Shown: piece after piece, positions 1 through 64,000 of the stretch
Numbering within the stretch: the stretch's first letter is position 1
How the letters are laid out: the number at the start of each line of letters is the position of its first letter
Source: Clostridiales bacterium
GTDB taxonomy: Bacteria > Bacillota > Clostridia > Christensenellales > UBA1242
Direction: 5' to 3'
Assembly: GCA_015055745.1 (NCBI GenBank)
Contig: SVHS01000002.1
Location: forward strand, 62,001 to 126,000
Length of the DNA: 64,000 nucleotides
Translations under genes and position numbers: made by a program
The notes under the pieces: model-generated
Databases searched by the model: none
What the model was told of the DNA's origin: nothing
Seen by the model: the letters and a program-made list of their open reading frames with translations, nothing else

Positions 1-1
1 T

Positions 2-3000
2 TACAATGCTACAAAAGTGCTAATCCCTGGCGAGACGTACAATATTAAAGTAAAGGCGACTGCTAGTGCGCGTGGAGATAGCCCATACACCAGTCTTGTC
101 ACATATGGTCATATGCAAACTCTCGACACTCCGACCAATGTAAAAATTAACGGTACTACTCTTACTTGGGATGTAGTAGAAAACGCCAGCTACTATGTAG
201 TAAAGCTTATCACCCCTCAAAATAAAAATATATTTGACTACGACGGCAACCTTTTGACCAAAGATGATGCAGAAAGCATCAAAAATGCTGAGCTCACAGA
301 ATATACTTTTTATACAAATCAATTCAATTTTGATTCATTACTATCTTCAGCAGGTATATACAAATTTTATGTATCAGCAGTACGAGTAGAACCAGCAGAA
401 AAAATCATGAGTGATTATTCATCAAAGATGACATATAAAAATATCAAGACTTTATCCACTCCGATAAATGGTACTATCGCTTTGGTTGATGGAGATTTGC
501 ATCTTACCTCTGTTGTCGACAAAAACGCTAATGCTATCACTGTGAAATATGCCGACACTGAAAGGACAGTGGAAATTAATAGTGCTAATACCAGCATATC
601 CATCTCTGGAAATATTGTGGATATCAATCTCTCAAAATTCTTCCCTGCAGACATTTTAGACCTTGATGTTATAAAACAATATTCATTTAAAGTCAAAGCA
701 AACTACATAAACTCTAATGAAAACAATAAATACTACACTGACTCAGAGTATAGTAATGTAGTCGTATTTGAAAATACATACATTCTCTCCGCTCCAGATA
801 TCACTTTATCACAAGATGTCGCTACTGGATACTACGAAGTATCTTGGGACAGTGCTGATAATGACCATGTAAAAAAATATGAAGTCTTTGTGTTTACTCC
901 TACAGGACTCATACAGCCTATCTACCAAATCGAGCCTAATGAAAATGAAACTAAAAATAAATTCCTCATCACTACAGACTTTGTGTCAGTAGCAGTGAGA
1001 GCTGTAGGAGCTGGAAATTATATCACTTCTCCTCTCAGCGAATATGCTGTCAATCCAGACATATCAAACGAATTTACAGATGATATAAATTTCACCACAT
1101 CAAACAACACTCTTCACTGGGATACTGTAGATAATGCATATTATTTTGTACAATTTGGCGACTTATGGACAGAGACCAATCTAAATAGCTGCGCTATCCC
1201 AGTAGAATATTGCACATCAAATGACTATAGCATTTATGTCACGGTCATCAAAGATGGATATATCCCTCAGACCTTACAAGTAGATTTGTCTTACAATCCT
1301 CGTTTGACTGCTCCATATATAGCTAATGGTCAAGGTTTTAGCAGTAGAAACTTATATGAATTGTCATTCACTGGCTCAAACAAAGCTTTAGGATATTATG
1401 TGTACATAAAGTCTGCCGACGCTAGCGAATATGTAAAGATTGATACTTTATATACTAGCACCACTATAGATATTTCAAAATATATTACCAGCAAGGGAGA
1501 ATATTATGTATGCATCGAGTCTGTAGCTGATCCTTATAGTATATATAAAAATAGCGCTCTATCTTCACCTATACCTGTCACACATGAGGAAGTATTGGAT
1601 ACTCCGCAGTTTGACAAGATCGGAGATGAAAACTATCCTATCCTCAAGATCACTAGAGGAAATGAGACGACATACCAATTGAGATTCTATGGTGTAAAAA
1701 ATGCCGATATGTATGAAATCCTTATCGGAGGAAACAAAATAACTGAACCTAGTAAGGGAGCGAATTTTACAGGTATATATATCAAAGACATCACAGAGTA
1801 TTTATCTACTGCTGGTGACTATGTCATCAAAATCAGAGCTATCCCTAGCGCCAATGCTGACAATGTCGTAGCCAGCGCATACAATGAAGAGACTTATCCT
1901 GTGTATAGACAGCTGAGTGTAGTAGATCTTATCCAAGTAAAGGACAACAATGGCGTATACACTCTATCCTTCAACCCACAAGACAATGCCGAATCATATG
2001 GCGTAAGAATAGTAAAACAAAATGACGATGGATACAAGGCTTACCTAGAAAGCTTAGGTCTCACAAATTACTTTAAAGTGACTACAGCTAGTGATATCTC
2101 AGAGTATCTACAGCAAGGTGGATTATACTATATCTACATGACTTCTCTAGCTAAAAAAGGTAGCAATTATGCAGATTCCCCAGAGTCCACTACTTTTGCT
2201 ACTGTAGAAAAATTTACTACTCTAAACAAGCCAGACGAAATCAAATTTACAAATAAAGATACTGGTGAATATATTTTGAGCTGGGTAGGCGATGAGCACG
2301 CAGACTACTATCAAGTACTCATATCTGATCCAAATAAAGTGAATTTCAAATTTAATGTATACAACAAAGCGACTAGCACAGATATCTCTCAATACATTAC
2401 TTTACAAGGTGATTATTCTATAGCTATCTACTCTATGGTAAATCCACTCAGCGACAATGCAAAAGAATATGAAAATAGTGGTGCAGGTACGACAAGTGAA
2501 ACATATATCTACTCAAAAGACCAAGATTTTACTCGATATTCCGTATATTCTTATGGCAAATATTATGACTTTGAGATAGAGACTCTAGAAGATTTGAAAA
2601 ATATCTTATGGTATCATTATCTATATGGAATAGACAGCAATTTAGGCTTAAATATCAAGCTAATCCCTCAAGAAGACGAAGATATCCGTACTATGATATG
2701 GAGATTGGGTGACGAAGCTCACAATGAAAAGCTTTATCCTTTCAATGATGATACAGATTGGATAGCTGCAAAAGATACGACTGACGACACTTATCTTATC
2801 ACCGTAAATGATACATTTAAAATATTATGTAAAAATATATTGGAGACTTACCCTGAGTTAAATATTTTGTCAAATCTCACTATCAGCAGAGCAAATGACT
2901 CGACAAATATATTCAATCTCAAGTACGCAAATGCATTGAATGTGGACAAAGTGAATATGGATAGTAGCATGTCTAGTCAGCACAATACTACATATGCGGA

Positions 3001-4249
3001 TTACGACTACGGCAACCCATATCAATACATCGACTACTATTCTCGTAAGAGTAGTACAGCTGTATTTAATATTGATTACAAAGCTGAGATGAATGTCTCC
3101 ACTACTGAGCAATTGCTCCACGCTGTGACACATGGTAAGAAACCAAAATTTGTCGGTGAGTCAGCGTTGGCACAGACAGTGTACTCAAATGCAAAGATAG
3201 TATTATCAGCTATCATTGATGACAAGATGAGTGATCTAGAAAAAGTGACTGCAATATTTGATTGGTTAGAATACGGCTACAATCTAAACTACTATGCAGA
3301 CAAACAATTAACTTCTGGGTCTCTATCTACTGCTGAGTTATCCGTCTACGGACTCAGAAAAGATTATTATCTAGAAGGCATATTTGAAGACATTTCACTT
3401 TCTAAAGAAGGCAATATCACGATAGGCAATCCTTATGCTACTAGCGCATCTTACTCAAAAGCATTTGCTCTATTGTGCGCTATAGAAGGCATAGAAGCCA
3501 AAGTCATCAACGGTGAATACGAATATAGTATCACTAGCACTAGTGGCACTAAGTACTATACAGTAGACCACGTATGGAATAAGGTATATATCAGCACTAC
3601 TCAAGACCAAGAAAAAGTGTGGCTCACTCTTGACCTCACTTTCTCAGACAATTATATTATATTAAATAATTTGACCAAGAGCTATGGAGTATCATCTCAT
3701 ACATATTTCTTGATGAGTGACAATGCTTTGCAGGCAAATCTAAAGAGTACTTTCGGTGCTACTATCACTGATGAGACATATGTCATCTCTAATGATTATG
3801 CAGATAATCTCACTAGCCCTACAAATGTATTCTATGATTATTACACTGACAATTATTTTGGTCTCACAGTATCACAGATAGACTCTATCGCACTTGATGC
3901 ACATGATGATAATAGTCATGAAATCTCTGATTTCACATATTCAAGACAATATGATCCAAATATATCTTATCAAAAATATATGCAGACTACTGGTTATGGC
4001 AATTTACAATCTTATCTACTAAATACAATATTCTCATCAGAATACAATGCAACTAAAGGCTCAGGCAATGCAACATTCGAATTTAAATATAAAAATTCTA
4101 ACTTTACAGGAGATATAAAGAATACATTGCAGACCATGTTTAACAATTTGCAAATCAATTATGGTATCAGCTTGACTCTTGCTAACCTTTACACTATAGT
4201 AGATTCTTCTGCTGGTACGACTACTGTAGTATATGTTGTAAAAACGTAG
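2..4249 (+). CDS. Large Ig/FN3-like repeat protein with C-terminal transglutaminase-like domain (5' partial)
   Basis: The reading frame is open to the left edge, so the GTG at 17 in the ORF track is not the real start; the N terminus and any signal peptide lie outside the window. Most of the visible 1415 residues are repeated beta-sandwich-like modules of about 90-100 residues, recognisable by recurring 'L.W..v..A..Y.V' and 'dIs.Y....G.Yyi.i.s' patterns typical of FN3/Ig-like extracellular proteins. The last third resembles a transglutaminase-like (Transglut_core) fold: a helical lead-in 'DLEKVTAIFDWL', then 'SKAFALLCAIEGIEAKVI', 'VDHVWNKVYI' and 'WLTLDLTFSD'. The His and Asp of the papain-like triad are visible, but the position normally holding Cys ('GVC.GYA') reads 'ATSASYS'. 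No C-terminal membrane anchor is present. It ends 33 bp before gerA. Cell-surface location is inferred from family type. Confidence 0.8.
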   Translation, partial: YNATKVLIPGETYNIKVKATASARGDSPYTSLVTYGHMQTLDTPTNVKINGTTLTWDVVENASYYVVKLITPQNKNIFDYDGNLLTKDDAESIKNAELTEYTFYTNQFNFDSLLSSAGIYKFYVSAVRVEPAEKIMSDYSSKMTYKNIKTLSTPINGTIALVDGDLHLTSVVDKNANAITVKYADTERTVEINSANTSISISGNIVDINLSKFFPADILDLDVIKQYSFKVKANYINSNENNKYYTDSEYSNVVVFENTYILSAPDITLSQDVATGYYEVSWDSADNDHVKKYEVFVFTPTGLIQPIYQIEPNENETKNKFLITTDFVSVAVRAVGAGNYITSPLSEYAVNPDISNEFTDDINFTTSNNTLHWDTVDNAYYFVQFGDLWTETNLNSCAIPVEYCTSNDYSIYVTVIKDGYIPQTLQVDLSYNPRLTAPYIANGQGFSSRNLYELSFTGSNKALGYYVYIKSADASEYVKIDTLYTSTTIDISKYITSKGEYYVCIESVADPYSIYKNSALSSPIPVTHEEVLDTPQFDKIGDENYPILKITRGNETTYQLRFYGVKNADMYEILIGGNKITEPSKGANFTGIYIKDITEYLSTAGDYVIKIRAIPSANADNVVASAYNEETYPVYRQLSVVDLIQVKDNNGVYTLSFNPQDNAESYGVRIVKQNDDGYKAYLESLGLTNYFKVTTASDISEYLQQGGLYYIYMTSLAKKGSNYADSPESTTFATVEKFTTLNKPDEIKFTNKDTGEYILSWVGDEHADYYQVLISDPNKVNFKFNVYNKATSTDISQYITLQGDYSIAIYSMVNPLSDNAKEYENSGAGTTSETYIYSKDQDFTRYSVYSYGKYYDFEIETLEDLKNILWYHYLYGIDSNLGLNIKLIPQEDEDIRTMIWRLGDEAHNEKLYPFNDDTDWIAAKDTTDDTYLITVNDTFKILCKNILETYPELNILSNLTISRANDSTNIFNLKYANALNVDKVNMDSSMSSQHNTTYADYDYGNPYQYIDYYSRKSSTAVFNIDYKAEMNVSTTEQLLHAVTHGKKPKFVGESALAQTVYSNAKIVLSAIIDDKMSDLEKVTAIFDWLEYGYNLNYYADKQLTSGSLSTAELSVYGLRKDYYLEGIFEDISLSKEGNITIGNPYATSASYSKAFALLCAIEGIEAKVINGEYEYSITSTSGTKYYTVDHVWNKVYISTTQDQEKVWLTLDLTFSDNYIILNNLTKSYGVSSHTYFLMSDNALQANLKSTFGATITDETYVISNDYADNLTSPTNVFYDYYTDNYFGLTVSQIDSIALDAHDDNSHEISDFTYSRQYDPNISYQKYMQTTGYGNLQSYLLNTIFSSEYNATKGSGNATFEFKYKNSNFTGDIKNTLQTMFNNLQINYGISLTLANLYTIVDSSAGTTTVVYVVKT

Positions 4250-4282
4250 AATAAAAACACATCAACTACTTAAAATACGTTT

Positions 4283-5737
4283 ATGAAAGTTGATGCAGTG
4301 AAAACATTGGAAGAAATAAAAAAAATACTGCACGAGAGTGGCGATCTAAAGTCACGTACCGTGCAGTTTTTTGGCACTCAAGTGGCGATTTGCTATATCG
4401 CACCTATAGTGGATAATATACTATTAAATCAAACCATCATGGACCCAATGCTAGCATATCCATTCAAGGCAGAAGATGATATCCTTACTACTCTTAAAGA
4501 ATATGTCTTATCAAATAACGAAGTAAGTGAGTACATAGATATTGATAGCGCTATAGAAAAGCTTTTGTCAGGGCACTGTCTCATGCTAGTAGACAATGCT
4601 GATCATATCCTTAGCTGTGATATCGAAAAAATCACTGTCCGTCCCATAGCCGAGCCACCTACTAGCGTGGTCATCAAAGGTCCTCGTGAAGGATTTAATG
4701 AAAGTCTAAAATACAATCTTGCCCTTATACGAAAGCGTGCGAAAACAAATGACCTAGTAGTGAAAACTCTAGAAATCGGCAAGATGACAAAATCTCAAGT
4801 AGCGGTAGTATACTTTGACTCTATCGTAGATAAAAACAATGTAAAGCAGATAATGAGAAGATTAAAAAATATACAAATCGATGGACTGATAGACAGCCAT
4901 TATCTAGTGTCATATCTACAAAAAAATCCGACATCTCTATTCAAACAAGTCGGCGATACAGAAAAGCCTGATGTGCTAGTAGCTAAGATGCTCGAGGGGC
5001 GTATAGGTATCATAGTAGATGGTAGTCCGATAGCTCTCACACTTCCATTTATCTTGATAGAAGATCTACAAAATTCTGATGACTACTATAGTCAGCCTAT
5101 ACGAGTGACTTTTATCCGTATATTGCGCTTGGTGGGTGTAATCTTGGCAGTATTGCTACCTGGAGTATATGTCGCACTAGAAAAATATCATTATAAGATA
5201 CTGCCGACCGAATTTCTCGTCACGATAATGAACACTACTCAAGGTATCCCTTTTTCACCTTTTATAGAGCTATTGTTTGTAGTATTGTTATTTGAGATTT
5301 TATATGAAGCTAACCTTAGAATGCCTCAATATTTTGGCATGGCTATGTCTATAGTCGGAGCTCTAGTCTTGGGTGAAACTGCTGTAAATGCTGGATTAGT
5401 CAGTCCACCAGCGGTAATGATTGTAGCCCTATCTGGTATCACGTTTTACATTATACCGAGTCAAGCAGCTCAGTTTAGTGTATTGAGACTGATAGCTTTG
5501 GTAATAGGTGCAGCAGTAGGACTATATGGTATATTATTGTTTTGTGTATTCCTGATATCTTACTTATCTAGTTTTGATAGCTACAATAGCGCATATCTTG
5601 CTCCTACTGCTCCACTCATTATGCAAGACCAAAAAGATATGTTTAAGCGAGAAATTATCAAGAAAATGTACAAACGGCCAAAATCAATATCAAACAACCA
5701 TGATAATGTAGACAGGAGGGGAAAAGATGAAAATTAA
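4283..5737 (+). CDS. gerA: Spore germinant receptor subunit A (GerA family)
   Basis: 484 residues, the usual length for GerAA/GerKA proteins, which form the A subunit of inner-spore-membrane germinant receptors that sense nutrients. The N-terminal soluble half carries the family signatures 'GPREGFNESL..N..LIRKR' (residues about 130-153), 'DSHYLVSYLQKNP..LFKQVGDTEKPD' and 'EGRIGIIVDGSP.AL..PFILIEDLQ.SDDYY'. From about residue 275 there are several hydrophobic membrane segments, including 'GVILAVLLPGVYVAL' and 'ELLFVVLLFEIL'. The stop overlaps the gerB start by 11 nt. There is no Shine-Dalgarno sequence before the chosen ATG, so translation may be weak or the start uncertain; the family alignment supports this N terminus. 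The symbol is at family level; the germinant cannot be read from sequence. Confidence 0.93.
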   Translation: MKVDAVKTLEEIKKILHESGDLKSRTVQFFGTQVAICYIAPIVDNILLNQTIMDPMLAYPFKAEDDILTTLKEYVLSNNEVSEYIDIDSAIEKLLSGHCLMLVDNADHILSCDIEKITVRPIAEPPTSVVIKGPREGFNESLKYNLALIRKRAKTNDLVVKTLEIGKMTKSQVAVVYFDSIVDKNNVKQIMRRLKNIQIDGLIDSHYLVSYLQKNPTSLFKQVGDTEKPDVLVAKMLEGRIGIIVDGSPIALTLPFILIEDLQNSDDYYSQPIRVTFIRILRLVGVILAVLLPGVYVALEKYHYKILPTEFLVTIMNTTQGIPFSPFIELLFVVLLFEILYEANLRMPQYFGMAMSIVGALVLGETAVNAGLVSPPAVMIVALSGITFYIIPSQAAQFSVLRLIALVIGAAVGLYGILLFCVFLISYLSSFDSYNSAYLAPTAPLIMQDQKDMFKREIIKKMYKRPKSISNNHDNVDRRGKDEN

Positions 5738-6845
5738 TTATAGACAATTATCCGTGATGATTTTCTTTAGCTTTATCTCTCTAAAGTTTCTTGTCCTACC
5801 GAGTGTACTTTATCTTCATAGCGGAAATATGAGCTGGTTAGTAGTGTTGGTATTGATGATACTGGACGGACTCTTTGCCATATCTATCATAGATCTGATG
5901 AAAAAAAATCAAGACTCAAATATCAATGAGTTTATGAACAATACTATAGGACCAGTATTGACTAAGATTTTTTTGGCAGTATTAGCTTTGAAATTCTTTT
6001 TACAAGTAGCAAATATTGTAAAAGGATTGGAGTTTTTTGTAGTAGAAAATTTTTACAACAATTTTAGCTGGATACTATACATCTTGCCTCTCATCGGACT
6101 TACCTCATTTATGATGTATAAAGGACTAAGAAATATCGCACGCGTACAAGAAGTATTTTGTTGGTCTATCGTCATCGGTTGCATCTACATCGGTTGCAAA
6201 TCGTTTTCTGGCGTAGATCCATTAGTATATTTGCCTATGTTTAAAGACGGAGCAGTCCCACTTTTTGAGAGCGGATATCGCCATCTTAGCTGGTTTGGCT
6301 CTAGCACATTTTTGTTGATATTGTTTGGCAAAGTAGATTTTCAAAATCCACGAAAAAAATTGTGCATAAAATATATCATATTCGCTATCATATTAGTCCA
6401 ATTTATCTATTTTATCTTTTACGGACTATTTGATATCACCAGCCCTACTCACACCTTTGCCATCAGCGATATCAGTCAGTTTACTAGTAGCAAGTCTATC
6501 ATAGATGAGCTCTCTTGGCTAGTGGTCTCACTATGGGTGATAATGCAATCTATACAGATAGCTCTGTATGGATATTGCTTAGTACTTAGCCTGATGTATT
6601 TATTCCATATCAAGTCAAAAATCGTCGTTATCACTTTTGTCAATATCCTAATATTCGCTCTTAGCTATCTCGGAGCCGAGACTATCAATCTGGAGCAAAT
6701 CTTCTTTACACCATTTGCATCTATTGTCACTATCATATCACAATACATCATACCACCAATACTTTGGATAGGATACATGGTGCGACATAGACGGCAAAAT
6801 AAAATCAGCGGGGTGAAAAATGAAAAAACTAAAGTCAATATTTAG
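5727..6845 (+). CDS. gerB: Spore germinant receptor subunit B, APC-superfamily permease (GerB family)
   Basis: 372 residues with about ten hydrophobic transmembrane segments, matching the GerAB/spore permease family (amino acid-polyamine-organocation superfamily), the subunit thought to bind the germinant within the inner spore membrane. It begins 'MKINYRQLSVMIFFSFIS' and keeps the family layout through 'YLGAETINLEQIFFTPF' near the C terminus. A strong ribosome site (AGGAGGGG) lies 6 nt before the ATG inside the end of gerA, and the genes overlap by 11 nt, implying coupled translation. It overlaps gerC by 26 nt. The A-B-C order is the standard germinant-receptor operon order. Confidence 0.92.
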   Translation: MKINYRQLSVMIFFSFISLKFLVLPSVLYLHSGNMSWLVVLVLMILDGLFAISIIDLMKKNQDSNINEFMNNTIGPVLTKIFLAVLALKFFLQVANIVKGLEFFVVENFYNNFSWILYILPLIGLTSFMMYKGLRNIARVQEVFCWSIVIGCIYIGCKSFSGVDPLVYLPMFKDGAVPLFESGYRHLSWFGSSTFLLILFGKVDFQNPRKKLCIKYIIFAIILVQFIYFIFYGLFDITSPTHTFAISDISQFTSSKSIIDELSWLVVSLWVIMQSIQIALYGYCLVLSLMYLFHIKSKIVVITFVNILIFALSYLGAETINLEQIFFTPFASIVTIISQYIIPPILWIGYMVRHRRQNKISGVKNEKTKVNI

Positions 6846-8055
6846 CCCTCGCAAACTCATTATTTGGATTTTTATTATCATACTCATCATCACCGTGCCA
6901 GAAATTGCTCGCCCTGCCATGAGCAAGACTGAAGCCATAGTGACTATGATGTGTATAGACAAAGACGGTGAAGATATCAAAGTCTGTACCTCTGTCCTCA
7001 CTCCAGCCAGCGAAAAAACCGCCAATTATGAAGTTTACTCAGGCAAAGGAAAAACTGTAGGTGAAGCTGTCGAAAATATTAGCTTAGCTTTAGGTAAAAG
7101 TATAGGCTTCGCTCAATGTGAAATCATGGGCTTTGGTGACAATCTGTCTGAAGAAGGTATCATGTCTACTCTAGACTTTATGACAAGGACTAGGAGAGTC
7201 GGTAGAAATGCTCTACTCATAAACTTTAGTGGTGAAGTGGAAAAATTTGCTCAAGCAGTGGTCAATATGAATATCGAAAAATCTCTACATCTAGAAGATA
7301 TCATGAATTTTGACCAGAGATATATCCTATCAGAAGATAGCAATATTCACTCTTTTTATAAAGGATATTTTAGTAAAATATCACTAGGTATCATGCCAAA
7401 AATTAAGCTAGAGACTGAGGATAAAGGTAATTCTATCGAAGTGCAAGAGTCCGCCACAGGTGGAGGTAGCTCAAATGAACCCGGCTCTGGATCTGGCGGA
7501 GATAGCAAAAAAGAATATATATTAAATGACGGTACTGCTTGCATATTTAGAAATGGAGAAAAAATCTTGGAAATCACTCCTGATACGATGAAAAAATTAA
7601 ACTTATTTATCAACGAATCCCAAGAAGGTACCCTTACCATAGATCATGTGACTGACGATTTGTATGATGATGCTTCTATCATATTACACGTGTCTAAAAA
7701 AGACGTATCGTTTACTCCAAAATTTGATGGCGAAAAGCCGATATACGAAATCAGTATAGATGTCACAGTACTAGTAGAAGAAGTGGACGAAGAAAATCCT
7801 AGCTTAAAATTTTTGAAAAGGAATAAGGAATTTCTCACTCCTACTCTCATCGAAAAAACAAAACAACAAGTAGAAAAACAAGCATATGAAATAATAGAAT
7901 ATTGCAAAGAAAACAAAGTAGACCTAATCCATGTATATGAATTTTTCTATAGAAAACAATACAAGAAATTTTCAGAATATTACGATAAAATGCAAGAAAA
8001 ATACCTTGACAATATTGATTATAAAATCTCAGTCAAGGTAAACAGCTCTTATTAA
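6820..8055 (+). CDS. gerC: Spore germinant receptor subunit C (Ger(x)C family), apparently without a lipobox
   Basis: 411 residues, the normal length for Ger(x)C proteins, which are usually lipoproteins on the outer face of the inner spore membrane. Family features include 'VTMMCIDKDGEDIKVCTSV' near the N terminus, the central 'ALLINFSGEVEKFAQA' region and the C-terminal 'LKFLKRNKEFLTPTLIEKTKQQVEKQAYEII' stretch (shown here in part). The N terminus has a hydrophobic segment (residues 12-26) but reads 'ITVPEIARPAMSKTEA' where relatives have a lipobox ending in Cys-Trp, so lipid anchoring seems lost and a membrane anchor retained. A Gly/Ser-rich insert (residues about 210-227, 'GGGSSNEPGSGSGGDS') looks like a linker. 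GGGGTG precedes the ATG. Its stop overlaps that of pheT on the other strand by 4 nt. Confidence 0.9.
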   Translation: MKKLKSIFSPRKLIIWIFIIILIITVPEIARPAMSKTEAIVTMMCIDKDGEDIKVCTSVLTPASEKTANYEVYSGKGKTVGEAVENISLALGKSIGFAQCEIMGFGDNLSEEGIMSTLDFMTRTRRVGRNALLINFSGEVEKFAQAVVNMNIEKSLHLEDIMNFDQRYILSEDSNIHSFYKGYFSKISLGIMPKIKLETEDKGNSIEVQESATGGGSSNEPGSGSGGDSKKEYILNDGTACIFRNGEKILEITPDTMKKLNLFINESQEGTLTIDHVTDDLYDDASIILHVSKKDVSFTPKFDGEKPIYEISIDVTVLVEEVDEENPSLKFLKRNKEFLTPTLIEKTKQQVEKQAYEIIEYCKENKVDLIHVYEFFYRKQYKKFSEYYDKMQEKYLDNIDYKISVKVNSSY

Positions 8056-10439
8056 GCTCTTAGAGTCAATCCGATGGTTTCCATCGACTTGATGAGCCTA
8101 GTAGAAAATTTTTCTATATCACTAGACTCCAATGTCTTATCTTTTGGAGTAATGACGAAGTTGATAGTATAGCTAATCTTATCTTTCAAGACTTCGTCAT
8201 TTTTATATATATCTTTGAGTGAGTGCTCGAGGATATAGCTTGCCTTAAAATCAGACAACGCTTTCTCTATCTCACCATATGGCATGTTTTTATCAGCGAC
8301 AAAGTTAAAGTCTACAGACACACTCTGGAATTTGCTAGTAGGAGTGAGTCTAAATACATTTTTCTTTACTTCTAGCATTTTATTGACATCTAGCTCTAGC
8401 ACTGCAAAAGTTTTTCTCTTGTCAATATTCTTTGCTATAGCTGGGTGCAAAACACCCATCTCTCCTAGCACCAAATCCCCAGCTGTTATTTCACAAGAAT
8501 TTACTGGATGATAAAGTTTATTTTGATTGGTCAATGAGTAATCTACAGAAATATGCATTATATGTCTAGCGATATACTCTACTATCTCTTTTAGACGGAA
8601 ATATAATGTCTTTTCACTATCTTTTTCACTAGCCAATACGATAGCCAATTTCTTCTTTTCCACAGCGAGATTATTTTCATCTATATTGTCTACTACTCTA
8701 CCTATTTCGAATATACCAAGGTCAGGGTATTTATTTTTATTATCATCAACAAATTTTATAATAGTAGGAGCAAGATGTGAGCGTAGTCCACCCTGCCCAC
8801 TCTTTGATGAGTCGAGTAAATGTAGTACACTCTGCTCTTCTATACCTACAGATTTATTGTACTCAACATAATTCCAAATGTAGCTATGCACTTCATTTAG
8901 ATCAAACTGACTAGCAAGTGCGTATTTTATCTCATACTCTACAGTATGAGTAGGTATTTGATCTACAGGTTGTAGAGGCATAGACATAGGTTTACTTTTA
9001 ATATTATCATAACCATACATTCTAAATATTTCTTCCACCAAGTCTTCTTTGATAGAAATATCCTTTGTGCCTCTGTATGATGGTACAGCCACCCTGAGAG
9101 ACTCTTTCTCTTCGTCCAAAACTGACACTTCAAATCCTAGACGAACAAGAGTATCTTTTACTTCTGCAAGAGATAGATTTACTCCACCTCTTCTAGACAA
9201 GAAATCTGTATCAATATCTATAATGTGCTTTGGATAGTGATATTTATATACATCTGTGAGACTGCTGGTCACTTTGATATCTTTATCCACTTGCCTCAAA
9301 AGATAGATTAATCTCTCTATAGCTGTAGCACACATCTCTGGATCGAGAGATTTTTCGTATCTCAAGCTCGCGTCAGTGATGAGTCCTATCTTCCTGCTAG
9401 TCTTACGTATAGCCACACAGTCAAAGCACGCACTCTCGAGTAATAGGCTAGTCGTATCCTCTGAGATACCTGATTTTAGTCCACCTTTCACCCCAGCTAT
9501 TGCCACTGGCTCTCTATGATCATCACATATCACCACAGCGCCACTCTCTATAGTGTGGACTTCGTGCTCCAGTGTCTCCATATCTAGATTTTTATCCGCT
9601 TCGATGACCGTGATACCTTTCACGACACTATTGTCAAAAGCGTGCATAGGCTGTCCCATCTCTAGCATGAGATAGTTTGTCATATCAGCGAGAAGATTGA
9701 TGTCTCTCATGCCACAATAATTTAATCTAAGCTTCATTAGTGGAGTAGATACTTTCGCCTTAACATTATCTACAGTGAGTCCACAATACCTATAACACTT
9801 ATCTGTCTCCACCTTGATATCCAATGGCGCAAGTGACGCATACTGAGTGAGATCTTCCCTCTCGATAGGCTTGAGCTCACGCTTGAAGATAGTCGCAAAC
9901 TCCCTCGCTATACCATAATGCCCCCACAGGTCAGGTCTATTTGTAAGAGATTTATTATCCACCTCGATGAGCACATCATCTACTGGCAAAATCTCTTTTA
10001 TATCCTTTCCGACAGGTAGGCTTGCATCTAGCTCTACGATACCTGAAGTGTCCGACTCTATACCTAATTCATTTCCGCCACAGCACATACCATAGCTATC
10101 CACTCCGGCGAGCTTGGCTGGCTTTATCTTGAGACCATTTACATTACCACCCACACGAGCAAAGTACGTCTTTAGTCCCACTCTTACATTCGGAGCACCG
10201 CACACTACTTGCACAGGAGCCCCACTGCCATCATCGACAGTCAAAATGTGTAGATGATCGCTATTCGGGTGATTTTCTACTGTTAAAATTTCCGCCACCA
10301 CAATGTTCTCTAGCTCTTTACCCTTGTATTCTACACCTTCCACTTCTGCTGTAGATAGACCAAAGCGTTTGACCAATTCGTCCACTTCTATCCCGCTCAA
10401 ATCTACATAGTCTTTTATCCAATTTAGTGAAATTAACAT
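8052..10439 (-). CDS. pheT: Phenylalanyl-tRNA synthetase beta subunit
   Basis: 795 residues, full length for bacterial PheT. It forms the alpha2-beta2 synthetase with PheS and charges tRNA-Phe in the cytoplasm. Visible domains in order are the N-terminal B1 region ('MLISLNWIKDYVDLSG'), the tRNA-binding OB domain at about residues 40-150 ('VVAEILTVENHPNSDHL', 'VVCGAPNVR'), B3/B4 editing domain ('DNKSLTNRPDLWGHYGIAREF', 'MRDINLLADMTNYLMLE.GQPMHAFD'), B5, and the C-terminal ferredoxin-fold anticodon-binding domain ending 'TRLIKSMETIGLTLRA'. It lies 86 bp downstream of pheS and is presumably cotranscribed under the same T-box. Confidence 0.98.
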   Translation of the reverse strand: MLISLNWIKDYVDLSGIEVDELVKRFGLSTAEVEGVEYKGKELENIVVAEILTVENHPNSDHLHILTVDDGSGAPVQVVCGAPNVRVGLKTYFARVGGNVNGLKIKPAKLAGVDSYGMCCGGNELGIESDTSGIVELDASLPVGKDIKEILPVDDVLIEVDNKSLTNRPDLWGHYGIAREFATIFKRELKPIEREDLTQYASLAPLDIKVETDKCYRYCGLTVDNVKAKVSTPLMKLRLNYCGMRDINLLADMTNYLMLEMGQPMHAFDNSVVKGITVIEADKNLDMETLEHEVHTIESGAVVICDDHREPVAIAGVKGGLKSGISEDTTSLLLESACFDCVAIRKTSRKIGLITDASLRYEKSLDPEMCATAIERLIYLLRQVDKDIKVTSSLTDVYKYHYPKHIIDIDTDFLSRRGGVNLSLAEVKDTLVRLGFEVSVLDEEKESLRVAVPSYRGTKDISIKEDLVEEIFRMYGYDNIKSKPMSMPLQPVDQIPTHTVEYEIKYALASQFDLNEVHSYIWNYVEYNKSVGIEEQSVLHLLDSSKSGQGGLRSHLAPTIIKFVDDNKNKYPDLGIFEIGRVVDNIDENNLAVEKKKLAIVLASEKDSEKTLYFRLKEIVEYIARHIMHISVDYSLTNQNKLYHPVNSCEITAGDLVLGEMGVLHPAIAKNIDKRKTFAVLELDVNKMLEVKKNVFRLTPTSKFQSVSVDFNFVADKNMPYGEIEKALSDFKASYILEHSLKDIYKNDEVLKDKISYTINFVITPKDKTLESSDIEKFSTRLIKSMETIGLTLRA

Positions 10440-10525
10440 TTTCTTCTCCTTTATTTATTTTAATATGTCACTCTAATAAACAAGAAAATTCTTCGACTTC
10501 GATCAGAATGACATTTATCCTCTCT

Positions 10526-11557
10526 CTAGATATCTAGCTTAAATTGACTTAACAATTTTAGATTTCCGCTATTTAGCTCTCTAATATCATGAATACCGAG
10601 ACTGAGCATTACCATACGATCTAGTCCAAGACCGAATGCACAGCCACTATATTGCTCTGGGTCGATACCACCATGGCGTAATACATTTGGATGTATCATA
10701 CCACACGGACATAGCTCTATCCAACCACCGTTTTTACATGTAGGACAACCTTTACCGTCACAGAAAGGACATCTCACGTCCATCTCAAAGCTAGGCTCAG
10801 TAAATGGGAAGAATCCTGGACGAAGGCGCACTTCCACTTCCTTTTTAAATATTTTAGACAACATTTCTTTCATAAAGTAGATAAGATTGCCGACTGACAC
10901 ATCTTTATCTACTATCACACCTTCTAGCTGGAAGAATGTGTTTTCATGACTAGCATCTACGTCTTCATTTCTAAAGCAACGTCCAGGGAATACCGCTCTA
11001 ATAGGTGGAGTGTATTTTTTCAATATCCTATTTTGTGCAGCAGATGTATGAGTCTTCAATACCTGTCCATTGTTTAGCCAGAATGTATCTTGCATATCTC
11101 TAGCAGGGTGGTTTTCTGGCACGTTTACAGCGATGAAATTGTTGTATTCTGTCTCCACTTCATTACCGTCCTCTACGACAAATCCCATAGATACAAATAC
11201 GTCCTCTATCTGCTTTTGAATAATAGTCCTAGGGTGTAGACTACCTTTACAACCTTTTATAGGTAATGTAATATCTATTTTTTCTGCGCTGTTGATTTCT
11301 TTCTCTAGCTCGGCCTGCTCGAGGAATGTCTCTTTCGCACTGATGAGTCTCTCTGCTTCTATCTTTCCGTTATTTAGCATTTGTCCCACTTTACCTTTTT
11401 CCGCAGGGGGCACTTCTTTCATAAAACGGAATAGCGCAGTGATCTTTCCACTCTTACCCAATACATCTACTCTCAAAGCTTGACACTCGGCAGTAGAATC
11501 AATCTCCTCCAGCTTGGCTTTCGTATAATCTAAAATCTCATTAATCTTATCTTGCAT
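10526..11557 (-). CDS. pheS: Phenylalanyl-tRNA synthetase alpha subunit
   Basis: 343 residues, typical of PheS, the catalytic class II synthetase subunit. There is an N-terminal coiled coil (residues 1-85) and then the class II core: motif 2 'AVFPGRCFRNEDVDASHENTFFQLEG' (in part), and motif 3 'GCAFGLGLDRMVML' near the C terminus. The Cys-rich insertion 'CPFCDGKGCPTCKNGGW' (about residues 263-280) is a known feature of Firmicutes PheS. ATG is preceded by GAGGAG (reverse strand, about 11563-11568). Upstream lies the T-box leader, and pheT follows. Confidence 0.98.
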   Translation of the reverse strand: MQDKINEILDYTKAKLEEIDSTAECQALRVDVLGKSGKITALFRFMKEVPPAEKGKVGQMLNNGKIEAERLISAKETFLEQAELEKEINSAEKIDITLPIKGCKGSLHPRTIIQKQIEDVFVSMGFVVEDGNEVETEYNNFIAVNVPENHPARDMQDTFWLNNGQVLKTHTSAAQNRILKKYTPPIRAVFPGRCFRNEDVDASHENTFFQLEGVIVDKDVSVGNLIYFMKEMLSKIFKKEVEVRLRPGFFPFTEPSFEMDVRCPFCDGKGCPTCKNGGWIELCPCGMIHPNVLRHGGIDPEQYSGCAFGLGLDRMVMLSLGIHDIRELNSGNLKLLSQFKLDI

Positions 11558-11569
11558 ATTTTCTCCTCA

Positions 11570-11822
11570 AAATAAAAAACTCATCCTATACAATAGGACG
11601 AGTAGAATTTCCCGTGGTACCACCTATATTCACAATCTGCATTGTCTCATTACATTTTCACAGTTTTGTCTGGCGACTCTTAATCACAAATAGTGTTTTC
11701 CGAGTGCAACTCCGATACCGAAATTCGAACGATTACCTGAACATAAGTGGCTCTCAATCGCTGGCTCACTCTCCCTCATATGAAAGCAATCTTCTACTGA
11801 TGTATCTTCACAGTTTTTATTA
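11570..11822 (-). promoter_or_regulatory. T-box riboswitch controlling pheST (Phe specifier TTC)
   Basis: Read on the minus strand, the leader holds the T-box sequence 'GGTGGTACCACGGG' (11614-11627), which base-pairs with the uncharged tRNA acceptor end, followed by the terminator hairpin ACTCGTCCTA..TAGGATGAGT (11581-11605) and a T-run. Upstream, a Stem I can be drawn: GATAC/GTATC lower stem, an AGTA motif opposite 'GTTCGAA', a GATT/AATC stem and a large distal loop. This puts TTC at 11727-11729, followed by a purine, in the specifier position, i.e. a phenylalanine codon, matching the downstream genes. Uncharged tRNA-Phe should stabilise the antiterminator and switch pheST on. Stem I was drawn by eye, not folded by software. 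Confidence 0.93.
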
Positions 11823-11827
11823 TGATT

Positions 11828-11856
11828 ACTTTATCTCAAAAAAATTCTTTTGTCAA
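11828..11856 (-). promoter_or_regulatory. Predicted sigma-A promoter of pheST
   Basis: On the minus strand TTGACA (11851-11856) is followed after 17 bp by TAAAGT (11828-11833). This places the transcript start just upstream of T-box Stem I. Confidence 0.7.
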
Positions 11857-11907
11857 TACATTTTGAATTATTTTTGATTTTTCTAAAATTTCTAAAACAA
11901 AAATCTC

Positions 11908-11936
11908 TTGCAATATTTTTCATTGTGTGCTATACT
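11908..11936 (+). promoter_or_regulatory. Predicted promoter of tRNA-Arg
   Basis: TTGCAA (11908-11913), a 17-bp spacer and TATACT (11931-11936). The predicted start lies about 13 nt before the mature tRNA. Confidence 0.75.
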
Positions 11937-11955
11937 ACCCATGTCTAAACATTAA

Positions 11956-12030
11956 GCCCCCTTAGTTAAATGGATATAACAGCTCCCTCCTAAGGAGCAA
12001 TTGTGGGTTCGATTCCCGCAGGGGACACCA
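11956..12030 (+). tRNA. tRNA-Arg(CCU)
   Basis: The cloverleaf is readable by eye: acceptor GCCCCCT/AGGGGAC, anticodon arm GCTCC-CTCCTAA-GGAGC with anticodon CCT, T arm with GGTTCGATTCC, and an encoded CCA (12028-12030). Base pair 2-71 is C-A, a mismatch where the usual arginine acceptor has T-A (GTCCCCT). The gene is followed at once by its own terminator and then by an accessory nuclease-like gene. Confidence 0.95.
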
Positions 12031-12036
12031 AACACA

Positions 12037-12068
12037 AGCAGTCATATATTAAAAATGACTGCTTTTTT
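12037..12068 (+). terminator. Rho-independent terminator after tRNA-Arg
   Basis: Inverted repeat AAGCAGTCAT/ATGACTGCTT followed by a T-run. Confidence 0.85.
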
Positions 12069-12086
12069 ATTTGTTTTACCATTCTC

Positions 12087-12115
12087 TGTACATTTGAATT
12101 ATATTATGCTATAAT
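12087..12115 (+). promoter_or_regulatory. Predicted promoter of the PD-(D/E)XK gene
   Basis: TGTACA (12087-12092), 17 bp, TATAAT (12110-12115), 19 bp before the chosen start codon. This indicates transcription independent of the tRNA. Confidence 0.6.
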
Positions 12116-12134
12116 ACAACCAATGGAGATATTT

Positions 12135-13331
12135 ATGACTAAAGATGAGAAAATGAAAGCCATAAACGATTTAGCTTCGGATATTGATTGTTTAGAACCA
12201 TTGCATAAGTGGACTAACGACTTAAATATATTTAGCTTACTTAAACTCGACCGCGTAGAAATCCGTCACAGCAATATGCTATCTTGGTTATTAAACCCCA
12301 ACGAATTACATGGATTTAGTGACAAATTATTAAAAAAGTTTTTAATATATGCCACTAAGGGAACGAACATAAATATAATGAAAGGCCTGAGTCCTGTAGA
12401 TATAGACCTGATGAATTTAGATGATGTAATAGTGTGTAGAGAAAAAGACAATATTGATATCTTGATTATTTCAGAAAGCAATCATCTTATTTTGGCAATT
12501 GAAAACAAAATTGGCTCAACAGAACATTCTAATCAGCTAGAGAAATATAAAACTGGTCTACTAAGAGATTATCCTGACAATTATCGTTTTGTTCTGATTT
12601 ATTTAACCCCAGACGGAGATGAATCATCGGACTCAGACAACTGGGTTAGTATGGATTATGATTTCGTATTAAAGGAAATAAATAAATTAATTGATATTTA
12701 CAAAATACCAGATAAAGCAAAAATTTATATCGAAGACTATATAAAAGCAATAAGGAGAAGCGTAGTGGAAGATAAAGAAATCGTTGATATTTGTAGAAAG
12801 ATATATTTTAGACATCAAGAAGCTTTTGATCTAATTTTTGAAAATAGACCTGACATCATGAGTCATATTTCTGATTATATTTATAACTATTTGGTAATAA
12901 ATTCAGTAAAATTTGATATTAATGTATGGGAAAATCATACAAAACATTATGTAAGATTTACACCCAAAAAACTTTCTGCGATGTGCGGACACATGGGTAG
13001 TGGTTGGGTATCCCAAACTAATCTAATAGGTTTTGAATTTCAAATATTTGAAGATTCTGGAGTGAATCTTGCAGTAATAATAGGTCCAGCAGATACACAA
13101 TATGAAAACTATAGGCAAAAATTATTTGATATCGCAGTAGATCACAATTATAAAATGAAAGGAAAAACTTTAAAAAATAAATGGAAAACTATTTTGTCCA
13201 CAAGTATCATTTCAAAAAATAATCTTGATATTAGGGACGAATATTTGGAAGAATCAATTAAAGTCTCTATCGATAACTATATAAACAATAAATTACCTAC
13301 AATTATATCTGATTTACTTAAAGCATTTTGA
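12135..13331 (+). CDS. PD-(D/E)XK nuclease superfamily protein (PDDEXK_4-like)
   Basis: 398 residues from the ATG at 12135, chosen because GGAG sits 6 nt upstream; the ORF-track start lies inside the tRNA and its terminator and cannot be real. The N-terminal half carries a nuclease-like core: Glu42 in 'RVEIRHSNMLSWLLNP', Asp108 in 'NIDIL', Glu123-x-Lys125 in 'LAIENKI', and 'QLEKY' shortly after, the pattern of the PDDEXK_4 family. The C-terminal half is unassigned. Proteins of this family are often single-gene accessory or defence-associated loci; the substrate is unknown. The gene stands alone between the tRNA-Arg terminator and a bidirectional terminator, and a position directly behind a tRNA is common for acquired genes. 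Transfer is inference only. Confidence 0.82.
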   Translation: MTKDEKMKAINDLASDIDCLEPLHKWTNDLNIFSLLKLDRVEIRHSNMLSWLLNPNELHGFSDKLLKKFLIYATKGTNINIMKGLSPVDIDLMNLDDVIVCREKDNIDILIISESNHLILAIENKIGSTEHSNQLEKYKTGLLRDYPDNYRFVLIYLTPDGDESSDSDNWVSMDYDFVLKEINKLIDIYKIPDKAKIYIEDYIKAIRRSVVEDKEIVDICRKIYFRHQEAFDLIFENRPDIMSHISDYIYNYLVINSVKFDINVWENHTKHYVRFTPKKLSAMCGHMGSGWVSQTNLIGFEFQIFEDSGVNLAVIIGPADTQYENYRQKLFDIAVDHNYKMKGKTLKNKWKTILSTSIISKNNLDIRDEYLEESIKVSIDNYINNKLPTIISDLLKAF

Positions 13332-13359
13332 GTACCATAAATTATGATATGCTTTATAC

Positions 13360-13388
13360 AAAAAACGCACTTATGTGCGTCTTTTTTA
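13360..13388. terminator. Bidirectional terminator
   Basis: Hairpin ACGCAC-TTAT-GTGCGT (13366-13381) is flanked by an A-run on the left and a T-run on the right. It can terminate the nuclease-like gene (+) and the ferritin-like gene (-), whose stop lies within it. Confidence 0.85.
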
Positions 13389-13901
13389 TATAGAAAAGAA
13401 ATGTACTCTATTTTTCAATGTCTTAAATATTTCTAAATGCCTTTCTTCGTCTTCTATGATACGAGCAAATAGTCGCTTGAGGCTATCATTTTTCACTCTA
13501 TTTATAGCTAAATTATACTGCTCTATTGCAAATGTCTCTGCGCGGATATTGTTATCCAACATATCCTTTAGCTTAGTAGTATAATTTACATTTCCTGTAT
13601 TGTAGCCCACTCCATGAGAATCTTCGTATTTTGGTATACCTCCAAATTCGCCGATAGCGTGCATCAATATATGTAAATGCATCATCTCCACTATACCAAT
13701 TTCTTCAAAGATATCTGCTATATCTTGCATTGTCTTGTCTGACACACAGGACTGATACACATATTGAAGTACAGCGTTTAGCTCTCCAGACCTACTATTA
13801 GCTAGATTTTTTAGTATTGATACTGTCGTCATATCTTCTCTTGCTCCCTCTATCTCGGGATAAGGTTTTTCTACCCTTATTTGTATATCTTCAAAATCCA
13901 T
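13386..13901 (-). CDS. Ferritin-like di-metal protein (Mn-catalase/rubrerythrin-like)
   Basis: 171 residues forming a four-helix ferritin-like bundle by pattern. The likely di-iron or di-manganese ligands are visible: Glu40 ('RSGELNAVLQYVYQ'), Glu72/His75 ('GIVEMMHLHIL'), Glu122 ('RAETFAIEQYN') and the Glu152/His155 pair ('EDEERHLEIF'). This spacing fits the Mn-catalase-like/bacterioferritin-like branch rather than full rubrerythrin, because no C-terminal rubredoxin CxxC domain exists. The likely role is peroxide or oxygen detoxification in an anaerobe or spore; which metal and substrate is unresolved. It is a single gene with AGGAGG-type ribosome site just upstream of the start and a shared terminator at its 3' end. 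Confidence 0.85.
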   Translation of the reverse strand: MDFEDIQIRVEKPYPEIEGAREDMTTVSILKNLANSRSGELNAVLQYVYQSCVSDKTMQDIADIFEEIGIVEMMHLHILMHAIGEFGGIPKYEDSHGVGYNTGNVNYTTKLKDMLDNNIRAETFAIEQYNLAINRVKNDSLKRLFARIIEDEERHLEIFKTLKNRVHFFSI

Positions 13902-13994
13902 AATTCCTCCTATACTAATTATGTAGAAAGCGAAATGTTTGTGAAATATATACCAAAATCCTATTTTCTTTTACAAGAAATCTTGCAATAATAT

Positions 13995-14023
13995 TTGTTA
14001 AAAAAGAATTTATATGATAAAAT
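13995..14023 (+). promoter_or_regulatory. Predicted promoter of the P-type ATPase
   Basis: TTGTTA (13995-14000), 17 bp, TAAAAT (14018-14023). The TTG used as start in the ORF track is part of this -35 element. Confidence 0.6.
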
Positions 14024-14039
14024 ACATCAAGAGGGAAAA

Positions 14040-16433
14040 ATGCGTAAAAAGAAATCTAATAAAAACAAATCTAGCGCTAGTATCTCTAGATTTAATCCAA
14101 AACCTAATGAAGGTCTGTCTCAAAAACAAATCTCACAGCGAACACAAGAAAATCTTGTAAATATTTCAAATATAAAGACTTCAAAAAGTATAGGTAGTAT
14201 TTTATTTAAAAATATTTTTACCTTCTTCAATATGACTTGTTTAGTGGTAGCACTGGCACTCATATCTGTGGGAGCTTTTTCTGATTTGCTATTTTTAGTC
14301 ATAGTGATATTAAATACTGTCATAGGCATAGTCCAAGAGATAAAAGCCAAAAAGACTATGGACAAGCTATCTCTCACAAATTCAAATTTTACAAAAGTAA
14401 TACGTGACAGTGAAGAACAAGAAATATACAAGACAGAAGTAGTGCTTGATGATGTGTTGGTACTAAATCCAGGTATGCAAATCGCTTGCGATAGTATCGT
14501 GATAGATGGACACGTAGAAGTAAATGAAAGTTTGCTCACCGGCGAGAGTCAGCCAGTAAAAAAAGATAAAGGTGATAGTTTGCTCGGTGGTAGCTTTATA
14601 TCTAGCGGTACTTGTCGAGCTAAAGTAAATAAAATAGGTAATGAAAATTATATTTCTCAGCTAAGTGAAAAAGCAAAATCTTTCAAGCAGGCTAAGAGTG
14701 AACTTTTGACCTCTCTTAGAAATTTAATAAAAATCATTACAGTATTTATGATACCTATCGCTATACTCATGCTATACAATAACTATACATACTACACCGC
14801 CAACCCAGCTGAAGAATATAGCACGTTATATATGGTCATCACAAAGACTAGTGGTTGTATTATCGCCATGATACCAGCAGGTATGTTCTTACTTACTTCG
14901 GTCGCTCTAGCTGTCAGTGTCATGAGACTGGCAAAAAAGAGGACATTGGTACAAGAATTATATTGTATAGAGATGCTAGCTAGGACAAATGTCCTTTGTC
15001 TAGACAAGACAGGTACTCTTACAAATGGCTCCATGAGTGTAAAAGATGTCGTCTTACTCGGCAAGAAGACCGAAAAAGATGTGGACAAAATTATTTCTTC
15101 TATGGTAAATGCATTTCATGATGCTAATCAGACTGCTCTAGCTCTAAAAGCATATTTTGGCAAGCCTAGCTACACTGCAGACAAATCTATACCTTTCTCA
15201 TCTGAGAGAAAGTTCATGGGTTGCAAATTCAGAAATGTGGGCGCATACAAATTAGGTGCTTACGAATATGTAATGGATAAGCCTACCGCAGAGATAAAGA
15301 AAATGGCTGAAGAGTATGCTCAAAATGGATACAGAGTACTCTTGCTTGCTGGCTGTGACAACAATTTTAGCAATACAAACTGTACTCCAGTAGCTTTGGT
15401 GCTACTCCAAGACAATATCAGAAAAGATGCACCAAAGACTATTGAATGGTTTAAGAAAAATGATGTAGATATCAAGATTATATCAGGAGACAATCCTGTC
15501 ACAGTAAGTGAAGTAGCTAGGCGAGTCGGTGTAGAAAATTATGATAAATATATTAGTTTACATGGTATGAGCAATACCGAAGTCATGGAAGCAGCTACAA
15601 AATATGCTATATTTGGTCGTGTAAGCCCTGAGCAAAAAGCAATACTAGTAAAAGCTCTCAAAGCACAAGGTAAGACAGTAGCTATGACTGGTGACGGTGT
15701 AAACGATATCCTTGCCCTTAAAGAAGCAGACTGCTCTATTGCAATAGCAGCTGGTAGTGACGCAGCACGTAGCGTAAGTCAGCTAGTACTATTGGATAGC
15801 AACTTTAGCTCTATGCCAAATGTAGTAGCTGAAGGTAGACGTGTGGTAAATAATATACAAAAATCATCATCACTTTTCCTAATGAAGACAATATTTGCTA
15901 TATGTATTTCATTATTTGTATTGTGTATGAATAAGACTTATCCTTTCTCACCTATACAGTTTATATTACTCGAGATGTTTGTCATAGGATTGCCGTCATT
16001 CTTCCTAGCGCTACAACCAAACATCAACCCTATCAAAGGAAAATTCTTATCCAATGTCGCTAAAAATACACTACCGGCTGGTATATGCTTGGTCGGGGTT
16101 ACCATAGCGATGTATGTATATCAAATGTTTACTGGTATCACTACTGAAGTGCTAGTCACCATGTCATCTATAGGTATCATAGTAGTCGGATTTATAGCAT
16201 TATTTAGAATGTGCAAGCCGTTTAATTGGTTTAAGTCCATCATGTATGTAGCATGTGCTGGCATATGTATAGCTTGTGTGATAGGATTATTTGATTTATT
16301 TAAATATGTACCTATATCTTACTATGACACATTATTCCTTATAGTAGTATGTCAAGCAAGCTATCCTGTATATATGGTACTAAACAAATTATTTGAGCTT
16401 TCTAGCAATACCGTACCTCCTACTGAATCGTGA
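14040..16433 (+). CDS. P-type cation-transporting ATPase (CtpE-like HAD-IC family)
   Basis: 797 residues from the ATG at 14040, preceded by GAGGG; the longer ORF runs back into the promoter. It is a membrane pump that uses ATP to move a cation. Hallmarks: actuator motif 'LLTGES' (about residue 165), phosphorylation site 'CLDKTGTLTNG' with Asp322, 'GDGVND' hinge (about residue 551), and the transmembrane layout with two helices before the actuator, two after, and six at the C terminus. The N-terminal 30 residues are highly basic. The overall pattern resembles CtpE-type pumps, for which calcium is a suggested substrate. The M4 motif reads 'MIPAGM' where many relatives have 'PEGL', so specificity may differ. 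No heavy-metal-binding CxxC domain is present. Confidence 0.92.
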   Translation: MRKKKSNKNKSSASISRFNPKPNEGLSQKQISQRTQENLVNISNIKTSKSIGSILFKNIFTFFNMTCLVVALALISVGAFSDLLFLVIVILNTVIGIVQEIKAKKTMDKLSLTNSNFTKVIRDSEEQEIYKTEVVLDDVLVLNPGMQIACDSIVIDGHVEVNESLLTGESQPVKKDKGDSLLGGSFISSGTCRAKVNKIGNENYISQLSEKAKSFKQAKSELLTSLRNLIKIITVFMIPIAILMLYNNYTYYTANPAEEYSTLYMVITKTSGCIIAMIPAGMFLLTSVALAVSVMRLAKKRTLVQELYCIEMLARTNVLCLDKTGTLTNGSMSVKDVVLLGKKTEKDVDKIISSMVNAFHDANQTALALKAYFGKPSYTADKSIPFSSERKFMGCKFRNVGAYKLGAYEYVMDKPTAEIKKMAEEYAQNGYRVLLLAGCDNNFSNTNCTPVALVLLQDNIRKDAPKTIEWFKKNDVDIKIISGDNPVTVSEVARRVGVENYDKYISLHGMSNTEVMEAATKYAIFGRVSPEQKAILVKALKAQGKTVAMTGDGVNDILALKEADCSIAIAAGSDAARSVSQLVLLDSNFSSMPNVVAEGRRVVNNIQKSSSLFLMKTIFAICISLFVLCMNKTYPFSPIQFILLEMFVIGLPSFFLALQPNINPIKGKFLSNVAKNTLPAGICLVGVTIAMYVYQMFTGITTEVLVTMSSIGIIVVGFIALFRMCKPFNWFKSIMYVACAGICIACVIGLFDLFKYVPISYYDTLFLIVVCQASYPVYMVLNKLFELSSNTVPPTES

Positions 16434-17259
16434 TATTATGTATCAGTTTATTTTGAATATCAAATATACAAATGCCCGCAAGGGCATTTTTGTTTATCAA
16501 GAAAAATTCACTTTCGCTCACAGGATACATCTCACAAAACTCCGGAAAAAACAATCCTATATCCTCCGCTTTGTCTAGCTTGATATTTTCATGCAAGAGT
16601 TCTTTAGCGTATTTAAAATTTTTCGCCCGCACACAATCTAAAAACACACACCCAACAAACTCATCTCTTAAGCACATATCTTCATCATCTAGATATACAA
16701 GATAGTCGTCATATTTTTTATCTTTTATATGCAAGACACGTCCATGATTTAACGCATCATACAGTCTAGTCATGAAATACTTTTCCTCTCCACTCTCATT
16801 GTATTCATCGTAATAATCAGCATACTTGAGCTTGTCGTCTTCAAGTATAATGATAAAATTTCTCTTACCCACAAAATATATAAGACACAGTTTACCCTGT
16901 ATTTCATGATGTGAATATTCCACACCGTCTACATATTTATCCACCACAATATCACCAGAGATAGTGAGTAATATCTTATCTGATAAGGAAAATAAAATCT
17001 CTTTTCCACTATGGCTTATTTTCACCACTCTTGTGCTATCCACATTGTATGGAAATAGAAAATAATAAATGTCCTGCTTGTACTCGATTTTCAACACATT
17101 TTTTTGTACATCACAGTCAAAAGAAAATGGCAATCCTCCACCCATCACAAGTGCATGAGATAGTCTTCCACTGATTTCATATTTTACATACGGATATATT
17201 TTTTCATACACTTCGTCTGCATAGATGGAGCACGCGAACTTTGAGATAAGATAATTCAT
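16420..17259 (-). CDS. Hypothetical protein
   Basis: 279 residues from the ATG at 17259; a TTG 24 nt further upstream is the alternative start, and neither has a convincing ribosome site. I do not recognise a family. The sequence is rich in Tyr, Asp and beta-strand-like alternation ('VLKIEYKQDIYYFLFPYN', 'GKLCLIYFVGKRNFIIILEDD') with no signal peptide or membrane span, suggesting a soluble beta-rich protein; the last third looks helical ('FKYAKELLHENIKLDKAEDIG'). It converges on the P-type ATPase, overlapping it by 14 nt, and its last 20 codons encode the ATPase terminator hairpin. Coding is supported by the sustained frame and normal composition, not homology. Confidence 0.7.
   Translation of the reverse strand: MNYLISKFACSIYADEVYEKIYPYVKYEISGRLSHALVMGGGLPFSFDCDVQKNVLKIEYKQDIYYFLFPYNVDSTRVVKISHSGKEILFSLSDKILLTISGDIVVDKYVDGVEYSHHEIQGKLCLIYFVGKRNFIIILEDDKLKYADYYDEYNESGEEKYFMTRLYDALNHGRVLHIKDKKYDDYLVYLDDEDMCLRDEFVGCVFLDCVRAKNFKYAKELLHENIKLDKAEDIGLFFPEFCEMYPVSESEFFLINKNALAGICIFDIQNKLIHNITIQ
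16471..16492 (+). terminator. Terminator of the P-type ATPase, embedded in the convergent gene
   Basis: AATGCCC-GCAA-GGGCATT followed by TTT lies 38 nt past the ATPase stop, inside the last codons of the opposite-strand gene. Confidence 0.8.
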
Positions 17260-17365
17260 ATAAATATTTATGTTAAGAAACAAAAAAACTTTCTATTTTA
17301 TATTTATTTACAATTTCACCCTACTTTCGCACGATAATAATTAGCCTATCGGGAATAATAAAATC

Positions 17366-17635
17366 ATGAACAAAATCCCAGAACATCAAAAAAATCAAAA
17401 CGCAAAGATTCACGTCATGCCACCTAGTATCACAGATGAAGATATCTCAGCCCTCTTTCATGGTATACTCAGCGTAGTCAAGAAGAAAATTGAACTAGAA
17501 GCTAGAGCTGAAATAATCAACATGAATGTAAATATGGAAAAACTACTACGTGAATTGAAAGAACGACAAGCCGAGTGTATCAGATTAAAAAATGAGATTT
17601 TGTATCTTAAATCTCAAATTCAAAATACTGATTAA
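17366..17635 (+). CDS. Small hypothetical coiled-coil protein
   Basis: 89 residues. The first 20 are polar, then 'ITDEDISALFHGILSVVKKKIE' leads into a long charged helix with heptad-like spacing ('MEKLLRELKERQAECIRLK', 'LYLKSQIQ') that predicts a coiled coil over about residues 45-87. No family recognised. The ribosome site is weak (GGGA about 16 nt upstream, nothing nearer). It lies 123 bp upstream of the DAC-like gene on the same strand, but that gene has its own promoter. It could be a small adaptor or cell-division-type coiled coil; this is speculation. Confidence 0.65.
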   Translation: MNKIPEHQKNQNAKIHVMPPSITDEDISALFHGILSVVKKKIELEARAEIINMNVNMEKLLRELKERQAECIRLKNEILYLKSQIQNTD

Positions 17636-17708
17636 TCGTTCATAATCATATATTTTTTCAATTTGTCAACTAATTTTTAAAAAAAATTAAAATTTTTTCT
17701 CAAAATAT

Positions 17709-17737
17709 TTGCATAATCTTTTAAAAACTGCTATATT
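17709..17737 (+). promoter_or_regulatory. Predicted promoter of the DAC-like gene
   Basis: TTGCAT (17709-17714), 17 bp, TATATT (17732-17737), 21 bp before the start codon. Confidence 0.55.
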
Positions 17738-17758
17738 GTTTTAAAAGAGTGGTGAATA

Positions 17759-18850
17759 ATGGAAGAAATGATTTTTTTCGACAATGCCAAAGAAAATGTG
17801 ACAAAATTCTTCGCGCAAGAGTTTGAAAATTTCCCAGCTCTACTTATGTCACATTTTTTAAATAAATTCAACGATATCATGAATTATCAAGAGGAAGGTA
17901 ATGTCATCAAGCCGAAGATTATCTTCACCGATAATATTGAAGCGCTCATTCGCTCTATTCCGAAGTCTCACTCTATGACAGTATTTGAAGACAATGAGGC
18001 GACGATGTTTAACTCTAGACTAAAGTCACTCCTTGCTATAGCAAAAAATGATTGGTGTATCTTTATCGACATCAAAGAAAACAAGATCAGCTACGGACTA
18101 GTAATGTCATTTACTAGTATTAAAGATAAAAATTTGCTTAGGACTATCGAAGAAAGCAATTCGTTGAAGGACAAGGCTAGCAAATTTCACTGTATACTTG
18201 CTAGACCACTAAACTTTTACTCCATGATGCTACACTCTATATCTGGCAATGACTTGATAGTGAACTTTTCTCTAGACAAGTCAAAATGTAATATTTTCAA
18301 TACAGAGATCAGAGAGTTTGTAGATGCGACTTTCTCAAAACTACGTACTACTCAAAGAAAACTACAAGATATGAAAAATATGTACCTAAACATATTTTCA
18401 AATGTACTCAGCTATGTCAATGGCTCTATATGCGTCATCGTGGACAAAGATTATAAAGACAATGGCCTATTTGAAGACGGTATTTGGCTAAAAGAACCTA
18501 TTAGCTTTAGCAAGCTATTTACTCAATCAAAAAGCTACAATGAAGAAAAACTACAAGCGTATGCCGACTTGTTTATGAATATGCTAAACTTTGATGGTAT
18601 CACTATCATAGACAATCTTGGTCGTATCAGAGCATACAATGTATTCGTCGAGCCAAACTCTAAAAAAGTCGGCTACATAGTCGGAGGAGCTAGGAAGCGT
18701 GCTGCATTCTATATCCTCAGCACAAAGAAAAAAGATATAGTGGGCGTATACTTCCAGTCTCATGAAGGCGAAGTATTCTTTCAAGAGATAGCTAAGAAAA
18801 TGCCAAGACTAAAAGCCACTAAAAAGAATGAAGAAAAAGAGAGTAATTAA
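17759..18850 (+). CDS. Protein with a DisA/DAC-like (diadenylate cyclase fold) C-terminal domain, probably degenerate
   Basis: 363 residues with no signal peptide or membrane span. From about residue 215 the order of motifs matches the DisA_N/DAC domain: 'NGSICVIV' (compare GALIVIE), a helix 'FSKLF', 'NFDGITIIDNLGRIRAY' with Asp279-Gly280 (compare HDGA..I..rI.aA), 'VGGARKRAAFYIL' at 309-320 (compare GTRHRAALG) and 'GVYFQSHEGEV' (compare SEETG.I). Catalytic RHR reads RKR and the Ala of DGA is Ile, so it may be a nucleotide-sensing relative rather than an active c-di-AMP synthase. The N-terminal 200 residues are unassigned. The stop codon lies in a palindrome shared with the convergent thioesterase. 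Assignment is by motif reading only. Confidence 0.62.
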   Translation: MEEMIFFDNAKENVTKFFAQEFENFPALLMSHFLNKFNDIMNYQEEGNVIKPKIIFTDNIEALIRSIPKSHSMTVFEDNEATMFNSRLKSLLAIAKNDWCIFIDIKENKISYGLVMSFTSIKDKNLLRTIEESNSLKDKASKFHCILARPLNFYSMMLHSISGNDLIVNFSLDKSKCNIFNTEIREFVDATFSKLRTTQRKLQDMKNMYLNIFSNVLSYVNGSICVIVDKDYKDNGLFEDGIWLKEPISFSKLFTQSKSYNEEKLQAYADLFMNMLNFDGITIIDNLGRIRAYNVFVEPNSKKVGYIVGGARKRAAFYILSTKKKDIVGVYFQSHEGEVFFQEIAKKMPRLKATKKNEEKESN

Positions 18851-18865
18851 CTCTCTTTTTTCTTA
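18834..18865. terminator. Bidirectional terminator containing both stop codons
   Basis: AAAAAGAGAG-TAATTAA-CTCTCTTTTTT is nearly a perfect palindrome. The TTAA at 18847-18850 is the TAA stop of both convergent genes. Confidence 0.85.
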
Positions 18866-19587
18866 TATTTTATGACAGCTCTAAATATTGTCCTATCTTG
18901 AGCCTTGCCTTCTATGTAAAAATAATTTTTTATTTTCTTTTTATAGACATCGATACAGTCTCCTTCATGACTTTCATTTACAAAATAAATCTCGTATTCT
19001 TTGATAGCCATGTTTTTCAATTCTTCCACACTAAAAGCATCTAGTGCCATATAATTGTACTTGAGATTATTGGTATGCATATTGACATCTATATCTGTGG
19101 CTCGTATTACTCTACTGTATGAGAGGTCTTTTTCTGCCACATCTTCTCGCATGTTTGTATACTCTGCCACCACTTCTTCCGTCTTTTGCATATCCAGATC
19201 TGGATAAACTATAGTGTTCATCTTCCTAATCTTGCGTGTATCAAAATCTAGACAACACCAATCAGCAGAGCATTTTACTTTTACACTGTTGCCTACTTTT
19301 ATCATACAGTCTCTCACTGCTCTTGCCATACCTAACTCATGAGTCCAAGTAATGACATTTGCTTTGTCTCCAGTCTTGACATCACCTTTTATGATGAGTT
19401 TCATCTTGGTCACCACCCAAAAAGCTCTACTCTTTTCTTCCATAGTCTTGTGGTCAAGACCAATGATGTTGGAATGATTGAAAGTAGCGACCTCCAACAG
19501 ACGCATTTGCTCTGTCAGAGGCACTACTTGATCAAAGTTTACCATGGTGTCATCTATAGTGATTGTTTCTTTATGCCAGTTTTTCAT
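18847..19587 (-). CDS. Acyl-ACP thioesterase family protein
   Basis: 246 residues, typical of bacterial acyl-ACP thioesterases (FatA/FatB-related, double hot-dog fold), which release fatty acids from acyl carrier protein in the cytoplasm. First hot-dog: 'FNHSNIIGLDHKTMEEKSRAFWV' (in part) and 'RAVRDCMI'. Second hot-dog carries the active-site pattern 'DIDVNMHTNNLKY' with Asp167, Asn169 and His171, as in the D-x-N-x-H-V-N-N motif of the family. The start ATG overlaps the stop of the upstream giant gene (TAATG on the minus strand), so translation is likely coupled. Why a thioesterase should be coupled to a surface protein is unclear. In Firmicutes these enzymes may tune membrane or released fatty acids. 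Confidence 0.88.
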   Translation of the reverse strand: MKNWHKETITIDDTMVNFDQVVPLTEQMRLLEVATFNHSNIIGLDHKTMEEKSRAFWVVTKMKLIIKGDVKTGDKANVITWTHELGMARAVRDCMIKVGNSVKVKCSADWCCLDFDTRKIRKMNTIVYPDLDMQKTEEVVAEYTNMREDVAEKDLSYSRVIRATDIDVNMHTNNLKYNYMALDAFSVEELKNMAIKEYEIYFVNESHEGDCIDVYKKKIKNYFYIEGKAQDRTIFRAVIKYKKKES

Positions 19588-22500
19588 TATCTAATCCTCA
19601 TCTTATTTCGTAATACTATTATCACCACAGTCACGGTCACTACTACCACCACCACTACCACAATGATCACGATAGCCCAGACGTTTAGAGGCTCTGTGAT
19701 AGTCACTTTGTAGTGATCCCAGATATTACCTGATCCACTTTGTAACTTGATATAATAATCTCCCGCGCCATTTTCCTTAAATGAGATAGTCTTTGTCTGT
19801 AGAATATTAGGTCGATTTTCTTCAGTGATATGTGCTACTTCCATACCATTGACATATACATAGCATTCACCTATCTGCTCGTATAGGATAGCTGGATTGA
19901 ACGATATAGTAAAGCTCTTATTTGTGCTTTCACCCTTAGCTAAAGAACAGTCAATCTTTGGACTTTCACTATTTAATGTAAATGCCAAATCAATAGCTCG
20001 TGATGGATAAAAGTCATCTTTTACCACATATGTGATAGTAAATGTGAGCTTGCCCGCTGAGACTTTTAGATTATTTGCGTTTTCCATGATCTTCTCATAT
20101 GTCACGAGCAAACCACCTATATCACTTGTCTTGATCATAGACAAGAAATCTTCAGTCACATCTAAGTTTGTAGGATTTTTCACCTTCACGATATCATAGC
20201 CACTGAGTGCTGTCAAATCAATAGACGGTCTAGCCTCTTTTACGTTTAAGATAGTAAATCTTAGCTCTTTTACCAAATCATATGTCTGAGTACCGTCCCA
20301 GAATTGTCCAGTGATAGTCACCTTGTATGTACCAAACTCTGAGAAAATATAAGGATTAGTCGTTTGCTTTACTGTGTAATGTTCACCATTTCTAGTAGCA
20401 GTCACAGATATGCTAGATGTCACATATTTTGTGCTAGCATACACTTTGATAGTCACAGCACTATTATAATAAGCATTGTCAATAGGAGCGTGCTCATAAG
20501 CATAAGGCTCTCCTGTCTTTTCATCGACTTTATCTACCACCGCCACCACGGCTACTTCTCTGAGTACCAATAGCTGTAATGTATCCAGTCCGTTAGAAAA
20601 TTTGTGTACATTGCCAGCCTTGTCCAAAAATCTAAATGTATAATCACCATTTCCGATGATAGTATATGAGAAAGTGAATATCTCATCATCAGGATTGACA
20701 TCAGTCATTACACATTCTTCTAAAAGAGTACCATTGTAGCTTACTTCCAAGATGAGCTGATTTTTATTTAATAGCACATCACCTGTATTCAAGTAAGTAC
20801 CATCTAGAGAAATAGTCACACTGCTGTCACTACCGATGATAGAGTAGCTAGTAGTATCATCTTTTAGATAATTATTTTGTGCTGTAGAATCTTCTGTCTT
20901 GACTACACGAAGATTGCTTACCAATTCATCAGTTTCTTTTACTCTCAATATACCTAGGTATACTGTGAAAGTCTCACCCTTACTGATCTTATACATAGAG
21001 AAAGTATAGTCATCGTTGTCCTCTATAATCTCTTCGCCAGAGTTAGTCACATTTTCACTATCACTAAGTACTACTTGCAATTCATCACTGCTGATATATA
21101 GTGGGATAGATGATTTGATATCTCCCCATAAATTCTCGATATTTGTTTGCATTTGAGATGTCAATTCTGATACTTTGTAGCTGGTATTAGAAAATACTGC
21201 CAATCCAGTTTCCACATTTCTTACATAATAGATTTGATTATTGACAGCCTGCACTTCAAATGCATACACTCTATTACCCACATATTTTGACTCTTCTTCA
21301 TTGGTCCATACTTCTACTACCAAGCGATAACGTCCACTACTTTCCGTAGCTGTATTGATGACATAGCTAGAGACATTATTTAGATTGATTTTTCTGTAGC
21401 CATTTTCTAGATTGGTGAAATCCTCCCTATACTCTTCCTTAATCTCATCATATAAGTAATACTTATAAACAAAATATTCACTATCTTCCTTCACCCAAGA
21501 TAAATTCATGATGCCTGATGATGTACTATCTGTCTGTACTGTCGTATCATAATACTCTGCATTATAATACTCGACCATATCCTTCTTTGTACCCTTGGTA
21601 TCTCTTAGATTTACTTCTCCGATAGTATTGTCTATAGTGATATTGTATATCTGTTCAGTTTCTTCGCCATACTTGATTATCACCTTAAATTGATATACTC
21701 CCTGATTTCCACTCAAGAAGTCTCCACCACAGAAAACAATATTCCCCTCATCATTGATTGTTATGTATTCTACATCGTTATTCCATGTGACCCAGTTTTC
21801 ACCATTTTTTCTATATTCAATACTATATGTAAACAACGTCTCGTCTACTGATAGTGTAGCACTGGTATAAGCGTAATAGTCATAATTTGAATGCATTGAT
21901 TCACCATTACCAGCAAACTCTATACTATAAAATTCTTTTCCAGCTGTGTTAAATCTCATTGACTTTGTATCGCCAGTGATATCTGTCATGGAGATTTGAT
22001 ATGTAGTATTTTCCAAACAAAGTAGTTCAGTTTTGCCCAATGGTGTAGTATCGTCTCCTAAACAATATTCTATATTACCATCATCATTGATATTTCCATT
22101 GTAGGTTTCTTCTACATCGTCACCGTCTTTATTTTTATATTTCACCACTATCTTAGTAGCATAGTACCAAATCTTATCTTCTTCGTTATATCTATTGGCT
22201 CCGTTTAGATTGATATAATATGTTTCTTTGTCATCTACAGTTTTCTTCTCTATCAATTGGTTAATATCTAAATCTTTAATCTTATTTGCGTCATATTTAT
22301 TGATAGAAATGCTTGGATATTTTGCTATGATATTTACTTTATCTTCTTTGGTCTCCACTCCTCTATAATAAATAGTAAAAGCATAGTTTCCTGGAGTAGC
22401 GTCATTCAACAACTTTTCAATATCTTTCTGTAAAACTTTTGTGTCTGTATTGGCAAATGTATTGATACCAGTTTTTTCACCAGTAGACGCATTTGATAAT

Positions 22501-25500
22501 TCTATCCTGATAAAACAATCATTTGTCAATGTATCTACATTTACACCATCTTCTTTTACTCCGAAGATATTATAAGTCTCTTTATTCATAGTAGTGCCGA
22601 TAGAGATATTTCCACTTTTACCAGTAGTCATGTTAGCTGTGATAGTACCAGAGAATGACGTCTCACTATCACTATAATACACGATATACTGAGTCTGATT
22701 TCCTGCTGAGTCTATTTCGATCACTTCATAGTAGCCAGCACCATCAAACAATGTGTCAAATGTCATATTGTCAGCCACTGTGACAGAAGTATAACCACTC
22801 CTATATGGTAATGACAAAATATACTTCGAGATATCACTGATAGCTTTACTTACATATATCTCTTTTATATCTTCAGTAGAGTAAGGTGTATCTTTAGTAG
22901 CTCTATAAGCAAATATTTTACCTATATCCTTAGTAGCTTCATAATATTTTGCATATTGATTGGTAAAGAATACTCGTGAATATGTCTCATGATAGCTATT
23001 TTCGTACATTGTATCAGTGCCAAATTGTGCATTGTAATATGATACTAAAGAGTCGCTGTCGTGTAAATTCTTCACATTGACGATCGGAGCTTCTCTATCT
23101 ATTGTGATGGTATATGTAGTCTCATAAAAATCTACAAGATTTCCACTTTCATCATAATAATGATAAGCCCTTAGAGTCGCATCATCTACTTTGTATCTAA
23201 CTTTTACCACATAATACAAAGGCTTAGTCAAGCTATCTTCATCTATATTTCCTACTTCATCTCGCAATATAGTATCTAGATATACACTATATCCACCATT
23301 TGTATTATTTACTACTACTTTTTGTCCATTTGATAAAGTACCAGCACCATTTAGAGTATACAAAGCTCCATCTTTCGTGGTGTCTATATAAGATTTGCTA
23401 CCATTGTTATAATGTTGCTCTATCACTAGATAGTCAGGGTCTACCTGAGCATACTCTGTCACGTCAGTCTTATATGCCGGTATATCCAGCTTGAGATATT
23501 CTTGACTGACACTTACATTGTACTGATAATTTTCTTCACCAGTAGTGCCCACTTTATAAGAGTCTACAGCTTGTAGATTGTCACCTCTATTTCCATTTGT
23601 TATCTCTATCTCAGGTCCAACCTCATCTTTTGTGATCTCGAAGCCTAAGTAGATTTTATTTGTATTCTTATCAGTATCCAATACATTATCTGATATAGCT
23701 ACAATATATCTACCTGGTAAATATATCCAATGAGCATTGTTTTGATCGATCACTAGTTTGTCCAATAAAGTGGTATTATGCTGATTTAGATAATTATATA
23801 TATTTACAGTGAAATATCCTTTTGTGAGTTCGCCGATATCTCCTTCGAAGATTTTTTCAGTATCACCAGTCACCTGCTTATGAATATCATCAAAGTACAC
23901 CGCGAAAGACAACCTACCTGCCTCATATCCAGCACTGCTCTCATTTTCAGCGCTAAAATATTTACCAGCTGGGATACTTAACGTAGCAGGAAGCTTATTT
24001 GTAGTGAGATAGATACCGTATTCTTGATCCACGATTTTGTCTGGAGCATAGCCAAATGTAGCAGTAGGCGCATTTGCTTGAGTAAAGTCATTGAAGCTAG
24101 TTTCTTGCTCCAATAGTCCTATCTGGATATTTTGACCTATACTTGTGCTGATAATGCCGTTTCTATCCACGATAAAATAATACTTTTTGGTTAGCTCATC
24201 GTGGTCAAGATGCGCTCCTTTATCTACATATGACCTTGTGACTACATATAGACCAGGCTGGGTATTCACATCACTGCCACCAAATGATACAAATCCTCTA
24301 TTTCCTACTTGCACTGCACCGTTTTGGAATAAGCTATTAGCAAACAAAGGCACATCTTTTCTACTTAGTGTATAAAAGTAAGTGTTTTTATTATATGAAG
24401 TAGTATCTAGAGTATAATAATCATATTTTACTTCTTTTACTTCGTAGTTTCCGCTACCGATATTCCACACGAACACCACTTTCGTTGAAGAAGTAGCTTT
24501 CGCCTCTGTGATACCACTGATTTCGCCATCGTCACTACCTGTGTATAATCTTTTTGCCTTTGCTGTATCCCCACCATTTTCATCTGTATCAGCCATAGAT
24601 ATATTGAGAGTATCTGAATAAAAAGCCATACCTCTAGCATTGTCTGTATTGATCTCTATCTCCATAAAAGACGATGAATCATGAGGCTCGATCACCATAG
24701 AGCTATAAGTATGATTTTCTCCTATGATATACAGTGTCCTCACATATGAAGTATTAGCGGATTTTTCATAATTCAATGTACCTTTGTTTGATGCGATCGC
24801 ATTGTCTATACTATCATCATCATATGCTACTATGCCTTTATTCACTACAGTAAGATAAATGTCATTACCATTCTTTTGGAATAATTTAGCTAAGGCATTT
24901 TTATTATTATGATTTCCTTCATAATATTTATCATCAAAGTTTAAATTGATGACCTTACTTATTTCATCATCTGCTGTAGTATTATCATCAGGTGTCACAC
25001 CTAGCTTAAATGCTTTGTATTTTGCTATGTCATAGTGAATTGTATCGTTAAACATTTGGAACTTTCCAGTCACAAATTCACTTTCGATATTGAAGTAAGC
25101 CTCAGTCCTATCTATCACTAGAGCATAATTGCAAGTATTTCCCGCCTGATCTGTAAGAGTGATAAAATATATACCCTGATCAAACAATATACAATCATCT
25201 TCTACCAATGCACGAGAGTCCGCTTTCCTAATCTCATACCCAGTCTGCACCTCTCCGAGTCCATAGTTTGTAGTAATCCAAGCCTCATTGTTTACATAAG
25301 TCGGTTTATCTGAGTTTACCTCGATAGGAGCATAAGAATATTTCGCAGTGATGAGCGCTCCACTAGCCTTATTGTCCCATAGCATGGTCACATAAGAGTC
25401 AGTGATAGCATTGGTGATAGGCACATAGTCTCCATATTTATCTTGAGCAAAAGCATAATGATTTTCACCATTGCTACTCTTCTCAGCTATCACATAAGGC

Positions 25501-27668
25501 ACTACATTGCTGATATCTTGCTTATCAATAGTAAACATCTTGTATGTAGCAGATTCGCCTTCACCTTGTAGCCTGATAAGGTATTGTACATATTGACCGT
25601 CTTGTACATTTACACCTATAGGACCACCATTTGATAAAGTATTTTCACTTAATGTCAACAGCTCTTCACGAGTCGCATATTTTTTGTTGGTGCTAGCATA
25701 ATAATATCCCTTGACTTCTTTTTCAAAAATCTTAGGCTCTTCCCATGTCACAGTCACGCTAGTATTAGTGTAGCCATCACCACCTACATGATTGCCCTTT
25801 GTATCCACTACAGAGACATCGATAGTCTTGGCAGTAAACTCAAATGCAAATACTTGTCTATATGTTTTATTTGCACCACTAGCCTCTTTTCCGACGATCA
25901 CATCTATAAATACCACATAATATCCAGTACTATTGAATGATGTCTGATTTGTATATCGATTTCCTACACCGTCACTAAAGTCAGACTTTGCGCTAAAGAT
26001 ATAGAAGCTTGTATCAGCAAACTCACTATTTCCAGATAGAGACAATGAACCTTGATTTGTCTTTGGGACATTTATCCCTGATATGTCTAATGTAGATATG
26101 CTTGTCACTATATTATCTTTAGTCAAGTTTTTAAGCTCATCATCGTCATAGCCCAATCCCCTTAGCTGAGCATTGATAAGCGAATCTTCACTATCTTGAT
26201 CATCGGCTACTCCATCGTCTAAGATCACTGTACCTTCACGTTTAGTAGAAGGAATAGTCGTATACATAAAGCCTATCTTCTCGTCCTTAAATGCTGACAT
26301 ATCGCGACTTCTTTCATAGCCATTTGGCACAAACAAATCCACACAATCACTAGCATGTGCACTAGTAGCCAATTCATAATACTTCATCTGCGCAGATTCA
26401 AAGCCAGCCTTAGAATAATCTAAATTAAATCCTTGGATATTCAATTTTTTATCCGGAATAGCCATATCGATATTTGGAGCATTATGAGCATTGTATCCAT
26501 CGTAAATATATTCAAAATGGAATAAGTAAGTACCCGGCTCAGTCAACATCACCGTAAGTAGATTTGTAGTATTATTATTTTTATATCTAGATAATTTTAA
26601 AGTTTCATATCTTGTACCTTCATTATTTGCAATTTCACAGCTCAGATTAGCTTCACCCATGCCTAGATTTTGAGTGACAGTAGTATTGTAAGTATATGTC
26701 GTCACTTTTCTATTTGCAGTATGAGTATAGCTCATCTTAAACTTTGTATAATCATATGTCAAAGTAGGATAAGATACAGTTTTGTCTGTATTGAAACCGT
26801 TTTGGCCGATATAATAGTTTACGTATTCTTCTCCACTAGCAGGAGTCTTGCTAAACTCCACCGAATTATTTTCGTCCCAGCCTAGGGTAGGCTCTGCCGT
26901 ATAAGTGACTCCGTCGATATTTACTTTTTCAGTATAAGAACTATTGAATATTAAATAAAAGCAGAATGTTTCTTCATATACTTGCTGATTGTTTTTAGAA
27001 TATGTAAATGTAAATTCATAGTATCCTTCACTAGCGCTATCTTGAGTGATAAGATATGCAAAGTCTAGGTAAAGAGCGCCACTAATACTCACATTTCTCA
27101 CTCCTGGTAAGTCCACATAGTCTAACTTTCCATCTCCATTTATATCACCCCTGTTGAGAGTTATATTAAGGGTAGTCAATTCAGCCGTGATAGTATTATC
27201 AGCTATCTTCACTTCTGTCTTAACAGAATCTTTCTTCACCACATACTGACCTATAGACACCATCACCGCTTCTTGAGTGTTTGTATTCGTTTCTGACACA
27301 TAATTATCTCCAGACTTGACATTGTCCAGCTTGATAAACTGTCCATTGTCCACAACGGTCTTTGAATCATCACCATTTGCAATGTCACTAAAAGAATAAG
27401 AATCATCGTAATTGTAGAAAGTATTATCTCCAGTAAAACTAGAGCTGGTATCATTTGATTTTACTCTAACCTTCTCGACTGACATAATGATATCGTCGCC
27501 GTACAACGCACTAAAAGTCTTACCATCTACTGTGGTGATAGTAGACGCCGGCGCTGCATACACTCCGTTTCCCTTTGGCTTCACACCAAAGCTCAAACAA
27601 ACACCAGCAGTAAACAATACTACTAATGTTAACATTAACTTTAGACTAAACTTAACTTTCCCCTTCAA
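19587..27668 (-). CDS. Giant membrane-anchored Ig-like repeat surface protein
   Basis: 2693 residues. The start is a TTG with AAGGGG 7 nt upstream; it gives a good signal peptide ('KFSLKLMLTLVVLFTAGV', cleavage near 'VYAAPA'). The C terminus has one membrane helix rich in valine ('VWAIVIIVVVVVVVV') followed by 'RNKMRIR', so the protein should be secreted and held by the membrane with the bulk outside. The body is a chain of beta-sandwich modules of roughly 100-150 residues marked by recurring 'D.AGN...Y.v.iD' strands (for example 'LTDQAGNTCNYALVIDR', 'IDSAGNQTQYIVYY'), typical of bacterial Ig-like adhesins. One EF-hand/dockerin-like loop 'DINGDGKLDYVDL' sits at about residue 176. No LPxTG is seen. 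Ligand unknown. It is cotranscribed with the thioesterase downstream. Confidence 0.85.
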   Translation of the reverse strand: MKGKVKFSLKLMLTLVVLFTAGVCLSFGVKPKGNGVYAAPASTITTVDGKTFSALYGDDIIMSVEKVRVKSNDTSSSFTGDNTFYNYDDSYSFSDIANGDDSKTVVDNGQFIKLDNVKSGDNYVSETNTNTQEAVMVSIGQYVVKKDSVKTEVKIADNTITAELTTLNITLNRGDINGDGKLDYVDLPGVRNVSISGALYLDFAYLITQDSASEGYYEFTFTYSKNNQQVYEETFCFYLIFNSSYTEKVNIDGVTYTAEPTLGWDENNSVEFSKTPASGEEYVNYYIGQNGFNTDKTVSYPTLTYDYTKFKMSYTHTANRKVTTYTYNTTVTQNLGMGEANLSCEIANNEGTRYETLKLSRYKNNNTTNLLTVMLTEPGTYLFHFEYIYDGYNAHNAPNIDMAIPDKKLNIQGFNLDYSKAGFESAQMKYYELATSAHASDCVDLFVPNGYERSRDMSAFKDEKIGFMYTTIPSTKREGTVILDDGVADDQDSEDSLINAQLRGLGYDDDELKNLTKDNIVTSISTLDISGINVPKTNQGSLSLSGNSEFADTSFYIFSAKSDFSDGVGNRYTNQTSFNSTGYYVVFIDVIVGKEASGANKTYRQVFAFEFTAKTIDVSVVDTKGNHVGGDGYTNTSVTVTWEEPKIFEKEVKGYYYASTNKKYATREELLTLSENTLSNGGPIGVNVQDGQYVQYLIRLQGEGESATYKMFTIDKQDISNVVPYVIAEKSSNGENHYAFAQDKYGDYVPITNAITDSYVTMLWDNKASGALITAKYSYAPIEVNSDKPTYVNNEAWITTNYGLGEVQTGYEIRKADSRALVEDDCILFDQGIYFITLTDQAGNTCNYALVIDRTEAYFNIESEFVTGKFQMFNDTIHYDIAKYKAFKLGVTPDDNTTADDEISKVINLNFDDKYYEGNHNNKNALAKLFQKNGNDIYLTVVNKGIVAYDDDSIDNAIASNKGTLNYEKSANTSYVRTLYIIGENHTYSSMVIEPHDSSSFMEIEINTDNARGMAFYSDTLNISMADTDENGGDTAKAKRLYTGSDDGEISGITEAKATSSTKVVFVWNIGSGNYEVKEVKYDYYTLDTTSYNKNTYFYTLSRKDVPLFANSLFQNGAVQVGNRGFVSFGGSDVNTQPGLYVVTRSYVDKGAHLDHDELTKKYYFIVDRNGIISTSIGQNIQIGLLEQETSFNDFTQANAPTATFGYAPDKIVDQEYGIYLTTNKLPATLSIPAGKYFSAENESSAGYEAGRLSFAVYFDDIHKQVTGDTEKIFEGDIGELTKGYFTVNIYNYLNQHNTTLLDKLVIDQNNAHWIYLPGRYIVAISDNVLDTDKNTNKIYLGFEITKDEVGPEIEITNGNRGDNLQAVDSYKVGTTGEENYQYNVSVSQEYLKLDIPAYKTDVTEYAQVDPDYLVIEQHYNNGSKSYIDTTKDGALYTLNGAGTLSNGQKVVVNNTNGGYSVYLDTILRDEVGNIDEDSLTKPLYYVVKVRYKVDDATLRAYHYYDESGNLVDFYETTYTITIDREAPIVNVKNLHDSDSLVSYYNAQFGTDTMYENSYHETYSRVFFTNQYAKYYEATKDIGKIFAYRATKDTPYSTEDIKEIYVSKAISDISKYILSLPYRSGYTSVTVADNMTFDTLFDGAGYYEVIEIDSAGNQTQYIVYYSDSETSFSGTITANMTTGKSGNISIGTTMNKETYNIFGVKEDGVNVDTLTNDCFIRIELSNASTGEKTGINTFANTDTKVLQKDIEKLLNDATPGNYAFTIYYRGVETKEDKVNIIAKYPSISINKYDANKIKDLDINQLIEKKTVDDKETYYINLNGANRYNEEDKIWYYATKIVVKYKNKDGDDVEETYNGNINDDGNIEYCLGDDTTPLGKTELLCLENTTYQISMTDITGDTKSMRFNTAGKEFYSIEFAGNGESMHSNYDYYAYTSATLSVDETLFTYSIEYRKNGENWVTWNNDVEYITINDEGNIVFCGGDFLSGNQGVYQFKVIIKYGEETEQIYNITIDNTIGEVNLRDTKGTKKDMVEYYNAEYYDTTVQTDSTSSGIMNLSWVKEDSEYFVYKYYLYDEIKEEYREDFTNLENGYRKINLNNVSSYVINTATESSGRYRLVVEVWTNEEESKYVGNRVYAFEVQAVNNQIYYVRNVETGLAVFSNTSYKVSELTSQMQTNIENLWGDIKSSIPLYISSDELQVVLSDSENVTNSGEEIIEDNDDYTFSMYKISKGETFTVYLGILRVKETDELVSNLRVVKTEDSTAQNNYLKDDTTSYSIIGSDSSVTISLDGTYLNTGDVLLNKNQLILEVSYNGTLLEECVMTDVNPDDEIFTFSYTIIGNGDYTFRFLDKAGNVHKFSNGLDTLQLLVLREVAVVAVVDKVDEKTGEPYAYEHAPIDNAYYNSAVTIKVYASTKYVTSSISVTATRNGEHYTVKQTTNPYIFSEFGTYKVTITGQFWDGTQTYDLVKELRFTILNVKEARPSIDLTALSGYDIVKVKNPTNLDVTEDFLSMIKTSDIGGLLVTYEKIMENANNLKVSAGKLTFTITYVVKDDFYPSRAIDLAFTLNSESPKIDCSLAKGESTNKSFTISFNPAILYEQIGECYVYVNGMEVAHITEENRPNILQTKTISFKENGAGDYYIKLQSGSGNIWDHYKVTITEPLNVWAIVIIVVVVVVVVTVTVVIIVLRNKMRIR

Positions 27669-27727
27669 AGTGATCCCCTTTTTATTTTCCCAAATCAGAG
27701 AGAAAATATTTGTATTTTGATATAAGA

Positions 27728-27756
27728 ATTATATCATATCAAAAAGTAAAAAACAA
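27728..27756 (-). promoter_or_regulatory. Predicted promoter of the 2693-residue protein gene
   Basis: TTGTTT (27751-27756), 17 bp, TATAAT (27728-27733) on the minus strand, about 60 nt before the TTG start. The rest of the 27669-27951 gap is extremely AT-rich with no other feature I can support. Confidence 0.55.
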
Positions 27757-27951
27757 ATAAATAATATTTATTTTTTAACATTTTCAAAAGCACTATACCA
27801 TAGGGATAAATTCATTTTTTGAAAAATTAAAAAATATTTATTCAAACAAATTACTTTATTTATTTTTATAATTTAATAAAAATTTTAAAAATTTATCAAA
27901 AATCAATAAAAAATACACCAAAAATAATGATTTTAGCGTATTTTTAAAAGT

Positions 27952-29388
27952 TTATATCAATTTTTCCACATCTTTTACAGTGACTAACTTCATAGTTTTA
28001 GCAAACTCTAAAGTATTGGCATCTATATAGTAAAAGTATACCCCATCGATCCTCTCCGTGATAAATTCATATGCAGATATCTCTGTTCCGCTGTCCAAAC
28101 GGATAATGGCCTTGCTAGACTTGATCACAATATAGTCAAATCCTAAGAGTTTTTCCGCTTCATCAACGCTAGCATTAAATTCTATTTCCCTATCCACATG
28201 ATTTAAAGCATAATTTACTGCCTCAAAACCTATAATCTCTTGAGCAGTCAAATCCACTTTCACTTTCACAAGATCAGGATACATGATCACACCATCAATC
28301 ACTGGAGCTAAATTAATATATGCCACATTTTGATTGACTTCTTGCCATACACTTTCCATACTCTCAAATCCAATGTTGTTTGCAAAATTTTTAGCCATTT
28401 CTTGAGCTTCTTCTTTAGATATTATAGGGTCCCCGCCTTCCGCATATCCTGAAATAGTAATCAATAATCCACCACGCTTGCTGACCTGAGCATTAAATTT
28501 TTTATCATCAACACTCACTTCATAGTCATACGTAGAAATATCACCATTTGTCTCTTGCAAAAATGAGATTTCCACATCTTTTCGATTGCTGTACACAGTG
28601 TTTTGTAGATAATTTCTTGCTTCCGCTTCCGTTATTTCTTTTTCTGGTAAACCTTTTACCTCAGCAGTCTCCAATGCTGTAGAAAATGGCCCATCAAATA
28701 TCATAGACGGATATTCTATAGCTTCACTCGTAAGATTTCCCATACCCGCAGAAAGTTCATTCATTCCAGTACCATCAAACACACTTGCATCTACAAAATT
28801 AAAATTACTATCATACATTCCAAAGCTTTGCTCATTAAAATTTGACTTTATTTCTCCTACCACGATAGCAATTCTATCAAACAATAACTCTTGTTCTACA
28901 GTCAAATCTTCACCCTTATTTAATACAGTAGAATACGCTTCACACACCCCATTTACTTGATTGAAAAATTTTGTGGCAGACACTACATTTTCCTCATCTA
29001 TGGGTAGCACACTGAGTCCAGCCAAGATATAATTACAGTCTTGCATCATATCTTGCATTGTGCTAAGTTTTGATTGTTTTGTATTAAGAGTAGCATACTT
29101 TGACAAATCCACTGCTAGATTGTTTACATTGTCCACCATAGAATAATAGCTGGCAGTATACACTCCTTCCAATACATTCGCATTTTGTTTGCTAGAATTA
29201 TATATCTGATAATATGCAATTAATACACAAGTCAAAATAATCAACAAGCTCACTATAGTCACTATCAATACTGGGATTATTTTTTGTGCATTACTTTTTT
29301 GTTTTGTTTTTTTATCTTCATTTACTTTTGACTGATTATTTTCTTTTGCCTCATTATAATCAACACTTGTAATCTTTTTATTGTCCAT
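27952..29388 (-). CDS. ypeB: Germination protein YpeB
   Basis: 478 residues, normal for YpeB, which is needed for SleB assembly and stability in the spore and for cortex hydrolysis control. One membrane segment lies near the N terminus ('IIPVLIVTIVSLLIILTCVLI', shown in part, about residues 37-60), the rest being outside. Family marks include 'YPSMIFDGPFSTAL' in the middle and C-terminal PepSY-like repeats ('ISKEEAQEMAKNFANNIGF', 'EFNASVDEAEKLLGFDYIV'). It is 104 bp downstream of sleB, the conserved sleB-ypeB order. Transcription in the forespore is expected from known biology; I did not identify a sigma-G site. Confidence 0.93.
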   Translation of the reverse strand: MDNKKITSVDYNEAKENNQSKVNEDKKTKQKSNAQKIIPVLIVTIVSLLIILTCVLIAYYQIYNSSKQNANVLEGVYTASYYSMVDNVNNLAVDLSKYATLNTKQSKLSTMQDMMQDCNYILAGLSVLPIDEENVVSATKFFNQVNGVCEAYSTVLNKGEDLTVEQELLFDRIAIVVGEIKSNFNEQSFGMYDSNFNFVDASVFDGTGMNELSAGMGNLTSEAIEYPSMIFDGPFSTALETAEVKGLPEKEITEAEARNYLQNTVYSNRKDVEISFLQETNGDISTYDYEVSVDDKKFNAQVSKRGGLLITISGYAEGGDPIISKEEAQEMAKNFANNIGFESMESVWQEVNQNVAYINLAPVIDGVIMYPDLVKVKVDLTAQEIIGFEAVNYALNHVDREIEFNASVDEAEKLLGFDYIVIKSSKAIIRLDSGTEISAYEFITERIDGVYFYYIDANTLEFAKTMKLVTVKDVEKLI

Positions 29389-29492
29389 AATTTCTCCTTG
29401 TTTATTTTTAGAAAATTATTTAAAAATTTATTAAATATTATATTTTTTAATAAAAATAATTAATTTTTTATTATTTTTTTAATATTTTTTTA

Positions 29493-30191
29493 TTACACAG
29501 CAAATACATGCTTTCCTATCTGTGTCACTTTTTTAGTGGTCCATATCCACTTGCTAGTAGCAGTAGCTGGATTGTAATAATACACACAGCCGTAAGTAGG
29601 ATCCCAACCATTTAACGCATCATCAGCCGCCTGATATGCTGTCTGATTTGGCTCTAGATTTATCTGTCCATCATTCACTGCTGTAAAAGCCCATGGTTGA
29701 TAGATTACTCCTGCCACAGTATTTGGAAATCTACTATCTTCTACACGATTTAATACCACAGCACCAATAGCCACTTGACCAGTATAACTTTCTCCTCTAG
29801 CCTCAGCATAGATAACTTTCGCTAATAGGTATCTATCATTGCTATTATAATTTGAACTACTAGTAGTATTCTTCACACTCAAACCCATTTTTGCTGCAGT
29901 AAGTGGACCTACTATACCGTCTTGCGTTAGCCCATATCTTTTTTGGAAAGCTTTGACAGCAGCCTTTGTCTTTGGTCCGTTTATACCATCTACATTACCT
30001 TTATAATATCCCCATTTTTTTAGTCTTTTTTGCACCTCTGTGGTGTCTGCCGTCGCTGCAGACACAGTATCCAGTGTAGCAATGGTTTCTACAACCTCAG
30101 ACTGATGAGGAGCATTTACCGCTCCGACACTAGTCGCCACACCTAATAGTCCGCATACTAGCACCATCATAAATATCATCATTTTTTTCAT
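29493..30191 (-). CDS. sleB: Spore cortex-lytic enzyme SleB
   Basis: 232 residues with a signal peptide (about residues 1-24), a peptidoglycan-binding domain (about 52-104, 'VQKRLKKWGYYKG', 'DGINGPKTKAAVKAFQKRYG' in part, 'TQDGIVGPLT') and the C-terminal Hydrolase_2 lytic-transglycosylase domain (about 118-232). The catalytic Glu is predicted to be Glu130 in 'VIYAEARGE', followed by 'GQVAIGAVVLNRV' and 'FPNTVAGVIYQP'. The enzyme cuts cortex peptidoglycan containing muramic-delta-lactam during germination. It precedes ypeB in the expected operon and follows spoIIR by 9 bp. Confidence 0.96.
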   Translation of the reverse strand: MKKMMIFMMVLVCGLLGVATSVGAVNAPHQSEVVETIATLDTVSAATADTTEVQKRLKKWGYYKGNVDGINGPKTKAAVKAFQKRYGLTQDGIVGPLTAAKMGLSVKNTTSSSNYNSNDRYLLAKVIYAEARGESYTGQVAIGAVVLNRVEDSRFPNTVAGVIYQPWAFTAVNDGQINLEPNQTAYQAADDALNGWDPTYGCVYYYNPATATSKWIWTTKKVTQIGKHVFAV

Positions 30192-30200
30192 AATCTCTCC

Positions 30201-30722
30201 CTAATTAAACAAATAATCAAACCATTCAGCGATTTTTGATTTATATTTAATTTGGATATTGTTTTCGTTTTTATTCACAAAACATAAAGGCGGATACATC
30301 ACACACCACCAATTATCACCCTCAGCTTCACCAAGCTCCACTATCACAGCATCATAATACCCAGATTCAAGCGTCGTATTACTGTATGTCCTAGTCGGAA
30401 AATACTCATTAGAGACTTTTATATTTACACTATAATTAAAACCTTTGTTTCTTAAAATTTGATCACATTTTTTGGACAATTCCACACTCTTTTCTTCCAC
30501 TACTTGTATTGCTTTTTCTTTGCTCTCTATATTGCAAAACTCAGGAGTTAAATACTCCACCAAAAAAGCCTTTATTTCATACTTGACACTCTGATCCACT
30601 GCACTATTGCTATTCGCTCTTATATGTAGTCTTAGATAATCATATTCTTCTTTTTGAGGAACACACAAGGCACCCACTATCACAAACATCACCAAACAAA
30701 TAACATAAATAAATTTTTTCAT
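30201..30722 (-). CDS. spoIIR: Stage II sporulation protein R
   Basis: 173 residues from the ATG at 30722; the longer ORF runs back through the upstream terminator. The N terminus is a secretion signal ('FIYVICLVMFVIVGALCV'). Core family motifs are 'LRLHIRANSNSAVDQSVKY' and 'WWCVMYPPLCFVN'. SpoIIR is made in the forespore under sigma-F, secreted, and triggers SpoIIGA to process pro-sigma-E in the mother cell. No clear Shine-Dalgarno precedes the ATG. sleB begins 9 bp downstream, an unusual closeness since sleB is normally a later forespore gene, so readthrough or an internal promoter is possible. Confidence 0.93.
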   Translation of the reverse strand: MKKFIYVICLVMFVIVGALCVPQKEEYDYLRLHIRANSNSAVDQSVKYEIKAFLVEYLTPEFCNIESKEKAIQVVEEKSVELSKKCDQILRNKGFNYSVNIKVSNEYFPTRTYSNTTLESGYYDAVIVELGEAEGDNWWCVMYPPLCFVNKNENNIQIKYKSKIAEWFDYLFN

Positions 30723-30742
30723 ATCTAGATAATCGGTAGAAA

Positions 30743-30775
30743 AAATAAAAAAATACGCAAATTTTATGCGTATTT
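30743..30775 (-). terminator. Terminator of the amidase-like gene
   Basis: Minus-strand hairpin AAATACGCA/TGCGTATTT (30751-30775) followed by a long T-rich run, between the amidase-like stop and spoIIR. Confidence 0.8.
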
Positions 30776-30799
30776 TGATGGTTTTTTGTAAATTTTTAT

Positions 30800-31858
30800 T
30801 TAATTTGGATTTGATCGACCAACGGAAGAATTTAATGCATTCCAAGTATTTCTACCCACCACACCATCAGAAGATAGATTGTTTTCAGTCTGGAAAGCTC
30901 TCACAGCTCTCTCTGTCTCAGGTCCAAAGATTCCATCTAAGCTGGTGATAGGATACAAAAAAGATAGTAATAATTTTTGCAAAAATAATACTGCGCTATT
31001 TCTACTACCTCGTCTCAATACTGTAGCAGACGGGTCGATATTCAACAATTTATTCCAAGTATTTCTACCCACTATACCGTCTGCAGTGAGATTATTGTTT
31101 CTCTGAAAATCCAACACTGCTCTATAAGTATTGCCACCAAAGTCTCCGTCCGCTACTAGATTATATCCGTACTGATTAAGAATGTATTGAAGTATGGTGA
31201 CGAAATTTCCTCTTGAGCCTTGTCTGATGGTAGGGAAATTATTTAGGCTTCGCGCCACATACGGCACCTGTAAAAATTCGCACACACCCTTGCAAGTCGC
31301 CTCACCGACAGCAAGAGTATAATTTGGATTTATCATCAGCTTAGCCTCATCGAAGTTTGTCATAAATCCTGCTTCTATAAGCGTAGAAGGGCAATTTACA
31401 TTACTCAATACCCCTACAGATAATTGACCTACAAATCTTCCATTAGGATTTGCATTTGCTATTATAGATTCATATACTTCTTCGCTCAATTGTCTACTCG
31501 CTGTAGGATATGGATTATAAGGACTATAATAAACCTCCACACCACGAGCCGAATTGAAATTATTGCCCGAGCCGAATGCATTGTATGCAAATGTGACAAG
31601 TAAATTTAATCCAGCACGATTTGCCCTCACCACACGAGTGGAAATATTTACATCTTGTATTTCTGGGTGGATATCATATACTCTAAATCCACACCTTAGG
31701 CACGCCAAAATAAAAGCAATCTTTGCCTCTCTATTAAATTCATTTTCATAAAAACTCCTACCGATATAAGATATTACTGGAGTACGTTTGCCAGCCGTGG
31801 GTGGATTTAACCCATGCTCGTCATTTGCACCTATTAAAAAATCTCTCGCGTTTGCCAT
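30800..31858 (-). CDS. Amidase_3-like protein with two peptidoglycan-binding domains, zinc site apparently incomplete
   Basis: 352 residues. Residues 1-200 match the zinc N-acetylmuramoyl-L-alanine amidase fold (Amidase_3): 'NDEHGLNPPTAGKRTP' with His15, 'ENEFNREA' with Glu40, and 'STLIEAGFMTN' with Glu162. The usual second zinc His ('SIHYNA') is replaced: the sequence is 'VTFAYNAFGSG' with Ala91. Two PG_binding_1 repeats follow (about 210-272 'TVLQYILNQYGYNLVADGDFG'-type in part, and 285-345 'SLDGIFGPETERAVRAFQ'). There is no signal peptide, unlike exported autolysins, suggesting mother-cell or spore action, or use after lysis. Neighbours are spore genes, supporting a cortex or coat role. 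Activity is doubtful given the missing ligand. Confidence 0.85.
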   Translation of the reverse strand: MANARDFLIGANDEHGLNPPTAGKRTPVISYIGRSFYENEFNREAKIAFILACLRCGFRVYDIHPEIQDVNISTRVVRANRAGLNLLVTFAYNAFGSGNNFNSARGVEVYYSPYNPYPTASRQLSEEVYESIIANANPNGRFVGQLSVGVLSNVNCPSTLIEAGFMTNFDEAKLMINPNYTLAVGEATCKGVCEFLQVPYVARSLNNFPTIRQGSRGNFVTILQYILNQYGYNLVADGDFGGNTYRAVLDFQRNNNLTADGIVGRNTWNKLLNIDPSATVLRRGSRNSAVLFLQKLLLSFLYPITSLDGIFGPETERAVRAFQTENNLSSDGVVGRNTWNALNSSVGRSNPN

Positions 31859-31899
31859 ATTTACCTCATCATTACATATGATAATACGCGTTTATTTGT

Positions 31900-31925
31900 T
31901 AAAAAAATCCACATGTGTGGATTAT
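31900..31925 (-). terminator. Terminator of the hisS-hydrogenase-HD transcription unit
   Basis: Perfect hairpin AATCCACA-TG-TGTGGATT (31906-31923), T-run on the minus strand. The HD-gene stop codon begins inside it. Confidence 0.85.
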
Positions 31926-32521
31926 TTTATAGATTCATCTAGATAGACTGCTTCCATATCTGAAATGTGAAATAACACAGCTGTAGGATATCTATTGAAC
32001 GCATCTGCCATATCACTACTGCCTTGATTTCTTGGGTCAAAACCTCCCATATGCCAGTTTATAGCCATCGCTTCTTCACGAGTGAGTCTCATGTATCCAC
32101 TGATGATATACACAGATTTTTCACCATGACCGTATGGGAGTGAATTGTTGTACGCATAGTAAGGCACTTGTATCCACTGACCGTCCACTTTCTGATTTCT
32201 ATAGTCGACATTGTATGTATTTACTTTACATAAATCATGTAGCAATGCAATAATCGCTATACTTTCGTCAGAGATTACTTCAAAATATTTTTCACCATAC
32301 TCCTTTATGATGTTTTTCTTGTATCTATGATAAGTGTTTAACGAATGAAAGCAAAGTCCGCCCTCAAACGCACTGTGTCTCCTACCGCTCGCAGGCGCGA
32401 CGAAAAAGTCACTATGGTTTGTGAGATAATCTAGCAACGCATTCGCACCCTCACGCTTGATATTATCTGTAAATATCTTGATAAACTCAGTCTTGTAATC
32501 AATCATTGTTTTTTCTTCCAT
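31922..32521 (-). CDS. HD-domain phosphohydrolase-like protein
   Basis: 199 residues, soluble. HD-superfamily metal motifs are visible: 'RRHSAFEGGLCFHSLNTY' with His49 and His59, 'ALLHDLCKVNTY' with the His95-Asp96 pair and Lys99, 'LPYGHGEKSVYI' and 'AINWHMGG'. The family hydrolyses phosphomonoesters or nucleotides; the substrate here is unknown. It lies 9 bp downstream of the hydrogenase gene and is the last gene of that unit. Such HD proteins are common in clostridial and phage genomes. The start ATG has an AGGAGG-like site (minus strand 32524-32530). Confidence 0.88.
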   Translation of the reverse strand: MEEKTMIDYKTEFIKIFTDNIKREGANALLDYLTNHSDFFVAPASGRRHSAFEGGLCFHSLNTYHRYKKNIIKEYGEKYFEVISDESIAIIALLHDLCKVNTYNVDYRNQKVDGQWIQVPYYAYNNSLPYGHGEKSVYIISGYMRLTREEAMAINWHMGGFDPRNQGSSDMADAFNRYPTAVLFHISDMEAVYLDESIK

Positions 32522-32530
32522 GCTTTCCTC

Positions 32531-33838
32531 CTATCTTTTTACATATGTAGTGTGCAGATATTTCTTAGCCTTGTCACTAAGTGGACTAGTCAAGAAATTT
32601 TGATACACTCTCTGTATACTTTCATTTTCATGACAGCTCTTGACCGACATGTTTTCATCTGCATTGTACAACGCGTCACCGCGCTTGGTGACTGCGGTAT
32701 CATTGTCATATTGCTTTGGCTGACCACCACCGCCGACACAGCCATTCGGACAAGCCATCACTTCTATCATGTCATAATTTTTGGTTTTTAATTTATCTAG
32801 TACTGAGCGTGCTGCGTTTGTGCCAAATATTACACAAAGTTTCACTTCTTTGCCACAAAGATTTACTTTTGCAGTCTTGATATCAGTGTATCCTCGTAAT
32901 TTTTTGAAATGCAACAAATCTTTAGGCGGATTTTCTCCAGTAGTCATGTAGTAAGCCGTCCTCACAGCCGCTTCCATGACTCCTCCGCTAGTGCCAAATA
33001 TCACACCCGCACCACTTCCTGTAGGGAAAAACTCATCAAACTCGCTGTCTTTTTGAGCTTTTAGATTTATCTTTTGTTTTTTCAAAAGTCTTGCCATTTC
33101 TCTAGCAGTAATCACGAGATCTGTATCTCTACCATAAAATTCGCTAAGCTCAGGTCTCTTTATCTCAAACTTTTTTGCGACACAAGGGGTTACAGCGACG
33201 AGATAAATATTTTTTGGATCTATATTTTTTTCATTAGCGAAATAATTTTTTACCATGCTTGACAGCATAGATATCGGACTCTTACAGCTTGATAAATTTG
33301 GTATATACTGCGGATAAAATGTCTCGACGAATTTCACCCACGCTGGACAACAGCTAGTAAATTGAGGCAAAGTCTTGCCATTTTGTATGCGGTCGATAAG
33401 CTCACTCGCCTCTTCCATAATAGTGAGATCAGCTCCGGTCGTCACATCAAATACATAATTCGCCCCGAGTTTCTTGAGACTAGATACCATCTTGCCAGCT
33501 ACAAACTCTCCCATAGGTAAATCAAAAGCTTCCCCAAGGGACACTCTCACTGCTGGGCTAGTCATCAATATAACTATCTTGTTCTCGTCTTTTATCGCAT
33601 CTAATAAAAGCTGAGTATCGTCTTGCTCCACGATAGACTCTACGGGGCAAACATTGGCACATTGGCCACAGTTTATACACACGATATCTTCACTATCGTA
33701 TGTCCAATAGCCTGCCACACCAATTTTCTTTTTGCACACATCTTTACATTTGCCACACAATACACACTTGCTTTCACGCCTTTTAATGCTAGGGTTGTCA
33801 TGTGCGATAGGCACTCTTATCTCGCTGTATTTATCCAT
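32531..33838 (-). CDS. [FeFe] hydrogenase, monomeric, group B-like
   Basis: 435 residues. An N-terminal two-[4Fe-4S] ferredoxin domain (Cys25/28/31/35 and Cys54/57/60/64, 'CVLCGKCKDVC', 'CINCGQCANVCP') precedes the H-cluster domain with L1 'TSCCPAW' (about 161-167, including the proton-relay Cys), L2 'VTPCVAKKFE' and L3 'VMACPNGCVGGGGQP'. It should catalyse reversible H2 production with ferredoxin in the cytoplasm during fermentation. L2 reads TPC rather than MPC, as in group B enzymes rather than classical CpI-type group A; this grouping is from motif memory. It lies 19 bp after hisS and 9 bp before the HD gene. Maturases HydEFG are not in the window. Confidence 0.9.
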   Translation of the reverse strand: MDKYSEIRVPIAHDNPSIKRRESKCVLCGKCKDVCKKKIGVAGYWTYDSEDIVCINCGQCANVCPVESIVEQDDTQLLLDAIKDENKIVILMTSPAVRVSLGEAFDLPMGEFVAGKMVSSLKKLGANYVFDVTTGADLTIMEEASELIDRIQNGKTLPQFTSCCPAWVKFVETFYPQYIPNLSSCKSPISMLSSMVKNYFANEKNIDPKNIYLVAVTPCVAKKFEIKRPELSEFYGRDTDLVITAREMARLLKKQKINLKAQKDSEFDEFFPTGSGAGVIFGTSGGVMEAAVRTAYYMTTGENPPKDLLHFKKLRGYTDIKTAKVNLCGKEVKLCVIFGTNAARSVLDKLKTKNYDMIEVMACPNGCVGGGGQPKQYDNDTAVTKRGDALYNADENMSVKSCHENESIQRVYQNFLTSPLSDKAKKYLHTTYVKR

Positions 33839-33857
33839 AATTTTCTCCTTTGTAAAA

Positions 33858-35108
33858 TTATTGATTCAAAGCCTTGATGTCTTTACCCTCATTGTAGTCT
33901 CTTACGCTGGTCACAAAATTTGCCACCGCTTGAATCTTCTCATAAAAATTTTTCATATTTTTAGGTCGTCTAAATAGTGACACATTGTATTCTTCTCTTA
34001 GTTTTTTCTTAATATCAAATACGGATAGGATATCATCTTCCTCGTCATAAATCAAAGCTAGATTTGCCTTGCTATCAAAAGTAATACCTCTCTCACGGAT
34101 CAACATAGTGATAGGCTCAAATCCAATACTTATGCCGACAGCTGGCACATCTACGCCAGTGATTTTACCTATCATCTTGTCGTATCGACCGCCTCCACCT
34201 ATTGCTCCACCAAAGCCGTCAGTGTAAAACTCATACACAGTACCTGTATAATATCCTTGGCCTCGCACGATAGAGATATCAAATCGAATATCAAATCTAT
34301 CTCCAGTCAAAGTATTGAGAGTATCTATCAGATATTTCACATCAGATACAAGTTTGTCGTCTACACCATATTTCTTAGTAGTCTCAAGTCCATTTCCTAA
34401 CACATCATTGATGATATCAGTGAGTGCATTGATTTTCTCCGCCTCAAATCCTTTATCTACCAGCTCCATCACCACACCAGATACTGCGATTTTGTCTATC
34501 TTGTCTAGGGTGACACACACAGTATTTAGCTCACCGTCTTCAAAACCTGCATATTTCACCAATTGATTTAATATCGCACGATTGTTTATCTTGAGAGTAA
34601 GAGAGTCAAACCCGATAGACTCATATGTGTCGAGCGCCGTCTTGAGTAGCTCCAGCTCAGCATTGATACTCGTATCACCAAATACATCAATATCACACTG
34701 GACAAACTGTCTCTCTCTGCCTCTCTGCGGTCTCTCCGCTCTAAAAGAATAATCTATCTGTATTGACTTGAATGGGGTAGGCAGCTTTTCACGATTGTTG
34801 GCATAAAATCTTGCCAATGGCACAGTCAAGTCATATCTAAGTCCCTCTTCTACTATGTCTGCCTCTGTGATATTCTCTTTGGTCAAATCTAGCTTGTCTC
34901 CGCGCTTCACTGTCTTAAACATCAGCTTGAGATTATCTCCACCATCACTCATATTCAAAAGCTCCAAGTTTTCCAATATCGGCGTGGTGATAAGATTGTA
35001 TCCATTGCTCTGATAGTTTGACAAAATCTTCTGTCTTACTATCTCTCTTATCTTCGCCTCTTTGGGTAAATAATCATTTGTTCCTCTGATAGGACTATAG
35101 TTTTTCAT
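33858..35108 (-). CDS. hisS: Histidyl-tRNA synthetase
   Basis: 416 residues, class II synthetase charging tRNA-His. It starts 'MKNYSPIRGTNDYLP' and carries motif 2 'FRAERPQRGRERQFVQCDID' (in part), the HisA motif 'IVRGQGYYTGTVYEF' and motif 3 'AVGISIGFEP', with a C-terminal anticodon-binding domain. The HisA motif has Gln-Gly where the common form is Leu-Asp (RGLDYYT), seen in some clostridial and related HisRS. It is the first gene of an operon with the hydrogenase and HD genes, and has its own promoter and AGGAGA ribosome site. No T-box is present in its short leader. Confidence 0.95.
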   Translation of the reverse strand: MKNYSPIRGTNDYLPKEAKIREIVRQKILSNYQSNGYNLITTPILENLELLNMSDGGDNLKLMFKTVKRGDKLDLTKENITEADIVEEGLRYDLTVPLARFYANNREKLPTPFKSIQIDYSFRAERPQRGRERQFVQCDIDVFGDTSINAELELLKTALDTYESIGFDSLTLKINNRAILNQLVKYAGFEDGELNTVCVTLDKIDKIAVSGVVMELVDKGFEAEKINALTDIINDVLGNGLETTKKYGVDDKLVSDVKYLIDTLNTLTGDRFDIRFDISIVRGQGYYTGTVYEFYTDGFGGAIGGGGRYDKMIGKITGVDVPAVGISIGFEPITMLIRERGITFDSKANLALIYDEEDDILSVFDIKKKLREEYNVSLFRRPKNMKNFYEKIQAVANFVTSVRDYNEGKDIKALNQ

Positions 35109-35131
35109 TTTGTTCTCCTAAAATTATCTAT

Positions 35132-35160
35132 ATTATAAGTAATAATAGGTAAATTGTCAA
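35132..35160 (-). promoter_or_regulatory. Consensus promoter of hisS
   Basis: TTGACA (35155-35160), 17 bp, TATAAT (35132-35137) on the minus strand, giving a leader of only about 15-20 nt. Confidence 0.85.
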
Positions 35161-35181
35161 TCATTTGCCATTAATGTGATT

Positions 35182-35217
35182 TATGAAAAAATACTTAGCG
35201 AAATGCTAAGTATTTTT
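35182..35217 (-). terminator. Terminator of veg
   Basis: AAAAATACTTAGC-GAAAT-GCTAAGTATTTTT hairpin directly after the veg stop codon, with a T-run on the minus strand. Confidence 0.88.
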
Positions 35218-35456
35218 CAATCATTAGATATCTTGACTTCTCCACAGAGGATATCGTTGTATGAATAAGTGTAGATAGAGTCTATGTCGAGTGAGCATGA
35301 CTTGACTGTAAACACACTCGCATACACGTCCTCTATCCTCGCACGATAGCTACTGACCTTTCTTCTGCCTCGATTGATATATAGATTGACCTCTGTGCCT
35401 TTGAGTGAAAGGATCTTCTGCTTGATATTGTCTACAGTGTTAGGCATTTTTTTCAT
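35217..35456 (-). CDS. veg: Veg family protein
   Basis: 79 residues from the ATG at 35456, chosen for the AGGGGTGG ribosome site just upstream; the ORF track start is too early. The sequence matches the Veg family: 'IKQKILSLKGTEVNLYINRGRRK' (in part) and 'ARIEDVYASVFTVK', a small SH3-like beta barrel. In Bacillus, Veg influences biofilm gene expression and spore germination; its direct target is unresolved. A perfect Spo0A-box sequence lies between the -10 and -35 elements. It sits between the giant LRR protein gene and hisS. Confidence 0.92.
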   Translation of the reverse strand: MKKMPNTVDNIKQKILSLKGTEVNLYINRGRRKVSSYRARIEDVYASVFTVKSCSLDIDSIYTYSYNDILCGEVKISND

Positions 35457-35490
35457 AATCCACCCCTTAATATTTTCTACTAAGGATTGG

Positions 35491-35520
35491 ATAATAATCA
35501 CCTTCGACAAATCTAGACAA
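35491..35520 (-). promoter_or_regulatory. Predicted veg promoter containing a Spo0A box
   Basis: On the minus strand TTGTCT (35515-35520), 18 bp, TATTAT (35491-35496). The spacer contains TTTGTCGAA (35503-35511), an exact match to the 0A-box consensus. Confidence 0.6.
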
Positions 35521-35521
35521 A

Positions 35522-38500
35522 TTATTTATGCCATGTCTTAGAAGTAGGAAGTGTATTTGTAATAGTCGCCTGTCTGATCATTTGGCGTCTCTTTCTCTTT
35601 ACTAGATATATAGTGAGAATGATGATGATTAATAACACTAGACCACCTACTATACCCAGCACTATCCAGAGAGTATTGTTGACTACCTTCTCTGCGTAGA
35701 CTAATATAGCATAGTCATTTAATGCTAAGATAGCCTTATCATGATTTTTTATCATACGACTAACATCTGTCAATTCTCCATCGAAGCAGTAGATACCGCC
35801 ACCAGATAAATCAAACTCGTCCGTAATATAAATAGTATAGTTATCGTGTATAAACTCCTTGCCATTTTTCATTAGCTTGATGACTGTGATATGTGAGATA
35901 TTTTGTATATCATCGAAGACTTCTCCTAGATAAGTCTTGATCTCAGACTCTTCTGTAATTGTAAATATCTTTATCTCCACGCCTTCATCAAAGCCTGCGT
36001 TTGACTCTACATATAGACCTTTTATCTCTGAGGTCAAAACTGAAGCTTTGACATACACATGAGTCTCACTCTCTCCACCGATCTTATACATAGTATTTGT
36101 CATAGCCACGATCACTGTATATCTTCCGCTCTTGTTTATGTCTTGTACTACAGCACCAGATGCGTCTTTATATGTGATAGTGTATAGTGAGCTGCTCAAA
36201 ATAGTATTATTATACTTTGCTTTCACTGATATATTGAGATTGGTATTTACGCCTTCGACTAAAGTATTTTGACCACCAAATATAACTTCTGTTTCCACAT
36301 AAGCATATATCGTCATAGAGCCAGTCACGACTTCAAAAGAGTCAGACTGCGGAGTAAATGTCCAAGTGACAGTATTATTGCCCGGAATCAAGATTTTTGA
36401 GTCAAACTTCATCATACCTTGAGTAGCATAAGTGGAAGACTTCGTTCCACCATAAGGTATTTCACCAAGGCCAAGATCTTGATCAAATTTGATCTTGGAG
36501 ATATCCTGTCCAGCATAAAACAACCAATCTTTCAAATCAATATCAGGAGCTACATTCGGATTAGCTTTTTTCACTGTGTATGTAGCAGTGATAGCGCCAG
36601 TCGCATTGTTTTGTCCTGAGATGATAACTGTATAATCACCTGCATACTTGATTTCAGACACTTCATCACCTGAGCTATTTTTATATATTACAGTGTAATC
36701 ATTAGCTGTAAGTTTGTTCCCATTTGACAATGTTAATGTGATAGTAGGATTTTTATTTAAGCCGTCGTAGTTTGGACTAGCAAATGCAGTCAACATATCG
36801 TCAGTCAATACGACTGGATTGATGACATACTCTGCCGTCCTACTACCAGTCAGTCCATTTTGACCACTGATAGTAAGATAATATGTACCAGCATTTTTTA
36901 TCTCTGTAGCTACTGTTTGTCTAGTTTCATCAGTGTAGTATGTCACAATGAAATTACCAGTCATATCTACACCATTTGAAGTCAATGTGATAGTAGCTTT
37001 TTGTTCTGTACCATTATATGTAGTAGCACTTATATTACCTACTGTGATAGCTGCGTCTGAGATATCTCTCTGTGATATGCTAAATGTAATACGCGCAGAG
37101 CTAGCATAATTGTTTTTACCAGTAATCTCGATAGTACCTGTGATACCCGCGGCGATATTTTCACCATAAGTCACAGTATAGTCATTCGCAGTCAGACCTG
37201 TCTCTTTTATTGTCAATGTAGGACAGATCTGCGTACCTGTATACACCTGACTTGTCACTGCTTCAAACATTTCTACAGTAATAGTCTTCGGAGTAATAAT
37301 ATAAGTAGTGGTTATTGTTCCTCCAAAATTTCCTTGTCCTCTTATAGTCAAGGTATAAGCGCGAGCGTTGATAGGAGTCTGGTCGTACTCCACTTCATAA
37401 TCCACGCCTTCTACCATAGGAATAGTATCATAGCTCATGCTTAGAGTAGTTTTTTGCTCTGAGCCATTATATATTACATCACTAGGCTTAATAGTGAGCA
37501 TACTGTCTTCCAAATTCTTGGCCGAGATAGTAAATGTAGACTTCAATTCACCAGCAAAGTTTCCTTCTCCTGTGATAGTAAGATAATATGTACCAGCATT
37601 GATTACATTAGTAGTCTCATCATTTCTTTCGCTGTCAGTATAATATTTCACGGTGTAATCATCAAGATCCAAAGTATAATCACCTAGCGTCAATGTGATA
37701 TCTGCAGTTTGCTCTGAGCCAGTATAAGGCTTAGACTCTATAATCGCTAGCATATCATTAGACAATGTCCTCTGTACAATCTCAAATGTAAATATGAATC
37801 CACCGCTATATTTTGAGCTAGCGATATCATCAAATGATACTGAGACTGTAGCTGTGCCCACATTGGTATTATTTGTAAATGAGACTGTGAAATCAGTATC
37901 TTTTTCGAGCTGATTGCCACCTATAGAAATCTTGATTTCTGGACAGATAGCTGAGCCAGTGTATTGTTGATCCGCGATAGGTTCTACATCTACATAATCT
38001 GTGTAATTATCCTGATTGATACCCACTTTTACGATGTAAAAGTAGATATTGACAGATCCGCTAAAGTTTCCATTTGCGGGGGCGGTATATGTAATACTAG
38101 CTAATCCTTCACTTGTATTACCCACATAGTTCAGTTCACTAGTCTCATAAGTCTGTCCATTGTAGCGGATAGTCAATGTCGGAGTAATAGCCTCTCCTGT
38201 ATACATTTGATCTGCGATGTACCAGTGACCAGTATCGTCTCCAGATATCTGATAAGCCTGATGATCTCCACAGTAAATCATATCCTCACTGATAGCTTTT
38301 GGAGTGATAGTGATTTCTGCATCGATACTGCTAGTATAATTTCCTTGTCCTGAGATAGTGAGATAATATGTACCAGCATTGATTACATTAGTAGCTTCGG
38401 TCTCCCTAACGCTATCTGTATAATAAGTCACAGTATAATCATCTGTAGCTAAAGTATTACCATTTGCGTCAAGAATACTCATATCCAACACAAGTTCATT

Positions 38501-41500
38501 GCCAGTAAATGTATAGCTATCTGTCAAGATAGGAGTGATATCTGAGATGTCATATTGCGTGATTTCATATGTTGTATACAATTCACTATCTGCTAGCTCA
38601 TAATTACCTTTCGCTTTTGGCACAATCTGCACCTTCACTTTGATAACATCAGTGACTGGAAGAGCTACAGGTTCTCCTTCCTCATCGGTGTAATTAATAT
38701 TATACTCGCTAGCATATACTACACCACCATCATTGTCATAGACAGCCACTGTAAAGGTATGCTCTTCTCCATCGTATACGACACTATCTTCAGATAATGT
38801 CACACTTGTGATTTTCTTTTTGGTGATAGTAAATGGTATGTCCACACTGCCAGTATAATTATTATCTTCTGCGCTAATAGTCACAGTAGCTTCACCCACA
38901 TTGACGTGGTCACTATAAGCAAGACTATATCCTATCTCATCAGTGATATCTTCACCATTCCATAAGATAGTGACAGTAGGTTTATTTTCCTCACCACTAT
39001 AAATGTAGCTATCTTGACTTAACTCTATAGTCAAATCAGATAAATCTTTTGGAGTGATAATGTATTGAGTGTTCAATTCACTACCATCTGCCAAATAATA
39101 ATTTCCATCTTCATTTGGCACCACTTTTATAGCGATAGTCATGGCATTTACAAATGGAGCAAATATCTCCGTCTCTTCATTGTAATACTTTAGAGTATAT
39201 TCATCATCACTTACCACTGAGCCGTCTACATCTGTGACAGTAATAGTAAAGTCATGAGCCTCTCTAAAATATTCACCTTCAGATTTATTGATAGTTATAC
39301 CGCTTAGCAATTTTTTATCGATAGTAAAATCTATCTCTCTAGTGCCAGTATAGTTTCCTGTACCATTGATTATGATAGTGTAGGTGCCAGCATTCTTGAT
39401 TTCAGACACTTCATTACCTAAGCTGTCTTTGTATGCCACATTGTAATCAGTACTCTCTACTAGTGACATACCCTCATAAGTCATATCAATCTCCGGCTTT
39501 TGCTCTGCACCACTGTATACTTTATTTTCTATATCAGCTAGAGATACATCAGTCGAAGAAATGTCCTTGGCTTTGATATTAAATTTTAATGCAAGTGAGC
39601 CAGTATAATTACCTTTAAATGTCACATAAGCGATAGCTTTGTTTGTTTCATTTGTAGCATTTACATTGTTGTCGTATGTGAGTGTATAGTCTGTACCTGC
39701 CTCCAATGTAAAATTCTTGTTAGGTTCTATCGTAGAAGTAGCCGTAGATAGCCCTGGAGTCCAAGGCTTGCCATTGTATATTCTATTATCACTATCTTGT
39801 ATAGCCACATTTACAGCACTATTCTCATCATCTATGACAGTATAAGGATAGATAGTGAAATGCTTACACACATAAGTCTCTTGGAAATTTTCTCCCAAAC
39901 CTTGCAAGAACACCATCGCTGTACCAGCATTGATATTTTGAGCATAGCCATTCACCACATCTACAGTGTATTTTTCTCCGTTTTCGTTTTCTAGAGTCAA
40001 TTCCCCTGTATAATCATACACACTAAAGTCTGTACCCCAAACCAAATCGATAGGTTCTGCACCTGGCTTCGTGTATGTCACTGCTATATCTTCAGCACTT
40101 AATGTGATAGCCTGACCGTCATATATAAATTTATCTTTTATAGCACCTGTAGCCTCTACGGTTTCTATGATAGTGATATCTATAGTCTCACTAGTAAACT
40201 CAGCAGCTACTACTTGGAATTCAGGACTATAAGTATCGGTATAATTTCCTTCCGCCACTATACTCATGACATAAGTATCCACTTGCTTAAAGTCTGTAAA
40301 CTGATGATTTTTAGACTCTATCGTATAAGTATAGTCAGTATCATTGCTATTTAATGTTTCAGTGGTAGTACCATTATTGAAGATAATCTCAGGAGCAAGT
40401 AATTGTCCCACATATACTTGTGCTCCAGCAGTCTCTCTATCGTAGTAGACTTCTGTAGCACTTGCATTGCCGTATTGGTCTACTTGATTGCCATTTTCAT
40501 CTACAAAGTAATATCTAATAGTGATATCGTCATCATTGATACTTTTTGGATATATCACAAAGTCTGCATATGCATAGCCTTTGTAGTTTAGATTATCTCC
40601 GGCTTGCACCAATACTCTGATAGTACCAGCTGATGTAAAGTCCGCAGTAGTCTGCCAGCCACTTGTACCTTCTCTTTGATATGAGACTATATAATCGTCA
40701 GCATCTAGAGTAAGATGATTTTCAGTCTTTACAGCACCGATGACGATTTGATCTTCTAGACTAGATATATTGTATGTGGCATATGTTATGTTATTTTTAA
40801 ATGTCACTGTACTGATAGTAGCAGGTAAGATTTCTATCTCGCCGATTTTTCCGTCAATAGAAGCATCTACAAAATTTGTACTATTAGACTTCACCACCAC
40901 TCTGATGACACCTGCTGATGTAAAGTCTGTAGTATTCTGCCACACTCCACCATTATTTTCACGCTGGTAAACCACTGTATACTCATCAGCATCTAGTGTG
41001 ACATCTCCAGCTTTGACTGTGATATTGATATTATGAGTCTGACCATTGTACACAGTATTACTCATAGATAGTGTGACTGTATCGATAGTCAATGGCTCTA
41101 TACTAAACTCAAGCTCGATAGAGTCAGTATAGTTTCCTTGTCCTGTGATAGTAAGTGTAGCTGTGCCTACCTCTTGGTTCCCTTGGTATGCAATTGTATA
41201 ATCCTTATAGCTATCACTAGATACAAGATAACTAGACAGATTATTATCATAGATCTTAAGACTGGGAAATGTGATACTTCCTCCAGTATAATCTACTGTA
41301 TCATCAAATCCTTCCAATGTGTAGCCATCACCAGATGACAATACTTTTTGATCTATAAAATATGTAGCTTTTTGCGTACCGCTATAGTTTGCGTTTATAG
41401 ATGTGATGACAATAGTCTTTTCACCTGCGTTAGTCGTATCTGTAGGATATGAAACAGTGAAGTCAACATCTTCAGTCAAAGTCTGGCCATCTATCATTAC

Positions 41501-44500
41501 TGTAATACTTGTGGGCTTCTGAGACTTACCATTGTACACCAATCCAGTCGCTCCACCTAGAGTCACTGTAGCTGTATCAAATGACGCACTGGCAATAGTG
41601 AATGTAGTAGTCTTGCTATCAGTATAATTACCTTGTCCTGTGATAGTGATAGTAGCTTCACCCTTAGCAGTATTATCTGCATAAGTGAGTGTATAGTCAG
41701 TATCTTTTACAAGCGAATAATCACCATCTTTCATCACTACATCAGGAGTAAAAGCTGAACCATTGTATACATAGCTTCCTTCTACTGTGGCACTCAATGA
41801 ATCTATACTCTTTGGCTCGATAATATAAGTCGTCTCTATCGTACCGATATAATTACCTTGTCCTAAGATAGAGACATAATATGTACCCGCATTGATTACA
41901 TCGGTGACCTCAGTCTCCCTTTCGCTGTCTGTATAGTATTTTACTGTATAATCACTGTCTAATAATACATTGTTATTGCTGTCTGTAATGGTGATATTCG
42001 GTAGATTTTCTTCTCTGTCGTATTCACTATCCGCTAAAGACAGTGAAATACTAGATATATCATAAGGAGCGATAGTAAATATCTTAGTAATAGTACCAGT
42101 AAAGCTATTTAGTCCTGTGATTGTATAAGTCACACTACCAGCATTGATATAGTCAAAGCTATCATTACTCAATGTCACTTTATAATCAGTATTTTCTTTC
42201 AGTACCACACCTGTGCTAGAATATACAGTATAGGTTGGTTTTTGTTGTTTAGCATTGTATGTAGCAGAATCTATCGACAATACTGCACTAGATATAGCAC
42301 CTTTACCGATGACAAATGTAGTAGATGCACTGCCTGTAAAGTTTTTATTAGTATCTTGAGGAGCGATTGTCACAGTGGCTGTAGTAGCAGAATTATTGTC
42401 AGTATACGAGATAGTGAAATCATCAAAGTCTGTGACAGTCACACCTCCAATAGTCATGCTTGTGACATTCGGAGTGATAGCTTCACCAGCATAAGTGTAT
42501 TCACTACCTTCCAAAACAATAGTAGCTCCTGTGATATTCAATGCTGTGATGCTAAACATATCTTCTATCGTTTTTTCATCAGTGTAATTATTTCCTATAC
42601 CTGTAAATGTACAAGTATAAGTGCCAACATTGATAGGATCAACATCAAAGCTCACTTCAAAATCTGTATTTTCCACCAATGTCCTACCATTTACGATTAC
42701 AGTGAATGTCGGTCTTTGAGCCATAGCATTGTATGTAAATGTAGATTTATTTTGTTGTATATTTGCATCAACTAAGCTAGCCTTATTGATAGTAAATTCT
42801 ATAGATTTAGAGTCAGTGTATTTGAGAGTATCAGTAGGATATATATACATCTTGTATGTACCAGCATTGACAGGCTCAGCTTCATTAGCTAGATCACTAG
42901 CTAAGAAATATTTTACTGTATAATCACCACTATTGATAGTGAAATCTCCTAGTTTTATAGATGTGATAGCTGGTGTCTGAATTTGTCCATTGTATGTAAA
43001 TGAATTAGTATTGATCACCACGTCTAGATAACTAAATGATTTTTGTAGTATTTCAAAAGAAATTTGTTTCGTGCTAGTATAATTATTTTGTCCTGTGATA
43101 GTGATATATGCTGTACCAGCATTTGTATTGTTGCTGTAGCTAACTATATAATCTGTACCGTTTATTAGAGTCTTGGTCTCACCGTTGATAGTATCTTTCA
43201 CTATAGGTTCTGGAGTGATAGCACTACCTGTATAATCATAGTCAGGTATATCGTCGACACTGACATTATTGATATCTTTAGGATTTACTGTGATAGGTAT
43301 AGTCGTGCTACCCATATAATTTCCGCTACCGGTCAATACATATGCATAATCCCCACCGACTGTAGGAGTACCTCTGTATGTAATAGCGATACCGTCTGCT
43401 GGTAGCTCGATGACATATCCACCCATATTTACAAACACGATACTCTCCAAAGTAGGAGCACCATCTCCATATGTAATAGTGGTCGTACCAGTACAAGAAT
43501 CTCTATCTACTGTATAGACAAGCTCAAATGGAGTAATAAAATAATTAAATGATAGTTCTCCGCTATAATGTCCTTTTCCTCTGATGACAAATGATTTGCT
43601 ACCTACATTTACATAGTCTGTAGTGTCACTTAGCACCATTTCGTAGTCCACACCGTAAACCAATGGTTCATTGGTAGCCAGATCTGTCAAATATGTCGTA
43701 GGTACATTTGTTTGACCATTGTACTCTACATTATCTGCAAACAATACTCCTACTGTGCTACTATTCATATCTGTCACAAGTGTAATATCTATTTCATCTT
43801 CCAGCTCTGAATCGCTTAGCATAGACAATATCGCACTCTCTGTAGCCTCAGTACCATCTGCCAATCTCCATGAAGTATTAGTTCCGCTACTAGGTAGTGG
43901 GCTGACAGTAGTCAAATTGTCCCACGTACCATCATTAGCCTTGGTCCAAGTAAGCGCTCTATTGTACAGTTTAGTAATAGTCGTGGTACTGCCTTTTTCG
44001 ATATAATTAAGCTTTACTTCATAGGTTATATCATTTGTGTACTCACTAAAAACATCTAGATTTAATATTTTATTGTACACTGTGCTGTTTTTAAAAATTA
44101 TATTTTCTAAATTTTCACAACCATCAAAAGTATCAAACCCTAAACCTATATAATCATCAAAATTAATCGCCACCGATACTAGATTAGAACAATTTTTAAA
44201 TGCGGCACCACCAATATAATTTACTGATTCTGGTAATATAATCTGTGTTATACCCGTACCTTCAAATATACCAGAATTAACTCTAGTCACATTATCCCCA
44301 AATGCCACACTATCTATATCTTCACAATTAACAAATGTAAATTGTCCATTTGCAAAATCTTGTGTAATATCTATATGACCTTTTACTTCTTCACCTTGTA
44401 TAATTAACTTTTTTGTGTAGTATGTAGGATTCGCAACACTGTAGTTAAAGTTTATATTACACCATTGTTCTAGCGTACCAAGATAATTCATATTTGTGAG

Positions 44501-45460
44501 ATTAGTACAACCACTAAATGCAAAATTCGTAATCTCTGTCAATGTACTTGGCAAAACAATGGAAACTAAAGATGTGCAACCTAAAAATGTTAAATTTCCT
44601 ATCTTTTCTACACCTTCTAGAGTCAAGTTTTCAATATTTGTATACTGGAACGCATATTCCCCTATTTCTTTTACTTGACTAGGTATAGTAAAATCTGCTG
44701 GCAACCCTGTACAATTTGCAAATGCATAGTCTCCAATATATTCCAAAGATTCTGGGAAAATCACATTTGTAATTCCTTCACAATAATCAAAAGTACCACT
44801 TTCTAGTCTAGTGACCCCCTCAGGTATTGTCACTTCTCCTACTATATCCACTCCTTGGATTGTCAACATCTTTGTGATAGCTGTAGGCGTAGATACTAAG
44901 TCAATAGCACACCATTGCTCTAATGTACCAAGGTAATTCATCTTTGTTAAGTTAGTATTGTTTCCAAAAGCATTTATTTCTACAGTAGTTAGACTAGCTG
45001 GTAATTCTATACTTTCTAAAAGTTTTGCTTCTCTAAACGCATTTTTCTTGATTGTGCTCAATCCGTTAGGCAATCTTATATTTGTCAATTTTTGATCATT
45101 TTCAAATATTGATTCACCCAATGTAGTGGTAGCCACACCGTCAGCATTGGCATCTGGTACATATATTGTATAGCTATCTAGTGTATCGATGATAGCCTGA
45201 CCTGCTTCCGAGATGCCTGTGATAGTATCTCCATCGTATGTAAAGTGCTCTGGTAAATACAAATCATACAAAGTCTCTTCTGTCAAACTCATTGCATTAA
45301 TATTATATTGACTTTGAGCAGGAGCAACAGCCGTCACATTCGCGGCACTGACATCTTGATATGAAAAATTATTGTGTAAGCAAATTCCCACACCAGCCAC
45401 ACACGCACTGATAGAACACAATGCTGTAGCGATTATTTTGTTTATGCCCCTCTTTCTCAT
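35522..45460 (-). CDS. Giant surface protein: BspA-type LRR domain plus about 28 Ig-like repeats
   Basis: 3312 residues. A signal peptide ('IIATALCSISACVAGVGI', cleavage near 'VSAANV') and a C-terminal membrane helix ('LWIVLGIVGGLVLLIIIIL') followed by basic 'KRKRRQ' imply secretion and membrane anchoring. Residues about 90-480 are LRR_5/BspA-type repeats ('LTNIRLPNGLSTIKKNAF', 'VIFPESLEYIGDYAFANC'), a fold used in adhesion. From about 600 to 2990 I count 28 copies of an ~86-residue module with signatures 'YNG....P', 'DYTV.Y', 'NAGTY...I.G.GNYTG' and a closing 'F.I'. Residues 2990-3240 are unassigned. ATG has AAGGGGG upstream. Likely role: long extracellular stalk presenting the LRR head. No LPxTG motif. 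Confidence 0.88.
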   Translation of the reverse strand: MRKRGINKIIATALCSISACVAGVGICLHNNFSYQDVSAANVTAVAPAQSQYNINAMSLTEETLYDLYLPEHFTYDGDTITGISEAGQAIIDTLDSYTIYVPDANADGVATTTLGESIFENDQKLTNIRLPNGLSTIKKNAFREAKLLESIELPASLTTVEINAFGNNTNLTKMNYLGTLEQWCAIDLVSTPTAITKMLTIQGVDIVGEVTIPEGVTRLESGTFDYCEGITNVIFPESLEYIGDYAFANCTGLPADFTIPSQVKEIGEYAFQYTNIENLTLEGVEKIGNLTFLGCTSLVSIVLPSTLTEITNFAFSGCTNLTNMNYLGTLEQWCNINFNYSVANPTYYTKKLIIQGEEVKGHIDITQDFANGQFTFVNCEDIDSVAFGDNVTRVNSGIFEGTGITQIILPESVNYIGGAAFKNCSNLVSVAINFDDYIGLGFDTFDGCENLENIIFKNSTVYNKILNLDVFSEYTNDITYEVKLNYIEKGSTTTITKLYNRALTWTKANDGTWDNLTTVSPLPSSGTNTSWRLADGTEATESAILSMLSDSELEDEIDITLVTDMNSSTVGVLFADNVEYNGQTNVPTTYLTDLATNEPLVYGVDYEMVLSDTTDYVNVGSKSFVIRGKGHYSGELSFNYFITPFELVYTVDRDSCTGTTTITYGDGAPTLESIVFVNMGGYVIELPADGIAITYRGTPTVGGDYAYVLTGSGNYMGSTTIPITVNPKDINNVSVDDIPDYDYTGSAITPEPIVKDTINGETKTLINGTDYIVSYSNNTNAGTAYITITGQNNYTSTKQISFEILQKSFSYLDVVINTNSFTYNGQIQTPAITSIKLGDFTINSGDYTVKYFLASDLANEAEPVNAGTYKMYIYPTDTLKYTDSKSIEFTINKASLVDANIQQNKSTFTYNAMAQRPTFTVIVNGRTLVENTDFEVSFDVDPINVGTYTCTFTGIGNNYTDEKTIEDMFSITALNITGATIVLEGSEYTYAGEAITPNVTSMTIGGVTVTDFDDFTISYTDNNSATTATVTIAPQDTNKNFTGSASTTFVIGKGAISSAVLSIDSATYNAKQQKPTYTVYSSTGVVLKENTDYKVTLSNDSFDYINAGSVTYTITGLNSFTGTITKIFTIAPYDISSISLSLADSEYDREENLPNITITDSNNNVLLDSDYTVKYYTDSERETEVTDVINAGTYYVSILGQGNYIGTIETTYIIEPKSIDSLSATVEGSYVYNGSAFTPDVVMKDGDYSLVKDTDYTLTYADNTAKGEATITITGQGNYTDSKTTTFTIASASFDTATVTLGGATGLVYNGKSQKPTSITVMIDGQTLTEDVDFTVSYPTDTTNAGEKTIVITSINANYSGTQKATYFIDQKVLSSGDGYTLEGFDDTVDYTGGSITFPSLKIYDNNLSSYLVSSDSYKDYTIAYQGNQEVGTATLTITGQGNYTDSIELEFSIEPLTIDTVTLSMSNTVYNGQTHNINITVKAGDVTLDADEYTVVYQRENNGGVWQNTTDFTSAGVIRVVVKSNSTNFVDASIDGKIGEIEILPATISTVTFKNNITYATYNISSLEDQIVIGAVKTENHLTLDADDYIVSYQREGTSGWQTTADFTSAGTIRVLVQAGDNLNYKGYAYADFVIYPKSINDDDITIRYYFVDENGNQVDQYGNASATEVYYDRETAGAQVYVGQLLAPEIIFNNGTTTETLNSNDTDYTYTIESKNHQFTDFKQVDTYVMSIVAEGNYTDTYSPEFQVVAAEFTSETIDITIIETVEATGAIKDKFIYDGQAITLSAEDIAVTYTKPGAEPIDLVWGTDFSVYDYTGELTLENENGEKYTVDVVNGYAQNINAGTAMVFLQGLGENFQETYVCKHFTIYPYTVIDDENSAVNVAIQDSDNRIYNGKPWTPGLSTATSTIEPNKNFTLEAGTDYTLTYDNNVNATNETNKAIAYVTFKGNYTGSLALKFNIKAKDISSTDVSLADIENKVYSGAEQKPEIDMTYEGMSLVESTDYNVAYKDSLGNEVSEIKNAGTYTIIINGTGNYTGTREIDFTIDKKLLSGITINKSEGEYFREAHDFTITVTDVDGSVVSDDEYTLKYYNEETEIFAPFVNAMTIAIKVVPNEDGNYYLADGSELNTQYIITPKDLSDLTIELSQDSYIYSGEENKPTVTILWNGEDITDEIGYSLAYSDHVNVGEATVTISAEDNNYTGSVDIPFTITKKKITSVTLSEDSVVYDGEEHTFTVAVYDNDGGVVYASEYNINYTDEEGEPVALPVTDVIKVKVQIVPKAKGNYELADSELYTTYEITQYDISDITPILTDSYTFTGNELVLDMSILDANGNTLATDDYTVTYYTDSVRETEATNVINAGTYYLTISGQGNYTSSIDAEITITPKAISEDMIYCGDHQAYQISGDDTGHWYIADQMYTGEAITPTLTIRYNGQTYETSELNYVGNTSEGLASITYTAPANGNFSGSVNIYFYIVKVGINQDNYTDYVDVEPIADQQYTGSAICPEIKISIGGNQLEKDTDFTVSFTNNTNVGTATVSVSFDDIASSKYSGGFIFTFEIVQRTLSNDMLAIIESKPYTGSEQTADITLTLGDYTLDLDDYTVKYYTDSERNDETTNVINAGTYYLTITGEGNFAGELKSTFTISAKNLEDSMLTIKPSDVIYNGSEQKTTLSMSYDTIPMVEGVDYEVEYDQTPINARAYTLTIRGQGNFGGTITTTYIITPKTITVEMFEAVTSQVYTGTQICPTLTIKETGLTANDYTVTYGENIAAGITGTIEITGKNNYASSARITFSISQRDISDAAITVGNISATTYNGTEQKATITLTSNGVDMTGNFIVTYYTDETRQTVATEIKNAGTYYLTISGQNGLTGSRTAEYVINPVVLTDDMLTAFASPNYDGLNKNPTITLTLSNGNKLTANDYTVIYKNSSGDEVSEIKYAGDYTVIISGQNNATGAITATYTVKKANPNVAPDIDLKDWLFYAGQDISKIKFDQDLGLGEIPYGGTKSSTYATQGMMKFDSKILIPGNNTVTWTFTPQSDSFEVVTGSMTIYAYVETEVIFGGQNTLVEGVNTNLNISVKAKYNNTILSSSLYTITYKDASGAVVQDINKSGRYTVIVAMTNTMYKIGGESETHVYVKASVLTSEIKGLYVESNAGFDEGVEIKIFTITEESEIKTYLGEVFDDIQNISHITVIKLMKNGKEFIHDNYTIYITDEFDLSGGGIYCFDGELTDVSRMIKNHDKAILALNDYAILVYAEKVVNNTLWIVLGIVGGLVLLIIIILTIYLVKRKRRQMIRQATITNTLPTSKTWHK

Positions 45461-45497
45461 ATTAGCCCCCTTAATAGAAGAAAATTTATTTACACTA

Positions 45498-45526
45498 ATT
45501 ATACTAAAATTTCAATTTATTAGCAA
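45498..45526 (-). promoter_or_regulatory. Predicted promoter of the 3312-residue protein gene
   Basis: TTGCTA (45521-45526), 17 bp, TATAAT (45498-45503) on the minus strand, about 30 nt before the start. The remainder of the 45461-45749 gap is AT-rich without other features. Confidence 0.65.
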
Positions 45527-45721
45527 TTATTTTACATGAAATAATTAAAATTTTAATAGTATATTAAATATTAAAAAACTTTTATAAAATAGCATTTTAC
45601 ATTAATTTATAAAGATAAAAAAATATCTTTTAAAAATTATTATTTATAAAAATTATAAAAATATTTTGTTTTTATTAAAAATTATGTATTTTTTACTATT
45701 TTTTGCACATTTTCTATTTAA

Positions 45722-45746
45722 TAAAAAAGATGAGCTTACGCTCACC
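45722..45746 (-). terminator. Terminator of the acidic zinc-ribbon gene
   Basis: GGTGAGC-GTAA-GCTCATC hairpin followed by TTTTTT on the minus strand. Confidence 0.85.
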
Positions 45747-45749
45747 TAA

Positions 45750-46256
45750 CTAAAAATCTTCATCACCATCATCGTCGTCATCATCATCTTCGTCGTCATC
45801 TATACCGTCTAGCTCAAAATCATCGTCATCGTCGTCATCGTCATCGTCATCTATCTCTTTTTCCATATCTTCATCAAACGCGAAATCATCATCGATGCCA
45901 GCTGTGTCTTCCATATCATCATTGTCGTAAGAATCTACACGATCATCATCGTCGTCATCTTCTTCGTCATCATCGTCAGAAATATACTTGTGCCAATCCG
46001 CTACTTCTCTATCTTCTGCTTCTTCGCTCATCACGATGCCTAGCTCTTGTTTGCAACTGTCACACACTTCTTCATCGCTTTGCACAAAATTGATCTTACA
46101 AATAGGACAAAGCTCAAGATCGCCAATATCATCATCACTCGCCTCTATTAGCTTGAGCTCTTTTTTGCAGACATTACAATACTTGTCTGCCTTTTTGATA
46201 TAATTCAATTCACAACGTGGACATAATATCCATACAGGTTTTGTAGACTTTGCCAT
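45750..46256 (-). CDS. Double zinc-ribbon protein with long polyacidic tail
   Basis: 168 residues. The N-terminal half holds two similar zinc-ribbon units: 'CPRCELNY..'/'CNVCKKEL' (about residues 12-34) and 'CPICKINF'/'CDSCKQEL' (about 50-72), each with two CxxC pairs and ending KEL/QEL, suggesting internal duplication. The C-terminal ~85 residues are almost only Asp and Glu, with runs such as 'DDDDDDDDDDD'. The layout (small folded head plus disordered acidic tail) recalls the RNA-polymerase delta factor by analogy only; the heads are unrelated. Binding to RNA polymerase, ribosomes or basic proteins is possible. It has a promoter, an upstream Spo0A box, AGGAG, and its own terminator, and lies directly downstream of spo0A. 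Confidence 0.85.
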   Translation of the reverse strand: MAKSTKPVWILCPRCELNYIKKADKYCNVCKKELKLIEASDDDIGDLELCPICKINFVQSDEEVCDSCKQELGIVMSEEAEDREVADWHKYISDDDDEEDDDDDDRVDSYDNDDMEDTAGIDDDFAFDEDMEKEIDDDDDDDDDDDFELDGIDDDEDDDDDDDGDEDF

Positions 46257-46281
46257 GTATACTCTCCTTCAAACTTAGTAT

Positions 46282-46310
46282 ATTATATCCACTTATAAAA
46301 TGTTTGTCTA
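46282..46310 (-). promoter_or_regulatory. Predicted promoter of the acidic zinc-ribbon gene
   Basis: TAGACA (46305-46310), 17 bp, TATAAT (46282-46287) on the minus strand, close to the start codon. Confidence 0.7.
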
Positions 46311-46339
46311 CTGATTTTCACATTTTTAAAAAACTTTTT

Positions 46340-46348
46340 TTCGACAAA
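46340..46348 (-). promoter_or_regulatory. Spo0A-box sequence upstream of the acidic zinc-ribbon gene
   Basis: TTTGTCGAA exactly matches the 0A-box consensus, about 30 bp upstream of the -35 element, a position compatible with activation. Confidence 0.55.
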
Positions 46349-46374
46349 AACTTGAAATTTGCGCAGAAAAAAAG

Positions 46375-46403
46375 AGTCCCAAGTCTTATCTCTCTTTTTT
46401 ACA
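46375..46403 (-). terminator. Possible terminator of spo0A
   Basis: On the minus strand AAGAG...CTCTT with a 15-nt loop is followed by a seven-T run. The stem is short, so this is a weak call. Confidence 0.45.
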
Positions 46404-46408
46404 TTGAT

Positions 46409-47155
46409 TTAAGCACCCTCGATTAGCATTTTATCTGCTACGAGCGCGATAAATTCTCCATTGGTAGGCTTTTCGTTGGAAGAATATACCTTGATACCAA
46501 AAAGATTATTGATGTTTTCTATCTTACCTCTATTCCAAGCCACTTCTATCGCATGACGAATAGCTCTCTCAACCTTAGATGCGCTAGTATCATATTTTTC
46601 TGCGATAGTAGGATAAAGTTTCTTCGTGATAGAGTTTATTATCTCTGGATTTGCTATAGCTAGCTTTATAGCCTCACGTAAAAATTGATATCCCTTAATG
46701 TGTGCAGGTATACCTACTGTAATAAATATATTTGTAATCTTTTCTTCTATCTGATTATTTGATTTTGAGTTAAAAAAAACATTAGTCTGAGATTTCTCAG
46801 GATTTACTATATCTGATATCCTGTCTTTCAGGGTTTCTATGTCAAATGGTTTGATACAATAATATTTTGCACCCATACTGATAGCTTTATTGATAAATCC
46901 ATCTATAGATAGAGCTGACTGTATTACAATATTAGTCTTCTGACTCGCTTTTTCAAGGACCTTAAATCCATCGCTATCACGCAATACTATATCTGTCACT
47001 ACCACGTCAGGATTATAATTAGTCACTAATGTGATAAGCTCTTCTCCACTAGTGGTGGTAGCCAATACTTCATGATTTTCATCAGTAAAATGCTTTGTCA
47101 TCTCATTTAAAATATTTTGATCTTCATCTGCGAGTATAATGGTAGTTTTTTTCAT
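46409..47155 (-). CDS. spo0A: Sporulation master response regulator Spo0A
   Basis: 248 residues. The receiver domain (1-120) has the acidic pocket Asp10-Glu11-Asp12, phospho-acceptor Asp55 ('VVTDIVL') and Lys102 ('CIKPFD'); the usual Thr after the acceptor is Ser80 ('IQSALS'). The effector domain (about 135-248) has the Spo0A DNA-recognition helix 'ASKVERAIRHAIEVAWNRG' and ends 'NGEFIALVADKMLIE', both typical. When phosphorylated it binds 0A boxes to start sporulation. AAGGGGG precedes the start. It is divergent from the SPOCS/LysM gene, with a 0A-like site between. The linker is somewhat longer and more polar than in Bacillus. Confidence 0.97.
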   Translation of the reverse strand: MKKTTIILADEDQNILNEMTKHFTDENHEVLATTTSGEELITLVTNYNPDVVVTDIVLRDSDGFKVLEKASQKTNIVIQSALSIDGFINKAISMGAKYYCIKPFDIETLKDRISDIVNPEKSQTNVFFNSKSNNQIEEKITNIFITVGIPAHIKGYQFLREAIKLAIANPEIINSITKKLYPTIAEKYDTSASKVERAIRHAIEVAWNRGKIENINNLFGIKVYSSNEKPTNGEFIALVADKMLIEGA

Positions 47156-47494
47156 GTTTCCCCCTTAAAATTTGATGTCCATATTGTTTGTCGGACATAG
47201 CTCTATATTAGCAAAAAAGTGCGAAATATTAGTAAAAGAAATATCTATAAATTTGCTTATATTTAGATTTTTTTCATATATAAAAAACTATTATGTCGAA
47301 TTTATTTCCCACTAGATGTCTAATCAAAAACTATTTGCACATTTTTTATTTTTTCATGTGAGTTTTTTCTTATATTTACCGATTTTTAGTACTTTTCATC
47401 TTTCAATGTAGAAAAGATTTTTTATCTTTAAATTTCACCAAAGTATCATATTTCTTCTGCGTAAATTATACATTATTTAAGGACAGGAGGTTGT
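47156..47494. promoter_or_regulatory. Divergent intergenic region spo0A / SPOCS gene with a Spo0A-box-like site
   Basis: This 339-bp AT-rich gap carries the ribosome sites of both genes (AAGGGGG for spo0A, AGGAGG for the SPOCS gene) and TGTCGAA at 47294-47300, the 7-bp core of the 0A box. It could serve Spo0A autoregulation. I could not pick single convincing promoter pairs. Confidence 0.5.
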
Positions 47495-49000
47495 ATGGAA
47501 GAAAACAACGTAAAAATCGCATACGCAAAAAATCTAAATAAACTAAACTTCAATTCTACTATCAGCATGACTATTGATTCCAATGTAAATATAAAGAGTA
47601 TCTTGGATATCAGTAGTTATCTTTTTGACCAACGTGTAGAATGTGGCAGTGGCAAAGCTATCGTGACAGGAAAACTAGGTCTAAAAGTCTTATATATAGA
47701 TACAGACAATATCACAAACACACTCTCAGACAGCCAGAGCTTTAGCGAAACTATTTTAGACAATAGTATTACAAGTGACTGCTATATAAATATTGCTAAT
47801 ACTAGTATCGCAAACCATATCTTATCTAGTGACGGTACATTGAAAATTAATTGCGATATAAATATCGCCCCAATACTGTATCTAAATTTATCTATACACA
47901 ACAATTTGACTGCTTTTGAGAGTATGATGGTAAAGAAAAGTGAATTGAATACAAACACTATCTCAAATCTAGTGGATACTAGCTTTGAATACACTACAAA
48001 TATCGAGACAAAAGACCGTATCGCAAAGATTCTCTATCACAATGCTTACTTTTCTCCAGAAAAGACTACAGCAAACGAGGAATACGCTATCGTAGAAGGT
48101 AAAATATATAGTTCCCTTATCTACGAAGCTACAGAAGGAGAAGAGACTGTTATACGTCAACATATTGATACACATACAGTCAAAAGTGATGTAAATATCG
48201 CACATTTACCATCAGACTGTACATTGGACCTATCTTTCTCTCTTGATAGATCTCGTGAAGATATCTCTACAGAGATGGAAGACGATACTTCTATCATCAC
48301 TATCAAGCACAATATCAAAGCTACAGGTGTGGCTCTAAAAGAAATCACGATCGATGTTGTAGATGATGCTTACAGTACAGAAAATGAAGTAGAGCTTGCT
48401 CTATCAAATCGTGAATATACAAAAAGAATATTAAAAGATACTCTCAGCGAAGTCGTATCCAATGAAATCACTCTATCAGACAATGAAACTGCTATAGACG
48501 ATATCCTTGCCAATCTAGACATCTCGCCAGAAATCACAAATTCTTACATCAAAGATGAAACTTTGTATATCGAAGGTATAATATCTTCAAATCTAGCTTA
48601 TATAGATGAAAATAAGGAATATAAGCATAAACAAATCGAGTCACCATTTATTATCAACACAAAAATCAATATGTCTACACTTCATTCCCTACACAACACT
48701 ATCACAGTGACAGACTGCAAGACAAAAGCCAAGAGAGGTACTATTGTCGAGCTAGAGTATAGTTTATTTATCAGCCTTGCTATCTATGAAAAGGAATCAA
48801 AAGAAATGGTGGACAATTTTACCTTAGGCAAACCTTATGACTTTGGCGCATATGATTATCAAATCTTCCTTGCTAAACCAAATGAGACTATCTGGGAGCT
48901 ATGCAAGCGTATCAAAATCTCCACTGACGATATCTACCAGTACAACAAAAATCTCCCTCTCATCATGGAAGGTGGAGAAAAGGTCGTCATCAAACGATAA
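47495..49000 (+). CDS. SPOCS (DUF3794) and LysM domain protein, SipL-like
   Basis: 501 residues, no signal peptide or membrane span. Residues about 20-150, 165-280 and 310-420 look like repeated SPOCS (DUF3794) beta domains ('VECGSGKAIVTGKLGLKVLY', 'AYAIVEGKIYSSLIY'-type strands, 'YIEGIISSNLAYID'), and the C terminus is a LysM domain ('NETIWELCKRIKISTDDIY', 'GGEKVVIK'). This architecture matches clostridial SipL, which binds SpoIVA and tethers coat assembly to the forespore. The ribosome site AGGAGG is ideal. The gene is divergent from spo0A. I leave the symbol empty because SipL orthology rests on architecture alone. Expected expression is in the mother cell. Confidence 0.85.
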   Translation: MEENNVKIAYAKNLNKLNFNSTISMTIDSNVNIKSILDISSYLFDQRVECGSGKAIVTGKLGLKVLYIDTDNITNTLSDSQSFSETILDNSITSDCYINIANTSIANHILSSDGTLKINCDINIAPILYLNLSIHNNLTAFESMMVKKSELNTNTISNLVDTSFEYTTNIETKDRIAKILYHNAYFSPEKTTANEEYAIVEGKIYSSLIYEATEGEETVIRQHIDTHTVKSDVNIAHLPSDCTLDLSFSLDRSREDISTEMEDDTSIITIKHNIKATGVALKEITIDVVDDAYSTENEVELALSNREYTKRILKDTLSEVVSNEITLSDNETAIDDILANLDISPEITNSYIKDETLYIEGIISSNLAYIDENKEYKHKQIESPFIINTKINMSTLHSLHNTITVTDCKTKAKRGTIVELEYSLFISLAIYEKESKEMVDNFTLGKPYDFGAYDYQIFLAKPNETIWELCKRIKISTDDIYQYNKNLPLIMEGGEKVVIKR

Positions 49001-49028
49001 AAAAACGGTCGTATGACCGTTTTTTTTA
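49000..49028. terminator. Bidirectional terminator between the SPOCS gene and gpsA
   Basis: ACGGTC-GTAT-GACCGT with an A-run before and a T-run after; it ends both convergent units. Confidence 0.88.
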
Positions 49029-50054
49029 ATTCAAATCCAAAGCTTCAGTGATTTTACCGCTAATATATAATCCTGCTCTATCGATAGGCACACGATTAGA
49101 CACTACAGCGTCTACAGACTCAGTGATAGGCATCTTGAGCTGTTTGTCATTACTCACACGAGCATTAAATCTAATCATATTTTTTATCAAAGCCTTTGCT
49201 GTCATGATACCTTCTACTGAGCCGACGTCTATAGTAGATTGTAGTATCTCTCTATCAGTAGTCTTCTGCTTTACTATCTGAGTACCAAAGGTTAAATTTT
49301 TACTATTTTTATCAAAGAGTGTCGCCTGAAAGTCTCCCAAAAAAGCCAAGCCCTGAGCAGATACTTCGTCTCCACCCATAGCGTTGATAAATTTACCTAT
49401 TTCTTTTACTGACGCAGGCATTAATGGGCCTTTCTTTTGTTCTAGATTGCTCCCCTCGAGTATACCCGCAGCGATACCCATTACATTTTTAGCCGCAGCG
49501 CCTATTTCTGAGCCTACTATATCCTCACTATATACTAGATCTAATAGTCCAGGGTTTCTAAATTCATCTATGAGCTCCTTGGCAAAGTCTGGACGATACG
49601 CAGATATCAGCATATCTGTCGGCTGACCAGCAGAAATGTTTTGTACATGACCGGGTCCTACCCATACAGCTATATTTTCTTTATTGACACCATTGTCCAT
49701 GACTATTTCACTCAGTCTCCTACCAGTAGTAGCTTCTATGCCTTTCATGGCAAGGATATATCGTTTTTTCTCATAGCCAGGCACAGCCTTTACTACTTGG
49801 AAAAAGCTATCCAAATGCTGACTAAGGATAGATATGACTACCACATCTCCATAATCTAGAGCCTTCTTCAAGTCGTGAGTAAAATCCACATTCTCAGACA
49901 ATGTGACATATTGATTTTTACGAGTGGTAAAAAGCGTGCTTTCTGGCCTTCCCTCATGCTCACGCTCCCACATTAGCACATTATGATTTTTTCTATCCAA
50001 GCAAAGAGCAACACAAGACGCCCATCTACCTGTGCCCAATACACTAATCTTCAT
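49026..50054 (-). CDS. gpsA: Glycerol-3-phosphate dehydrogenase [NAD(P)+], divergent GpsA family member
   Basis: 342 residues. The N-terminal Rossmann motif is 'ISVLGTGRWASCVA', followed by 'AMKGIEATTGRRLSE', 'VWVGPGHVQNI', 'GSEIGAAAKNVMGIAAGI' with the catalytic Lys, and 'GLAFLGDFQATLFDKNSKN'. GpsA makes sn-glycerol 3-phosphate for phospholipids from dihydroxyacetone phosphate. Several normally strict motifs are altered: GPSHAEE reads GPGHVQN and the TC.S..SRN segment reads TLFDKNSKN, so cofactor or substrate use may have shifted. It overlaps the end of lysS by 11 nt with GGAGAGG before the ATG, so it is translated from the lysS mRNA. Family assignment is firm; exact activity less so. Confidence 0.83.
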   Translation of the reverse strand: MKISVLGTGRWASCVALCLDRKNHNVLMWEREHEGRPESTLFTTRKNQYVTLSENVDFTHDLKKALDYGDVVVISILSQHLDSFFQVVKAVPGYEKKRYILAMKGIEATTGRRLSEIVMDNGVNKENIAVWVGPGHVQNISAGQPTDMLISAYRPDFAKELIDEFRNPGLLDLVYSEDIVGSEIGAAAKNVMGIAAGILEGSNLEQKKGPLMPASVKEIGKFINAMGGDEVSAQGLAFLGDFQATLFDKNSKNLTFGTQIVKQKTTDREILQSTIDVGSVEGIMTAKALIKNMIRFNARVSNDKQLKMPITESVDAVVSNRVPIDRAGLYISGKITEALDLN

Positions 50055-51576
50055 CAGCCTCTCCGCCGTTTTCTTGGTCTAGCGGTTTTGTGATAGGGAA
50101 GAATATAGTGTCACGGATATTTTCGCAGTCCAATAAATGATAGATAAATACATCGATACCAAATCCGATACCAGAGATAGGTGGGAAACCATGCTCCATA
50201 GCCAAAATGTACTCTTTATCATAATCCATAGCTTCAGCGTCACCACGTTGTTTTGCACTAGCTTGCTCTTCAAAGTTTCTCTTCTGCTGGATAGGATTTA
50301 CTAGCTCGCTGTATCCTTTCACCATCTCTTGACCGTCGATAACTAACTGGAACATTTCGATAAGTCTATCATCTTTGTCATTATACCTAGCTAGAGGCAC
50401 TACATTTGGATAATTGTAAAGGATAGTAGGCTCGATAATATTTGGTCTCATCTTCCTTTTGTATAATAGGTCAATGATACCACCTACAGTATATTGGTCA
50501 ACCAATTCAAACTCTTCTAGCAAATCTTTTTCTCTTACTAGCTTTTTAAATTCATCTACATCAGTGATATCTAGTACATTAAAGCCCAATATTTCATTTA
50601 ATGTAGCCACATAATCCATGCGAGGGAACTCAGTAGGTAATTCAATCACTCTATCACCAGACTTAAACTCATACTTACCAAATACATAATGACACACTTC
50701 TCTAAACATTTCAGTATAAAACTTGATACTGTCTTCAAAGTCCCAATATGCAGCATAGCTCTCTAGCATAGTAAATTCTTGCAATTTATCTACACACAAG
50801 CCCTCATTTCTAAAGTCTTTTGCTATCTCGAATACTTTGTCAAATCCACAAGCAATGACTCTCTTCAAGAAAGTCTCAGGAGATATTCTCAAGTTCATAT
50901 CCAAGTCGAGCGCATTATGATGAGTCCTAAATGGTTTTGCCAATGCTCCACCTACAGCATTTTGTAATACAGGAGTCTCTACTTCTAAAAAGCCTTTTTT
51001 GATATAGAAATCACGGATAAACTGAGTCACTTTACATCTTATTAGTATAGCATTTCTGCTCTTTTCATTTGATATAATGTCAAGATATCTCTGACGATAT
51101 CTTGCGTCTGTATCTACCAAACCATGAAATTTCTCAGGCAAACCTCTTAGAGCCTTACTCAAAAGCTCAAATGTCTCCACTTGCACAGTCAATTCTCCAG
51201 TCTGAGTGCGCACTAGCTCACCATTGACACCCACAAAGTCACCTATGTCACAAAATTCTTTAAATTTAGCCAAAGCTTCTTCACCCACAATATTCAATGA
51301 AAGACTAATCTGCACACTAGTACGGATAGAGTCAGTAAATTTTGCATCAAAATTGTCACCTATAGCGTAAATCTTGGCAAAAATAAGCTTTCCAAATGTC
51401 CTTTTGAAAGTCATTCTACCTGCCACACTTACCTTAGTGCCAAGCTCGTATTTTTCTAGATCATGTATCTCATGAGTCTTGTGAAATTTTGCCTTATATG
51501 CTTTTTCACCTTGAGATTCCAGCTTATTGATCTTCTCTACCTTGATATCAAATTCACTCAAATTCGTATTTTCCAT
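50044..51576 (-). CDS. lysS: Lysyl-tRNA synthetase, class II
   Basis: 510 residues. The N-terminal OB-fold anticodon-binding domain (about 50-150, 'VSVAGRMTFKRTFGKLIFA' in part) precedes the class II core with motif 1 ('FLEVETPVLQNAVGGA.A.PF'), motif 2 ('VFEIAKDFRNEGL', 'EFTMLESYAAY') and motif 3 ('GIGFGIDVFIYHLL'). It charges tRNA-Lys. The leader is short and lacks a T-box. The ribosome site is AGGAG. gpsA follows with an overlap. Motif 3 has 'GFGIDVFIYHL' where the common form is GLGIDRL, so the normally conserved Arg of motif 3 appears replaced by Val-Phe; this is worth checking. Confidence 0.95.
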   Translation of the reverse strand: MENTNLSEFDIKVEKINKLESQGEKAYKAKFHKTHEIHDLEKYELGTKVSVAGRMTFKRTFGKLIFAKIYAIGDNFDAKFTDSIRTSVQISLSLNIVGEEALAKFKEFCDIGDFVGVNGELVRTQTGELTVQVETFELLSKALRGLPEKFHGLVDTDARYRQRYLDIISNEKSRNAILIRCKVTQFIRDFYIKKGFLEVETPVLQNAVGGALAKPFRTHHNALDLDMNLRISPETFLKRVIACGFDKVFEIAKDFRNEGLCVDKLQEFTMLESYAAYWDFEDSIKFYTEMFREVCHYVFGKYEFKSGDRVIELPTEFPRMDYVATLNEILGFNVLDITDVDEFKKLVREKDLLEEFELVDQYTVGGIIDLLYKRKMRPNIIEPTILYNYPNVVPLARYNDKDDRLIEMFQLVIDGQEMVKGYSELVNPIQQKRNFEEQASAKQRGDAEAMDYDKEYILAMEHGFPPISGIGFGIDVFIYHLLDCENIRDTIFFPITKPLDQENGGEADED

Positions 51577-51617
51577 ATTTGCTCCTATTCCCTTATTTTA
51601 TAGATTTTTTCGGTGTA

Positions 51618-51646
51618 ATTATATCAATTTGTCACCTAAATGTCAA
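51618..51646 (-). promoter_or_regulatory. Consensus promoter of lysS
   Basis: TTGACA (51641-51646), 17 bp, TATAAT (51618-51623) on the minus strand, a perfect sigma-A-type match. Confidence 0.9.
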
Positions 51647-51675
51647 TGTTTTATATTATATTTATTTGATAAACA

Positions 51676-51780
51676 AATAACTCTCAGGCTTCGCGGAAAA
51701 TGTTTGCCAGAGCGACTTTAGCTTTATCTACCTAAGTGAAAGGTAAATTCCTCGAGTACCCACTGACTCAATACGCTATA
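51676..51780. other. Unassigned structured, relatively GC-rich element upstream of the lysS promoter
   Basis: This gene-free stretch can form CTCTCAGGC/GCCAGAG (51681-51689 with 51706-51712), an inner TTC-GCG-GAA, and TACCT/AGGTA (51729-51745). It lies outside the lysS transcript, since the promoter is downstream of it, and past the terminator of the XRE gene. It matches no RNA family I can name with confidence. It could be a small RNA on either strand. Confidence 0.4.
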
Positions 51781-51806
51781 AAAAAAATTAAGAATATATT
51801 TCTTAA
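51778..51806 (-). terminator. Terminator of the XRE regulator gene
   Basis: TTAAGAA/TTCTTAA hairpin (51789-51807 region) followed by eight T on the minus strand; a weaker T-run exists on the plus strand. Confidence 0.75.
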
Positions 51807-51810
51807 CTTT

Positions 51811-52107
51811 TTACTTCTTTAGTCCTGCTATAAAGCCTACGACTTTGGCACAGTCAGTGTCGCTCAATGTCTCTATGAGAGCTATCGCCTCTTGCTGACT
51901 CTCAGTGTATCTATATGACTTTTCTCGTATCAGGCTATCCAAACTTGTGTGAAATAAGTCTGCCAATTTTACCAATATCTCACTACTCGGCTCTGTCACA
52001 CCACTCTCATAATTACAATACGTTTTTTGACTGACTCCGATAATATTCGCTACTTCTTGTTGAGATAATTTTAAATTATTTCTATATTGTTTTAATCTCA
52101 TTTTCAT
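51811..52107 (-). CDS. XRE-family transcriptional regulator
   Basis: 98 residues. The N-terminal helix-turn-helix (about residues 4-60) reads 'LKQYRNNLKLSQQEVANII', 'VSQKTYCNYESGVTEPSSE' and 'LVKLADLFHTSLDSLI', the classic Cro/CI layout; the C-terminal 35 residues are helical. The first ATG is only 3 nt from GGAG, so the second ATG at 52101 (7 nt spacing) is the likelier start, which would remove two residues. It is divergent from the Cys-rich gene, and the region between holds repeated AGTAA/TTACT palindromes that are probable operators for this protein. Confidence 0.88.
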   Translation of the reverse strand: MKMRLKQYRNNLKLSQQEVANIIGVSQKTYCNYESGVTEPSSEILVKLADLFHTSLDSLIREKSYRYTESQQEAIALIETLSDTDCAKVVGFIAGLKK

Positions 52108-52173
52108 ACTCCAAAAGTATTTTATGACACCAATAATGAGTTTGCAATTTTTTACAAATTTTATATTATTTTT

Positions 52174-52187
52174 AGTAAAATTTTACC
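52174..52187. promoter_or_regulatory. Candidate operator 1 of the XRE regulator
   Basis: AGTAAAATTTTACC, an almost perfect dyad, lies just upstream of the -35 of the Cys-rich gene. A related TTGCAATTTTTTACAA occurs at about 52142-52157. Confidence 0.5.
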
Positions 52188-52195
52188 ATTTTTGT

Positions 52196-52224
52196 TTGAC
52201 TTTTAGTAATTTATTTCTTATAAT
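52196..52224 (+). promoter_or_regulatory. Consensus promoter of the Cys-rich small gene
   Basis: TTGACT (52196-52201), 17 bp, TATAAT (52219-52224). The spacer includes another AGTAA half-site. Confidence 0.85.
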
Positions 52225-52234
52225 ATTTTTATAT

Positions 52235-52250
52235 TAGTAATTTTTTACTA
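52235..52250. promoter_or_regulatory. Candidate operator 2 of the XRE regulator
   Basis: TAGTAATTTTTTACTA is a dyad sitting at about the transcription start of the Cys-rich gene, where a bound repressor would block it. Confidence 0.55.
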
Positions 52251-52264
52251 CAAAAGGAGTTAAT

Positions 52265-52552
52265 ATGAAATTTGATGTTTGTAAAAATTGCAAGTATTTT
52301 GAGAGGCATTATGTCTTGATGGAAGGTGGTAGATATATGGTACACTCTATTGATGATGGGCATTGCAAGAAATCTTATACTCTAAGAACTAAGGCAAACT
52401 GTGGGTGCTATGAGGAAGAAGATAAAAGCCACGAAAGAAAGCAGGTAGATGTACTGCGCTCTGCTCAAGCATTTAAGAGGTATTGCAAATATACCATGGG
52501 GCAGATAGACTCTCTCATCGCACTAGTAAAAGACAATCAAAAAAAGGCGTAA
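52265..52552 (+). CDS. Small Cys-rich protein, unknown function
   Basis: 95 residues. Five or more Cys residues in the first half ('CKNCKYFERHYV', 'DGHCKK', 'NCGCYEEE') resemble a metal-binding site, with a helical, basic second half ('RSAQAFKRYCKYTMGQIDS'). I do not recognise a family, though small 'CKNCKYF' proteins occur near phage-type and accessory regions. AAAGGAG precedes the start, and the promoter is consensus and flanked by XRE operators, so it is probably strongly expressed when the regulator lets go. It is followed by a bidirectional terminator shared with jag. Confidence 0.78.
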   Translation: MKFDVCKNCKYFERHYVLMEGGRYMVHSIDDGHCKKSYTLRTKANCGCYEEEDKSHERKQVDVLRSAQAFKRYCKYTMGQIDSLIALVKDNQKKA

Positions 52553-52565
52553 TCGCCTTTTTTCT
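52540..52565. terminator. Bidirectional terminator between the Cys-rich gene and jag
   Basis: AAAAAAGGCG-TAAT-CGCCTTTTTT, symmetric A and T runs. Confidence 0.9.
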
Positions 52566-52570
52566 ATATA

Positions 52571-53290
52571 TTATCTCTTAAAAATTGGCTTAACCACCAC
52601 GTGACGCTTTTCACCCTCACCTGTAGACTCTGTAGTGACATCTTCCCTGTCTTGAAGAGTAGTGTGTACTATCCTTCTCTCGTATGCATTCATCGGGTCT
52701 AGGTGAATATTCCTTTCTATCTTGATAGCCTGCTCAGCAGTCCTATTCGCGATATCGATGATAGACTGATTTCTATTCGCCTTATATCCATCTATATCTA
52801 GATACAATCTGATAGCTCCCTCACCTCTAGTCTTTAGACCAGACAAAAGCATTTGCAATGCTTGTAGATTATCTCCATGGAAACCAATGAGCTTACCTAG
52901 CTTTTCACCATGAAGAGAGAAAGTCACTTCATTTTCTCCTGCACTTACTTCGCAAGTAGCATTTTCGTCTAGCATCTTAGCTAACCCTAATAAAAACTCT
53001 TTTCCTCGCTCTTGTAGTCTAGTAGAGTCAAAGATTTTCTTCTTTTTCTCCTCAGTCTCCACTGGAGTCTCAGCAGTCTCTACCTTTTCTTCTATTACTG
53101 GAGTCTCTGTTGTTGTCTCTTCTGATACTACCTCAGGCTCTTCTCCCCAAGAAAGGATTACTACCGCTTTTTTGAAAAGACCGCCCTCTTCCACTACCTT
53201 TACATTTACTTCTTCTCGCTTCATACCGCATTCCAAAAGTCCATTTTGGATAGCGATCTCCACGCTTTTTCCTGTAGCCTCTATTTGCAT
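52571..53290 (-). CDS. jag: RNA-binding protein KhpB/Jag (SpoIIIJ-associated)
   Basis: 239 residues: an N-terminal Jag_N domain (1-52, 'MQIEATGKSVEIAIQNGL'), an acidic Glu/Thr-rich linker (about 58-90), a KH domain with 'GKLIGFHGDNLQALQMLLS' and a C-terminal R3H domain ('LDPMNAYERRIVHTTLQ'). It binds RNA with KhpA and is linked to cell envelope control and, in Bacillus, sporulation. It is the last gene of the rpmH-rnpA-yidD-yidC-jag operon, 14 bp after yidC. In many Firmicutes mnmE, mnmG and rsmG follow; here the operon stops at jag. Confidence 0.95.
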   Translation of the reverse strand: MQIEATGKSVEIAIQNGLLECGMKREEVNVKVVEEGGLFKKAVVILSWGEEPEVVSEETTTETPVIEEKVETAETPVETEEKKKKIFDSTRLQERGKEFLLGLAKMLDENATCEVSAGENEVTFSLHGEKLGKLIGFHGDNLQALQMLLSGLKTRGEGAIRLYLDIDGYKANRNQSIIDIANRTAEQAIKIERNIHLDPMNAYERRIVHTTLQDREDVTTESTGEGEKRHVVVKPIFKR

Positions 53291-53304
53291 TTCTATTCTC
53301 CTTC

Positions 53305-54327
53305 CTATTTCTTGTAATTTCTGCTATATTCCACTACTTCGACATTCTTTTGGATCACAATGTCGTCATCTTTGCCACTCTTTGGCTTCATGATAAGAGA
53401 TAGCACCGTAGATATCAGTGCCGTCATCAATGAGTTTACGATGATATATAGTGTAAACACTACGTTTGACGTCATAGCCAATATTATCATAGTGATAGGA
53501 ATGACAGCCATCATTACTTTGTTCATCATGTTTAGTTTTTGACCTTTTGGTGTCATCAACTTAGCTGACAATAGCTGTGTCAAGAAAGAAATCACAGCAG
53601 ATAGTATAATCAATACATAATAACCATTGACTTGAGTTTTTTCTCCATCAATAGTAGTAGTGATGAAGTTATAAATCTTTTGTTCTTCTGCTTTTTTAGT
53701 ATCATTCATGCCATTAGCATAAGTATTGAAATCTATAAACTGAGTATCATTAGTATCTGATTTCCATACATTTTTTACCCATAGCCATGAGTTTTGACGA
53801 GAGACTTCATCATACTTTTTCTCGATAACGATAGTCAATTCTTCTTTCTCGTCATCTGTGAGAGTATCAAATTCTTTCTCGCCCACTACTTCTGTGTAAG
53901 CAGATTTTAGGTCATTGTATGATTGATACAATTTGTCATTACCATAATCTCTAAGACTGCCATATAGCGTAAAGAATACTACAAGAGATAATCCCATAGT
54001 GATAAGCATAGAAAAACACATACCACCCATATTAAAATTATATTTTTTATACAATTTCGCCGTCTCTTCATTTACTTTAGCTTTGTCATTACCATACTTG
54101 GCTTGAATCTTCGCCATTTCTGGTTGCATAGCAGTCATAAATCTTTGCTGTTTTTTTGAAGATATTCGCTGATAGACATCTAATGGAGTCATTATTAGCT
54201 TTAAGCAAATAGTGAATACAATAATGGCCCAGCCATAATTGACTATCCAATTTGCAAAAAGGTTAATAATATTAGTCCACAAATCATTCTTAGCGAGTAT
54301 CATGCTAACATTATTTAACATTTCCAT
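53305..54327 (-). CDS. yidC: Membrane protein insertase YidC (SpoIIIJ type)
   Basis: 340 residues with the five-helix YidC/Oxa1 core: first core helix at 'WAIIVFTICLKLIMTPL', then the charged hairpin 'QPEMAKIQAKYGNDKAKV', a second helix, and helices after residue 230. It inserts membrane proteins with or without SecYEG. The position of the conserved groove Arg (…VRLLLLPL in SpoIIIJ) reads Lys here. There is an extra ~100-residue loop between core helices 2 and 3 ('NSWLWVKNVWKSDTNDT' is part of it), a known clostridial variation. No lipoprotein signal is present. It overlaps yidD by 13 nt. The C-terminal tail is basic and short. Confidence 0.95.
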   Translation of the reverse strand: MEMLNNVSMILAKNDLWTNIINLFANWIVNYGWAIIVFTICLKLIMTPLDVYQRISSKKQQRFMTAMQPEMAKIQAKYGNDKAKVNEETAKLYKKYNFNMGGMCFSMLITMGLSLVVFFTLYGSLRDYGNDKLYQSYNDLKSAYTEVVGEKEFDTLTDDEKEELTIVIEKKYDEVSRQNSWLWVKNVWKSDTNDTQFIDFNTYANGMNDTKKAEEQKIYNFITTTIDGEKTQVNGYYVLIILSAVISFLTQLLSAKLMTPKGQKLNMMNKVMMAVIPITMIILAMTSNVVFTLYIIVNSLMTALISTVLSLIMKPKSGKDDDIVIQKNVEVVEYSRNYKK

Positions 54328-54596
54328 TTATAATTTCCTAATAAATTTAATTTTGGATAATCCACTCCTCCGTGTGTGTTGGGTCTACATTTTAATAGTC
54401 TCTTAAATGCCAAAAATCCACCCCAGATCGCACCAAACTCGCGGATACTATCCCACGCATACTGGCTACAAGTAGGCACAAAATGACAGCTACGCCCACC
54501 TTTCGCCACACTCAAGACTTTGCGATAAATAAATATCAAAAACAAACATATGAGAGTCAATGGATATGTCAAGACATAATAAATCTTAAACATCAC
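54315..54596 (-). CDS. yidD: Membrane protein insertion efficiency factor YidD
   Basis: 93 residues with the conserved core 'CHFVPTCSQYAWDSI' and 'GFLAFKRLLKCRPNTHGGVDYP' (in part). YidD aids YidC-dependent insertion and sits at the membrane through an N-terminal amphipathic or hydrophobic stretch, here 'VLTYPLTLICLFLIFI'. It overlaps rnpA by 11 nt and yidC by 13 nt, so the three are translationally coupled. Confidence 0.95.
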   Translation of the reverse strand: MMFKIYYVLTYPLTLICLFLIFIYRKVLSVAKGGRSCHFVPTCSQYAWDSIREFGAIWGGFLAFKRLLKCRPNTHGGVDYPKLNLLGNYKWKC

Positions 54597-54933
54597 TTTC
54601 CCTCATTAGTCCTTGCTTTTTCAATACTCGCATTAGCTCGAGCTCAATCTCATCAGATTTTTTGTCTCGTATAGTTTCTTTGGCTGTGATGACATAATTT
54701 TTGATAGCAAATTTGTCAATATTTAGCCTGCAAGCCTCACTAATAATGCGTTTTACTCGACTCCTCACCACACTATTGCCGACTTGCTTTGAGACAGATA
54801 TACCTATCTGGGCATACGGACGATACGCCTTGACGAAATGTATCGTAAAACTGGACGAATGCGCCACTTCACCCTTTTTGTAGATATAATTAAACTCTTT
54901 CTTTTTCTTTAATCGATTGATTCTTTTTAACAT
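54586..54933 (-). CDS. rnpA: Ribonuclease P protein component
   Basis: 115 residues, basic. The RNR-type signature 'GNSVVRSRVKRIISEACR' is present (about residues 52-69), preceded by 'QIGISVSKQV'. It partners with RNase P RNA to process tRNA 5' ends. The start lies 5 bp after the rpmH stop, the classic rpmH-rnpA arrangement, and its end overlaps yidD. Confidence 0.96.
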   Translation of the reverse strand: MLKRINRLKKKKEFNYIYKKGEVAHSSSFTIHFVKAYRPYAQIGISVSKQVGNSVVRSRVKRIISEACRLNIDKFAIKNYVITAKETIRDKKSDEIELELMRVLKKQGLMRESDV

Positions 54934-54938
54934 AATTT

Positions 54939-55073
54939 TTACTTAGTAAGTTCTTTCTTACCTTTGTTTCTACGACGCTTCAATACTCTTCTACCAGATA
55001 GAGTCTTCATTCTAGCTCTAAAGCCATGAACTTTACTGCGTTGTCTTTTCTTTGGCTGATAAGTTTGTTTCAT
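54939..55073 (-). CDS. rpmH: Ribosomal protein bL34
   Basis: This 44-residue gene is too short for the ORF track. The minus strand reads '[18 protein letters not shown]', then '[15 protein letters not shown]', ending in a basic tail, an unmistakable bL34. AAAGGAG precedes the ATG. It is the first gene of the rpmH-rnpA-yidD-yidC-jag operon and marks the origin region in most Firmicutes. Confidence 0.98.
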
Positions 55074-55183
55074 GAAAAAAATCTCCTTTTAATAGTTTCT
55101 CATAGGATATTTGCTAAAAGGATATTCCTGATGGAAAGAGCGAGTATTCGCTGTGGACTGCAATAATATTTCCTATACTCTCC

Positions 55184-55212
55184 ACTATATCAAAAAAAAA
55201 TACCAATGTCAA
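55184..55212 (-). promoter_or_regulatory. Predicted rpmH promoter
   Basis: TTGACA (55207-55212), 17 bp, TATAGT (55184-55189) on the minus strand, giving a leader of about 105 nt. Confidence 0.8.
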
Positions 55213-55221
55213 TAATTCACA

Positions 55222-55250
55222 AAAAAAAGAAGAGTAAATCTATACTCTTT
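55222..55250 (-). terminator. Terminator of tRNA-Ser
   Basis: Minus-strand AAGAGTA-TAGATT-TACTCTT followed by C and eight T. Confidence 0.85.
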
Positions 55251-55266
55251 TGAATTTCCGAACTTT

Positions 55267-55354
55267 TGGCGCAGAGAACAGGATTCGAACCTGCGGACGC
55301 TTTCACATCACACGATTTCCAATCGTGCTCTTTCGACCACTCAGACATCTCTGC
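55267..55354 (-). tRNA. tRNA-Ser(GGA)
   Basis: The minus strand folds as acceptor GCAGAGA/TCTCTGC with discriminator G and encoded CCA, anticodon arm CACGAT-TGGAA-ATCGTG region with anticodon GGA, a long variable arm typical of tRNA-Ser, and T loop GGTTCGAATCC. It has its own promoter and terminator. Confidence 0.96.
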
Positions 55355-55362
55355 ATGCTGAC

Positions 55363-55391
55363 ATTGTAATCAATTATTTAAATTTTGTCAA
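55363..55391 (-). promoter_or_regulatory. Predicted promoter of tRNA-Ser
   Basis: TTGACA (55386-55391), 17 bp, TACAAT (55363-55368) on the minus strand, ending about 9 nt before the mature tRNA. Confidence 0.85.
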
Positions 55392-55415
55392 TTATACTAC
55401 TAAATTTTTAGAAAC

Positions 55416-55453
55416 AAAAAGTTATCCACAAAACACAATAAATTGTGGATAAC
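55416..55453 (-). terminator. dnaN terminator built from two inverted DnaA boxes
   Basis: GTTATCCACAA (55421-55431) and TTGTGGATAAC (55443-55453) form an 11-bp stem with an 11-nt loop, followed by TTTTT on the minus strand. Each arm contains a perfect DnaA box TTATCCACA. Confidence 0.75.
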
Positions 55454-55469
55454 TCAGATCTAAAACACA

Positions 55470-56567
55470 TTATCTAGCTTTTACAGGAAGTATCAAGAAT
55501 ACAAAATCTTCGCCCTCACATGGAGTAATTACACATGGCTGTATAGCACTATTGAGGTTCATTTTTACATACTGATTATCTACTACACGAAGGCAGTCGC
55601 TAAAGTACTTAGAATTGAATGAAATATTAAGGTCATTTCCTTTGACTCCGACTGTAATATTTTCTCTAGTATTACCTATCTCACTATTTGATGTAAGCAT
55701 CAAATTTTTCTCTTTAATGTCAAATTTTACTAGATTATTTTTGTCTATCCTAGACAATACACTAGCTCTATCTATAGCGTCCTCGAGCTGCTCTTTATTG
55801 ATAGTCACTACAGTAGAAAAATCTTTTGGTACAATCTGCTTATAATTGATAAATTGACCGTCTATTAGACGATTTATCACTATAGTATCACCCAAATCCA
55901 CCATGATATTATTTGAATGCACGTACACCTTGATATTGCCATCATTATCCATCATTTTGATGATTTCATAGATATTTTTACCAGGTACGATAATCTTAAA
56001 GTCAGCTGTACTATTAAGCAAAGTCTTATTCGCAATACTCAATCTACAGCCATCTACAGCCACAGCTTTGATATTATTGCCAGTGGTCTCTATCAATATA
56101 CCCTTTAGTATCGGTCTACTATCATCTTGAGCCACAGCATAATACACAGAATTTATCAATGCTTTAAAATCTTCCTTGCTAAGCTCAAAGAAATTGTCTT
56201 TTTCCACCTCTTTGATCTGAGGAAATTCACTAATCTCCATGCATTGTAGACAACCCTCACTATCTGTGTATGAAATCTTTAGCTGATTTTTCTCATTTAA
56301 TTCACATTCTATCTGCTCATTAGTAAGCTTACGGATATACTCTCCAAACAATCTACCAGGTACCACTGTCTCTCCAGCGTTGTCTACCTCTGCTCTGATA
56401 GTCTTCTCTACACTCATTTCTAGGTCAGTAGCGGACAAAATAAGCTTGTCATCAGCGCATACCATCTTGATACCCTCGAGTATCTGAGAGGTGGTCTTGC
56501 TACTGATAGCTTTAGATACTACACTTATTGCATCGCTTAGCTCTAGCCCATCACATCTAAATCTCAT
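55470..56567 (-). CDS. dnaN: DNA polymerase III sliding clamp (beta subunit)
   Basis: 365 residues, usual for DnaN. It starts 'MRFRCDGLELSDAISVVSKA' and carries the clamp family marks 'LSATDLEMSVEKTI', 'VPGRLFGEYIRKL', 'AVDGCRLSIANK' and the C-terminal 'PCEGEDFVFLILPVKAR' (parts quoted). It tethers polymerase III to DNA. It has its own promoter and terminator and points away from dnaA, unlike the dnaA-dnaN operon of most bacteria. GAGGAG precedes the ATG. Confidence 0.97.
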   Translation of the reverse strand: MRFRCDGLELSDAISVVSKAISSKTTSQILEGIKMVCADDKLILSATDLEMSVEKTIRAEVDNAGETVVPGRLFGEYIRKLTNEQIECELNEKNQLKISYTDSEGCLQCMEISEFPQIKEVEKDNFFELSKEDFKALINSVYYAVAQDDSRPILKGILIETTGNNIKAVAVDGCRLSIANKTLLNSTADFKIIVPGKNIYEIIKMMDNDGNIKVYVHSNNIMVDLGDTIVINRLIDGQFINYKQIVPKDFSTVVTINKEQLEDAIDRASVLSRIDKNNLVKFDIKEKNLMLTSNSEIGNTRENITVGVKGNDLNISFNSKYFSDCLRVVDNQYVKMNLNSAIQPCVITPCEGEDFVFLILPVKAR

Positions 56568-56622
56568 AATTCTCCTCTTTGTCTTGACTTTGTCCCCTAA
56601 CCCAAAATCATATTACAAAACT

Positions 56623-56651
56623 ATACTACCAAAAGCAAGTGAATATGTCAA
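56623..56651 (-). promoter_or_regulatory. Predicted dnaN promoter
   Basis: TTGACA (56646-56651), 17 bp, TAGTAT (56623-56628) on the minus strand. Confidence 0.75.
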
Positions 56652-57229
56652 ATATTTTGACTTATTTTCAAGAAAAATTTTGAATCTTTTTTATACCAAA
56701 AGTTATCCACATTTCCACCAAATTTATACCTGATTTTTTTGAGCATATTAATATATATTATATAATAAATTATTTAAAAATCTAATATCAAATAAAATAA
56801 TAAAAATATATAAATTTTAAGTATCAAATAATTTAAAAAATACTATTTTATAGCGTGTTTTAACAAATAAATTTAATTTATAATTAAATAATTATTTATC
56901 AAATTTTAACTTAAAAAATTAAATAAAATTTATCAAAAATGTTACTAAAAAATTTAATTTCGCAGTCGCATACACAGGCGATTTATTTTATAAATTTTTT
57001 TAATTTTTGATAGTGATTTTTCTATTAATTTTTGTGGAAAAGTGGACAACTTTATAAAACACAATATTTAGTGGTGTCTTGTTTCATTTTCGACATTTTT
57101 CATACAATTTTTATCCACAATCGATGTGTTTAAGTCTGTAGATAAAAATGTAGACAAATATAAAATTGATGTGGACAACCTATAAAATCGCCCAGGAAAC
57201 ACAATCTTACAAAACTTTTCTCGCACTTA

Positions 57230-57258
57230 TTGACTTATTTAGATATTTATTATATAAT
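57230..57258 (+). promoter_or_regulatory. Predicted dnaA promoter
   Basis: TTGACT (57230-57235), 17 bp, TATAAT (57253-57258), 17 bp before the dnaA ATG, so the leader is very short. Confidence 0.85.
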
Positions 57259-57275
57259 ATAGTTAGGAGTGGATT

Positions 57276-58625
57276 ATGTTTTTACTTGACCAATGGAAGA
57301 AAGTATTAAACAAGCTCGAAAATGAAGTGACAGCTGTGACATTCGATCTATGGATTAATACTCTTACACCTATTCAATACGCAAATGATGAATTAATTCT
57401 TATGGCGCCTAGTATCAATGCTAAAAATCAGGTAAATCAGCCTGGTATATTTGAAAAGATTACAAAATGTGTACGTCAGGAGTTTACCCCATACACATTC
57501 GTCAGAGTCACAGAAAAGCAAGAATATGAGGAGAATATTCGTAGACAAGAAGAAGAGCTAGACAAGATAATGAAAGATTCTCCAAACATGAAATTTAAAT
57601 TTAATCAAAAATACACATTTTCAAATTTTGTAGTCGGAAAATCAAATCAAGTAGTATGCGCGGCGATGCAAAGTGTGGCAGAGAATCCTTGTCAAAAATT
57701 CAATCCATTGTTTATCTATGGTGGTGTAGGATTGGGCAAGACACACTTATTACATGCAGTTGGAAATTATCTAAACGAGCATAGACCTGACTTAAATGTC
57801 TTGTATGTCACTTGTGAGAAGTTTACAAATGACTATGTAGACTCGATTAGAAATGGAAAAGAAAAATCAAATCTCGATTTTAGAGACAAGTATCGTAGCG
57901 TAGATGTGCTGATGATTGATGATATTCAGTTTATTAGCAACAAAATGGGTATACAGGAAGAATTCTTCCATACCTTCAATGATCTTTATCAAAACAACAA
58001 ACAAATAATCATAGCTTCTGATCGTTCACCTAAAGACATGAGCGCTTTAGAGGAAAGACTTCGTAGTAGATTTAGCAGTGGACTTATCCAAGATATCCAA
58101 GAGCCAGACTATGAGACTAAAGTAGCTATTATCAAAAAGAAATGTAGTCAAGAGGGTTATCTTGTAGATGACAATGTGATAGATTTCATTGCTCAGAAGA
58201 CGGGTACAAACATTCGTGAGATGGAAGGTATATTATCAAAAGTCGTTTTCTACTCTAGTCTTCTCGGAAAATCTCATGCTAGTATGGAAGATGCCCATGA
58301 AGCTCTTAAAGATTATGGTGAGACTGAAAGGACTGATCTAGACGCTGATAGGATATTACGTACAGTATGTGATTTCTTCAAAGTGACTAAAGAAGACCTT
58401 ATAGGTAAAAAGAAGAATAAAGAAATCGTAGAGCCTAGACAAATGTGTATATATCTTATCAACGATATGTTGAATATACCTCTTACAGCTATTGGTGCAA
58501 TATTCGGTGGACGAGACCATACGACTATTATGCATGCTAGAGACAAAATATCAAATCAAGTAAAAATTAATCCACATATCCGTACACTTGTAAACGATAT
58601 CAAATCTCAATTACTTAAATATTAA
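57276..58625 (+). CDS. dnaA: Chromosomal replication initiator DnaA
   Basis: 449 residues, normal length. Domain I is at 1-85, followed by a charged linker, then the AAA+ domain with 'FVVGKSNQVVCAA', Walker A 'GGVGLGKTHLL' (about 149-159), Walker B 'VLMIDDIQFI' and the Arg finger region 'LRSRFSSGLI'. Domain IV carries the DNA-binding signature 'AIGAIFGGRDHTTIMHA'. It binds DnaA boxes and opens oriC. AGGAG precedes the ATG. The gene is monocistronic with its own terminator; dnaN is divergent and recF opposes it. Confidence 0.98.
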   Translation: MFLLDQWKKVLNKLENEVTAVTFDLWINTLTPIQYANDELILMAPSINAKNQVNQPGIFEKITKCVRQEFTPYTFVRVTEKQEYEENIRRQEEELDKIMKDSPNMKFKFNQKYTFSNFVVGKSNQVVCAAMQSVAENPCQKFNPLFIYGGVGLGKTHLLHAVGNYLNEHRPDLNVLYVTCEKFTNDYVDSIRNGKEKSNLDFRDKYRSVDVLMIDDIQFISNKMGIQEEFFHTFNDLYQNNKQIIIASDRSPKDMSALEERLRSRFSSGLIQDIQEPDYETKVAIIKKKCSQEGYLVDDNVIDFIAQKTGTNIREMEGILSKVVFYSSLLGKSHASMEDAHEALKDYGETERTDLDADRILRTVCDFFKVTKEDLIGKKKNKEIVEPRQMCIYLINDMLNIPLTAIGAIFGGRDHTTIMHARDKISNQVKINPHIRTLVNDIKSQLLKY

Positions 58626-58626
58626 A

Positions 58627-58655
58627 AAAGTCGACCAGTATCGGTCGATTTTTTT
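58627..58655 (+). terminator. dnaA terminator
   Basis: TCGACC-AGTATC-GGTCGA followed by a run of eight T. Beyond it, 58656-58849 is AT-rich with no feature I can support. Confidence 0.88.
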
Positions 58656-58849
58656 TGTTTTATGAATAGTTTTTGAATTTGTTTTATAAAAAAATTATTA
58701 GATTGTATTTAATAAAATAATAAAATTTTAAAAATTTTCGATTATTTTCGATAAATTTTGACATATTTCGTATCAATTTCTGACAATTTTAAAAATTTTT
58801 ATCAATACAATATTTTAGCATTTGGTGGTAAAAATATAAATAACTTGAC

Positions 58850-59056
58850 TCAAAAGAGATTCTTAGTATCATCTTTATTTAAAGAAATTAAAAATCCGTC
58901 TTTATCGCAAGTAAAATCGCAGTCGTCATTTGAACATCGAAATACTTGATCCGAGTCGTCCCAATATACTTTTTCATTACAATCAGGACAGCAAAAATTT
59001 TTACATATATTAAAACGTATTCTTCTTTGGTTGGATCTAATTAGTTTTTTTAGCAT
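58850..59056 (-). CDS. Small basic/zinc-ribbon protein, unknown function
   Basis: 68 residues from the ATG at 59056, selected because GGAG lies 8 nt upstream; the ORF track start is earlier and lacks a site. The N terminus is basic ('KKLIRSNQRRIRFNICK') and a zinc ribbon follows: 'CPDCNEKVYW' and 'CSNDDC' (about residues 23-46), which fits binding to nucleic acid or a partner protein. No family recognised. It lies between dnaA and recF, reading toward dnaA, and its upstream region contains the inverted Spo0A-box repeat. Confidence 0.72.
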   Translation of the reverse strand: MLKKLIRSNQRRIRFNICKNFCCPDCNEKVYWDDSDQVFRCSNDDCDFTCDKDGFLISLNKDDTKNLF

Positions 59057-59133
59057 AGCATACTCCTTGTCTTTAAGCGTTGGAATGAAATAATAACATA
59101 TACAAATAAAGAAAAACAAAAGGAAAAAATAAA

Positions 59134-59179
59134 AAATTTCGACAAATTTAATGTTTTTTATTCTTTTTTGTCGAAATTT
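59134..59179. promoter_or_regulatory. Inverted pair of perfect Spo0A-box sequences / possible recF terminator
   Basis: AAATTTCGACAAA (59134-59146) and TTTGTCGAAATTT (59167-59179) are a perfect 13-bp inverted repeat with a 20-nt spacer; each arm holds TTTGTCGAA. On the minus strand a T-rich run follows, so it may end recF, act as an operator for the small zinc-ribbon gene, or both. Confidence 0.6.
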
Positions 59180-59213
59180 AATATTATATATGAAAGAAAT
59201 TTTTATTTTGTGA

Positions 59214-60290
59214 TTATCTTACACTACCACTTTGTATGTTTATAGTCTTGTACTTTGTGTCCATGTTTGGTATAGCAGTACATGATATAAGTGTCTGATA
59301 TTTGTTTGTTAGGGTCAATAACCTTGATTGGCGTAGATCATCTAGCTCACTTAATACATCATCTAGTAGTAATATAGGATACTCACCAATCTCTTCTTTG
59401 ATTACTTCCATTAGAGATAGTTTTACTACTAGTGCTACGGTGCGTTGCTGTCCTTGACTAGCGTAGTATCTGCAATCCAAATCATTTATTTTAAAGATGA
59501 TATCATCTCTATGAGGACCAAGACAAGTATATCCTAATTCAATTTCTTTATCTATGATTTTTTCAAACTCAATAGACAAATCCTCTTTGATAGAAAGATT
59601 TTCTTTTTGTTTGTAGCTATAGAATATTTCTAGATTTTCTGTCTCAGTAATAATTTGATGTATGTTTTTTGCATAAATTTTAAGTTTTTCTATAAATTGC
59701 ACGCGTTTTTCTATAATTTTTACTGCAGTGTCAATTAATTGTGGTGTAAATAACTTTAATTGTTCTTTCTTTGAATCTACGGAATCCATGCTTTTTAATA
59801 TTTGATTTCTCATCTTGAGGATACGATTATATTTCATTAGATTGTATAGATAAGGTTTATCAAACTGACTGATGGATACATCTAAAAAAGATCTTCTGTC
59901 TTCTGGTACTTCTTTGATAAGCTTCATTTCATCAGGACTAAAGTATACCATAGATAAGACACCAACCAATTCTGTAAGCTTTAAAATATTGAGGTTGTTT
60001 ATCTTTATAGATTTTTTATCTGATTTGTCTAGATACATTTCTATTATTTTTTTGCCTGCGAGAGTATTAAAGTCAACTTTTATTTTAGCACGATCTTGAT
60101 GAAATCTTATGATCTGTTTATCTTTGCTATTCTTCGGACTTTTGCCTACACTTAGTAAATAAACACTTTCTAAGAGATTGGTTTTTCCTTGAGCATTTTT
60201 CCCAACGATAAAATTGATACCATCATCAAAAGTGGCAATAGAGTGAGTGTAGTTTCTAAAGTTATTGAGTTCTAGACTGTTTATTTTCAT
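59214..60290 (-). CDS. recF: DNA replication and repair protein RecF
   Basis: 358 residues. SMC-like ATPase with Walker A 'VGKNAQGKTNLLES' (about 29-42), signature motif 'SQGQQRTVALVVKLSL' and Walker B 'PILLLDDVLSELD'. It starts 'MKINSLELNNFRNY'. RecF helps load RecA at gaps. The predicted promoter puts the transcript start at or within 1-2 nt of the ATG and no ribosome site is present, so translation is probably leaderless. It is oriented toward dnaA, i.e. against a fork leaving oriC in this direction. Confidence 0.97.
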   Translation of the reverse strand: MKINSLELNNFRNYTHSIATFDDGINFIVGKNAQGKTNLLESVYLLSVGKSPKNSKDKQIIRFHQDRAKIKVDFNTLAGKKIIEMYLDKSDKKSIKINNLNILKLTELVGVLSMVYFSPDEMKLIKEVPEDRRSFLDVSISQFDKPYLYNLMKYNRILKMRNQILKSMDSVDSKKEQLKLFTPQLIDTAVKIIEKRVQFIEKLKIYAKNIHQIITETENLEIFYSYKQKENLSIKEDLSIEFEKIIDKEIELGYTCLGPHRDDIIFKINDLDCRYYASQGQQRTVALVVKLSLMEVIKEEIGEYPILLLDDVLSELDDLRQSRLLTLTNKYQTLISCTAIPNMDTKYKTINIQSGSVR

Positions 60291-60297
60291 TTATGGT

Positions 60298-60326
60298 ATT
60301 ATATTATTTATTCCGTATTTTGTCAA
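60298..60326 (-). promoter_or_regulatory. Consensus promoter of recF
   Basis: TTGACA (60321-60326), 17 bp, TATAAT (60298-60303) on the minus strand, only 7 nt before the recF ATG. Confidence 0.85.
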
Positions 60327-60339
60327 GGGAAATTGTCTT

Positions 60340-60369
60340 CGCGCGCGTGCGCGTGCGCGCGTATATATA
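60340..60369. repeat. Alternating purine-pyrimidine tract (CG/TG then TA)
   Basis: Thirty bases of strict alternation, GC-only in the first part and TA in the second, in an otherwise very AT-rich gap between recF and the paralog pair. Potential Z-DNA former. Confidence 0.8.
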
Positions 60370-60415
60370 AGGATATATAATATATATAGTAATATTAATA
60401 TATAAATAGCGTCTC

Positions 60416-60444
60416 TTGACAATATCAAAAATTTGTGATATATT
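60416..60444 (+). promoter_or_regulatory. Consensus promoter of the tandem paralog pair
   Basis: TTGACA (60416-60421), 17 bp, TATATT (60439-60444), 22 bp before the first start codon. Confidence 0.8.
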
Positions 60445-60465
60445 ATCGCCACAAGAGGTATACTT

Positions 60466-61260
60466 ATGAAGTTTAGTATTTTTGAGAAATTAGCCAAGAG
60501 AAGATTGTTTTTAACAAGAGAATATGAGAGGACTCATGATGATTCTTTAAGAAATGAATATCAAGAGATTGATGTAATATTAAATCAAAACGGTAGCATT
60601 AGTAGCAAATGTAAAATGTCTATATATGACTTTAAAGAATATTTATTGGATTTCTTGATTGGTAATGGTATTGTATATGATATTAGGATTTCTTGTGATA
60701 AAGAAAGGGATTATCCTACCCAAATCAATATCACAATAGATGAGAATCTATATATATTTAAAAGTGATAAGCGTGATATGATTAGTATGGAACCATTGTT
60801 TTCGATTATGAAAAATTCTTTTTCAAGATTGGCAGAAAAGTATCCAGCACTGAATGAATATTATTGGGAAATGTTTAAAAAATATTTAAGTAAAAAAAGA
60901 AGTTTGAAAATAGAAATCATCAATGAAAAAATTTCTAAAAAAGAAGCTGAAATAAAAACATTAAACAATCCCCAAAAGAGAAAAAATTTAATCACTGCAT
61001 TAACAAAAGAAGTAAAGGAAGCTGAAGAAATATATAAAGCAGGTTATTGTGGAATTATAACAAAAGATCCTGAATTGATAGCACTACAAGACAAATGCGC
61101 AGATATATGTGTGGAGAAAATGAATAAATTGGAAGAATATACGGATCCAAATAAAAGAAAAGAAAAAATTAATAAACTAAAAAATGAAGTAATGGATTTA
61201 CAAAAACAAATAGAAATTATTAATGAAGAAGACATAGAGGTATTACAAAATGAAATTTAA
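60466..61260 (+). CDS. Hypothetical protein, first of two tandem paralogs
   Basis: 264 residues, no signal or membrane segment. It shares a layout with the next gene: an opening 'MKFSIFEKLAKRRLFL' (compare 'MKFKEFKQLVDRRKLL'), an Asn-Gly-centred 'LNQNGSISS' (compare 'INSKGNINS'), a central beta-rich part and 'LAEKYPALNEYYWEMFKKYL' (compare 'LEKKYPEIRDVFWSLIQDKI'). The last third is a long charged helix region ('KKEAEIKTLNNPQKRKN', 'KINKLKNEVMDLQKQIEII') that predicts a coiled coil. AGAGG precedes the ATG, and a consensus promoter lies just upstream. It overlaps the second gene by 11 nt. No family recognised. Confidence 0.78.
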   Translation: MKFSIFEKLAKRRLFLTREYERTHDDSLRNEYQEIDVILNQNGSISSKCKMSIYDFKEYLLDFLIGNGIVYDIRISCDKERDYPTQINITIDENLYIFKSDKRDMISMEPLFSIMKNSFSRLAEKYPALNEYYWEMFKKYLSKKRSLKIEIINEKISKKEAEIKTLNNPQKRKNLITALTKEVKEAEEIYKAGYCGIITKDPELIALQDKCADICVEKMNKLEEYTDPNKRKEKINKLKNEVMDLQKQIEIINEEDIEVLQNEI

Positions 61261-61852
61261 AGAATTTAAGCAATTAGTAGATAGAAGAAAATTGTTATTC
61301 AATACGAAGAACAAATCACCAGAGCAACAGCAAGAGATGGAAAAAATAGAAAAGGAAATTAACAGTAAAGGTAATATAAATTCACTATTATCTGTAAAGT
61401 TAACACAATTTGCAGAAATGGTAAAAAAGTACTTTTATTCAAAAGGTAAGACTGCTATATTTACGTTTCAGAATAGTCATCTATTAAATGAAATTATTTT
61501 ATATACACGTGATGAAAAGTATGTATTAGATAAAAATATTAAATCACCATATGGTGAAATATGTCTCACATCAATGTATGGTAGCAATGTTAAAAATGAT
61601 TTTGAGAAGCTGGAGAAAAAATACCCAGAAATAAGAGATGTGTTTTGGAGTCTGATACAAGATAAAATAGTATCATATAATGAAGAAAGAAAAGGAATGT
61701 TTGTAAGACTAATCGAAGAAAATGAAAGAAACAAAAATAAATATATCTTACAAGGAAACAAATCAAGACTTGAATCCATTGATAAGACGACAAGTATATG
61801 GCAAGATAAAATTTCTTTATATGAACAATCTAAAGACGAGGTAGAAGTATAA
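61250..61852 (+). CDS. Hypothetical protein, second of two tandem paralogs
   Basis: 200 residues, soluble, and a shorter paralog of the preceding gene that lacks most of its C-terminal coiled coil. Shared blocks are the N-terminal 'MKFKEFKQLVDRRKLLF', a middle 'FTFQNSHLLNEIILY'/'YDIRISCDKE'-like strand region, and 'KYPEIRDVFWSLIQ'. Its ATG lies inside the end of the first gene with AGAGGT upstream, so the two are probably translated together and may form a hetero-oligomer. No function can be assigned. It is followed by a bidirectional terminator shared with rsmG. Confidence 0.78.
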   Translation: MKFKEFKQLVDRRKLLFNTKNKSPEQQQEMEKIEKEINSKGNINSLLSVKLTQFAEMVKKYFYSKGKTAIFTFQNSHLLNEIILYTRDEKYVLDKNIKSPYGEICLTSMYGSNVKNDFEKLEKKYPEIRDVFWSLIQDKIVSYNEERKGMFVRLIEENERNKNKYILQGNKSRLESIDKTTSIWQDKISLYEQSKDEVEV

Positions 61853-61886
61853 AAAAGACCGACCTAGATTATGGGGTCGGTTTTTG
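61852..61886. terminator. Bidirectional terminator between the paralog pair and rsmG
   Basis: ACCGACC (61858-61864)/GGTCGGT (61875-61881) with an A-run before and T-run after. The rsmG stop codon starts in the stem. Confidence 0.85.
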
Positions 61887-62541
61887 GTTTGTTTTGTGGT
61901 CTTGGATATTTTATATCGGTAGGACGTACTTTTTCTATGATCAAGATATGTCTTTCTCCAAAGTTATTTGGTAGATCAAAACGGATAGATTTCACGATTT
62001 TGCCACCTAATATATTGAGTGCATTTTCAGCTTCTTCAAACTCTTCCGCTAGATTACTTCCCTTGTATGCGATGACTATGCCGCCTACTTTGACTAAAGG
62101 TAATAAGTATTCGAGCAAAGTGTTTAGCTTAGCTACAGCACGTGCTACAGCGACGTCAAAATTTTCTCTACCCACTTTTGCAAATTCTTCGGCTCGTGCA
62201 TGTACATTTTGAGTCTTGATTGATAATTTGTCAGTGATATAATTTAAGAAAGTGACACGCTTTTGCAATGAATCCACCATAGTCAGATTTATATCTGGAC
62301 GTACTATTTTGATAGGTAAGCTAGGAAATCCTGCCCCTGCTCCCACATCTACGATACTTGCTCCATGTGGTATAGCGTCTATAGGTAAAATACTATCTAA
62401 AAAGTGCTTTGTGTAAACCTCATTTCTCTCAGTGATAGCTGTAAGGTTTACTTTTTGATTATAAGAAACAAGTTCTTCGAAATATATCTCGAACTTTTCC
62501 CTATGCTTTGTTATTAAATTTTGCAAATATGTGATATCCAT
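61864..62541 (-). CDS. rsmG: 16S rRNA (guanine-N7)-methyltransferase RsmG (GidB)
   Basis: 225 residues. SAM-binding fold: 'IVDVGAGAGFPSLPIKIV' (motif I, about 64-81), 'LTMVDSLQKRVTFL', and 'FDVAVARAVAKLNTLLEY', all typical of RsmG, which methylates G527 of 16S rRNA. It starts 6 bp after mnmG and ends in a terminator hairpin. It is the usual partner of mnmG, but here lies on the dnaA side of the origin and opposes outward replication. Confidence 0.96.
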   Translation of the reverse strand: MDITYLQNLITKHREKFEIYFEELVSYNQKVNLTAITERNEVYTKHFLDSILPIDAIPHGASIVDVGAGAGFPSLPIKIVRPDINLTMVDSLQKRVTFLNYITDKLSIKTQNVHARAEEFAKVGRENFDVAVARAVAKLNTLLEYLLPLVKVGGIVIAYKGSNLAEEFEEAENALNILGGKIVKSIRFDLPNNFGERHILIIEKVRPTDIKYPRPQNKPKTDPII

Positions 62542-62547
62542 ATTATT

Positions 62548-64000
62548 TTAAATAAATCCTTTCATCTTTAGATAGACTAGTAGCACATTGATGTCGCTAG
62601 GACTGACGCCGTCGATGCGTTTAGCTTGACCGAGTGTAGCTGGCTTGAATTTATTTAGCTTTTGTCTTGCTTCTAGTCTTAGCCCGGCCATTTCTGAGTA
62701 GTCAATGTTTGGTAGAGGTATATTTTCAGTCTTTTTAGCCTTTTCTATTTGCTCAAATTCTTTTTTGATATAACCTTCATATTTAATTTCGGTATTGACA
62801 TATTCTAGCAAACTATCTGTCACTCCGTCAAACAAATTGAAATACTCTTTGATATCAAAAATCGTGATATTATTCCTTTTGATACATTCTCTAAGGGTTA
62901 GCCCTGATTTTGGTAAAGATTCATTTTTGGCAGTGAATAGAGGTGTAAGAGAAGAAGGATTTTTCATGGTGTCCAATACTAAGTGTATTTCTTTTATGGT
63001 CTTTAGTTTTTTCTTAAATATTTTATATCGTTTGTCATCTACCAGACCGATATCTCTACCAAGCTGAGTGAGGCGTATATCGCAGTTGTCTTGTCTCAGG
63101 ATAAGACGATACTCTGCTCTACTAGTCATCATGCGGTAAGGTTCGATTATGTCTTTAGTAGTAAGGTCGTCTATCAATACACCTATATATGCTTGGTCTC
63201 GGCCAAGTATAAATGGTGGAAGATGATCGATATATCTCTCAGCATTAATACCTGCCATGATACCCTGTGCGGCAGCTTCTTCGTAGCCGCTAGTGCCATT
63301 GATTTGTCCAGCAAAGAAAAGACCGTCGATTTTTTTACTTTCAAGGTTGTTTTTTAGTTCAGTAGCATTGATACAGTCATACTCAATAGCGTATGCAAAT
63401 CGCATAATCTTCACATTTTCAAAGCCTGGTATTAAGCGATACATTTTACGTTGCACATCGCTTGGCATACTACTAGAGATACCCTGCACATATACTTCAT
63501 CAGTGTCAGCACTTTCTGGCTCTAAGAATAACTGATGACGCTCTTTATCGCTAAAGCGCATAATTTTATCTTCGATACTAGGACAATATCTTGGACCAAT
63601 TCCGTTGATTTTACCAGAATAAAGAGGTGCTCTGTCTATATTTTCTCTGATACAATCATGCATTTCTGTAGATGTATATCCTAGATAACAAACTCGTTTG
63701 TTTTTGACAGATTTTTTTAGATGAGAAAAACTTTCGTTCAAGTCATCGCCTGGCTGTTCTTCAAATTTTGTATAGTCGATAGACTTGCCGTCCACACGAG
63801 CTGGAGTGCCTGTCTTGAATCTTCTAATCTCTATACCCAAATCCATTAAAGATTTTGTGAGCATAGTGCTAGGTTCGTAGCCATTAGGACCTGTATTTTT
63901 AGTGAAATCTCCTATGATGATTTTGCTATTTAGATATACTCCGGTAGCCACTACCACAGCACTGCAAGAGAAGATTTCTCCCATGCTAGTCTTGACACCT
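62548..64000 (-). CDS. mnmG: tRNA uridine-5-carboxymethylaminomethyl modification enzyme MnmG (5' partial)
   Basis: 484 residues are visible and the frame stays open to the window edge ('GVKTSMGEIFSCSAVVVATG' is the upstream continuation), so the N-terminal FAD-binding start is outside. Recognisable parts: 'VVVATGVYLNSKIIIGD', 'RRFKTGTPARVDGKSIDY', 'YCPSIEDKIMRFSDKERHQ' , 'GLFFAGQINGTSGYEEAAAQ' and the C-terminal 'RIDGVSPSDINVLLVYLK'. With MnmE it modifies the wobble uridine of several tRNAs. rsmG follows 6 bp downstream. mnmE is not in the window. (Quoted pieces are parts of longer conserved blocks.). Confidence 0.97.
   Translation of the reverse strand, partial: GVKTSMGEIFSCSAVVVATGVYLNSKIIIGDFTKNTGPNGYEPSTMLTKSLMDLGIEIRRFKTGTPARVDGKSIDYTKFEEQPGDDLNESFSHLKKSVKNKRVCYLGYTSTEMHDCIRENIDRAPLYSGKINGIGPRYCPSIEDKIMRFSDKERHQLFLEPESADTDEVYVQGISSSMPSDVQRKMYRLIPGFENVKIMRFAYAIEYDCINATELKNNLESKKIDGLFFAGQINGTSGYEEAAAQGIMAGINAERYIDHLPPFILGRDQAYIGVLIDDLTTKDIIEPYRMMTSRAEYRLILRQDNCDIRLTQLGRDIGLVDDKRYKIFKKKLKTIKEIHLVLDTMKNPSSLTPLFTAKNESLPKSGLTLRECIKRNNITIFDIKEYFNLFDGVTDSLLEYVNTEIKYEGYIKKEFEQIEKAKKTENIPLPNIDYSEMAGLRLEARQKLNKFKPATLGQAKRIDGVSPSDINVLLVYLKMKGFI

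Follow-up and report, generated by a model that had tools for sequence, protein, structure and literature searches.

The window analyzed here, a stretch of 64,000 nucleotides from contig SVHS01000002.1 (assembly GCA_015055745.1), belongs to a Christensenellales genome of ~0.88 Mb in 7 contigs, from a genus that includes Candidatus Onthoplasma. An ordinary core locus within it carries a gene for a protein resembling diadenylate cyclases (DAC), here termed DACL, preceded by a gene for a small coiled-coil protein; both open reading frames exist as an earlier sequence-only reading of this DNA had described them (Table 1). The gap between the two genes holds a possible promoter, though matches to this consensus occur at a rate not above chance, and DACL ends in a terminator-like hairpin that was seen on both strands and could also be used by a converging thioesterase gene. 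DACL is present in a single copy in all 34 genomes of the window genus and in 19 of the 42 sampled genera of the family, and it is under strong purifying selection (dN of about 0.1 to 0.18, with dS of 1.8 to 2.8 or saturated).

The coiled-coil gene was kept beside DACL in about 26 loci of the genus, which upholds the adjacency noted by the sequence-only reading, but other genera lack it at this position and have a different gene beside DACL. The strongly conserved head of the protein was likewise seen only in the window genus. We therefore rejected it as the functional partner of DACL and regard it as a genus-level neighbor that lies outside the two-gene cassette described below. Two minus-strand genes are also recurrent at this locus, one for a 287-residue protein next to DACL in 29 genus loci and one for a giant protein, predicted to be secreted or anchored, kept at the same place in 28.

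Table 1. Features of the DACL locus in window coordinates; residue conservation was counted over 69 members of the DACL family.
Feature	Position	Strand	Remarks
287-aa protein gene	16420-17283	-	No Pfam or NCBIfam match
Small coiled-coil protein gene	17366..17635	+	89 aa; motif MPPxITDxDIxALFxG
Possible sigma-70-type promoter	17708..17737	+	In the 123-bp gap 5' of DACL; consensus match, rate not above chance
DACL (DAC-like protein) gene	17759..18850	+	363 aa; ORF
N-terminal domain, residues 1-196	17759..18346	+	AlphaFold pLDDT 87
YxEEG signature, residues 43-47	17885..17899	+	E45 and E46 invariant, also in Vibrio, Agrobacterium and prophage relatives
DAC-like domain, residues 197-345	18347..18793	+	Foldseek; Pfam DAC matches in orthologs
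DGI (= DGA), residues 279-281	18593..18601	+	D and G 69/69; I 66/69
GGARKRAA (= GxRHRxA), residues 309-316	18683..18706	+	R312, R314 and A311 69/69; position 313 K/R
SHEGE (= SEE), residues 334-338	18758..18772	+	S334 69/69; position 336 acidic (E/D) 69/69
Terminator-like hairpin, DACL end	18833..18861	+	3 found vs 0.5 expected
Giant protein gene	19587-27668	-	2693 aa; predicted secreted or anchored; C-terminal membrane segment

Domain architecture and active-site residues of DACL

DAC enzymes are known as the makers of the housekeeping messenger c-di-AMP. The C-terminal ~150 residues of DACL follow the DAC motif order, with GSICVIV at the position of GALI, NFDGI at DGA, GGARKRAA at GTRHRAA, and FQSHEGE at VSEE. 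Searched alone against Pfam, NCBIfam, and PDB sequences, the window protein found nothing convincing, so its homology to DAC is visible only through its family or its fold. It does not reach the curated Pfam cutoff, and no genome of its genus gives a Pfam DAC match; among the 69 DACL orthologs, 22 matched Pfam DAC (PF02457) weakly (best E value, 4.1e-5), and no other family recurred comparably in that search. An hhalign comparison of the DACL family with CdaA proteins of the same order was also weak (E value, 0.004) and paired DGI with the CdaA DGA and GGARKRAA with LGTRHRAA. When the AlphaFold model (pLDDT, 85.6; pTM, 0.82) was compared to the PDB with Foldseek, the first 17 matches were all DisA, DacA, or CdaA chains (probability, 0.99 to 1.00; best E value, 2.7e-4) and the next match followed at an E value of 0.42; TM-scores were low, in part because the query was the full-length protein. 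A comparison with the viral fold library found nothing. The motif order claimed by the sequence-only reading is thus borne out by the four motifs, by Pfam, and by Foldseek, and the comparison with DisA and CdaA that it had proposed found the DAC fold in the model, with DisA/CdaA structures as its only confident PDB matches, confirming DACL as a real but divergent member of the DAC superfamily and a relative of the enzymes that make c-di-AMP.

The N-terminal ~200 residues, left unassigned by the earlier reading, matched nothing in the PDB by Foldseek (best E value, 0.28). We considered an internal duplication in which this domain would be a second DAC, but although the order of secondary-structure elements is alike, hhalign of the two halves gave an E value of 0.25 and Foldseek of the N-terminal domain found no DAC. 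A signature of Y-x-E-E-G followed by P, W, and Y-G is nearly invariant in the family, and its Glu-Glu, Pro, Trp, and Gly are kept in plasmid and prophage relatives; the N-terminal domain is therefore a defining part of DACL. It stands where CdaA has transmembrane helices and CdaS short helices, and whereas DisA consists of an N-terminal DAC domain, a linker, and a C-terminal helix-hairpin-helix, the DAC domain of DACL is C terminal, with nothing beyond it except a low-confidence tail. DACL further differs from CdaA in its genomic setting, as it does not lie in a cdaA-cdaR locus and has different neighbors. It is a distinct family of the DAC superfamily with a diagnostic N-terminal domain, and annotation as a degenerate DAC needs revision.

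DACL shares with DisA, CdaA, and CdaS the C-terminal fold, the Asp-Gly pair, both Arg residues of RHR, the phosphate-binding Ser, the acidic metal ligand, and the order of the motifs, but it has DGI for DGA, A-R-K-R for T-R-H-R, and S-[HQ]-[ED]-G for SEE. The two replacements noted from the window protein proved to be family traits: intact RHR is absent, with RKR or RRR in 69/69 members, and intact DGA is rare (2 members, compared to 66 with DGI and 1 with DGV). The DAC Thr is Ala in every member. The word "degenerate" was nevertheless too strong, given that 69/69 members keep the catalytic Asp (Asp279, with the adjoining Gly280), both Arg residues, the Ser, and an acidic metal ligand, and conservation within the protein is highest at the nucleotide-pocket residues. 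The Asp, both Arg residues, and the Ser are also invariant in the Vibrio, Agrobacterium, and prophage relatives, and the center of RxR in distant relatives is Lys, Ser, or Arg.

In CdaA, ATP is contacted by the Asp of DGA (ribose) and by Thr-Arg-His and Ser (phosphates), and the last Glu of SEE binds the metal (PMC7288161). Replacement of RHR by AAA abolishes the activity of DacA and CdaS, and DGA-to-AAA mutants are likewise inactive (PMC3328451, PMC4568413). In the literature searched we found no published data on substitutions of the single His of RHR, and catalysis by DACL is for that reason neither shown nor excluded. Thermotoga maritima DisA carrying D75N was crystallized with product (PDB 4yxm), and the invariant Asp of DACL therefore argues for chemistry over mere binding. 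Judged by its residues, the active site appears modified rather than wrecked; nucleotide binding is a well-supported prediction from the residues kept, and the overall pattern is no less compatible with an altered enzyme than with an inactive sensor.

A mobile two-gene cassette and its hosts

A first suggestion that DACL is confined to Christensenellales was overturned by searches of viral contigs and plasmids. Full-length relatives with 25 to 30% identity to the window protein occur on prophage-type Firmicute contigs (L165, with 30% identity, L166, and L187), on a plasmid of Vibrio sp. dhg (26%), and on an Agrobacterium plasmid (25%). Neither DACL nor its partner was matched in E. coli genomes and phage records, and among 399 genomes sampled from the phylum, only the window genome itself gave a match. 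The neighborhood survey that the sequence-only reading had proposed revealed this partner, a protein of ~430 to 470 residues encoded by the next gene, adjacent or overlapping, in all plasmid and prophage-contig loci; DACL is immediately followed by this gene on both plasmids and in L165, L186, and L187. The same gene directly follows DACL in 20 Christensenellales loci, and the partners inside and outside this order are homologous (BLASTP E value, 1e-34). In a search of 96 family genomes we recovered 8 convincing partner matches, all adjoining DACL and none in the window genus. The informative neighbor was thus invisible to the earlier reading because it is missing from the window.

On plasmids of Streptomyces, Rhodococcus, Acinetobacter, Bacillus, and enterobacteria, relatives of the partner are encoded without DACL. 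One lone relative of 476 residues, annotated as hypothetical and bearing an xNFYNEP motif (L189:4893-6323, plus strand; NZ_KM023153.1 and about 50 enterobacterial plasmids), is widespread on conjugative plasmids of E. coli, Shigella, and Klebsiella; in the single record inspected, DACL is not next to it. On the Vibrio plasmid, a 204-residue protein with membrane segments is encoded directly abutting the partner (L167:3225-3839, plus strand), a possible third component of the cassette in that host. Within Christensenellales, one clade holds the DACL-partner pair in a chromosomal sepF neighborhood (L124, L126, L132, L141, and similar loci), and in another DACL comes after pheS-pheT; operon links to pheST, sepF, or divIC-like genes were rejected, each being confined to one clade.

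Three of the four cassettes outside Christensenellales lie within ~5 kb of CBASS or restriction-modification genes, a sample (n = 4) too small for statistics. A divergent CBASS-type cyclase and a phospholipase lie 0.3 kb from the Agrobacterium cassette, and BsuBI/PstI restriction-modification genes lie within 2 to 5 kb of that in Vibrio; the L187 cassette has a TdeIII endonuclease, a C5 methylase, and a PDC-S02 protein upstream and AimR downstream, and the L165 cassette is preceded by an HTH-IrrE gene and followed by an integrase. Like CBASS and other anti-phage systems that signal with nucleotides, the cassette pairs, in a small mobile operon, a protein resembling a nucleotide synthase with a second protein and lies in apparent defense islands, and the Agrobacterium copy itself adjoins a CBASS-type pair; unlike in CBASS, the cyclase fold is DAC rather than CD-NTase, no PADLOC model matches DACL or the partner, and the window copy is partnerless. 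No paper on DAC-based defense or DAC-derived sensors was found in the literature searched. Only these four loci support a link to defense islands, and two of them sit on long, uncertain branches; we consider DACL to be probably, by origin, the first gene of a mobile, defense-associated two-gene cassette.

In a midpoint-rooted tree with very long Vibrio and Agrobacterium branches, the Christensenellales DACLs form one group (97/92) apart from the cassettes used as outgroups. Lineages that have a partner diverge early, and those without one, the window genus among them, occupy nested positions. The simplest reading is one acquisition of the cassette in this family followed by loss of the partner, and an origin from the cassette is better supported than replacement of CdaA.

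c-di-AMP is usually essential in Bacillota. The whole family, with genomes of ~1 Mb, nevertheless appears to be without the tested parts of this system, having apparently lost DAC, CdaR, PstA, the riboswitch, and a GdpP-sized DHH protein. Of 24 genomes belonging to the other families of Christensenellales, 21 have canonical DAC, compared to 0/36 sampled family members, and a wider sample of 98 family genomes yielded a single instance, in a genome with 4% contamination. PstA and YbbR (CdaR) were each absent from the 36 family genomes and present in 9 of the 24 elsewhere in the order, and the ydaO c-di-AMP riboswitch was absent from all 96 family genomes searched. The window genus has no DHH protein of GdpP size (~650 residues); a hidden GdpP was rejected in that the DHH matches are of RecJ size (~800 residues) or NrnA size (~330 residues). 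About half of the genera in the family are without both DACL and canonical DAC. As far as the tested parts go, the family has lost the known c-di-AMP system.

Enzyme, receptor, or scaffold

We favor, with a probability of about 0.5, a reading in which DACL is the domesticated, partnerless part of a mobile DAC-type nucleotide-signaling cassette and has kept synthase chemistry. A cassette of DACL and an adjoining or overlapping partner of ~430 residues, carried on plasmids and prophages outside Christensenellales, would have been taken up, most simply once, by the family with ~1-Mb genomes; in the lineage of the window genus the partner would then have been lost and DACL kept as a vertically inherited core gene. 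The Asp, Arg, Arg, Ser, and acidic residue kept in the C-terminal domain may bind ATP or a similar nucleotide; in a face-to-face dimer, nucleotidyl transfer would most likely be retained and give a di-adenylate-type signal, and the N-terminal YxEEG domain could serve to detect the trigger or to control the active site. The partner would act as the effector within the cassette, a role that is a guess because this protein could be assigned to no fold or family and is also encoded by itself on plasmids, and in Onthoplasma the signal, if made, would need another receptor. Several considerations weigh against this reading: the change of RHR to RKR together with the invariant Thr-to-Ala replacement could abolish catalysis, the tested c-di-AMP receptors are absent from the genus, and the tie to defense islands comes from the four loci above.

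The strongest alternative, which we consider possible but clearly less probable, is that DACL is a noncatalytic receptor, in which ATP, c-di-AMP, or a linear dinucleotide occupies the altered pocket and the N-terminal domain passes the bound state on. Both classical motifs are altered in nearly every DACL, the phosphate-binding Ser and both Arg residues are kept, and canonical cyclases and tested c-di-AMP effectors are absent from the family, so that the precise chemistry would be free to change. DAC-derived sensor domains named by comparative genomics likewise combine altered DAC motifs with an N-terminal domain, a likeness to DACL by description only, as DACL matched no such Pfam model. A receptor would not, however, obviously need the ribose-binding Asp and acidic metal ligand that are invariant even in very divergent members, and should the family make no c-di-AMP, a ligand of that type would be lacking. 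The nucleotide binding proposed by the sequence-only reading therefore gains from the residues kept, its purely sensory role is less well supported given the invariant catalytic residues, and DACL appears more likely to be an enzyme than a pure sensor.

That DACL is instead a fully canonical though divergent diadenylate cyclase, replacing CdaA and feeding undiscovered c-di-AMP receptors, seems unlikely to us. CdaA has been lost family-wide while about half of the genera keep DACL with its active-site residues largely intact, but the other half have neither protein, the window genus is without PstA, YbbR/CdaR, the ydaO riboswitch, and a GdpP-sized DHH protein, and a mobile-cassette origin is better supported. 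Most improbable of all is a role for the DAC fold as a mere scaffold in a process unrelated to nucleotides, such as division or RNA metabolism; in several genera DACL does have sepF or divIC-like genes nearby or follows pheST, but these neighbors vary by genus, which fits insertion into different operons, and the strongest conservation lies at the nucleotide pocket.

A bolder and rather doubtful extension of the favored reading, domestication from a cassette, is that DACL and its partner constitute an undescribed mobile anti-phage system, in which the dinucleotide alarm of a DAC-type enzyme triggers a helical partner, and that a gut lineage that had lost c-di-AMP signaling took over only the enzyme, to make a housekeeping signal. 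If this were true, it would add one more nucleotide-synthase fold to bacterial immunity, DAC rather than CD-NTase. The two-gene cassette is small enough for direct tests in laboratory strains, and the fixation of DACL in a lineage without known c-di-AMP machinery provides a clean setting for examining the role of a DAC protein without c-di-AMP receptors.

Follow-up and report, generated by a model that had tools for sequence, protein, structure and literature searches.

The delta subunit of RNA polymerase (RpoE) joins a small folded head, a HARE-HTH domain, to a long acidic tail, and the double zinc-ribbon families DZR (PF12773) and DZR_2 (PF18912) are built of tandem CxxC..CxxC units. The protein described here, ZR, resembles both in part. 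Like delta it carries a small folded head and a long acidic tail that is probably disordered given its composition, but its head consists of zinc fingers, and HARE-HTH (PF05066) has no match in it. Its eight invariant cysteines fall into two units of the DZR kind, which putatively bind zinc, whereas its signature CPRCxLN..CxVC and its acidic tail are absent from the DZR and DZR_2 models. These two are the best Pfam matches of ZR (E ~1e-4) and both stay below cut-off, DZR with 22.8 bits against a gathering cut-off of 27.3 and DZR_2 with 22.3 bits against 27; a distant family member (L147) reaches 20.8 bits with DZR. The flagellar-region protein YvyF (TIGR03826) and the FmdE treble clef (PF23475) weakly match one finger only, YvyF with 17.9 bits against a cut-off of 124.15, and the acidic tail is not part of the model. 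None of the curated family models tested reaches its cut-off on ZR, so that no named family with another role claims it; an earlier note knew of no named system with this layout. A PDB sequence search with ZR gave a best E of 1.6, and a literature search found no report on the protein.

The AlphaFold model of the ZR head is of low confidence overall (pLDDT 69, pTM 0.31). Within it finger 1 is predicted with moderate confidence (pLDDT > 80) as a hairpin and a helix, and at the second CxxC the model shows a hairpin and then a helix in treble-clef fashion. Comparison of this low-confidence head model with the folds in the PDB (Foldseek) gave no significant match.

The ZR gene, its protein and its promoter

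The gene lies in a 64-kb stretch of DNA, the window, of a Candidatus Onthoplasma-like genome of the Christensenellales (0.88 Mb, 7 contigs, 96.65% complete). Onthoplasma has been placed in family UBA1242 of this order, a reduced-genome family in which sporulation genes have been reported (PMC12306168). SpoIVA was found in the genome of the window, and genes for Spore_II_R, a SleB-like cell-wall hydrolase and YpeB stand consecutively at 27952-30845 (minus strand), so that sporulation and germination genes are retained in this 0.88-Mb genome. Rfam detected two tRNAs in the window and otherwise had no match there.

ORF calling placed ZR at 45750..46256 on the minus strand, beside spo0A, as an ORF of 168 aa whose ATG start has AAGGAGAG just before it as ribosome-binding site. 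Finger 1 (CPRCELNYI..CNVC, residues 12-30; 46167..46223, minus strand) is spaced C12PRC15-x11-C27NVC30 and contains invariant columns in alignments A1 and A2; finger 2 (CPIC-x11-CDSC, residues 50-68; 46053..46109, minus strand) is spaced C50PIC53-x11-C65DSC68, its cysteines being invariant in both alignments. The acidic region starts with a W-x-x-Y motif (45984..45995, minus strand), whose W88 is nearly invariant in A2. From residue 95 to the end at 168 (45753..45974, minus strand) extends the polyacidic tail, 74 aa with 52 D/E (70%) and 2 K/R; the protein has a calculated pI of 4.05 and a charge of about -58. The codons of the tail are a mixture of GAT, GAC, GAA and GAG, and short imperfect repeats occur in it. 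Judged from its relatives, the tail is no accident of one repeat, because every tailed relative has an acidic tail. The double zinc finger with acidic tail beside spo0A, as first read by the earlier note, is thus borne out by the ORF, the cysteine motifs and a neighbour that matches TIGR02875. The accompanying figure of ~85 acidic residues agrees with the length of the acidic region and not with the count of acids. The view that ZR is not an enzyme stands as the absence of an enzyme domain, none having been matched among curated domain models.

Upstream of the gene the conserved AGTAGACAA..TATAATATACTAAG contains a sigma-A-type promoter, TAGACA-17-TATAAT (46282..46310, minus strand). The promoter, already called good from the window alone, matches the sigma-A consensus at 11 of 12 positions (46310..46282) and is kept in nearly every member of the genus, including the loci L013, L014 and L015, which do not have spo0A immediately upstream. 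The exact extended motif, in the 12 genomes having one, occurs once per genome, before ZR. An AGTA..TACT dyad round the promoter was rejected as an operator, its right arm being less conserved than the -10 hexamer. Directly 3' of the ZR stop lies a terminator-like intrinsic hairpin (45728..45747, minus strand). Given its own ribosome-binding site, promoter, 0A-box-like site and hairpin after the stop, ZR is probably transcribed alone.

Distribution, gene order and sporulation

Protein searches detected ZR in 55 of the 60 genomes of relatives compared, and none of the 34 genomes of the genus, that of the window counted, lacked it. By profile search it was present in 224 of the 247 genomes of the order and in 34 of 293 of the class, a few of the latter matches being weak. 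Outside the class it appeared in one genus (~1e-19), a member of which (L160) also has an acidic region past the fingers. The search for the head in other Clostridia that had been proposed earlier therefore found homologs across the order, the class and one genus beyond. By this comparison a chance ORF is excluded, because homologs occur in so many of the relatives. Usually single-copy, ZR is a core gene retained by over 90% of an order common in the gut and by genomes as small as ~0.8 Mb, and no curated model tested accepts it.

The diverse alignment A1 contains 12 invariant columns, the eight cysteines and P8, R9, L12 and N13, and all eight cysteines are invariant in A2 as well. Analysis of 151 tails gave a median length of 100 aa with on average 60% D/E and 3% K/R, and among relatives whose tail reaches 20 aa none falls below 43% acidic residues. 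W-x-x-[YFL] occurs in 127 of the 151, the Trp lying 14-24 residues past the last Cys in most members. Two further tail features were rejected: an SSB-like C-terminal Phe, patchy and clade-bound (22 of 128 distinct tails, vs 4.8% Phe in tails), and a second motif, [IL]SLxxL (10 of 128 only). Single N-terminal fingers of the CPxCELNYI type head two unrelated proteins that have no Pfam match (L056:3997-4521 and L057:4279-4914, both minus strand); judged from these copies, this finger also exists as a separate module.

The neighbour spo0A (46409..47155, minus strand; PF08769) is identified by TIGR02875, which it matches with 246.7 bits (cut-off 200). Usually the gene downstream of ZR is veg (PF06257), a small conserved gene found there in many lineages; Veg is unrelated to ZR and marks the cluster only. 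In the window veg lies at 35217..35456 (minus strand), parted from ZR by a BspA-type LRR gene of 3312 aa (35522-45460, minus strand), a neighbourhood that is split here and kept in congeners. In the LRR protein further repeats are numerous, and a membrane anchor lies at the C-terminus.

The usual order in the genus is spo0A-ZR-veg-histidyl-tRNA-synthetase-like gene. The order spo0A-ZR-veg-SPOCS/LysM is met repeatedly in other families and orders, where the next genes are either ispE-like or spoIIR together with one resembling a peptidoglycan hydrolase. Among 153 ZR loci Spo0A was present in 73 and veg in 65, counts that are not rates, as the loci are of unequal lengths and some repeat one species. 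The linkage to spo0A that the earlier note wished to see in other Clostridia is found as adjacency in many lineages, and its recurrence indicates that it is real and older than the order. Elsewhere the context differs: tsaE-tsaB-ZR in another genus of the same family (TsaE named from sequence), engB-like GTPase-ZR-metallophosphoesterase in further lineages, and other contexts including rodA and polA. A neighbourhood as varied as this, from spo0A-veg to polA, argues against a role in a single pathway.

Comparison of two lists covering the 247 genomes of the order revealed how far ZR follows sporulation. SpoIVA occurs in 214 of them; 20 have ZR and no SpoIVA, and 10 have SpoIVA and no ZR, indicating at the level of gene content that ZR neither needs sporulation nor is needed to keep sporulation genes. 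Fifteen of the 20 are also without any Spo0A_C match, among them two assemblies of 2 contigs each (G843, G929) and a genome (G038) whose ZR copy (L043) retains the head and the acidic tail. One family (f4) accounts for 11 of these 15 genomes, so that few independent losses are represented, though four other families contribute one each. SpoIVA is absent from 13 of 23 genomes without ZR vs 20 of 224 with it, a difference to which two families contribute most.

Candidate functions of ZR

We favour, at a probability of roughly 45%, the reading that ZR has a housekeeping accessory role, for which it combines a docking head with a polyanionic tail, and is no obligate component of the Spo0A pathway. 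ZR would be expressed strongly and probably constitutively, usually from a single copy, in the Christensenellales and some other clostridial lineages. Its two small treble-clef-like fingers, presumably holding zinc, would form the docking head; this may bind a machine that handles nucleic acid, either RNA polymerase or the ribosome. The Trp motif and a polyanionic tail of ~75-120 residues could then serve as an electrostatic arm, which would compete with nucleic acid or mask basic surfaces on the partner, by analogy with the tail of delta. The position beside spo0A would be due to the ancient gene order spo0A-ZR-veg. An abundant accessory protein, working by docking and electrostatics, is suggested by the small zinc-finger head, the positioned Trp, the long polyanion, the lack of any enzyme domain and a promoter both strong and conserved; as its partner we infer, with most weight, the polymerase or the ribosome. 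Against a housekeeping role, the sporulation neighbours spoIIR and SPOCS/LysM recur beside ZR and genomes lacking ZR are more often without SpoIVA, though most of that signal stems from a few clades; the head model is also of low confidence and has no significant PDB match.

A delta-like mode of action is possible and a fair analogy. That ZR is an RNA polymerase accessory subunit doing the job of delta in a clade without delta is nevertheless unlikely. The acidic tail on a small folded head, the strong promoter and the near-universal presence are what such a substitute would show, and HARE-HTH is absent from 40 of 40 genomes of relatives; but this domain, which defines delta, is absent from ZR itself. 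The absence of delta here is weak evidence too, because other Clostridia commonly lack it. We regard as rather unlikely a broader proposal, in which ZR is an unrecognised, near-universal accessory subunit of RNA polymerase (or of the ribosome) in the Christensenellales and allied lineages, delta-like with an unrelated zinc-finger head, its gene marking an ancient spo0A-ZR-veg cluster. As an accessory factor of either machine, ZR would occupy the position that delta has in Bacilli.

It is quite unlikely that ZR is a ribosome- or translation-associated zinc protein, of biogenesis or hibernation, with an acidic arm. ZR does stand beside engB or tsaE-tsaB in some lineages, but these contexts are lineage-specific, no homology to ribosomal proteins was found, and the Foldseek matches to ribosomal proteins were not significant.

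Spo0A boxes and the remaining readings

Control by Spo0A was examined from the boxes themselves. An exact 0A-box-like site, TTTGTCGAA, lies at 46340..46348 (minus strand), ~65-73 bp upstream of where transcription probably starts. The 9-mer was found 4 times in the window, where 0.56 are expected, and in the 153-bp gap between spo0A and ZR ~0.0013 are expected by chance. In congeners the site is absent from this position: among 35 distinct upstream regions of the genus one, from a single species, carries it. The box upstream of spo0A (47294..47300, plus strand; TTCGACA in the direction of spo0A) serves as positive control for the clade. The exact heptamer precedes spo0A in 46 of 55 loci, among which some species recur, and in all of the 46 but one its distance to the spo0A start is 120-156 bp; footprinting with the heptamer therefore works in this clade. 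Its retention points to a conserved autoregulation of Spo0A in the clade, or else to control of the SPOCS/LysM gene that diverges from spo0A. Pattern searches, from which all box counts outside the window come, found TTTGTCGAAA 9 times in the genome vs 0 for the reversed control, and 5 of 8 sites read lie between genes.

Together, the data leave the box noted earlier as an exact TTTGTCGAA that is present and not conserved, and the idea that Spo0A regulates ZR generally found no support, with the box in one species and ZR in 15 genomes devoid of Spo0A and SpoIVA. Spo0A control as a trait of the ZR family is not supported by these sequences. A species-specific input of Spo0A is possible, since the exact 9-mer is improbable in the gap and TTTGTCGAAA exceeds its reversed control. 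Adjacency and one exact 0A box do not establish Spo0A control, and that reading of ZR is weak. In its full form, Spo0A~P would bind the box and switch ZR at the onset of sporulation, and ZR would then remodel transcription. This we consider quite improbable: the rare 9-mer, the excess of TTTGTCGAAA over its reversed control in the genome, with 5 of 8 sites read between genes, and the adjacency of ZR to spo0A in many lineages speak for it, but the ZR box is kept in 1 of 35 regions while that of spo0A is kept in 46 of 55 loci, ZR persists in the 15 genomes without Spo0A, and the promoter is near consensus already and is the conserved part. A zinc or metal buffer, storing ions on eight invariant cysteines and dozens of carboxylates, is very unlikely, as conservation extends to P8, R9, L12 and N13 (A1) and to the positioned Trp, residues for which a simple buffer would have no use, and the loci read contain no metal-handling neighbours.

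The remaining exact copies of TTTGTCGAA in the window lie elsewhere. One is at 35503-35511 (minus strand), in the interval that separates veg from the end of the giant LRR gene. Two form an inverted pair, 59138-59146 (minus strand) and 59167-59175 (plus strand), in the space that parts a small zinc-ribbon ORF (58850-59119) from a recF-like gene, near dnaA and dnaN; a further TGTCGAA is found at 57089, upstream of dnaA. Binding of Spo0A near the origin is known in Bacillus subtilis, and it is possible at these predicted sites.
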